Source: Burkholderiaceae bacterium
GTDB taxonomy: Bacteria; Pseudomonadota; Gammaproteobacteria; Burkholderiales; Burkholderiaceae_E
Length of the DNA: 36,521 bases
Direction: 5' to 3'
Assembly: GCA_024711155.1 (NCBI GenBank)
Contig: JANJTK010000193.1
Coordinates: 1-36,521, forward strand
A program made the position numbers and the translations under genes. Below are positions 1-36,521 of this stretch, one piece after another (position 1 is the first letter of the stretch; the number at the start of each line of letters is the position of its first letter). Under the pieces are notes generated by a model. That model had not been told where the DNA came from. It saw only the letters and a program-made list of their open reading frames with translations, and did not search any database.

Positions 1-13
1 CCGGAGGCGCCCG

Positions 14-1341
<1,328 letters not shown>

Positions 1342-1345
<4 letters not shown>

Positions 1346-2580
1346 GCATGCCGGCGGTTGCGGACTTCGCGCGCGACTTTCCGATCCTCGCGCGGCCCGT
1401 GCGCGGGCGGCGCCTCGCGTATCTCGACAACGGTGCGACGACGCACAAGCCCGAGGCGGTGATCGAGGCGGAGAGCCGCTTCTACCGCGAGTCGAACGCC
1501 AACATCCACCGCGGCGTGCACTGGCTGTCGCAACACGCGACCGACCTCTACGAACAGGCGCGAGAGCGGGTGCGCGGACTGCTCGGCGCCGCGCGCGCCG
1601 ACGAGATCGTGTTCACCCGCGGCACCACCGAAGCGATCAACCTGGTCGCGTACAGCTGGGGCCGCGCGAACCTGCGCCCCGGCGACGAGATCGTGCTCAC
1701 CGGCATGGAGCACCACTCGAACATCGTGCCCTGGCAGCTGGTCGCCGGACAGGCGGGCGCCACGATCAGGGTGGTGCCGCTCACCGACAGCGGCGAACTG
1801 CGGCTCGACGCCTACGAAGCGCTGCTCGGCCCGCGCACGCGGCTGGTGGCGGTCGTGCACGTGTCGAACGCGCTCGGCACCGTCAATCCGGTGGCGCGGA
1901 TGATCGAGCTCGCGCACGCGGTCGGCGCGCGCGTGCTGGTCGACGGCGCGCAGGCGGTCGCGCACCAGCCGGTCGACGTGCAGGCGCTCGGGTGCGACTT
2001 CTACGCGTTCTCCGGCCACAAGCTCTACGGGCCGACCGGCATCGGCGCGCTGTACGCGCGCAGCGAGCTGCTCGAAGCCATGCCGCCGTGGCAGGGCGGC
2101 GGCGACATGATCCGCACCGTCGCCTTCGAGGGCAGCACCTGGGCGGAACCGCCGCAGCGCTTCGAGGCCGGCACGCCCAACATCGCCGGCGCGATCGGGC
2201 TCGCCGCAGCGATCGACTACGTCGCCGCGATCGGGCTGCAGCGCATTGCCGACCACGAGCACCGGCTGCTCGAGCACGCGACGGCGGCCGTCGAGCGGAT
2301 TCCCGGCTTGCGGCTGATCGGCACCGCGCCGGAAAAGGCCGGCATCCTGTCGTTCGTCGTCGACGGCATCCACCCGCACGACCTCGGCACCATCCTCGAC
2401 GCCGAGGGGGTCGCGATCCGCGCCGGCCACCACTGCGCGATGCCGGTGATGACGCGCTTCGGCATCCCGGGCACCGCGCGCGCGTCGTTCGCGCTCTACA
2501 ACGACGAGCGCGACGTCGAAGCGCTGGTGGCGGGTATCGGCAAGGCGCAGCAGATGTTCGGCAGGAGACCGCACCGATGA
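1342..2580 (+). CDS. sufS: Cysteine desulfurase SufS (PLP-dependent)
   Basis: In-frame GTG at 1342 (ATG at 1348) inside the 85..2580 ORF; YLDNGATTHKP, FTRGTTEAINLVA, FSGHKLYGPTGIGALYA, RAGHHCAMP motifs. Confidence 0.94.
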
Positions 2581-3032
2581 GCCTCGGACACGGCGACCTG
2601 CGCGAGCTGTACCAGGAGGTGATCTTCGATCACAACCGCAGCCCGCGCAATTACCACGAGATGGCCGACGCGAACCGCGTCGCCGACGGTCACAACCCGC
2701 TGTGCGGCGACCAGCTGACGCTGTACGTGCGGCTGGTCGACGGCGTCGTCGCCGACGCGAGCTTCGTCGGGCACGGCTGCGCGATCTCGACCGCGTCGGC
2801 GTCGCTGATGACCGAGGCGGTCAAGGGCAAGACGGTCGAGGAGGTCGAGGCGCTGTTCCGCGACTTCCACGCGCTGCTCACCGGCGAGGCGCCCGAGGGG
2901 CGCGACTTCGGCAAGCTCGAGGTGCTCGCGGGCGTGCGCGAATTTCCGGTGCGCGTGAAGTGCGCGACGCTCGCGTGGCACACGCTGCACAACGCGCTGA
3001 CCGGCGAGGCGGCGCCGGCGAAGACTGAGTGA
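2577..3032 (+). CDS. sufU: SufU-type Fe-S scaffold / sulfur acceptor
   Basis: In-frame ATG at 2577; LYQEVIFDHNRSPRN, NPLCGD, GHGCAIS, VKCATLAWHTL motifs; 4-bp overlap with sufS. Confidence 0.9.
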   Translation: MSLGHGDLRELYQEVIFDHNRSPRNYHEMADANRVADGHNPLCGDQLTLYVRLVDGVVADASFVGHGCAISTASASLMTEAVKGKTVEEVEALFRDFHALLTGEAPEGRDFGKLEVLAGVREFPVRVKCATLAWHTLHNALTGEAAPAKTE

Positions 3033-3040
3033 GGCAGACG

Positions 3041-3616
3041 ATGGGCTACCGGCACGGCGACATCCTCGAAATCACGCTGACCCGCGAGTGCCCGGCGGTC
3101 GCGGTGCCGTGGGGCACGGCGGCCACGCTGGAGGCTGGGCGCGTGGGCTATATCAGCCAGCGACTCGGCGGCACATTCACGATCATGGTCGACGGCAACC
3201 TCTATCGTGTCGACGGGCGGCACGCCGACGCGCTCGGTCTCGAGCTCGAGCCGTCGGAGGAGCTGGCGCTCGGCGTCGGGGCCGGCGAGCCGACCACCGT
3301 CGACGCGATCGAGGCGGCCGCCTGGCGCCAGCTCGGCACCTGCTACGACCCCGAGATCCCGGTCGACATCGTGAGCCTGGGCCTCGTCTACGGCTGCACG
3401 GTGAAGCCGCTGCCGGACGGGAAGTTCCGCATCGACGTGCGGATGACGCTGACCGCCGCCGGTTGCGGGATGGGCACGATGATCGCCGACGAGGCGCGCG
3501 GCAAGCTGCTCGACATCCCGAACGTTGCGGAGGTCGATGTCGAGCTGGTTTGGGATCCGCCGTGGAGCCGCGACATGATGAGCGAGGCGGCGCAGCTGGA
3601 GATGGGGCTGCTCTGA
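3041..3616 (+). CDS. sufT: SufT-like protein with MIP18/DUF59 domain
   Basis: DPEIPVDIVSLGLVYG and MTLTAAGCGMG motifs, DUF59 at C-terminus; last gene of the suf run. GTG at 3029 is an alternative start. Confidence 0.88.
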   Translation: MGYRHGDILEITLTRECPAVAVPWGTAATLEAGRVGYISQRLGGTFTIMVDGNLYRVDGRHADALGLELEPSEELALGVGAGEPTTVDAIEAAAWRQLGTCYDPEIPVDIVSLGLVYGCTVKPLPDGKFRIDVRMTLTAAGCGMGTMIADEARGKLLDIPNVAEVDVELVWDPPWSRDMMSEAAQLEMGLL

Positions 3617-3629
3617 ACGCTGCCTGCGC

Positions 3630-3648
3630 CCGGGCCACGCCGGCCCGG
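3630..3648. terminator. Candidate bidirectional stem-loop between convergent sufT and VIT1-family genes
   Basis: CCGGGCC-ACGCC-GGCCCGG, 7-bp perfect stem, 5-nt loop; no T-tract. Confidence 0.45.
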
Positions 3649-3659
3649 TGAACGCCGGG

Positions 3660-4757
3660 TCAGGCGACGCCGACCCCGATCAGCGCGCCGATCGCGTAGG
3701 TCGCGCCGCCGGCTGCGGCGCCGATCGCCAGCATCCGCAGTCCCGACCACAGTGCGCTGCGCCCGGTGAACCACGACAGCGCCGCGCCGACCGCGAACAG
3801 TGCGAGCGCGGCTGCGCCGATCGACGCCGGGAACGCGGCGCTGCCTTCGGCGAGCAGCCAGGGAAGCAGCGGAATCAGCGCGCCGGCGGCAAACGCTGCG
3901 AACGATGCCGCCGCCGCACCCCAGGGCGAGCCGAGTTCGTCCGGGTTCAGCCCGAGTTCCTCGCGCGCCAGCGTGTCGAGCGCGCGCTCGGGATCCGCGA
4001 CGAGATGCTGCGCGAGCCGGCGCGCGTCGTCGGCCGGATAGCCTCGCGCCTCGTAGATCAGCGCCAGCTCGTCGGCCTCGGCCTGCGGGTATTCCTCGAG
4101 TTCCTCGCGCTCGAGCCCGATCTGGTACTCGAAGACCTCGCGCTGCGAGCGCACCGACACGTATTCGCCGGCGGCCATCGAGAACGCCCCCGCGAGCAGC
4201 CCGGCTGCGCCCGTCAGCAGCAGCGTGCGCGGTTCGGCGGCGGCCCCGGCCATCCCCAGGATCAGGCTCGCGTTCGACACCAGGCCGTCGTTGACGCCGA
4301 ACACGGCGGCGCGCAGGTTGCCGGCGCCGGCGCGGTGCCGGCGGCCGATGTCCTCTATGCGTGCGACGCCGGGGTGGCCGGGCGGCTGCGCTCCCGCATA
4401 GGCGGAGAGGCCGCGAACCTTGAGCGCCGTGAACACCCCGCGCAGCGGCTGCACGCCGAAACGCCGCGCCAGCGCGAGCGCAACCGTGGCGCGCAGGCCG
4501 GGCGGCGCTTCGGCGGGCAGCGGCTGCCCGGCTGCGCGCAGCCGCTCGGCCCAGAGTTGCGCCTGGCCGCGCGCCATCGACGCGAGTTCGCCATGCATGC
4601 GCGCCAGCCGCGGGTCGCGTTCGAGCCCGGCAAGTGCTTCGTAGAGCCGCGCCGAGCGCATCTCCTCGAGGTAGCCCGCGCGCGCCGACGGGTCGTCGCC
4701 GCGCGCTGCAACCGCCTCGCCGCTTTCCGCCTTTGCCTGCCCGTGCTGCGCGCTCAT
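3660..4757 (-). CDS. VIT1/CCC1-family transporter with N-terminal ferritin/rubrerythrin-like helical region
   Basis: In-frame ATG at 4757; AAVFGVNDGLVSNASLILGMAG and AGAFSMAAGEYVSVRSQREV motifs; hydrophobic C-terminal segments. Confidence 0.85.
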   Translation of the reverse strand: MSAQHGQAKAESGEAVAARGDDPSARAGYLEEMRSARLYEALAGLERDPRLARMHGELASMARGQAQLWAERLRAAGQPLPAEAPPGLRATVALALARRFGVQPLRGVFTALKVRGLSAYAGAQPPGHPGVARIEDIGRRHRAGAGNLRAAVFGVNDGLVSNASLILGMAGAAAEPRTLLLTGAAGLLAGAFSMAAGEYVSVRSQREVFEYQIGLEREELEEYPQAEADELALIYEARGYPADDARRLAQHLVADPERALDTLAREELGLNPDELGSPWGAAAASFAAFAAGALIPLLPWLLAEGSAAFPASIGAAALALFAVGAALSWFTGRSALWSGLRMLAIGAAAGGATYAIGALIGVGVA

Positions 4758-4765
4758 CGGCGCCG

Positions 4766-5365
4766 CTACTTCAGCGCATCGATCCGGCCGAGCGCCTCGC
4801 CCAGCTTGATCATCGCGTCGGTCGAAGCGCGCTTGCCGGCCAGCCCGAAGTCGCCGACGAACTCGTTGAAGGTCGCGTTGCCGAAGCCGGTGACGCGGGT
4901 GCGCGCGACTTCGGTGCCGGCTGGATCGCTGATCGCGCACTCGAGTTCGACCACGAACGAGGTCGGCGGCCACGTGAACATGCTCTCGGAACTGGAGTTG
5001 GTCGTGATGCGCGGCCGCACGACCCAGGCGACGCCCTTGTCGCGCAGCGCCTGCGCGTCGGACGGTGCATCGAGCCGCGTCACCGACGAAAACGCGTTGC
5101 CGAGCACCATGTAGAGTCCCGCCTCGAGTTCGCGGTACGGGAAGTAGCGCACCTTGTCGCCGCCGCCGCCCGGCGTCGTGACTTCGAGCGCGCGCTCCTG
5201 TTCGCTGATGTGATAACCCGCCTTCGCCGCGAAGCGCGGCGAAGGCGGGGCCTGGATCCGCGAGAGGTCGGGCGCGATCGAAATCGGATGCGCGCACGCG
5301 GTGAGCGCGGCCGCGCAGGCGACGGCCAGCATCAGGCGAAAGCGAAGGCGAAGGCGTGCGGGCAT
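4766..5365 (-). CDS. Putative lipoprotein
   Basis: Signal peptide with lipobox LTAC (AALTACAHP); ORF 199 aa. Confidence 0.75.
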   Translation of the reverse strand: MPARLRLRFRLMLAVACAAALTACAHPISIAPDLSRIQAPPSPRFAAKAGYHISEQERALEVTTPGGGGDKVRYFPYRELEAGLYMVLGNAFSSVTRLDAPSDAQALRDKGVAWVVRPRITTNSSSESMFTWPPTSFVVELECAISDPAGTEVARTRVTGFGNATFNEFVGDFGLAGKRASTDAMIKLGEALGRIDALK

Positions 5366-5414
5366 GGCAGTCAGTCCGGAGCAGTGCTGGGTCGGATGCG
5401 GGCGGTTCGCTGCG

Positions 5415-6014
5415 TCAGCGGCAGGCGGCGATGAAGTCGGGGTCGGCGAACAGGGCGCCGAGCAGCTTCTGCACCATCAACGGATAGTGCTGCTGCGCTG
5501 CCGGGATCGCCGTCGCGGCCATGAATCCCGACTCCCACGACAGCGCGGCGCGCTTCGTGCGGTCGAAGCGCACCTGGCCCGCGCGCCGGACCACGAAGCG
5601 CGCTTCGATCTCGCCGCTGTTGGTCGAGATCCCGCCGGCCGAGATGTCGTTGCGCATCAGCATGCCCCCGACTTCGACGCTGGCCTTCGGATCGAGCAGG
5701 CGCGCGAGTTCCAGTTCCTGGCGCAGGGCTGCCGCGAGGTAGTCCGCGTAGTTCGCGCCCACCGACGACGACATCGGGTTGCCGCGCAACGAGATCGTCG
5801 TGCCCCCGGTCGCGTCGCGTGCGACGCTGAACTCGCCGACGGCGATCGGTGCGAGCCCGGCGCCGCGCAGGCGCTCGACGCTGTCGATCGAAGGCTGGTA
5901 CGGGACGGTGCCGAGCGCACAGCCTGCGAGCGCGGTCGCGCAAAGCACGGCGATTGCCGCCCTGAGGGCGTGCGCGCGCGCCGTCGTGCGGCGCAACTCC
6001 ATGGTCGTCTCCAT
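5415..6014 (-). CDS. Putative lipoprotein
   Basis: Signal peptide with lipobox LAGC (TALAGCALG); ORF 199 aa. Confidence 0.75.
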   Translation of the reverse strand: METTMELRRTTARAHALRAAIAVLCATALAGCALGTVPYQPSIDSVERLRGAGLAPIAVGEFSVARDATGGTTISLRGNPMSSSVGANYADYLAAALRQELELARLLDPKASVEVGGMLMRNDISAGGISTNSGEIEARFVVRRAGQVRFDRTKRAALSWESGFMAATAIPAAQQHYPLMVQKLLGALFADPDFIAACR

Positions 6015-6027
6015 GATCGCGGTCAGC

Positions 6028-6576
6028 TCACTTCAGGCCCGGCGTGGCGCTCGGCACCACGGGCGCCGGCTGCGCGGTGGCGCCGGAGCGGGCGTAGGGC
6101 ACGCGCTTGCCGTCGATCACTTCGAACGCCGGGGTGGGCTGGCCGTCGACGTGATCCTGCCGGTCGAAGGACAGCGTCCTTCCGAACACCAGCTGCAGCC
6201 AGGCGGGATAGTTGTATGCCGTGCCCTTCGAGTGGTCGATGATCGCCCCGACGCCGCCGCCGAACAGGATGTTGCCGAACATTCCGGCGCCGACGCGCGA
6301 GGTCACGACCGCCTTCGCCGGCGGCCGGTTCGGCGTGCTGCACTCGACCGACAGGTCGCGGCTCGACTTGGCGACGGTCGCCGCTCCCGGGGTGCTGAGG
6401 TTGAACACGCCGTTCTCGTTCTCCAGCCGGCACATCGCGCCGCGCACCTCTTCGCCGGTTTCGACGAAAGTCTCGACCCGCATCAGCTGGCCGGCGTCGG
6501 TCGTGATCGTGGCGCATCCCGTCGCCAGAAGCATTGCCGCCGGCACGATCGCCAGCGCGAACCGGAAGCGTCGCAT
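6028..6576 (-). CDS. Putative lipoprotein
   Basis: Signal peptide with lipobox LATGC (AAMLLATGCATITTDAG); ORF 182 aa. Confidence 0.75.
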   Translation of the reverse strand: MRRFRFALAIVPAAMLLATGCATITTDAGQLMRVETFVETGEEVRGAMCRLENENGVFNLSTPGAATVAKSSRDLSVECSTPNRPPAKAVVTSRVGAGMFGNILFGGGVGAIIDHSKGTAYNYPAWLQLVFGRTLSFDRQDHVDGQPTPAFEVIDGKRVPYARSGATAQPAPVVPSATPGLK

Positions 6577-6647
6577 CGGGGGCTCCTTTGGGTGCTAGCG
6601 TACCGCGTCCGCGCGCCTTCGGGGAGGAGCGCGAGCGCGCCGGCGCA

Positions 6648-6665
6648 TACCCCATCGAGGGGATG
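6648..6665. promoter_or_regulatory. Inverted-repeat box upstream of dsrC-like gene (site 1)
   Basis: TACCCCATCGAGGGGATG; CCCC-ATCGA-GGGG core; resembles sites near tusA and qmoA. Confidence 0.5.
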
Positions 6666-6754
6666 CGAGGTCCGTCCGAAGGGTGATGGACGCCGCGCCG
6701 CGCCGTCCCCACCATCGGCGCGAACGGGCGCTGCGCGGCGCCCGCCTGCCGGTT

Positions 6755-6776
6755 CCGGATCCGGATCCGGATCCGG
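6755..6776. repeat. Short tandem hexamer repeat (CCGGAT)3CCGG
   Basis: ccggatccggatccggatccgg, 26 nt upstream of the proposed TTG start at 6802. Confidence 0.85.
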
Positions 6777-6801
6777 CGCCAGACCACACGAGGGACGGAC
6801 A

Positions 6802-7134
6802 TTGGGCTACATCATCAACGGTGTCGAGGCCGAGGCCGACGACGAGGGATTCCTGCTGGAGGCCGACTTCAGCGAAGAGGCGGCGCGCGCGATCGCGCAG
6901 GCCGAGGGCATCGAACTCGGCGACGAGCACTGGCTCGTCGTCGCCTACCTGCGCGAGCGCTTCCAGGAGGACGGTCACACGCCGAACTTCCGCGCCATGG
7001 TCAAGGACTTCGACGAGGCGCATCCGGGAACCGACTGGAAGACCCGGCTCTACGAGCTGTTCCCGAACCAGCCGGCGCGGCAGGGCGCGCGGGTCGCCGG
7101 ACTCACGAAGCCGTTCGGCAAGGGCGGTTACTAG
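6802..7134 (+). CDS. DsrC/TusE-family protein lacking both C-terminal cysteines
   Basis: TTG start; GYIINGVEAEADDEGFL, LSxEHW-like ELGDEHWLVVAYLRERF, YELFPNQPARQGARVAGLTKPFGKGGY align with DsrC/TusE; no Cys anywhere in the 110 aa. Confidence 0.85.
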   Translation: MGYIINGVEAEADDEGFLLEADFSEEAARAIAQAEGIELGDEHWLVVAYLRERFQEDGHTPNFRAMVKDFDEAHPGTDWKTRLYELFPNQPARQGARVAGLTKPFGKGGY

Positions 7135-7166
7135 GAATCCGCGGGCCCCGCAGGCCGCCGGCGGCC

Positions 7167-7181
7167 TACCCGTAGAGGGTA
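7167..7181. promoter_or_regulatory. Perfect inverted repeat upstream of tusA (site 2)
   Basis: TACCC-GTAGA-GGGTA. Confidence 0.5.
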
Positions 7182-7293
7182 TGGACGCACCGGCGGCCGT
7201 CCCGCGTAATAATCCACTTGGGCGCAGCGGTTACCATGCTCGCCCGCGCTGGCCGACGGCAGGGCCGGCCGATCAACACAGGGAGTATCGAGG

Positions 7294-7521
7294 ATGAATT
7301 TCGACAAGGAACTCGACGCGCGCGGACTGAACTGCCCGCTGCCGATCATCAAGACGAAGAAGGCACTCAACGACCTCGGCGCGGGCCAGGTGCTGAAGGT
7401 GACGTCGACCGACGCCGGTTCGGTCAAGGACATGGAAGCCTTCGCGAAGCAGACCGGCAACGAATTGATGGAGTCCGCGCAGGAGGCGGGCGGATACGTG
7501 TTCTTCATCAGGAAGAAGTAG
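7294..7521 (+). CDS. tusA: Sulfur carrier protein TusA
   Basis: 75 aa; LDARGLNCPLPIIKTKKAL contains the CPxP motif of the TusA/SirA family. Confidence 0.94.
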   Translation: MNFDKELDARGLNCPLPIIKTKKALNDLGAGQVLKVTSTDAGSVKDMEAFAKQTGNELMESAQEAGGYVFFIRKK

Positions 7522-7567
7522 GGATCGGCGACCCCGGCATACATCACACAACGACGGAGGAGCAGGC

Positions 7568-8038
7568 ATGACACAGAAGAAGATGGCGATCATCGCGACC
7601 AAGGGCACGCTCGACTGGGCGTATCCGCCCCTGATCCTGTCTTCGACGGCCGCGGCGCTCGGTTACGAGGTGCAGGTCTTCTGCACGTTCTACGGCCTGT
7701 CGCTGCTGCGCAAGGACCTGAGCGGCATCAAGATCAGCCCGCTGGCGAATCCCGCGATGCCGATGCCGATGCCGATGCCCGTGCTGGTGCAGGCGTTGCC
7801 CGGCATGGAGGCGATGGCCACCATGATGATGAAGAACAAGATGAAGGCCAAGGGTGTCGCCTCGCTCGACGAATTGCGCGGTCTGTGCGTCGAGGCCGGC
7901 GTCAAGTTCGTCGCCTGCCAGATGACCGTCGACCTGTTCGAGTTCGCGCCGTCCGAGTTCATCGACGGCATCGAGTTCGGCGGCGCGACGACCTTCCTCG
8001 AGTTCGCCGGCTCGTCCGACATTTCGCTCTACATCTGA
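7568..8038 (+). CDS. dsrE2: DsrE2-like (DsrE/F/H superfamily) sulfurtransferase
   Basis: MAIIATKGTLDWAYPPLILSSTAAALGYEV, Met-rich insertion, GVKFVACQMTVDLF with conserved Cys; directly downstream of tusA. Confidence 0.88.
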   Translation: MTQKKMAIIATKGTLDWAYPPLILSSTAAALGYEVQVFCTFYGLSLLRKDLSGIKISPLANPAMPMPMPMPVLVQALPGMEAMATMMMKNKMKAKGVASLDELRGLCVEAGVKFVACQMTVDLFEFAPSEFIDGIEFGGATTFLEFAGSSDISLYI

Positions 8039-8043
8039 AGCGG

Positions 8044-8436
8044 GTGGCCTTGGGCGCGCACTCCGGCCACGCGCGACGGGTCGTTCCGATCCGCGTCGTT
8101 GCGCCGGATGCACCCGCCGATGGCGCGTGCTCGGGCGCCGAGTCGTTCGCGCTGATGGTGCTGGGCGACTCGATGCTGCCCGAGTTCGCCGAGGGCGAGA
8201 TCATCGTCATCGAGCCCGACGGCCTGGCCACCGACGGCTCGTTCGTGCTCGCGCACTGCGACGGCGAGTGGATCTTTCGCCAGCTCGCGCGGCGCGACGA
8301 CGGCGGCTGGCGGCTGCGCGCGCTCAATCCTGCCTTTCCGGAGCTGCCGATCGACGACCTGTCGGCGGTGCGCGGCGTGATCATCCAGAAGTCGAAGCCC
8401 GGGCGTCGCCGCGCCTCCAGGTTCTACGTCGAGTGA
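8044..8436 (+). CDS. HTH-less S24/LexA-fold protein, probably non-catalytic
   Basis: GTG at 8044; ALMVLGDSMLPEFAEGEIIVIEPDGLATDGSFVLAHCDGEWIFRQL; Ser motif (GDSM) present but the position expected for Lys reads Arg; no HTH. Confidence 0.75.
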   Translation: MALGAHSGHARRVVPIRVVAPDAPADGACSGAESFALMVLGDSMLPEFAEGEIIVIEPDGLATDGSFVLAHCDGEWIFRQLARRDDGGWRLRALNPAFPELPIDDLSAVRGVIIQKSKPGRRRASRFYVE

Positions 8437-9527
8437 ACGGCGGCGACGCGGCGGCGGCGCACCGCGCCGCGCTGGCGGCCGCGGTACAGCGCAACTGCGA
8501 TCGCGCCGATGCCGCGCACGCGCAGGAGCTCTCGCTGTGCGTTTACCTGTTGCAGATGCGCGAGTTCTTCCGCTGGGAACGCGCGCTGCCGCTGGGTGAC
8601 GCGCCCGACCGCGCCGAAGTGGGGCGCTGGATCGCCGCGCGCGAGGCGCGCTGGGACGCGCTGGATGCCGCCGCGCATGCGGGGCACGCCGGATTCGAAC
8701 CGTTGCCGCTCTCCGGCGGGATCGACCCGTTCGACGAGTCCGCCGCCAACGAGGCGCTCGCGCCGCTCGGCCTCGCCTACGGCGCAGGGCTCGGATTCAT
8801 GCGCCGCCCGGAGTTCGTGCTGGGTGAAATCCGCTCGATCGAGCGGCGTGACGGCGCGACCATCGTCGTGCTCGGCCAGGAGCTGGCGCGCGGCATGAAT
8901 CCGCCGCTGGCCGCGAGCCGCGGCGACCGCGTGCTGGTGCGCGGCGACGTGCTGCGCCGCTGGCTCGCGACGCGGCTCGAGCTGTGGTCGCAGCGGCCCC
9001 GGGCCGGCGAAGCCGCCGGCGCGCTCGCCGAGCCGTGGCGGTTCGAAGGCGAACCCGGCGCGGCGCTCGAGCGCATCGCTGTCGCCGAGACCGGGACGCT
9101 GATCCTGCACGAGCTCGGCGAGCGGCGTGCCGGCGCGCTGCTCGGTCCGCAGTGGGAGGCGATGCTGACGGCGCTCGACGACCGGCGTGCCGAGATCGTC
9201 GCGCGCGCGCTGCGCGACCTGATCGCGGATTGCGAGTCGACGCTGCCGGCGCTGCTTGCGCGCGCCGAGCACGTGTCGCTGCACTTCTGGTTCGCGAACC
9301 TGGAAGGCATGCGCGGCCTGCTGGGCGGCGCGCTGCGCGCGGGCTATCGGGCATGGTGCGACGCGGGCGCCGCGCCCGCGGATGCGCCGGCGCTGGCCGC
9401 GATCGTGCGCGACCAGCGCGAGCATTGGCTGGGCGAAGCGCGGCGCCTGCTCGCCGCGTTCCGCGAGCGCGGGGTGCCCGGCGTGGTTCACGATGCGCGC
9501 GAGCTCGCGTCGCGGGTGCAGACGTAG
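8433..9527 (+). CDS. Conserved hypothetical protein of the sulfur-relay cluster
   Basis: GTG at 8433 overlapping the S24 gene stop; long + frame co-directional with the sulfur cluster; product class not recognised with certainty. Confidence 0.7.
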   Translation: MNGGDAAAAHRAALAAAVQRNCDRADAAHAQELSLCVYLLQMREFFRWERALPLGDAPDRAEVGRWIAAREARWDALDAAAHAGHAGFEPLPLSGGIDPFDESAANEALAPLGLAYGAGLGFMRRPEFVLGEIRSIERRDGATIVVLGQELARGMNPPLAASRGDRVLVRGDVLRRWLATRLELWSQRPRAGEAAGALAEPWRFEGEPGAALERIAVAETGTLILHELGERRAGALLGPQWEAMLTALDDRRAEIVARALRDLIADCESTLPALLARAEHVSLHFWFANLEGMRGLLGGALRAGYRAWCDAGAAPADAPALAAIVRDQREHWLGEARRLLAAFRERGVPGVVHDARELASRVQT

Positions 9528-9546
9528 ACGCAGCCGTGCCGCGCGC

Positions 9547-9771
9547 TCAGTCGTCCGCGTTGAGCGACGGATCCGGCTCGCGCGGCTGCGCGAGGAGGTC
9601 CGCAGCCTCGATCTCGTTGGCGGCGAACACCATCCGGATCTGCGCAGCCGGGTCGGACTCGCGCTCGCGCAACTCGCGCATCAGCGCCTTCGCGTCACGG
9701 TAGCCGGGCGCTTCGGCGAGGTACTCGGGCAACCCGGCGAGGCCGCCGAGCCGGAACACGTAGTAGGGCAT
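9547..9771 (-). CDS. Small hypothetical protein (74 aa)
   Basis: MPYYVFRLGGLAGLPEYLAEAPGYRDAKALMRELRERESDPAAQIRMVFAANEIEAADLLAQPREPDPSLNADD; plausible coding composition; 22 bp after the CMD-Rieske gene. Confidence 0.7.
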   Translation of the reverse strand: MPYYVFRLGGLAGLPEYLAEAPGYRDAKALMRELRERESDPAAQIRMVFAANEIEAADLLAQPREPDPSLNADD

Positions 9772-9793
9772 GGGTTTGCGGATTCGTCGAATT

Positions 9794-10423
9794 TCACCAG
9801 AACGCGAGCACGCGCCCGTTCTCGACGCGCGATTCGATGCGTGCGAGCACGGCGTCGCGTGGCTGCATGCAGCGGCCGGTGCGCAGGTCGAACGCCCAGC
9901 CGTGCTGCTCGCAGCGCAGCGTCGTGCCCGCGATGCCGGAGGCGGGAATTTCCGATCCCAGGTGCGGGCAGCGGCTGTCGAAGACGTGGATCCCGCCGTC
10001 CGCGGCGCGGGCGACGAAGACCGCCCGGCCGTCGAGCGCGACGTGCAGCGCGCCTTCCTGGGGCACCCCGGCGCTGGCGGCGAGATCGCGCCAGCGCGGC
10101 AGGTGCGCAGGCGCCTCGAATCCGGGCAGCCCCATCGACAGCATCACGTCGACTGCCCACGTGATCTTCGAGAGGCCGAGCGCCGGGAACGCCATCAGCA
10201 GTGCGTCGACGATCTCGTCGGGCGACGCGCCGTCCCTCAGCGCACGCTTCACGTACTGCCGCAGCCCGCGTTCGGTCTGTGCGTGCACCTTCGTGATCAC
10301 CGAGATCAGGTTGCGCGTCTTCGGATCGAGACGCGAGCCGGCGTCCTTCAGGAACGCGAAGTAGTGGCCCATCGCTTCGGGCCGGGTCCTGACCAGGTAA
10401 TCGAGGGCGTCGCTCATCGGCAT
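9794..10423 (-). CDS. AhpD/carboxymuconolactone-decarboxylase-like domain fused to a Rieske domain
   Basis: N-terminal CMD-like helices (DPKTRNLISVITKVHAQTERGLRQYVKRALRDGASPDEIVDALLM) and C-terminal Rieske motif CPHLG...CEQHGWAFD. Confidence 0.8.
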   Translation of the reverse strand: MPMSDALDYLVRTRPEAMGHYFAFLKDAGSRLDPKTRNLISVITKVHAQTERGLRQYVKRALRDGASPDEIVDALLMAFPALGLSKITWAVDVMLSMGLPGFEAPAHLPRWRDLAASAGVPQEGALHVALDGRAVFVARAADGGIHVFDSRCPHLGSEIPASGIAGTTLRCEQHGWAFDLRTGRCMQPRDAVLARIESRVENGRVLAFW

Positions 10424-10434
10424 CAGAGGGAGGT

Positions 10435-11451
10435 CTACCCGTAGCGCAGCGCTGACTGCCAGCCGATCTCCGCCAGCAATTCGGCCTTCGCGCCCGTATC
10501 GGCCGCATCGACCGCGGCAGCCGTGCCATCCGCTGCGCGCTGCGCGATTCCGTGCAGGATCGCTGCCATCCGGAAAAGATTGTAGGTCATGTAGAACTCC
10601 CAGTGCTCGGCGGTGTCGCGGCCGGTCGCCTTCGAGTAGACGCTTGCATATTCGCTCTCGCCGGGAATCCCGAGGGCGCCGAGGTCGAGTCCCCCGATGC
10701 CGCGCCAGAGCTGCGCCGGGATGCGCCAGCTCATGCAGTGGTATGCGAAGTCGGCGAGCGGGTCGCCGAGCGTCGACAGTTCCCAGTCGAGCACCCCGAT
10801 GACCCGGGGCTCGGTCGGATGGAACACGAGGTTGTCCAGCCGGTAGTCGCCGTGCACCAGCGCGCTCGAAGCGGTCGCAGGGATGTGCTCCGGCAGCCAC
10901 TCCATCAGCCGACGCATCGCTGCGGGTAGCGGCAGTCGTGCCTGCCCGGACTGCCGCGACCATCGTGCAACCTGGCGGGCGACATAATCGGCGGGCTTCC
11001 CGTAATCGCCGAGACCGAGGTCGACCGGATCCAGCCCGTGCAGCAGGCCGATCGTGCGGTTCATTTCGGCGTAGATGGCGCGGCGCTCGTCGCGCGGCAT
11101 CGAGGGCAGGGACGGGTCGACCAGCACGCGTCCCGCGAGGAATTCCATGACGTAGAAAGGCGTGCCGAGGACGGATGCGTCATCGCACCATGCCAGCATG
11201 GCCGGAACAGGGATGGCCGTGGCGTGCAGTGCACGCATGATGCGGTACTCGCGGTCGATGGCATGCGCCGAGGGGAGGAGCGCCCCCGCGGGCTTCTTGC
11301 GAAGCACGTAGACGCCCCGGTCGGTCGTCACGCGAAAGGTCGGGTTCGACTGCCCACCGGCGAGCGGCATGGCGGTAACGACCGGTGCGTCGGCCAGGCC
11401 GCGCTCTGCCAGCCATGCACCCAGGGGCGCGAGGGGGAGCCCCTGGCTCAC
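10435..11451 (-). CDS. Aminoglycoside-phosphotransferase-like kinase (ACAD10/11 N-domain / LvaA-like)
   Basis: LVHGDYRLDNLVFHP and VIGVLDWELSTLGDPLADFAYHCM motifs. Confidence 0.85.
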   Translation of the reverse strand: MSQGLPLAPLGAWLAERGLADAPVVTAMPLAGGQSNPTFRVTTDRGVYVLRKKPAGALLPSAHAIDREYRIMRALHATAIPVPAMLAWCDDASVLGTPFYVMEFLAGRVLVDPSLPSMPRDERRAIYAEMNRTIGLLHGLDPVDLGLGDYGKPADYVARQVARWSRQSGQARLPLPAAMRRLMEWLPEHIPATASSALVHGDYRLDNLVFHPTEPRVIGVLDWELSTLGDPLADFAYHCMSWRIPAQLWRGIGGLDLGALGIPGESEYASVYSKATGRDTAEHWEFYMTYNLFRMAAILHGIAQRAADGTAAAVDAADTGAKAELLAEIGWQSALRYG

Positions 11452-11485
11452 TGGTCGACGAAGCGGTGAACGCAGTCGATCGCCG

Positions 11486-12655
11486 TCACCCCTTGCGCTC
11501 CGCCTCGCGCACCAGTCGACGCGCCATGCTCCAGCGATGAACTTCGCTGGGACCGTCGTAGATCCGGAACGCGCGCAGGTCCATGAAGATGCGCATGATC
11601 GGCGTGTCCTCGGTCACGCCGAGTCCGCCGAGAATCTGGACGCAGCGGTCGACGACCCGCCACTGCGCCTCCGAGCAGGCCACCTTGGCGCGGCTCGACT
11701 CGAAGGTGCCCTTGTGGCCCTGGTCGAGCAACCAGGCGGTGTGCCAGATGTGCAGGCGTGCCGTGTGCAGGTCGATGTCATTGTCGGCCAGCATGAAGCC
11801 CACGCCTTCGTGCTCTGCCAGGGGCTTGCCGAAGGCGTGACGGCGCCGCGCGTAGTCGAGCGCGATGTCGTGGGCGCGGCGAGCTTGCCCGAGCCAGCGC
11901 ATGCAGTGCGTCAGGCGCGCCGGCGCGAGCCGGACCTGCGCGTAGCGGAATCCCTTGCCGACTTCACCCAGCACGTCGGTCGCGGGCACTCGCAGGTTCT
12001 CGAAGACGAGCACGCCGTGCCCGCCGGTGAAGCACGTGTCCATCGTGTCCATGTTCCGCTCGAGCCGGATGCCCGGGCGATCCATGTCCGTCAGGAACAT
12101 GGTGGCCGAACCGTCCTCCATGCGGGCCATGACGATCGCGTAGTCGGCTCCCTCGGCGCCGGTGATGAACCACTTGCGACCGTTGATGACGTACCCGTCG
12201 CCGTCCTGCACGGCCAGTGTCTGCAGCATGCCGGGGTCGGCGCCCGCCCCGTCGGGCTCGGTCATGGCAAAGCACGAGCGACTCCGGCCCGCCACCTGCG
12301 GGCGCAGCCAGCGCTCCTTCTGCGCCGTCGTCGCCACCTCCTCCATCAAGTGGATGTTGCCTTCGTCGGGTGCGTGAATGTTCAGCGCGGTCGGCCCCAG
12401 CCAGGAGTAGCCGGCCTCCTCGAACACGGCTGCCTTCGCGACATGGTTGAGGCCCAGGCCCCCCATCTCCGTCGAGGCATGCGGCGTGAGCAGCCCCGCG
12501 GCACGTGCGCGCGACACCAGTTCCTGGCGCAGTTCCTCCGACGGTCCGTGACCGCGGTGCGCCACCGTCTCCTCGAACGGCAACACCTGCTCGGCGATGA
12601 ATCGGCGAGTCCGATCGCGCAGTTCGCGCACGTCGGCCGGAAGCTGGAAGTCCAT
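11486..12655 (-). CDS. Acyl-CoA dehydrogenase (ACAD10/11-like)
   Basis: In-frame ATG at 12655; CFAMTEPDGAGADPG, YVINGRKWFITGAEGADYAIVMAR, QILGGLGVTEDTPIMRIFMDLRAFRIYDGPSEVHRWSMAR. Confidence 0.9.
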   Translation of the reverse strand: MDFQLPADVRELRDRTRRFIAEQVLPFEETVAHRGHGPSEELRQELVSRARAAGLLTPHASTEMGGLGLNHVAKAAVFEEAGYSWLGPTALNIHAPDEGNIHLMEEVATTAQKERWLRPQVAGRSRSCFAMTEPDGAGADPGMLQTLAVQDGDGYVINGRKWFITGAEGADYAIVMARMEDGSATMFLTDMDRPGIRLERNMDTMDTCFTGGHGVLVFENLRVPATDVLGEVGKGFRYAQVRLAPARLTHCMRWLGQARRAHDIALDYARRRHAFGKPLAEHEGVGFMLADNDIDLHTARLHIWHTAWLLDQGHKGTFESSRAKVACSEAQWRVVDRCVQILGGLGVTEDTPIMRIFMDLRAFRIYDGPSEVHRWSMARRLVREAERKG

Positions 12656-12695
12656 GGCTCGATCCGAGTTGCTGATCGAAAAATTATAGGCGTAT

Positions 12696-12708
12696 ATTGT
12701 CCGGCAAT
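12696..12708. promoter_or_regulatory. Candidate GntR operator in the divergent ACAD/gntR intergenic region
   Basis: ATTG-TCCGG-CAAT; internal TTGTCCGGCAA is close to the FadR-subfamily consensus TNGTNNNACNA. Confidence 0.5.
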
Positions 12709-12737
12709 CCAATGGGGCAGAATGGGGGCGCCCGAAG

Positions 12738-13454
12738 ATGGCGAGCAATGCGCGCAGGGCATCGAACCAACCCGCTGCGGCAGACACCGGGGTTGCCGAG
12801 AGCGCGGCCGGCGTGGTCTTTTTCGGCATCGTCAATGCCCTGGAGGCGTACCGGCTTGTGCCCGGGCAGCGGCTGGTGGAGGCCGAGCTCGCCCTCCACT
12901 TCGGGGTCGGCAGGAACTCGGTGCGGGAGGGCCTCCAGCGCCTGGCCGCCGAGGGCATCGTGGAAATCGTCAGGCACAAGGGAGCGGTCATCCGCTCGCT
13001 GACGATGGACGATACGCGCGACGTTCTCGATGTCGCCGAGCGCATCACGGGTTTGCTGGCGCGCAGGGCCGCCCGCGGAGTCGCGCGTGGCCAATCGACG
13101 GCGCCGCTGTCGCACGCCCTGGCAGGACTCGACGATCCCGGCCATTGGCAGGATGTCGAATCGTTTGCGCGCGCGCGTCGCTTGTTCTACCGCGCGCTGC
13201 TGGACCTCGGCGGCAGTCGGGAACTGCGCCGGCTGTTCCCCTCCATCCACATGCCGATCGTCTACGCGCAACATCGACCGCCGGGTCTGCAGAAGTTGCG
13301 TCTTCGCGATTACTGCGCGATCGGCAAGGCGGTGCTCGCGGGCGACGAAGCAGCCGCCGACGAGGCCGGTGCCAGGCACGTGCGCAACGTGCGCGACGAG
13401 ATCCTCAGGACCCTGAAGGCGGCCTTCCCCGGGAACCGCACTCGCCGCGCCTGA
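12738..13454 (+). CDS. GntR-family transcriptional regulator (FCD-type)
   Basis: wHTH YRLVPGQRLVEAELALHFGVGRNSVREGLQRLAAEGIVEIVRHKGAVIRSL followed by an alpha-helical effector domain. Confidence 0.88.
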   Translation: MASNARRASNQPAAADTGVAESAAGVVFFGIVNALEAYRLVPGQRLVEAELALHFGVGRNSVREGLQRLAAEGIVEIVRHKGAVIRSLTMDDTRDVLDVAERITGLLARRAARGVARGQSTAPLSHALAGLDDPGHWQDVESFARARRLFYRALLDLGGSRELRRLFPSIHMPIVYAQHRPPGLQKLRLRDYCAIGKAVLAGDEAAADEAGARHVRNVRDEILRTLKAAFPGNRTRRA

Positions 13455-13465
13455 GCCGGATTCCG

Positions 13466-13486
13466 GAACCCGGTGGCGCCGGGTCC
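13466..13486 (+). terminator. Candidate stem-loop terminator after gntR
   Basis: ACCCGG-TGGCG-CCGGGT stem-loop just after the gntR stop; no T-tract. Confidence 0.4.
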
Positions 13487-13583
13487 CGCATCAGGGCGGC
13501 AGGCGACGCGCCGATGCGTCACCGCTAGAATCTGGCCTGTCGTCGATGGCAAGCCCGCATCGAATCGTGAACGGAGCCGCGCG

Positions 13584-13988
13584 ATGCCTACCCAGATCGA
13601 GGATTTCACCCCGACCGAACGCGAGATCGTCTCGATGCTCGTCGAGCGCCGTTTCGCGCAGCCGGTCGAGATCGTCGAGGCCGACAGCGAGCTTGCGCTC
13701 GATCCGGCCAGCGACGAGCTCACCGAGTGCCCGACGCTCTACTGGAGCGCGCGCGGCGCCCACTTCGTCGTCTTCAAGGCCGGCGCGCAGCGCTTCCGCT
13801 GCCAGTTCTTCTATTCCGACGCCGACCACTACGGCACCGGCCGCGAAGACTACGACGACCTGTCGTTCTGCGTGCGCACGCTGCTGCAGGTGCAGTCCGA
13901 CCACGAACGCGACAGCGCGCAGCGCTCGGCGCAGGCGACCCGGCTCGCCGGCGACGCCGACGACTACCACGGGCCGTCGATGGTCTGA
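13584..13988 (+). CDS. Hypothetical protein (134 aa)
   Basis: MPTQIEDFTPTEREIVSMLVERRF...; in-frame ATG within the 13473..13988 ORF; precedes the phosphoesterase closely. Confidence 0.75.
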   Translation: MPTQIEDFTPTEREIVSMLVERRFAQPVEIVEADSELALDPASDELTECPTLYWSARGAHFVVFKAGAQRFRCQFFYSDADHYGTGREDYDDLSFCVRTLLQVQSDHERDSAQRSAQATRLAGDADDYHGPSMV

Positions 13989-13992
13989 GCTC

Positions 13993-14502
13993 GTGCGGGT
14001 CTGCATCGTCTCCGACAGCCACGACCGGGCGCCACTGCTCGCCGAGGCGGTGTCGCAGGCCGCGCGCGAGGGTGCCGAGGCGGTCGTGCACTGCGGCGAC
14101 CTGATCGGCGCCGGCACGCTGCGGCCGCTGCTCGCGCTCGGCATTCCGGTTCACGTCGTCCACGGCAACAACCTCGGTGACCCGGTCGCGCTGCACCGCC
14201 TGTGCGCCGCCTCCAACGGGCTGCTCGCGTATCACGGCGCCGACGCCGTGCTCGAGCTGGCCGGGCGCCGCGTGTTCGCCACCCACTACCCGCACTACGC
14301 GCGCGGCATCGCCTGCACCGGCGACCACGACGTGGTCTGCTGCGGGCACTCGCACCGGGCCTCGGTGGCCCGCCAGCCGACGATCGGGGGCGGCGAGTGC
14401 TGGCTCGTCAACCCGGGGACGGTCGCGGGGTTGAGCGCGCCGCCGACCTGGATCCTGGCCGACCTGGCCGGCCTGGCCTTCGAGATTCGCACGCTGGGCT
14501 GA
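13993..14502 (+). CDS. YfcE/MJ0936-type metallophosphoesterase
   Basis: GTG start; VCIVSDSHD, VVHCGDLIG, VHGNN, VVCCGHSH, LVNPGTV metal-binding motifs. Confidence 0.9.
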   Translation: MRVCIVSDSHDRAPLLAEAVSQAAREGAEAVVHCGDLIGAGTLRPLLALGIPVHVVHGNNLGDPVALHRLCAASNGLLAYHGADAVLELAGRRVFATHYPHYARGIACTGDHDVVCCGHSHRASVARQPTIGGGECWLVNPGTVAGLSAPPTWILADLAGLAFEIRTLG

Positions 14503-14516
14503 CGCGCGGCGAAATC

Positions 14517-14533
14517 TACCCATCCGGGGAGTA
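14517..14533. promoter_or_regulatory. Inverted-repeat box upstream of qmoA (site 3)
   Basis: TACCCATCCGGGGAGTA; left half TACCCAT matches the NarL heptamer consensus TACYYMT; outer CTAC...GTAG symmetric. Confidence 0.5.
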
Positions 14534-14649
14534 GCCGCTGCGGGGCTTTCCGGCGAGACTGCCCACGGGCGGCGCCCGCCGGGCGCGGCCGCATCCACCG
14601 GGCCGGGCGTGCGCGACGGCGCGGTGACGTGACACAGGGCGGAGTTTCC

Positions 14650-15933
14650 ATGAGCGATCCCATCGCGACCAGCCAGACGATCCTCGTCGTCGGGGGCGGC
14701 ATCAGCGGCGTCTCGGCGGCGCTGGAGGCGGCCGAGTGCGGCAAGGAGGTGGTGCTGGTCGAGCGCGGCCCCACGCTGGGCGGCCGCACCTCCCGGCTGT
14801 ACCGCTACTTCCCGAAGATGTGCCACCCGACCTGCGGGCTGGAGATCAACCTGCGCCGCCTGAAGGCCAACCCGAACGTGCGCGTGATGACGATGGCCGA
14901 GGTCGTCGGCGTCACGGGGCGGCGCGGCGACTTCCGCGTCGCGCTGAAGTTGCACCCGCGCTACGTGAACGAGCGCTGCACCGCCTGCGGCGAATGCGCG
15001 GCCGCCGTGAGCAGCGAGATCCCCGACCCGCACAACTACGGCATGCGCAAGGTCAAGGCGGCCTACCTGCCGCATCCGATGGCGTACCCGCAGCGCTACG
15101 TGGTCGACCCGTCGATCGCCGGCACCGACGAGGGCCGGCGCGCGCAGGCGGCGTGCCGCTACGGCGCGATCGACCTCGGCATGAAGGAGGAGACGGTCGA
15201 GCTTGCGGTCGGCGCGATCGTCTGGGCGACCGGCTGGCGACCCTACGACGCGGCGAAGATCCAGCCGTACGGCTACGGGCGCTTCCCGAACGTGATCACC
15301 AGCGTCGAGTTCGAGCGCCTCGCCGATCCGTCGGGCCCGACCGGCGGACGGCTGCTGCGGCCCTCGGACGGCCGCGAGGCGAAGAACGTCGCGTTCATCC
15401 AGTGCGCGGGCTCGCGCGACGAGAACCACCTGCGGCACTGCTCGCGCATCTGCTGCATGGCCTCGCTGAAGCAGACGCAGTACGTGCGCGAATCGGGCGG
15501 CGACGGCGCGCGCTCGACGATCTACTACATCGACATCCGCGCGATCGACCGCTTCGAGGACTTCTACCAGATGGTGCAGAGGGACGAGACGGTCCGGTTC
15601 GTGAAGTCGAAGGTCGCGCGCATCGCGCAGGACCGCGCCAGCGGCAACCTGGTGCTGCACGGCGTCGACACCGAGGGCTATCACCGCTACGCGAGCGAGC
15701 ACGACCTGGTCGTGCTTGCGGTCGGCATGCAGCCCGAGTCGCTCGGCGTCGAGCTTCCCGCCGACGTCGTGGTCGACTCGTCGGGTTTCATCGAGGGTTC
15801 GCCCGACCACGGGCTGGTGGGCGCGGGCGCGGCATCGAGTCCGCTCGACGTCAACCGGTCGGTGCAGAGCGCGACCGGCGCCGTGCTGCACGCGATGAGC
15901 GCGGTGCGGCGCAGCGCAGCGGCGGAGGCATAG
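14650..15933 (+). CDS. qmoA: QmoA (HdrA-like flavoprotein)
   Basis: ATG at 14650 preceded by GGCGGAG; ILVVGGGISGVSAALEAAECGKEVVLVERGPTLGGR; CTACGEC; HLRHCSRICCMASLKQ; followed by qmoB. Confidence 0.9.
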   Translation: MSDPIATSQTILVVGGGISGVSAALEAAECGKEVVLVERGPTLGGRTSRLYRYFPKMCHPTCGLEINLRRLKANPNVRVMTMAEVVGVTGRRGDFRVALKLHPRYVNERCTACGECAAAVSSEIPDPHNYGMRKVKAAYLPHPMAYPQRYVVDPSIAGTDEGRRAQAACRYGAIDLGMKEETVELAVGAIVWATGWRPYDAAKIQPYGYGRFPNVITSVEFERLADPSGPTGGRLLRPSDGREAKNVAFIQCAGSRDENHLRHCSRICCMASLKQTQYVRESGGDGARSTIYYIDIRAIDRFEDFYQMVQRDETVRFVKSKVARIAQDRASGNLVLHGVDTEGYHRYASEHDLVVLAVGMQPESLGVELPADVVVDSSGFIEGSPDHGLVGAGAASSPLDVNRSVQSATGAVLHAMSAVRRSAAAEA

Positions 15934-15934
15934 C

Positions 15935-18139
15935 GTGGCAGAGAACAAGTTCGCAGCGTACTTCTGCACCGGTTGCGGCATCGGCGACGCGGTCGACGTC
16001 GGCCAGCTGCAGAGAATCGCGCAGAAGGAAGGCAAGATGCAGCTCGTGCGCACGCACGAGGTGCTGTGCAGCGCCGAGGGCGTGCAGGCGATCCGCGACG
16101 ACATCGCCAACGAGGCGGTGACGCACGTGATGATCGGCGCCTGCTCGCGGCGAGCCAAGACCGAGGCATTCCGCTTCCCGGACAACGCGATGGCGCGCGC
16201 CAACCTGCGCGAGGGCGTGGTCTGGGTCGTCGCGCAGGGCGACGAGCATGCCGAGGTCCGCCAGGAGATGGCCGACGACTACGTGCGGATGGGCTGCGCC
16301 GAGTTGAAGAGGATGCGCGTGCCGGAGCCGAACCCGGACGCGGTGACGCAGCGTCGCGTTCTCGTCGTCGGCGGCGGACCCTCGGGCCTCGCGGCGGCGC
16401 TCGCGGTGGCCGATGCGGGCTACGAGGCGGTGGTGGTCGAGAAGACTGCCGCGCTGGGCGGCTGGGCGGCGCGGCTGCACCGCCGGGTGCCCGATCGCGC
16501 GCCGTACGCCGAGCCCCAGCCGACCGGCATCGAGGAGACGATCGCGAAGGTGACGGCGCATCCGCTGATCACCGTGCACACGTCGGCGACGATCGCCGAG
16601 ACCTCGGGCGCGCCCGGCCGCTTCGAGGTCAGGGTCGCGCACGAGAGCGGGGCGCTGGTCGAGGAGAAGGTCGGCGCGATCGTGCAGGCGACCGGCTCGG
16701 CCAACTACCCGATCGAGCGGCTGCCCGAACTCGGCGGCGGCGCCCCGAACGTCGTCGACCAGGCCGGACTCGAGGATCTCGCGCGCGCCGCCGACGGCGG
16801 GCCGATCCGCCGCGCCGACGGCCGCGAAATCAGGAGCGTCGTCTTCGTGCAGTGCGCCGGCCAGCGCGACACGACCGGCACGCACCTGCCGTACTGCTCG
16901 GGGCACTGCTGCGCCACCAGCATCAAGCAGGCGATGTACTTCAAGCAGGCCAACCCGGCGGTCGACACGGTCGTCGCGTACACCGACCTGCGGGTGCCGG
17001 GGATGGGCGAGGACTTCTACCGCAGCGCGCAGGACAAGGGCGTCACGTTCACGAAGGCGAGCGTCGCGAAAGTCGACGCGACCGCCGAGGGCTGCACGGT
17101 CGCCCTGCGCGACCTGATCCTCGACGAGGAGACGTCGGTGGCGGCCGACCTCGTCGTGCTCGCCACCGGCCAGGTGCCCAACGGCGGCGTCGACATCGAC
17201 CTTCCGGAGGACGACCCGGCGCGCGACAGCCAGCCGTCGATCCTGAACCTGAGCTATCGCCAGGGCAAGGACATGCCGAAGCTGCGCCACGGCTTCGCCG
17301 ACTCGCACTTCATCTGCTTCCCGTACGAGACGCGCCGCACCGGCATCTACGCCGCCGGCCCGGTGCGCCGGCCGATGGACATGGCGCAGGCGATCGACGA
17401 CGCGGAGGGCGCGGCGCTGAAGGCGATCCAGGCGGTCGAGAACGCCGGGCGCGGGCGCGCGGCGCACCCGCGCTCGGGCGACCTGTCGTACCCGAAGGTG
17501 CGGCTCGAGGGTTGCACGCAGTGCAAGCGCTGCACGGTCGAGTGCCCGTTCGGCGCGATCGACGAGGACGAGCGGCGTTTTCCGAAGTTCAACGAGTCGC
17601 GCTGCCGGCGCTGCGGCACCTGCATGGGCGCCTGCCCGGTGCGCGTGATCTCGTTCGACAACTACTCGGTCGACACCGTCGGCAGCCAGATCAAGGCGGT
17701 CGACATGCCCGACGAGTTCTCTGAGCGGCCGCGCATCCTGCTGCTCGCGTGCGAGAACGACGCCTACCCGGCGCTCGACATGGCGGGCGTCTCGCGCACG
17801 ACCTACTCGGCGTTCGTGCGCGTGATCCCGGTGCGCTGCCTCGGGTCGGTCAACACGATCTGGATCACCGACGCGCTGAACTCCGGCTACGACGGCGTGA
17901 TGATGATGGGCTGCAAGAAGGGCGACGACTACCAGTGCCACTTCGTCAAGGGCTCGGAACTCGCCTTCTACCGGATGAGCAAGATCGACGACACGCTGCA
18001 GCAGCTCGGGCTCGAGAAGGAGCGCGTCACCAGCTGCGAGGTCGCGATCACCGACAGCCAGCGCGTCGCGCAGCTGATCAACGACTACGCGGCCCAGATC
18101 AAGGAGCTTGGCATGTCGCCGATGAAGGGGTTCGCCTGA
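15935..18139 (+). CDS. qmoB: QmoB (HdrA-like flavoprotein with ferredoxin and C-terminal MvhD-like domains)
   Basis: 734 aa; CTGCGIGDAVDVGQL N-terminus, VLVVGGGPSGLAAALAV, CTQCKRCTVECP and CRRCGTCMGACP clusters, MvhD-like tail (ILLLACENDAYPALDMAG...MMGCKKGDDYQC). Confidence 0.92.
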   Translation: MAENKFAAYFCTGCGIGDAVDVGQLQRIAQKEGKMQLVRTHEVLCSAEGVQAIRDDIANEAVTHVMIGACSRRAKTEAFRFPDNAMARANLREGVVWVVAQGDEHAEVRQEMADDYVRMGCAELKRMRVPEPNPDAVTQRRVLVVGGGPSGLAAALAVADAGYEAVVVEKTAALGGWAARLHRRVPDRAPYAEPQPTGIEETIAKVTAHPLITVHTSATIAETSGAPGRFEVRVAHESGALVEEKVGAIVQATGSANYPIERLPELGGGAPNVVDQAGLEDLARAADGGPIRRADGREIRSVVFVQCAGQRDTTGTHLPYCSGHCCATSIKQAMYFKQANPAVDTVVAYTDLRVPGMGEDFYRSAQDKGVTFTKASVAKVDATAEGCTVALRDLILDEETSVAADLVVLATGQVPNGGVDIDLPEDDPARDSQPSILNLSYRQGKDMPKLRHGFADSHFICFPYETRRTGIYAAGPVRRPMDMAQAIDDAEGAALKAIQAVENAGRGRAAHPRSGDLSYPKVRLEGCTQCKRCTVECPFGAIDEDERRFPKFNESRCRRCGTCMGACPVRVISFDNYSVDTVGSQIKAVDMPDEFSERPRILLLACENDAYPALDMAGVSRTTYSAFVRVIPVRCLGSVNTIWITDALNSGYDGVMMMGCKKGDDYQCHFVKGSELAFYRMSKIDDTLQQLGLEKERVTSCEVAITDSQRVAQLINDYAAQIKELGMSPMKGFA

Positions 18140-18792
18140 TGGACACGCAGGCAGGCAAGGCCACGGCGGCCGCGAGCGCCAACGCCGGCGCGCTGGCGCG
18201 CTACCGCGGCGACTTCCTGAGGGAAGTCGAGGAGCGCGTCGAGGAAGGCGAGTGGGTGAAGATGTGCATGCAGTGCGGCGTGTGCGCCGGCTCGTGCCCG
18301 TTCGGCCCGCACTGGGAACACTCGCCGCAGAAGCTGTTCATGATGATCCGCGCCGGCAAGCGCGACGAGGTGCTGGGCTCGGACGCGATGTTCATGTGCA
18401 CCTCGTGCTACAACTGCGTCGTGCGCTGCCCGCGCAAGCTGCCGATCACGCACATCATGCACGGGCTGGCCAACTACGCGCACCGGCTCGGGCTCGCGCC
18501 CAAGGGACAGCCGACGCGCGAGTTCGCGACGATGTTCTGGAACAACCTCGCGCGCACCGGCCGCATCAACGAGCTCAGGCTCACCCTCGGCCACTACTTC
18601 CGCAACGGTTTTGCGGCCGGGATCCGGGAGGCGCTGACGATGAAGGCCGTCGGGCTCGGGCTGCTGAAGGCGAAGCGCCTGAACCCGCTCGAGATCGTCG
18701 GCGGCCACGGCGTCAAGGACGTGAAGGGACTGCACGCGATCATCGCCAGGGCGCGCGAGATCGAGGACCGCAAGCAGGGCCTGCGGTCCTGA
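18139..18792 (+). CDS. hdrC: HdrC-like ferredoxin subunit (soluble, no HdrE membrane domain)
   Basis: ATG at 18139 overlapping the qmoB stop; CMQCGVCAGSCPFGPH and CTSCYNCVVRCPRKLP; 217 aa without transmembrane segments. Confidence 0.9.
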   Translation: MDTQAGKATAAASANAGALARYRGDFLREVEERVEEGEWVKMCMQCGVCAGSCPFGPHWEHSPQKLFMMIRAGKRDEVLGSDAMFMCTSCYNCVVRCPRKLPITHIMHGLANYAHRLGLAPKGQPTREFATMFWNNLARTGRINELRLTLGHYFRNGFAAGIREALTMKAVGLGLLKAKRLNPLEIVGGHGVKDVKGLHAIIARAREIEDRKQGLRS

Positions 18793-18805
18793 CGGGAAGG
18801 CAAAG

Positions 18806-19717
18806 ATGGCAAAGAAACAGTACGCGTTCTATCCGGGTTGCTCGTCGCAGCGCAAGGCGTCGGCGTCGAACTACCTGACGTCGGTCGAATCGATGTGCCG
18901 CACGCTCGACGTGCAGCTCACCGAGATCCCGGACTGGAACTGCTGCAGCGCGTCGGTCGGCTACTGCGAGGGCGGCGAGCTGCCGCGGCTGGCGCTCAAC
19001 GCGCGCAACTTCGCGCTCTCCGAGAAGCACCTGCCGGGCCAGACGATGGTGGCCACCTGCGCCGCCTGCTGGCTGAGCGCGCGCGAGTCGAAGGAGCGGC
19101 TCGAGCACAGCCCGCAGCTGATGAAGGAAGCCAACGAGGCGCTCGCCGAGGGCGGGCTCCAGTACCAGGGCCAGGTCCAGGTCAAGCACATGGTCGAGGT
19201 GCTGATCGAGGACCTCGGCTACGAGGAACTGAAGCGTCCGGTCGTCAAGCAGCTCGAAGGGCTCAAGTTCGCCAGCTACATCGGCTGCCAGACCAACCGG
19301 CCGTTCGGCATCGACGGCGAGTCCTTCGAGAACCCGGTCTACCTCGACCGGATGGTCGAGGCGGTCGGCGCCGAGGCGATCGCCGACTACGAGCAGAAGG
19401 TCAGCTGCTGCGGCGGCGCGCTCGCGTTCTCCGAGCCCGACAAGAGCCAGAAGCAGATCCGCGACATCGTCGAGTCCGCCTACGACCAGGGCGCCGACAT
19501 GATCGTCACGCCGTGCCCGCTGTGCCAGGCCAACGTCGAGGTCTACCAGTCCGAGATCAACCGCAGGCAGGGCACGAAGCTCGAGATGCCGGTGCTCTAC
19601 TACTCGCAACTGCTCACGGTCGCCTACGGCGGCAGCGCGAAGGACGCCGGCCTCGACGGCCAGCTGATCCGCGCCACCCGGCTCGAGGAGATCGCGGCGG
19701 CGCCGGCGAAGAAGTAG
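18806..19717 (+). CDS. hdrB: HdrB-like CCG-domain protein
   Basis: Two CCG domains: YPGCSS...WNCCSASVGYC...CAACW and YIGCQTNRP...VSCCGGAL...CPLC. Confidence 0.92.
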   Translation: MAKKQYAFYPGCSSQRKASASNYLTSVESMCRTLDVQLTEIPDWNCCSASVGYCEGGELPRLALNARNFALSEKHLPGQTMVATCAACWLSARESKERLEHSPQLMKEANEALAEGGLQYQGQVQVKHMVEVLIEDLGYEELKRPVVKQLEGLKFASYIGCQTNRPFGIDGESFENPVYLDRMVEAVGAEAIADYEQKVSCCGGALAFSEPDKSQKQIRDIVESAYDQGADMIVTPCPLCQANVEVYQSEINRRQGTKLEMPVLYYSQLLTVAYGGSAKDAGLDGQLIRATRLEEIAAAPAKK

Positions 19718-19732
19718 CCGCCGCCGGAATCA

Positions 19733-19750
19733 GCCGCCGCAGCAGGCGGC
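19733..19750 (+). terminator. Candidate stem-loop downstream of hdrB
   Basis: GCCGCC-GCAGCA-GGCGGC; no T-tract. Confidence 0.35.
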
Positions 19751-19816
19751 CGCCCCGCTCGACTCGGTGCGACGCCGGGTCTAGACTGTCCGCACGATGG
19801 CGCGTCGCCGCCGTCG

Positions 19817-20419
19817 ATGCGACCCTTCATCGTCATGAGTGCCGTGATCACCGAAACCGCCCCGACCCGGTTCAAGCTCACCGTCGAGCAGTACCACCGG
19901 ATGGGCGAAGCCGGGATCCTGCACGAGGACGACCGGGTCGAACTCATCGACGGGGAACTGATCAGGATGGCGCCGATCGGAAGCCTGCACGGCGGGCTGG
20001 TGTCGCGGCTCACCCGACTGCTGGTCGAGCGCTCGGCGGGCCGCGCGGTCGTGTCGCCGCAGAACCCGGTGATCCTCAGCAACGTCACCGAGCCGCAGCC
20101 CGACCTGTCGGTGCTGCGCTGGCGGGCCGACGACTACATGAGCGTGGTGCCGGTGGCGGCCGACGCGTTGCTCGTGGTCGAGGTGGCCGACTCCACGCTG
20201 CGCTACGACCGCGACGTCAAGCTGCGCTACTACGCGCAGAGCGGCGTGCCCGAAGTCTGGATCGTCGACGCGCGCCGGCGGCAACTGCTGGTCTACCGCG
20301 AGCCGGCCGGACAGGGTTACCGCGAGTCGAGCGTGCTGCTCGAGGGCGAGGCGGCGGCCTGCGCTGCGCTGCCGGGGCTGCGGATCGAGGTTCGCGAGCT
20401 GTTCGCGACCGGGGCCTGA
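19817..20419 (+). CDS. Uma2-family (DUF820, putative nuclease-fold) protein
   Basis: LTVEQYHRMGEAGILHEDDRVELIDGELIRMAPIGSLHG, PDLSVLR, LLVVEVADSTLRYDRDVKLRYYAQSGVPEVWIVD; ATG at 19835 is an alternative start. Confidence 0.9.
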   Translation: MRPFIVMSAVITETAPTRFKLTVEQYHRMGEAGILHEDDRVELIDGELIRMAPIGSLHGGLVSRLTRLLVERSAGRAVVSPQNPVILSNVTEPQPDLSVLRWRADDYMSVVPVAADALLVVEVADSTLRYDRDVKLRYYAQSGVPEVWIVDARRRQLLVYREPAGQGYRESSVLLEGEAAACAALPGLRIEVRELFATGA

Positions 20420-20459
20420 GTGCCCGCGGGTTCGCCGCGGACCGGCCCCCGGGTCCCGC

Positions 20460-21353
20460 TCAGTTCTCGTCGTACATCCCGTCATCGCGCGCCGCGCGCT
20501 CGGCCGCCTCGCGTTCGAGCCGCGCCGCCTTCTCGTGCGCACGCTGCGCGCGCGCCTGCGCGGCGTCCGCGCGCAGCGGGATCGTCGCCTCGCCGAACAG
20601 CACCTGGCGCAGGAAGCGGAAGCCGAACTGCCTCAGCTTCGTGTCGTCGAGCAGCGTCTCGTGGAGCTCCTCGTCCGGAAGGTCGAACAGCGCGCTGAAG
20701 CCGTCGCTCGCGACGAACTGGCGGAAGCGGTCGACGTCGTAGCAGGCCATGAAGAAGAGTTGCAGGCTGCGCTTCGACGGCTTGCCCACCGTCGGGCCGG
20801 ACGACTTCTTCTTCAGCACCAGCTGGCGCCAGCCGCGCCCGAGCTCGTCGTATTCGGCCACGCCCTGCTCGGCGCGGTACTCGTCGATCGTCAGGCTGCG
20901 CGGCTCGTCGTGCCCGAGGCAGTGCGGCTCCTTCACGAGCGCGTAGGCCTCGCGGTCGGTGTACTCGTCCTGGTGGCGCATCGACAGCAGCGCGACCGGG
21001 TAGTAGCGGCACGCCGTCGGCCGGTCCTCGTAGACGCTGCAGCCCGCCGCAGTCATGAAGCGGCACGCGGTCCCGCCGTCGACCGGGCGCAGCTTCACCC
21101 CGGCGAGACCGTCCTTCTCGAGCTCGTACGGCACCGTGTAGCGGTCGAGGAACTCGGTCGACGACAGGTCGAGCCGGTGCTTGAGCCGCAGGATGTCGAC
21201 CGGCGTGAGCGAGATGTCGATGTTGCTGCAGCACGCGTTCCAGCAGGCGATGCCGGGGCGGCAGCGGAACCGGATGGTGCGCGAGCCGTCCATCATCTCC
21301 GGCGCGACCGGGCTGGACGGGAAGGGCAGGCTCTGGGGGTCGGGACTGGTCAT
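20460..21353 (-). CDS. YkgJ-type cysteine-cluster protein (putative Zn/Fe chelation)
   Basis: CRPGIACWNACCSNIDISLTPVDILRLKHRL, GCSVYEDRPTACRYYPVALL motifs. Confidence 0.88.
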   Translation of the reverse strand: MTSPDPQSLPFPSSPVAPEMMDGSRTIRFRCRPGIACWNACCSNIDISLTPVDILRLKHRLDLSSTEFLDRYTVPYELEKDGLAGVKLRPVDGGTACRFMTAAGCSVYEDRPTACRYYPVALLSMRHQDEYTDREAYALVKEPHCLGHDEPRSLTIDEYRAEQGVAEYDELGRGWRQLVLKKKSSGPTVGKPSKRSLQLFFMACYDVDRFRQFVASDGFSALFDLPDEELHETLLDDTKLRQFGFRFLRQVLFGEATIPLRADAAQARAQRAHEKAARLEREAAERAARDDGMYDEN

Positions 21354-21363
21354 CGTCGCATCG

Positions 21364-21404
21364 AAAAAAAAGCGGCCGGGGCCCGCTTGCGCGGACGCCC
21401 GGCC
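21364..21404 (-). terminator. Rho-independent terminator downstream of aprA
   Basis: Minus strand: GGCCGGG...CCGC-GCAA-GCGG...CCCGGCC-GC followed by T8 (A8 at 21364-21371 on + strand). Confidence 0.85.
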
Positions 21405-21433
21405 ATGAGCTTACGCCAGACGGGGCGCGCAGC

Positions 21434-23467
21434 TCAGTGCGCGGCCGGCTTGAAGAGCTTGGACTTGTCGACCAGGTCGACGTGCTTGCGCTTGAAGCAG
21501 GTCCACTTCTTCGCGTCCCGGTCGTAGATCGAGTTCACGAAGCACTTCCAGTTCTCCTCGTCGACGAAGTTCTTGTCGGCGCGATAGTAGAAGCCCGGGT
21601 AGCGGGACTCCTCGCGGAACTGGATGTGCTTCATGTGCGCCTCGGCCGTGATGATCCGGTGGTAGTTCTCCCAGGCGCGCAGCAGCTCGTGGAGGTCCTT
21701 CGCCCGCATCTTCAGCGAGTCCTCCTTGAGCATCTCGAGCTTCTCTTCCGCGACCGCGAGCATGTGCCCGTTGGTCGTGTAGTAGGTGGCGACGCCCGCG
21801 ACGTACTCGTCCATGATCTTCTGCAGCCGGAACTGCAGCATCTTCGGCGTGATGTAGTGCGGGTTGACGTCGATCGCGGTCGTGTAGTCCTTGTGCTGCA
21901 GGAAGTTGCGCACCGGCCGGTAGATCTCGTCGGCGAGCGCCGCCGGGTCGGCGTCGAGCTCGGGCTTCCAGTCCTTGTTGTCGAGTGCGAACCTGACCAT
22001 CGACTTGGCGGCGATCCGCCCCTCGGCGTGCGAGCCCGACGAGAACTTGTGGCCCGACGCGCCCACGCCGTCACCGGCCGTGAACAGGCCCTTGACCGTG
22101 GTCATCGAGCGGTAGCCCCAGCTCCAGCCGCGCGGCAGGTGCCCCGGCACGCCGTCGTAGTCGCCCTCGTCGGCGGTCGGCGCGCCGAGGTCCTCCGGAC
22201 CCGACACCCAGATGCCGCAGCAGCCCGAGTGCGAACCCAGCAGGTACGGCTCGGTGGGCATCAGTTCGGAGTTGCGCTTCTCGGGCTCGATGTTCTCGCC
22301 GACCCAGATCCCGCACTGGCCGATGCACATGTCGAGGAAGTCTTCCCACGCCTCGGCTTCGAGGTGCTTGACCTCCTTCGGCGTGAGCGTCTCGCGCAGC
22401 TTCGCGAGCGCGCTGACGGTGTCCATGTAGATCGGGCCGCGGCCCTCGCGCATCTCCTTGAGCATCAGGTGGTTGCGCAGGCACGAGGCCGGCACCGCGG
22501 CCTGCCCGTACGGCGGGTAGTCGTCGAGCAGCGCCTTGTTGCGCGTCATGTAGTCTTCGCCGAGCGCGTTGGTCGCCTTGGCCTTGAACAGCAGGAACCA
22601 GGCGCCCACCGGGCCGTAGCCGTCCTTGAAACGCGCCGGGACGAAGCGGTTCTCCATCATCGTCAGCTCGGCGCCGGCTTCGGCGGCCATCGCGTAGGTC
22701 GAGCCGGCGTTCCACACCGGGTACCACGCGCGGCCGGTGCCTTCGCCCACCGAGCGGGGGCGGAACAGGTTCACGCAGCCGCCGGCGGCGAGCAGGATCG
22801 CCTTCGCCTTGTAGATGTAGATCTTGTTCTCGCGCACCGAGAAGCCGACCGCGCCGGCGACGCGGCTCGGGTCGTTCTTGTCGTTGACGAGCTTGACGAT
22901 GAACACGCGCTCCTGGATGCGGTCCAGGCCGAGCGCCTTCTTGGCGGCTTCGGCGACGATCCACTTGTAGGACTCGCCGTTGATCATGATCTGCCACTTG
23001 CCCGAGCGCACCGGCTTGCCGCCGTCCCTGAGCGCCGGGATGCCCTCGCGCTGCGCCTCGGCGCCGTCGTGGCGCACGCCGTCGGCGTCGGTCTTCCAGA
23101 TCGGCAGGCCCCACTCCTCGAACAGGTGCACCGACTCGTCGACGTGCCGGCCGAGGTCGTAGGCCAGGTCGTCGCGCGTGATGCCCATCAGGTCGTTCGA
23201 GACCATGCGCGCGTAGTCGGCCGGATCGAGGTCCGGGCCGATGTAGGTGTTGATCGCCGACAGGCCCTGCGCGACCGCGCCGGAGCGGTCCATCGCGGCC
23301 TTGTCGACCAGCTTGATGCGCAGTTCGCGGCCGGTCTCGGCCTTGGCCGCCTCGGCCCAGCGCATCATCTCGTACGCGGCGCCGGAGCAAGCCATGCCGC
23401 CGCCGATCAGCAGGATGTCGAGTTCTTCCTCGACGATCTGCGGGTTGCCGAAAGTTCCATCAGACAT
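21434..23467 (-). CDS. aprA: Adenylylsulfate (APS) reductase alpha subunit AprA
   Basis: 677 aa; LDILLIGGGMACSGAAYEMMRW, INTYIGPDLDPADYARMVSNDLMGI, SGCCGIWVSGPEDL, GDGVGASGHKFSSGSHAEGR; adjacent aprB and sat. Confidence 0.97.
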   Translation of the reverse strand: MSDGTFGNPQIVEEELDILLIGGGMACSGAAYEMMRWAEAAKAETGRELRIKLVDKAAMDRSGAVAQGLSAINTYIGPDLDPADYARMVSNDLMGITRDDLAYDLGRHVDESVHLFEEWGLPIWKTDADGVRHDGAEAQREGIPALRDGGKPVRSGKWQIMINGESYKWIVAEAAKKALGLDRIQERVFIVKLVNDKNDPSRVAGAVGFSVRENKIYIYKAKAILLAAGGCVNLFRPRSVGEGTGRAWYPVWNAGSTYAMAAEAGAELTMMENRFVPARFKDGYGPVGAWFLLFKAKATNALGEDYMTRNKALLDDYPPYGQAAVPASCLRNHLMLKEMREGRGPIYMDTVSALAKLRETLTPKEVKHLEAEAWEDFLDMCIGQCGIWVGENIEPEKRNSELMPTEPYLLGSHSGCCGIWVSGPEDLGAPTADEGDYDGVPGHLPRGWSWGYRSMTTVKGLFTAGDGVGASGHKFSSGSHAEGRIAAKSMVRFALDNKDWKPELDADPAALADEIYRPVRNFLQHKDYTTAIDVNPHYITPKMLQFRLQKIMDEYVAGVATYYTTNGHMLAVAEEKLEMLKEDSLKMRAKDLHELLRAWENYHRIITAEAHMKHIQFREESRYPGFYYRADKNFVDEENWKCFVNSIYDRDAKKWTCFKRKHVDLVDKSKLFKPAAH

Positions 23468-23509
23468 CTGTCGTTCCTCGATTGGTTCGTTCGCTTTGTG
23501 CGGGCGCGA

Positions 23510-23980
23510 TCACTTGCGGCGGATCAGCTCGTCGGGGTTGCCGGCGCGATAGCCGCCCGACGACGTGAAGAAGCCGGACTGGCCGATGTCGGCGAGCTTC
23601 GGCATCGTCTTGCCGCCGTAGGGATCGATCGAGCCCTCGGGCGTGGTGCGGATCGGGAACTTGAAGCGCTTCATCGTGCCGTTGCGGAACTTGATCGTCC
23701 ACATGATCGAGTCCGATCCGCGCAGCGGCTGGACCGAGCCGCCCAGCGGGACGATGTCGGCGTAGTGGCGCACCTCGATCGCGCCCTGCGGGCAGATCTT
23801 GACGCACGAGTAGCACTCCCAGCACTGCTCGGGCTCCTGGTTGTACGCCCTCATCGCGTGGCCGGTCGCCGAGCCGTCGCGATCGAGCATCATCAGGTCG
23901 TGCGGACAGATGTACATGCAGGCCGTCTTGTCCTGGCCCTTGCATCCGTCGCACTTTTCGGTACGTACGTAGGTTGGCAT
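23510..23980 (-). CDS. aprB: APS reductase beta subunit AprB
   Basis: MPTYVRTEKCDGCKGQDKTACMYICPHDLMML, EQCWECYSCVKICPQGAIEVR. Confidence 0.97.
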   Translation of the reverse strand: MPTYVRTEKCDGCKGQDKTACMYICPHDLMMLDRDGSATGHAMRAYNQEPEQCWECYSCVKICPQGAIEVRHYADIVPLGGSVQPLRGSDSIMWTIKFRNGTMKRFKFPIRTTPEGSIDPYGGKTMPKLADIGQSGFFTSSGGYRAGNPDELIRRK

Positions 23981-24034
23981 TGCTCCTCCTGGGAAAATGA
24001 GCGGTTTGCGAAAGAATCGTTGCGCAGCGCGGGG

Positions 24035-25249
24035 TCAGCGCGCCGAGTGGCCGGCGAGCTTGACCTCCACCTTCTCCGAAGCGTCGAGTCCCGCGTAGTA
24101 CTCGCGCAGCACGGCGAGCACCTCGGGGCGGCTGAACTCCGCCGGCACTTCCGATCCTTCGGAGAGCCACTTGCGAAGCTTGGTACCCGAGACGAGCAGC
24201 CGGTCGGCCTCGTCGTGCGGGCAGGTGCGGGCGGAAGCCATCCCGCCGCACTTGTAGCACCAGAAAGTCCAGTCGATCTTCATCGGCTGCGTCTGCAGCG
24301 CGTCCTTCGGGATCTGGTCGAACACGTGGTGCGCGTCGAAGGGGCCGTAGTAGCTGCCCACGCCGGCGTGGTCGCGCCCGACGATCTGGTGCGAGCAGCC
24401 GTAGTTCTGGCGAAACAGCGCGTGCAGCAGCGCCTCGCGCGGTCCGGCGTAGCGCATGTCGAGCGGATAGCCGGCCTGGACAATGGTCTTCTTCTGGAAG
24501 TAGCCGTCGACCAGCACCGAGATCGCGTGCGTGCGCACCTCGGCCGGAATGTCGCCGGGCTTGAGCGCGCCCAGCAGCGAGTGCACCAGCACGCCGTCGC
24601 TGACCTCGATCGCGACCTTCGCCAGGTATTCGTGCGAGCGGTGCATCGGATTTCGGGTCTGGAACGCCGCGACCTTCGACCAGCCGAGCGACTCGAACAA
24701 CGCGCGCGTCTGCGCCGGCGTCATGAAGAGCTCGCCGTACTTCTCGACGAAGCCGCCGGTCGACAGCACCTTGACCGGCCCGGCGAGGTTGAACCCGCCC
24801 TGCGCCATCACCATCTTCACGCCCGGATGCTCGGGATCGGTGGTGCGGAACACCGTTGCGCACTCGTGCGCCTTGTCGATGGCGTACTTCTCGGTGACCT
24901 TCATCGTCGCGAGCACCGAGCCGTCGTCGGGATCGGCCAGCGCGAGGTCGGCGCCGACCCCGATCGCCTGCGCGGCCCCGGCACTCGCCGACAGCGTGAT
25001 CGGGATCGGCCAGAACAGCCCGCTCGCCGTTCGCATGCCGTCGCATACGCCCTGCCAGTCGGCGTGCGTCATGAAGCCGTCGAGCGGCGTGAAGCCGCCG
25101 ATGCCCATCATGATCAGGTCGCCCTTCTCGCGCGAGCTCACCTCGAGCCGCGGCAGCGTGGCGGCGCGCGCGAGTTCGGCAGCGCGCGCTTCGCCTTCGA
25201 GCAGCAGCGGCCGCAGCCCGCCGCCTCCGTGCGGATCAACCAGCGCCAT
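24035..25249 (-). CDS. sat: Sulfate adenylyltransferase (ATP sulfurylase)
   Basis: [18 protein letters not shown] and [23 protein letters not shown]; start at 25249 preceded by GGGAGGAG. Confidence 0.96.
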
Positions 25250-25329
25250 GTCCCGTTCTCCTCCCTGCATTCATCGTTTTTCCTTCAACATACCCGAAGC
25301 GCGCCGCGAGTCCTTGACCCGGCTCACGA

Positions 25330-26328
25330 TCACGCGACCGCCGAGTAATAGAGGTTCTGCGGATGGTTCGCCTCGGCAAAGAAGAACCACCGCTCGGCGA
25401 CCAGGCCCGCCATCTGCACCGCGAACGCCAGCGCCAGCAGCGGCGTCGACGGCGCGGCCATCGCCGCCGCGAGCAGCGCCGCCGGCAGCACGAAAGCCGC
25501 CGCCAGGAAAGCCCACTTGACCCAGCGCAGCGTGCCTGGCGGGCGGCCGTGGAAGAACTCGTGCGTGTTGAACGAGCCGGCCTGGAATCCCATCGAGGTC
25601 TGCACGATGCGCGGATGGCGGATGCCGATCGCCGTCTGCAGCGTCGACTTCGGCTTCAGGCGCGCGTTGCGCGCGAGCGACGCGCCGCGGCTGGCCAGCC
25701 CGAGCAGCGTGAACGCCAGCGCGACCGCGGTCAGCAGCCCCGTCAGGTCGGGCGCCGCCCGGCTCGCGAGCGCTGCCGCGAGCGTGAACCCGGACGCGCA
25801 TCCGAGCAGCGTGAAGTTCAGCAGCGTGAGCGGGCTGTGCCATTCGCGCAGGAACGGCAGGCACGCGTAGATCATCGCGGTGCAGACGAACAGCGCCAGC
25901 GCGAGCAGCGCCCCGAGCAGCCCGATCACGGTCGCCGGGCCGATCGCGGCGGCCGGGCCGATGGCGCCGCTGCCGGGCGCTGCCGAGGCCGTCGGCGGCC
26001 AGCCGAGCCATTGCGCCACGCCCCAGGCGAACACGGCGCCCATGAACGCCGGGAGCACGATCACCTCGCGCGACAGCCACGAGGTGCGCCACTGCGCGAT
26101 CGCGCGCCAGGCGCGCTCCGGGCGGCCGAGGTGGAAGAACGACGCGACGAGGCCGGCGCCGCACAGCACCAGCGCGATCGCGCTGCCGGCGACGTCGAAC
26201 CCCGCATCCGGCCGCGGCGCGACCAGTCCCGACAGCGCGAGCACCTGCGCCACGAAGAGCGCCAGGAACAGGCCCTGCCCGGCACCGGTCAGCGTCGTCA
26301 GCAGGATCACCGAAGCTTCGGGTCGCAC
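25330..26328 (-). CDS. soeC: SoeC-like membrane anchor (DmsC family)
   Basis: Polytopic; FHLGRPERAWRAIAQWRTSWLSREV typical of DmsC; co-directional with soeB and soeA. Confidence 0.87.
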   Translation of the reverse strand: MRPEASVILLTTLTGAGQGLFLALFVAQVLALSGLVAPRPDAGFDVAGSAIALVLCGAGLVASFFHLGRPERAWRAIAQWRTSWLSREVIVLPAFMGAVFAWGVAQWLGWPPTASAAPGSGAIGPAAAIGPATVIGLLGALLALALFVCTAMIYACLPFLREWHSPLTLLNFTLLGCASGFTLAAALASRAAPDLTGLLTAVALAFTLLGLASRGASLARNARLKPKSTLQTAIGIRHPRIVQTSMGFQAGSFNTHEFFHGRPPGTLRWVKWAFLAAAFVLPAALLAAAMAAPSTPLLALAFAVQMAGLVAERWFFFAEANHPQNLYYSAVA

Positions 26329-26341
26329 GCGTCGTCTCCGC

Positions 26342-27073
26342 TCACCAGGACGTGACGTCGTCGAGCGCCGGATCCGCGCGCGACGGCCGCGGCAGCAGGC
26401 CGTCGACCTTCAGCGGGTTGTCGGCGCGCTCGAGTTCGTCCGGATGCACGCGCAGCGCGGTGCGCCGGCGCGGCAGGTAATGGTTCGACGGCCGGGTGCC
26501 CCACTCGGGCATCAGCGCGTAGCCGGCGTGGTCGCGGATCGCCTGCGAAACCACCGAATCGGGGTCGTGGATGTCGCCGAACAGCCGGGCGCTGGTCGGG
26601 CAGGCGAGCACGCAGGCCGGCTTGCGCTCGGCCTCCGGGCGCGTCGTGTCGTAGATGCGGTCGACGCACAGCGTGCACTTGGTCATCACCTTGCGCGGCG
26701 GGTCGATCTCGCGGGCGCCGTACGGGCAGGCCCACGAGCAGTACTTGCAGCCGATGCACTTGTCGTAGTCGACCAGCACGATGCCGTCGGCGGCGCGCTT
26801 GTAACTCGCGCCGGTCGGGCACACCGGGACGCACGGCGGGTCCTCGCAGTGCAGGCAGGACTTCGGAAAGTGAACCGTCTGCGTGTCCGGGAACTCGCCG
26901 ACCTCGAAGGTCTGGACCCGGTTGAAGAACGCGCCGCCCGGGTCCGCGTCGTAGGGATTGACGTCTGCCAGCGGACCGGCCGCGCCCGACGTGTTCCACT
27001 GCTTGCAGCTCGTCACGCACGCGTGGCAGCCGACGCAGACGTTGAGGTCGATGACCAGCGCGAGTTGGGTCAC
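26342..27073 (-). CDS. soeB: SoeB-like [4Fe-4S] ferredoxin subunit (DmsB family)
   Basis: GTG at 27073 overlapping the soeA stop; CVGCHACVTSCKQWN, CLHCEDPPCVPVCPTGA, CIGCKYCSWACPYGAR, CTLCVDR clusters. Confidence 0.9.
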   Translation of the reverse strand: MTQLALVIDLNVCVGCHACVTSCKQWNTSGAAGPLADVNPYDADPGGAFFNRVQTFEVGEFPDTQTVHFPKSCLHCEDPPCVPVCPTGASYKRAADGIVLVDYDKCIGCKYCSWACPYGAREIDPPRKVMTKCTLCVDRIYDTTRPEAERKPACVLACPTSARLFGDIHDPDSVVSQAIRDHAGYALMPEWGTRPSNHYLPRRRTALRVHPDELERADNPLKVDGLLPRPSRADPALDDVTSW

Positions 27074-29982
27074 CGCCGGCTCCCCGTGCCCGCGAACCAG
27101 GCCTGCATGCGCGGCCGCCGTGCGGCGCGCGTGCCGGGGGCGGGCGGCACCGGCTCGAACTGCGGCGACGTCTGCGCCGGCTCGGCGTCGTCGGCGCGAT
27201 AGATGCGCACCCTGACGTCGTACCAGGCGGCCTGGCCGGTGACCGGATCGGAGTTCGACACCGGGCCCTCGCCGCCGGCGCCCGGCAGTTCCTCCGAAAT
27301 CAGGTGGTTCAGCAGGAAGCCGCGCCGCGACTCGTTGGCGTCGGGCGCGAGGCCCCAGGCGCCCGAGGCCTTGCCGATCGCGTTCCAGGTCCAGACGGTG
27401 CCGGGCTCGACGGCCTCGGAATAGCCGGCCCGGCAGCGCACCCGACCCCACTGCGATTCGACCCACATCCAGCCGCCGTCCTCGATGCCGTGCGCGCGCG
27501 CGACCCGCGGGTTCACGTAAAGCACGTTCTCGGTGTGAATCTGCCGCAGCCACGCGTTCTGCGAATCCCACGAGTGGTACATCGCCATCGGCCGCTGCGT
27601 GACCGCGGCGAGCGGGTAGCGCGCGCGGTCGGTGCGCTGCGCCTCGAGCGGCTCGTAGTGGAAGGGCAGCGGATCGAAGAATTCATCGATGCGCCGCCGC
27701 AGCCGCTCGGGCGGCTTGCGCGACGCGCCCTTGCCGCGCGCGGCCAGGCGGAAGCGCTGCAGCACTTCCGAGTACAAGTGGACGAGGATCGGCTCGGCGT
27801 AGCGCGTGATGCGGTTGCGCTGCGACCACTCGAGGTAGCCCTTGTTCCAGTTGCGCATGTACTGGTACGACGGCGGCAGCTTGTAGTGGTAGACGCAGTC
27901 GTTCTGCGCGTACATCTCCCACTGGCGCGGATTGGGTTCGCCGCGCATGAACTTCTCTCCGCCCTTGCCGCGCCACCCCGCCAGGAACCCGATGCCCGAG
28001 CCCGGCTCGGTCTCGTAGTTGACGATGAAATCCGGGTAGTCGCGAAACTTGCGGCTGCCGTCGCGGCGCACGAAGGCCGGCAGCTTCAGGCGGCTGCCCA
28101 GCTCGATCAGCACTTCCTGGAACGGCTTGCACTCCCCGGTCGGCGGCAGCACCGGAATGCGCACCGAATCGACCGGGCCGTCGAACTCCGAGATCGGGCG
28201 ATCGAGCATCGACATCACGTCGTGGCGCTCGAGGTAGGTGGTGTCGGGCAGCACCAGGTCGGCGAACGCCGTGGTCTCGGACTGGAACGCGTCGGCCACG
28301 ACGATGAACGGAATCCGGTACTCGCCGTCCTCCCCGCGGTCGGTGAGCATCTGGCGCACGCTCGACGTGTTCATCGTCGAGTTCCACGCCATGTTCGCCA
28401 TGAACAGCATCAGCGTGTCGATCGGATACGGGTCGCCGCGCCACGCGTTGGTGATGACGTTGTGCATCAGCCCGTGCACCGACAGCGGGTACTCCCACGA
28501 GAACGCCTTGTCGATCCGGACCGGCTCGCCCGCCGCGTCGACGAACAGGTCGTCGGGCTCGGCGGGCCAGCCGAGCGCAAGTCCGTCGAGCGGGTGGCCA
28601 GGCTGCACCGCGAGCGGCGTGTTCGGCGACTTCGCGCACGGCGGAATCGGGCGCGGAAACGGCGCCTTGTGGCGGAAGCCGCCGGGGCGGTCGATCGTGC
28701 CCAGCAGCGACATCAGGATCGCCAGCGCGCGAATCGTGTGGAAGCCGTTCGAGTGCGCAGCGAGGCCGCGCATCGCGTGGAACGCCACCGGATTGCCGGT
28801 GACGGTGTCGTGTTCCTTGCCCCACGCGTCGGTCCACGCGATCGGCAGTTCGATGCGCTGGTCGCGCGCCGTGATGCCCATCTCGTGCGCGAGCCGGCGG
28901 ATGGTCGCGGCCGGAATGCCGGTGATGCCTGCCGCCCACTCCGGTGTGTAAGCCTCCACGCGCTCGCGCAGCAGCTGGAACGCGGGCTTGACCGGCGTGC
29001 CGTCGGGCAGCCTGAACTCGCCCAGCAGGTACGGATCGGCGCCCTCGGAATGCGTGACCACCGGGCGGTCGGTGACCCGGTCCCACCACAGCTTGTCCTG
29101 CGGGTCGTAGCAGTCTTCCTCGACCGGCACTTCGGTGCGCGCGAACAGGCCGAAACCGTCGTGCGACTCGTCCACGTCGACCAGCTGCCCGGCGTTGCTG
29201 TGTCGCACCAGGAAGTCGCGGTCGTACAGGCCGAGCGAGATGATCTCGTGGATCAGCGCGAGCAGCAGCGCGCCGTCGGTTCCGGGACGGATCGGCACCC
29301 ACTCGTCGGCGATGGCCGAGTAGCCGGTGCGCACCGGGTTGATCGAGATGAAGCGGCCGCCGGCGCGCTTGAACTTCGAGATCGCGATCTTCAGCGGATT
29401 CGAGTGGTGGTCCTCGGCGGTGCCGATCATCACGAACAACCGCGCGCGCTCGAGGTCGGGGCCGCCGAATTCCCAGAACGAGCCGCCGATCGTGTAGATC
29501 ATGCCGGCGGCCATGTTGACCGAGCAGAAGCCGCCGTGCGCGGCGTAGTTCGGCGTGCCGAACTGGCGCGCGAACAGGCCGGTGAGCGCCTGCATCTGGT
29601 CGCGCCCGGTGAAGAGCGCGAACTTCTTCGGATCGGCGGCGCGGATGCGCGCGAGGCGCTCCTCCAGCAGCGCGAACGCCTGCTCCCACGAGATCTCGTC
29701 GAACTGCCCGCTGCCGCGCTCGGCGCCGGGCTTGCGCAGCAGCGGCCTGGTCAGTCGCGCCGGCGAATACTGCTTCATGATGCCCGACGAGCCCTTGGCG
29801 CAGATCACGCCCTGGTTCAGCGGGTGCTCCGGATTGCCCTCGATGTAGCGCACCTCGCCGTTGCGCAGGTGCACCCGGATGCCGCATCGGCAGGCGCACA
29901 TGTAGCAGGTGGTGGTGCGGATCTCCGTGCCGGCGTCCGGCAGCGGCGCGCGGGCGGGATCGTGAATCGGCTCTGGTGGCAT
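27070..29982 (-). CDS. soeA: SoeA-like molybdopterin oxidoreductase, cytoplasmic sulfite dehydrogenase catalytic subunit
   Basis: 970 aa; TTCYMCACRCGIRVHLRNGEVRYIEGNPEHPLNQGVICAKG; no Tat signal; soeB and soeC follow. Confidence 0.88.
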   Translation of the reverse strand: MPPEPIHDPARAPLPDAGTEIRTTTCYMCACRCGIRVHLRNGEVRYIEGNPEHPLNQGVICAKGSSGIMKQYSPARLTRPLLRKPGAERGSGQFDEISWEQAFALLEERLARIRAADPKKFALFTGRDQMQALTGLFARQFGTPNYAAHGGFCSVNMAAGMIYTIGGSFWEFGGPDLERARLFVMIGTAEDHHSNPLKIAISKFKRAGGRFISINPVRTGYSAIADEWVPIRPGTDGALLLALIHEIISLGLYDRDFLVRHSNAGQLVDVDESHDGFGLFARTEVPVEEDCYDPQDKLWWDRVTDRPVVTHSEGADPYLLGEFRLPDGTPVKPAFQLLRERVEAYTPEWAAGITGIPAATIRRLAHEMGITARDQRIELPIAWTDAWGKEHDTVTGNPVAFHAMRGLAAHSNGFHTIRALAILMSLLGTIDRPGGFRHKAPFPRPIPPCAKSPNTPLAVQPGHPLDGLALGWPAEPDDLFVDAAGEPVRIDKAFSWEYPLSVHGLMHNVITNAWRGDPYPIDTLMLFMANMAWNSTMNTSSVRQMLTDRGEDGEYRIPFIVVADAFQSETTAFADLVLPDTTYLERHDVMSMLDRPISEFDGPVDSVRIPVLPPTGECKPFQEVLIELGSRLKLPAFVRRDGSRKFRDYPDFIVNYETEPGSGIGFLAGWRGKGGEKFMRGEPNPRQWEMYAQNDCVYHYKLPPSYQYMRNWNKGYLEWSQRNRITRYAEPILVHLYSEVLQRFRLAARGKGASRKPPERLRRRIDEFFDPLPFHYEPLEAQRTDRARYPLAAVTQRPMAMYHSWDSQNAWLRQIHTENVLYVNPRVARAHGIEDGGWMWVESQWGRVRCRAGYSEAVEPGTVWTWNAIGKASGAWGLAPDANESRRGFLLNHLISEELPGAGGEGPVSNSDPVTGQAAWYDVRVRIYRADDAEPAQTSPQFEPVPPAPGTRAARRPRMQAWFAGTGSRR

Positions 29983-30113
29983 CTGGGCTGGAGTGGGCCT
30001 GCGGCTCCGGTGCGGCGCACGGGACGTCTCCCTGTGCCCGGCAGGCGTTGCGATCGGCTCGATCGATCCGTCTGCGAGGCAGTGTAGGCGAACGCTGTCG
30101 ACGCCTCCATAAG

Positions 30114-30130
30114 CATTCCGGGGAGGGGTT
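30114..30130. promoter_or_regulatory. GC-rich box in the divergent soeA/narX intergenic region (site 4)
   Basis: CATTCCGGGGAGGGGTT; shares CAT(T)CCGGGGAG with the qmoA site; less symmetric than sites 1-3. Confidence 0.35.
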
Positions 30131-30201
30131 CATTATTCCTTTGGGGGATCGGCGTGTAAGATCGTGTCGGGGGGTCCCGGGAGGGGGCCTGTGGAGCAGC
30201 A

Positions 30202-31524
30202 ATGGGTGTCACCGAACCCGGAACGATCGATCGGGCGCAGCCGCCGGCGCAGGCGGCCGGCGCGCGTCCGCGCGAGCACGGCGCGCCCCCGCGCGAGACG
30301 GTCGTGCGCATCGTTCCGGAGACCGACGGGTCGGCCGCCGGCACGCTGACGGCGGTGCAGGCCGGCGGGCTCGCGGGGGCGCCGCAATCGACCCTCGACG
30401 CTTTCCTTGTCACCGTAGTCAGGCTGGCCGGCGCGCGCGGCGGCGCCGTGCGGGCGCTGACGCCCGAGGGCGACCGGCTGCGGCTGGTGGCGGCGTGGGG
30501 GCTGCCCGACGACGTCTGCGCGCGCGAGGCGCTGATCGGCCCCTGCGGCGTCTGCGGCGACGCGTTGAGCGGCGGCAACGTTCGCGTCGCCGACGATCCG
30601 GCGCGTTGCGGGAAGCTCGCCGTCGACAGTTTCTTCGAGAAGGTCTGCACCGGCACGGTCGCAGTGCCGCTCGAATACAAGGGGCAGTCGGTCGGCGTGT
30701 TCACGCTGTTCTTCGACGGCGTGCACGCGCTGCGCGGCGAGGTGATCCACCTGCTGCGCCCGGTCGGGCAGCTGTTCGGGCTGGCGCTGGAAAACGCGCG
30801 CCTCGAGCAGGAGAACCTGCAGGCGAGCCTGACGCACGAGCGCCAGACGATGGCTGCCGAACTTCACGACTCGCTGGCGCAGTCGCTGACCTTCGTGCGC
30901 ATGCGCATGCCGCTGCTGCAGGACGCGATCGGCCAGGGTGACGCGGCGCGCGCGCTCCGTTATTGCGGCGACGTCAACGACGAGCTCGGCAGCGCCAACC
31001 GGCGCATGCGCGAGCTGATCACGCATTTCCGCGCCGGCATGGACGCGCAGGGCCTGCAACGCGCGCTCGAGCAGGCGGCCGACACCTTCTACGAGCGCAC
31101 CGGCATCGCGCTCGACTTCGACTGCCGGGTGCCGCAGCTGCGGCTGGCGGCCGAAGTGGAGGTGCAGGTGTTCCACATCCTGCAGGAGGCGCTCGCCAAC
31201 GTGCGACGCCACTCGGGGGCAGCACGGGCGCTCCTGACCGTCGAACGCGACGGCTCGGAGCTGGTCTTCACGGTGGTCGACGACGGACGCGGCTTGCCGC
31301 CTGCGACGGGTGGCCGTGCAGGCGCCGGCCGCGCCAGTTTCGGCCTCGACATCATGCGCGAGCGCGCCGAGGCGATCGGAGCGCGAATCCGCTTCGACAA
31401 CGCCCCCGGCGCGGGTGCGCGCGTGGTGCTGCGCGTCGCGGCCGGCGAGCGTGGCGGGGCGGCGGGCCGCACGGCAACGGCGGGCAGCGCGACGACCGGA
31501 CCGGCGGAGGCGCGGCATGACTGA
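30202..31524 (+). CDS. NarX/NreB-like sensor histidine kinase (GAF, HisKA_3, HATPase), soluble
   Basis: H-box MAAELHDSLAQSLTFVRMRM, N-box EEALANVRRHSGA, G-box DDGRGL; GAF region with Cys cluster; no TM segments. Confidence 0.9.
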   Translation: MGVTEPGTIDRAQPPAQAAGARPREHGAPPRETVVRIVPETDGSAAGTLTAVQAGGLAGAPQSTLDAFLVTVVRLAGARGGAVRALTPEGDRLRLVAAWGLPDDVCAREALIGPCGVCGDALSGGNVRVADDPARCGKLAVDSFFEKVCTGTVAVPLEYKGQSVGVFTLFFDGVHALRGEVIHLLRPVGQLFGLALENARLEQENLQASLTHERQTMAAELHDSLAQSLTFVRMRMPLLQDAIGQGDAARALRYCGDVNDELGSANRRMRELITHFRAGMDAQGLQRALEQAADTFYERTGIALDFDCRVPQLRLAAEVEVQVFHILQEALANVRRHSGAARALLTVERDGSELVFTVVDDGRGLPPATGGRAGAGRASFGLDIMRERAEAIGARIRFDNAPGAGARVVLRVAAGERGGAAGRTATAGSATTGPAEARHD

Positions 31525-32221
31525 ACCGCTGCGCGTCGCGCTGATCGACGACCACGGGCTGTGCCGGCGCGGCCTCGGCGAGCTGCTCGAGGTGCGCGCC
31601 GGGATGAAGGTGGTCGCGACCACCGGGAACCCCGAGGAAGGGGTCGAGCTGATCGCGGCGCACCAGCCCGACCTGGCGGTGATCGACCTGCGGATGCCCC
31701 AGCTCGACGGGCTGCGGCTGCTGCGCGCGCTGCGCGACGCGGGATCGCAGGTGCCGGTGGTGATCCTCACCATGAGCGACTCGCGCGAGGACCTGTCGGC
31801 GGCGCTGCGCATGGGCGCGCGCGGCTACCTGCTGAAGGACATGGACCCGCAGGACGTCATCGACGCGATCGGACGCGCCGCGCGCGGCGAACTCGTGGTG
31901 GCGCCGGCGATGGCGGCCAAGCTCGCGGGCCTGCTCGAGGAGGGGCCGCAGCGTTCCGGCGGCGGGGCGTCGCTCGACCAGCTCACCGCGCGCGAGCGCG
32001 AAATTCTCGCGCAGGTCGCGCGCGGGTTGAGCAACAAGGCGATCGCGCGCGCGCTCGGGATCAGCCACGACACCGTCAAGCTGCACGTCAGGCACATCCT
32101 GTCGAAGCTGGGCTTCTCGTCGCGCGTCGAGGCGGCGGTATTCGCGATCGAGAACCGGATCGGCGACGGCGAACGGCGGGCGGCGGACGGACCGACCGCG
32201 CGCCTCGTGCATTCGCGCTAG
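31517..32221 (+). CDS. NarL/FixJ-family response regulator (REC + LuxR HTH)
   Basis: [75 protein letters not shown]. Confidence 0.94.
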
Positions 32222-33063
32222 GAATCCGCCGGATCCGGGGTTCCTGCAGGCGCTCCGGCCGGCGCCCGGCCGGCCTGCTCGAACCACGCGAGCTTCTCGC
32301 GCAGCCGCACCACGTCGCCGACGATGATCAGCGTCGGCGGCGCGAGGCGCGCCTGCGCCGCGCGCTGCGCGAGCGTCTCGAGCGTTCCGGTGACGACGCG
32401 CTGGCCGGGCTGCGTGCCCTGCTGCACGATCGCGGCCGGCGTCGCGCCGGGCAGGCCGTGCTCGACGAGTTTCGCGCACAGCTCGGGCAGGCCCTGGAAG
32501 CCCATGTAGCACACCAGCGTCTGCCCCGGCCGCGCGAGCGCGGGCCAGTCGAGGTTCATGGTGCCGTCGCGCAGGTGGCCGGTCACGAGCAGGCACGAGT
32601 GCGCGTAGTCGCGATGCGTCAGCGGGATGCCTGCGTAGGCCGCCACGCCGGCCGCGGCGGTCACGCCGGGCACGACCTGGAAGCGGATGCCGTGCGCCGA
32701 CAGCGTCTCGATCTCCTCGCCGCCGCGGCCGAAGATGAACGGGTCTCCGCCCTTGAGCCGCACCACGCGGTGGCCGGCGCGCGCGAGATCGACCATCAGC
32801 TCGTTGATCGCCTCCTGGCGCATCGTGTGGCGGCTGCGCTCCTTGCCGACGTAGATCCGCTGCGCGGCGTCGCCGAGCAACGCCATGATCGCGGGCGACA
32901 CCAGGTTGTCGTACAGGATCACGTCGGCCTGCTGCATCAGGCGCAGCGCGCGCACCGTCAGCAGTTCGGGGTCGCCGGGGCCGGTGCCGACCAGCGCCAC
33001 TTCGCCCGCGGCCAGCGGCGCCGCCGGCGGGGGTAGCGGCAGATCTTCGGGCAGGGAGCTCAT
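32218..33063 (-). CDS. cobA: Uroporphyrinogen-III C-methyltransferase (SUMT)
   Basis: [77 protein letters not shown]. Confidence 0.95.
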
Positions 33064-34568
33064 CGCGTCGGTGCCGCGCGAACCGTCGAGGTCGCCGGGT
33101 GCGTCGCGGCGCCCGCGCGTGCCGACGCGGCGGCCACCGCATCGCGCCGGCGGCGCCCGGCGTCGCGCACGAACTCGACGAAGCGCGCGGGCCAGCGGTT
33201 GCCGCCGACGCTGCGCAGGTGGGTGTAGGAGGCGAGCACGTTGCGATGGACGATGCCGTCGCGCGCGCCGTCGATGCCGTGGCCGCGCAGGACCCGGTAA
33301 GCATAGCGCAGCCCGGGCGCGGCGTTCTCGAGCGTCGAGTGGTGGAACTCGTGTCCGCGCAGCGGCGCGGGCGGGTCGCCGGGCCACGGGAAGTCGCCGG
33401 TCTCCTCGAGCGCGACGTAGCCGCGACCGACCGCGCGCTCGCGCATCACGACGTCGGCCGGCAGCGCGCCGACCATCTCGTGGCGCTCGCCGCGCCACGA
33501 GATCGAACGCGCCAGGTACATCAGGCCGCCGCACTCGGCGTAGACCGGCAACCCGGCCTCGATGCGCTCGCGCAGCGCCGCGCGCAGCGTCCCGTTGGCC
33601 GACAGGCGCGGTGCGAGCGCCTCCGGGAAGCCGCCGCCGACGAACACGCCGTCGACTTCGGGCAGCGTCGGGTCGCGCAGCGTGTCGAACGGCACCAGCT
33701 GCGCGCCGGCGGCTTCGAGCGCCTCGAGGTCGCCGGCGTAGTAGAAGCCGAAGGCCTCGTCGCGCGCGATGCCGATGCGCACCGGCGCGTCCGCCGGTGC
33801 CGGTCCGACGGCGCTGCCGGCTGCTGTCGTGCGCGCGCCGGCGGGCGCCGCGGGTTGCCGCGCGGGCACGGCCGACCCGGCTCGCGCCGCCGGACCGACC
33901 ACGCGCAGCAGCGCGTCGAGGTCGAGCGACTCGGCGATCGCGCGCGCGATCGCGTCGATCACGTGCGCGGCCTCGCCTTGCTCGTTGCTGGGAACGAGTC
34001 CCAGGTGTCGTTCGGCGATCGCGAGCCGGGGATCGCTGCCGAGCGCGCCGAGCACCGGTACGTCGGTGTAGCGCTCGAGCGCCGCGCGCACGCGCGACTC
34101 GTGGCGGCTCCCGCCGACCCGGTTCAGCACCACGCCGGCGATGCGCACCCGCGGCTCGAACGCCTGGTAGCCGAGCACCAGGGGCGCGAGGCCGCGCGCG
34201 GTGCCGCGCGCGTCGAGCACGAGCACCGCCGGCAAGCCGAGCCGCTGCGCGAGCATCGCGTTGCTGTCGGAGCCGTCGGTGGCCGTGCCGTCGTGCAGCC
34301 CGAGGTTGCCTTCGACCAGCGTCGCATCGGCCCGGTCGGCGTGGCGCGCGAACGAGGCCGCGATCTCGTCCCATCCGCTCAGGTGCGGGTCGAGGTTGCG
34401 GCAGGCGCGCCCGGCGGCGAGGCCGAGCCACATCGGATCGATGTAGTCGGGGCCCTTCTTGAACGGCTGCACGCTCAGGCCGCGCGCGCGCAGCGCCGCG
34501 CACAGCCCGATCGAGACGGTGGTCTTGCCCGAGGAGCGGTGCGCTGCCGAGACCAGCCAGCGACTCAT
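33060..34568 (-). CDS. dsrN: DsrN (cobyrinate a,c-diamide synthase-like, siroheme amidation)
   Basis: [61 protein letters not shown]; between dsrP and SUMT gene. Confidence 0.92.
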
Positions 34569-34576
34569 CGCAGCCC

Positions 34577-35776
34577 TCAGCCGCCGTCGACGGCGGCGCC
34601 TGCGGGTGCCGGCGCGTCGTGCGGCGCGAAGTCGAGCACGCGCACGCCCACCAGCGTGATCAGGAACGCGGCCGCGACCCCGCCGACGCCGAGCAGCAGC
34701 TCCGGCAGCGACGGCGCGTACGGCGCGACCTGGCCGTCGAAGAAGCTCGAACTCACCGTGGCGCCCGGGAACAGTTCGAGCGGGAAGGCCTGGCCGCCGA
34801 TGATGAACACGTACAGCGCGCAGAACGCGCCGACGACGACGAGCACGCTGGCGAGGATCGACGTGCGCGGGTTCGAGGCGTCGCCGCCCCAGATCAGCGC
34901 CATCGGCGCGACGCTGCCCACCGCGACGAATCCGATCCACAGCAGCAGCGGGTAGACGCCGCCGTCGAGCAGCACGAAGCGCTCGAACTCGACCTGGCGG
35001 GCGAAGTACGCGTTGGTCAGGTGGTGCATCGCGACCAGGTAGAGCGTTGCGGCCACGAACACGCCCAGCAACCGCGTCATGCGACGCGTGACCTGCGCCG
35101 GCGGCGGCTGGCCGTTCCAGGCGCCGACTGCGGCCTGCGCGAGCAGGAACACCGCCAGGCCCCACGCGAACGACATCACGATGAACATCGGCGCGAGCAG
35201 CGCGGTGCCGTACGCCTGCCGCGCGACCAGGAAGCCGAAGATCGAGCCGGTGCCGGTGGTCAGCACGAGCCGCCAGACGAACGCGGCGAGGCCGGCCTTC
35301 TTCGAGTGCGGATGCATGCGCCGGTCCATCAGCGTCCACAGGTAGACCGCGACGATCGCCGCCATTCCCGAGTAGAGCAGCACGTTCCACGCGAACACCG
35401 AGCTCGGGTTGTAGTGCGTGGCGGCGACGATCATCCGGTCGGGGCGGCCGAGGTCGAGCATCAGCACCATCAGGCCGCCCGCGAGCATCGCCAGGCACAG
35501 CAGCCCCGACAGCGGGGCGCGCGCCTTGTACGGCGCCTTGCCGAACACCGACCCGATCGACGCGACGTTCAGGACGCCGGAGGCCGCGACGATCAGGAAG
35601 ATCGCGAACACATGCGGCAGGCCCCAGACGACGTGGTTGTTCATCCCCGTCGCGACGTGGCCCTCGGTCTCCATGTAGTGAGCGGCGCCCAGCCCGAGCG
35701 CCACCAGCGCGGCGCCGAGCGCCGCCAGCAGCCAGAAGCTGCGCGCCGGGGGCGAAGGTGCGATGCCTGCCTGCAT
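34577..35776 (-). CDS. dsrP: DsrP, NrfD/PsrC-family membrane subunit
   Basis: 399 aa polytopic; [64 protein letters not shown]; follows dsrO. Confidence 0.92.
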
Positions 35777-35780
35777 GTCG

Positions 35781-36518
35781 TCAGATCCCGTGGTAGCGCA
35801 CGCCGGTGTCCAGGCGCAGGTCGTCGCGGATGCGCGTCGTCGCGACTTCGCGCACGCGCTTCGAGATCGCGCTGTCCGGGTCGTTCAGGTCGCCGAACAG
35901 GATCGCCTGCGTCGGGCACGACTCGACGCAGGCCGGCAGCCGGCCGCGGTCGACGCGGTGCACGCACATCGTGCAGCTCTCGACGCAGCCCTTGCCGCGC
36001 GGAACCTCGGGCTTCTGCTGCGTCAGCGGCTCGTGCACGAAGCTGCGCGCCTTGTACGGGCAGGCCATCACGCAATAGCGGCAGCCGATGCAGATGTGCC
36101 GGTCCACCAGCACGATGCCGTCGGCGCGCTTGAACGACGCGCCGGTCGGGCAGACGTCGACGCACGGCGGGTGCGCGCAGTGCTGGCACATGACGGGCGC
36201 GCTGGTGGCGCGGCCGCTCGCCTTGTCGCGGATCGCGACCTTGCGGATCCACTGCGAGTCGGTCGGCTTCGTGCCCCCCGACAGTCCGTTCTCGGCGTTG
36301 CACGCCTTGACGCACTCGCTGCAGTCGGGCGAGCAGCGGGTCGCGTCGACCAGCATGCCCCAGCGCACCTTCGACGACGCCGGCTCGCCAGCCGCGCGCG
36401 GGGCCTGCGCCGACGCGATCTCGACCAGCCGGATGCCGGGTGCGAGCAGCACGCCGGCGAGCCCCGCGCCGGCGGCCGCGAGCAGCGCGCGGCGCGCGCC
36501 GGAGTCGCGCTCGCTCAT
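35781..36518 (-). CDS. dsrO: DsrO, periplasmic ferredoxin subunit with Tat signal
   Basis: Twin-Arg N-terminus SGARRALLAAAGAGLAGVLLAPG; CVKACNAENG, CQHCAHPPCVDVCPTGAS, CIGCRYCVMACPYKAR, CTMCVHRVD clusters. Confidence 0.93.
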   Translation of the reverse strand: MSERDSGARRALLAAAGAGLAGVLLAPGIRLVEIASAQAPRAAGEPASSKVRWGMLVDATRCSPDCSECVKACNAENGLSGGTKPTDSQWIRKVAIRDKASGRATSAPVMCQHCAHPPCVDVCPTGASFKRADGIVLVDRHICIGCRYCVMACPYKARSFVHEPLTQQKPEVPRGKGCVESCTMCVHRVDRGRLPACVESCPTQAILFGDLNDPDSAISKRVREVATTRIRDDLRLDTGVRYHGI

Positions 36519-36521
36519 GGC

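Follow-up and report, generated by a model that had tools for sequence, protein, structure and literature searches.

The window, a stretch of 36,521 nt, is contig C95 of a 2.95-Mb MAG of a Burkholderiaceae bacterium. Between positions 6802 and 9527 it carries a gene for a cysteine-free relative of DsrC, referred to here as the KGGY protein after its C-terminal residues, and a set of genes downstream of it:

6802..7134, + strand: KGGY-tailed cysteine-free DsrC paralog, 110 aa, TTG start (profiles, predicted DsrC fold, clade)
7087..7089, + strand: Ala96 codon, where DsrC has its inner Cys (CysB) (alignment; 15 of 112 family members have Cys here)
7120..7131, + strand: codons of the invariant tail K107-G108-G109-Y110, which replaces the GCV/GCI end of DsrC (alignment; pLDDT <50)
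7167..7181, no strand assigned: inverted repeat TACCC-N5-GGGTA between the KGGY gene and tusA, present also in the genome's own dsrA divergent intergenic region
7294..7521, + strand: tusA, sulfur carrier (PF01206, 87.1 bits)
7568..8038, + strand: dsrE2, sulfur carrier (NF047629, 276 bits, cut-off 210; PF13686)
8047..8436, + strand: S24-like protein, homologous span, start codon uncertain (PF00717; tblastn span)
8484..9527, + strand: DUF6866 / Sfum_1244-family protein, start codon uncertain (tblastn from relative L036, whose own protein scores 343 bits against NF045620)

The KGGY reading frame extends from a TTG at 6802 to a stop codon at 7132-7134 and encodes no cysteine; its start is backed by relatives, in which this codon is TTG, GTG or ATG. 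The protein scores 103.9 bits against Pfam DsrC PF04358 (cut-off 24.9) and 79.7 bits against NCBIfam TIGR03342 (cut-off 53.5), and profiles, predicted fold and tree agree in placing it in the DsrC/TusE superfamily. The first-pass annotation had proposed this membership together with the coordinates, the length, the lack of cysteine and the adjoining tusA-dsrE2 pair, all of which were reproduced. E. coli-type TusE, which serves tRNA 2-thiolation, shares with the window protein the superfamily and a non-Cys residue at the CysB position, but was rejected as its identity, with a score of 69.7 bits against the TusE equivalog NF008562 (cut-off 191) and an end, GKGGY, that differs from the KCI of E. 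coli TusE and lacks its penultimate Cys. Nor is it DsrC in the strict sense, as its C-terminal arm has neither of the two cysteines and it does not group with two-Cys DsrC in the tree. As stated at first pass, it has no thiol on which a Cys persulfide or trisulfide could be carried. A sequencing error hiding C-terminal cysteines was ruled out, as was a pseudogene: eleven relatives found by BLAST-type homology searches have the same C-terminus, PFGKGGY or something close to it, and dN/dS against close relatives is 0.09-0.28, corresponding to purifying selection.

The first-pass reading of the two redox positions as Ala and Lys/Gly stands for the inner one (Ala96), and for the outer one (CysA) in that it aligns with Gly109 or, if read ungapped, with Lys107, followed by an extended tail. 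Across 112 family sequences, K107, G109 and Y110 are 100% and G108 is 99% conserved, and GKGGY, a feature passed over at first pass, is the best-conserved stretch of the whole protein; Asn62, where DsrC has Ala, is conserved at 99%. The AlphaFold2 model has a mean pLDDT of 91.7 and drops below 50 only at residues 107-110, and it superimposes on solved DsrC-family structures with TM scores of 0.72-0.86 (0.82 for 1yx3 of Allochromatium vinosum, 0.86 for 1sau of Archaeoglobus fulgidus). The tail is thus predicted to be disordered and is nevertheless invariant, a combination that, in our reading, typically marks a segment for docking to a partner, and it probably docks into one. With the two DsrC proteins of these structures the KGGY protein has in common the fold, the length, the motifs LFP-P-KQ and AGL and the company of dsrAB; it differs in the absence of Cys, in the basic loop and arm, in the KGGY end and in forming a separate, coexisting clade.

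Relatives are encoded on 390 stretches of the GTDB collection. As one search of this collection used the tail as a pattern, the GKGGY ending in 80 of 80 of its sequences is partly by construction, and it is the profile and BLAST searches and the tree that carry the claim about the tail. Wider profile searches added to these a subtype with the ending LPESRRKGGY, from other Gammaproteobacteria, as well as a few sequences from other classes of the phylum. The two subtypes together make up a single clade, separate from DsrC, TusE and CysB-only forms (UFboot/SH-aLRT 100/92), and a tree rebuilt with the window protein included places it in this clade (SH-aLRT/UFboot 97/100). Members end in RKGGY or GKGGY, with one KAGY variant, as opposed to TGCV/TGCI in DsrC and KCI in TusE. 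The window protein is therefore one copy of a widespread family, and not an oddity of its genome or a broken gene. Beta-type KGGY genes occur in two stretches titled uncultured planctomycete (L054) and Rhizobium sp. (L089), both likely mis-binned. In a further stretch, another Cys-less DsrC-like protein, which lacks the KGGY tail and ends in LAGLLRTKGEH (L116:4269-4598), directly adjoins a KGGY gene.

Cysteine-free members of the superfamily have been met before. RspA-type DsrC paralogs are alike in having no cysteines, which are absent also from 48 of 80 close relatives of the window protein, and in occurring in sulfur oxidisers; a regulatory role has reportedly been proposed for them, in which the dsr promoter is bound through that part of the DsrC fold which resembles a helix-turn-helix. 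The resemblance to Cys-less DsrC paralogs noted at first pass is borne out. The sulfur oxidiser A. vinosum has four extra DsrC-family genes with no settled role (Alvin_0028, 0345, 0732 and 1508; PMC3368242, PMC11267869), which are comparable, at the level of description, as additional TusE/DsrC genes in an organism with dsr. Phage dsrC/tusE homologs that lack one or both cysteines are also on record (PMC8190135, PMC4164917); they differ from the KGGY gene in that no viral contig of IMG/VR held a relative of the window protein, and a viral origin was rejected on this ground. Among the papers searched, none joined DsrC with a KGGY signature, and for Cas6 with dsr those consulted had only ordinary mentions of CRISPR. 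Since Cys-less paralogs are already known, any novelty would lie in how sharply the clade is defined and in its Cas6-like companion, described below.

The KGGY gene is part of the dsr locus in the majority of the 80 named loci and is oriented away from dsrABEFHCMKL. There the genes follow one another as DUF6967, Cas6-like gene, KGGY gene, in many cases a tandem TusA or rhodanese, an unnamed protein of about 200 aa, for which no Pfam family was matched, and a TauD-like gene. In the lineage of the window the KGGY gene has different neighbours, a FadL-type gene on one side and tusA-dsrE2-S24-DUF6866 on the other. The first-pass annotation had implied that a Cys-less protein was out of place in a sulfur-transfer cluster; this does not hold, as the family regularly accompanies dsrAB and the position beside tusA-dsrE2 is a lineage-specific relocation, the Cas6-like gene having stayed at the dsr locus. 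A FadL/TodX-type outer-membrane gene is found directly upstream of the KGGY gene in relatives L035-L041; it was not found in the genome of the window, the MAG being 90.5% complete. The S24-like gene neighbours dsrE2 in those relatives of the lineage with enough contig. In the S24-like protein of the window the serine of GDSMLPEF is kept, and the expected Lys of the dyad appears to be Phe/Arg (FRQL), which by sequence would perhaps make it an inactive peptidase fold.

The genome encodes two more DsrC-family genes, both on contig C272. One is a normal two-Cys DsrC inside dsrABEFHCMKL, so the KGGY protein does not replace DsrC. The other, at the opposite end of this locus (L004:11113-11484, - strand), is a DsrC variant with the inner Cys only, ending in YVKQACKIAGMRKPRVWSTG; such a variant is kept in relatives L026 and L029-L034.

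Co-occurrence was evaluated in 399 Burkholderiales genomes, 87 with and 312 without dsrA. The KGGY gene is present in 79 of them, all of which have dsrA, and in none of the 312 dsrA-less genomes, which sets it apart from TusE; in 70 of the 79 carriers it lies within 10 kb of dsrA. Fisher's test gives p = 7e-75 for the KGGY gene, and all p values are below 1e-74, but these statistics ignore kinship; a stronger argument is the near-perfect match seen inside individual genera and families. Eight genomes of the sample, some of them incomplete MAGs, have dsrA and no KGGY gene, so Dsr does not generally require the protein. Co-localisation of this kind shows a shared pathway, not a mechanism.

The usual upstream neighbour belongs to the Cas6 family. 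The copy in the genome of the window is located at the dsr locus (L004:9336-9905, contig C272) and matches TIGR02807, annotated as type I-MYXAN Cas6, with 133.5 bits, above the cut-off, as does the copy of a relative. The family matches the Cas6 of a type I-B CAST complex both by sequence (8fcj, E 3e-35) and by predicted fold (8fcu, TM 0.87), and for the most part it retains the G-rich loop and a His close to the N-terminus. Cas6-like genes are present, next to dsrAB, in 80 of the 399 Burkholderiales genomes, all with dsrA, and in none of the dsrA-less ones; since they are confined to dsrA genomes there, the protein is probably not serving CRISPR, and TIGR02807 matches in sulfur oxidisers should not be taken for CRISPR. 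Presumably it binds RNA.

Both genes occur together in 76 of the 399 genomes, and in 71 of these the KGGY gene is directly behind the Cas6-like gene on the same strand at less than 1 kb, mostly 32-133 bp; three of these rows, with gaps of 524-667 bp, may hold a small gene in between. The pair was found in 15 of 15 gamma-type regions, a set that is not random, several having been chosen for a nearby DsrC gene. No Cas6-like gene was found in three KGGY-bearing members of the order (G247, G306, G335), nor within the 1.5 kb fetched around five KGGY members from other classes of the phylum. In the genome of the window the Cas6-like gene is on another contig than the KGGY gene. Because of this separation and the Cas6-less cases, we treat the adjacency as usual, not universal, and the Cas6-like protein as no more than a candidate partner in a possible pair.

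The designation of the KGGY gene as head of the cluster holds for its position; co-transcription with tusA is at most possible, since a gap of 159 bp with a conserved inverted repeat separates the two genes. The repeat TACCC-N5-GGGTA occurs once in the window, where none is expected by chance, and the only other site in the genome that fits the repeat together with its right flank (at most 2 mismatches) is in the dsrA/DUF6967 intergenic region (L004:8934-8948). With at most 1 mismatch it is present in 38 of 77 dsrA-divergent intergenic regions. With regard to a possible operon of the KGGY gene and tusA under one promoter, neither a sigma-70-like site nor a convincing terminator was found. This rare repeat, common to both places, ties tusA-dsrE2 to the dsr locus and suggests, on sequence grounds, that the two form one regulon, of which the repeat is a possible operator.

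Considering all of this, we favour the reading, with a probability of roughly 0.55, that the KGGY protein is a duplicated DsrC without sulfur chemistry, now a dedicated adaptor or regulator of reverse-Dsr sulfur oxidation. As it has lost its cysteines, is widespread, travels with the dsr genes and usually lies beside a Cas6-like gene, its role is probably regulatory and not one of sulfur carriage. The protein lacks both redox cysteines and is predicted to keep the DsrC fold, and its KGGY arm would dock into a partner pocket where the sulfur-loaded arm of DsrC would otherwise react. Adjacency makes the Cas6-like, presumably RNA-binding protein the first candidate partner; the second candidate is one of the relay proteins, either DsrEFH or, for this lineage, DsrE2/TusA. 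Such docking would serve as a signal or gate for the activity of Dsr or the expression of dsr, with no sulfur carried. Of the scaffold, decoy or regulatory roles considered at first pass, it is the regulatory or adaptor role that gains indirect support, while a pure decoy is disfavoured.

In a more specific and tentative form of this reading, the KGGY and Cas6-family proteins would constitute a two-part module found in sulfur oxidisers alone, in which a recruited CRISPR-type RNA binder controls dsr mRNA and the KGGY arm senses the state of the relay. If true, the cysteine-free DsrC would be the sensor subunit of this module, its arm reporting the state of the sulfur relay.

A decoy or competitive inhibitor would occupy the DsrC sites on DsrAB, DsrEFH or DsrK and so throttle flux. 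The predicted fold is that of DsrC, the core motif (LFP-P-(K/R)Q and AGL) is common to both proteins, and a true DsrC is always present too wherever the dsr locus is visible. The positively charged loop and the arm sequence of DsrC (KAIGKKLG-DKGN and PKPTGC), fixed at 98-100% in 60 two-Cys DsrC proteins, are however not kept, which argues against a pure decoy and makes it unlikely; the mean net charge of the loop at residues 64-81 falls from +5 in two-Cys DsrC to +0.4 in the KGGY family, so that the partner surface has changed. In addition, strong binding of DsrC to DsrEFH requires the outer Cys (PMC3397948).

That the protein is instead a structural subunit or scaffold of the adjoining TusA-DsrE2 relay would be in line with the FadL-KGGY-tusA-dsrE2-S24-DUF6866 order, which is conserved across the lineage, and with the rhodanese or TusA tandem that is often the next gene in dsr loci. 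Most members of the family are not beside dsrE2, though, and tusA has the inverted repeat upstream of it as its own, and we regard this role as distinctly unlikely. Also distinctly improbable is a transcriptional regulator of the RspA type: the confinement to dsrA-bearing genomes in the sampled order and the inverted repeat at both the dsr and tusA promoters would suit it, but the protein is strongly acidic (pI 4.6, net charge -10; family medians pI 4.8 and -8) and more so than DsrC, which argues against direct nucleic-acid binding, and LexA matches in the fold search were insignificant (E above 1).

A thiol-free sulfur carrier, with the Tyr removed and the Gly-Gly end loaded as thiocarboxylate, or with Lys107 modified, is very improbable. 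The KGGY end is invariant, and sulfur-carrier proteins with residues beyond Gly-Gly are generally known; the fold, however, is not ubiquitin-like, the terminal Tyr is itself invariant, and no E1-like or JAMM gene was seen among the conserved neighbours identified, a non-exhaustive set. A decaying, functionless duplicate, for which the loss of the catalytic cysteines might speak, is refuted by the dN/dS values, by a tail invariant across the class and by retention together with dsrA.

For annotation, many genomes list Cys-less DsrC paralogs as sulfur carriers despite their having no thiol for sulfur. With its invariant tail, its fixed place at dsr and its Cas6-like neighbour, the defined clade makes a testable part of reverse Dsr out of a vague "DsrC-like" entry, and for surveys the rule follows that a gene with a KGGY tail should not be counted as DsrC or TusE.

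The window as a whole is devoted to sulfur oxidation. Elsewhere in it, positions 14629-29982 form a sulfite-oxidation region with HdrA/Qmo-like subunits, an HdrB-like gene, aprBA (918 bits for aprA, 200 for aprB) and a molybdopterin oxidoreductase, the last possibly soeA.
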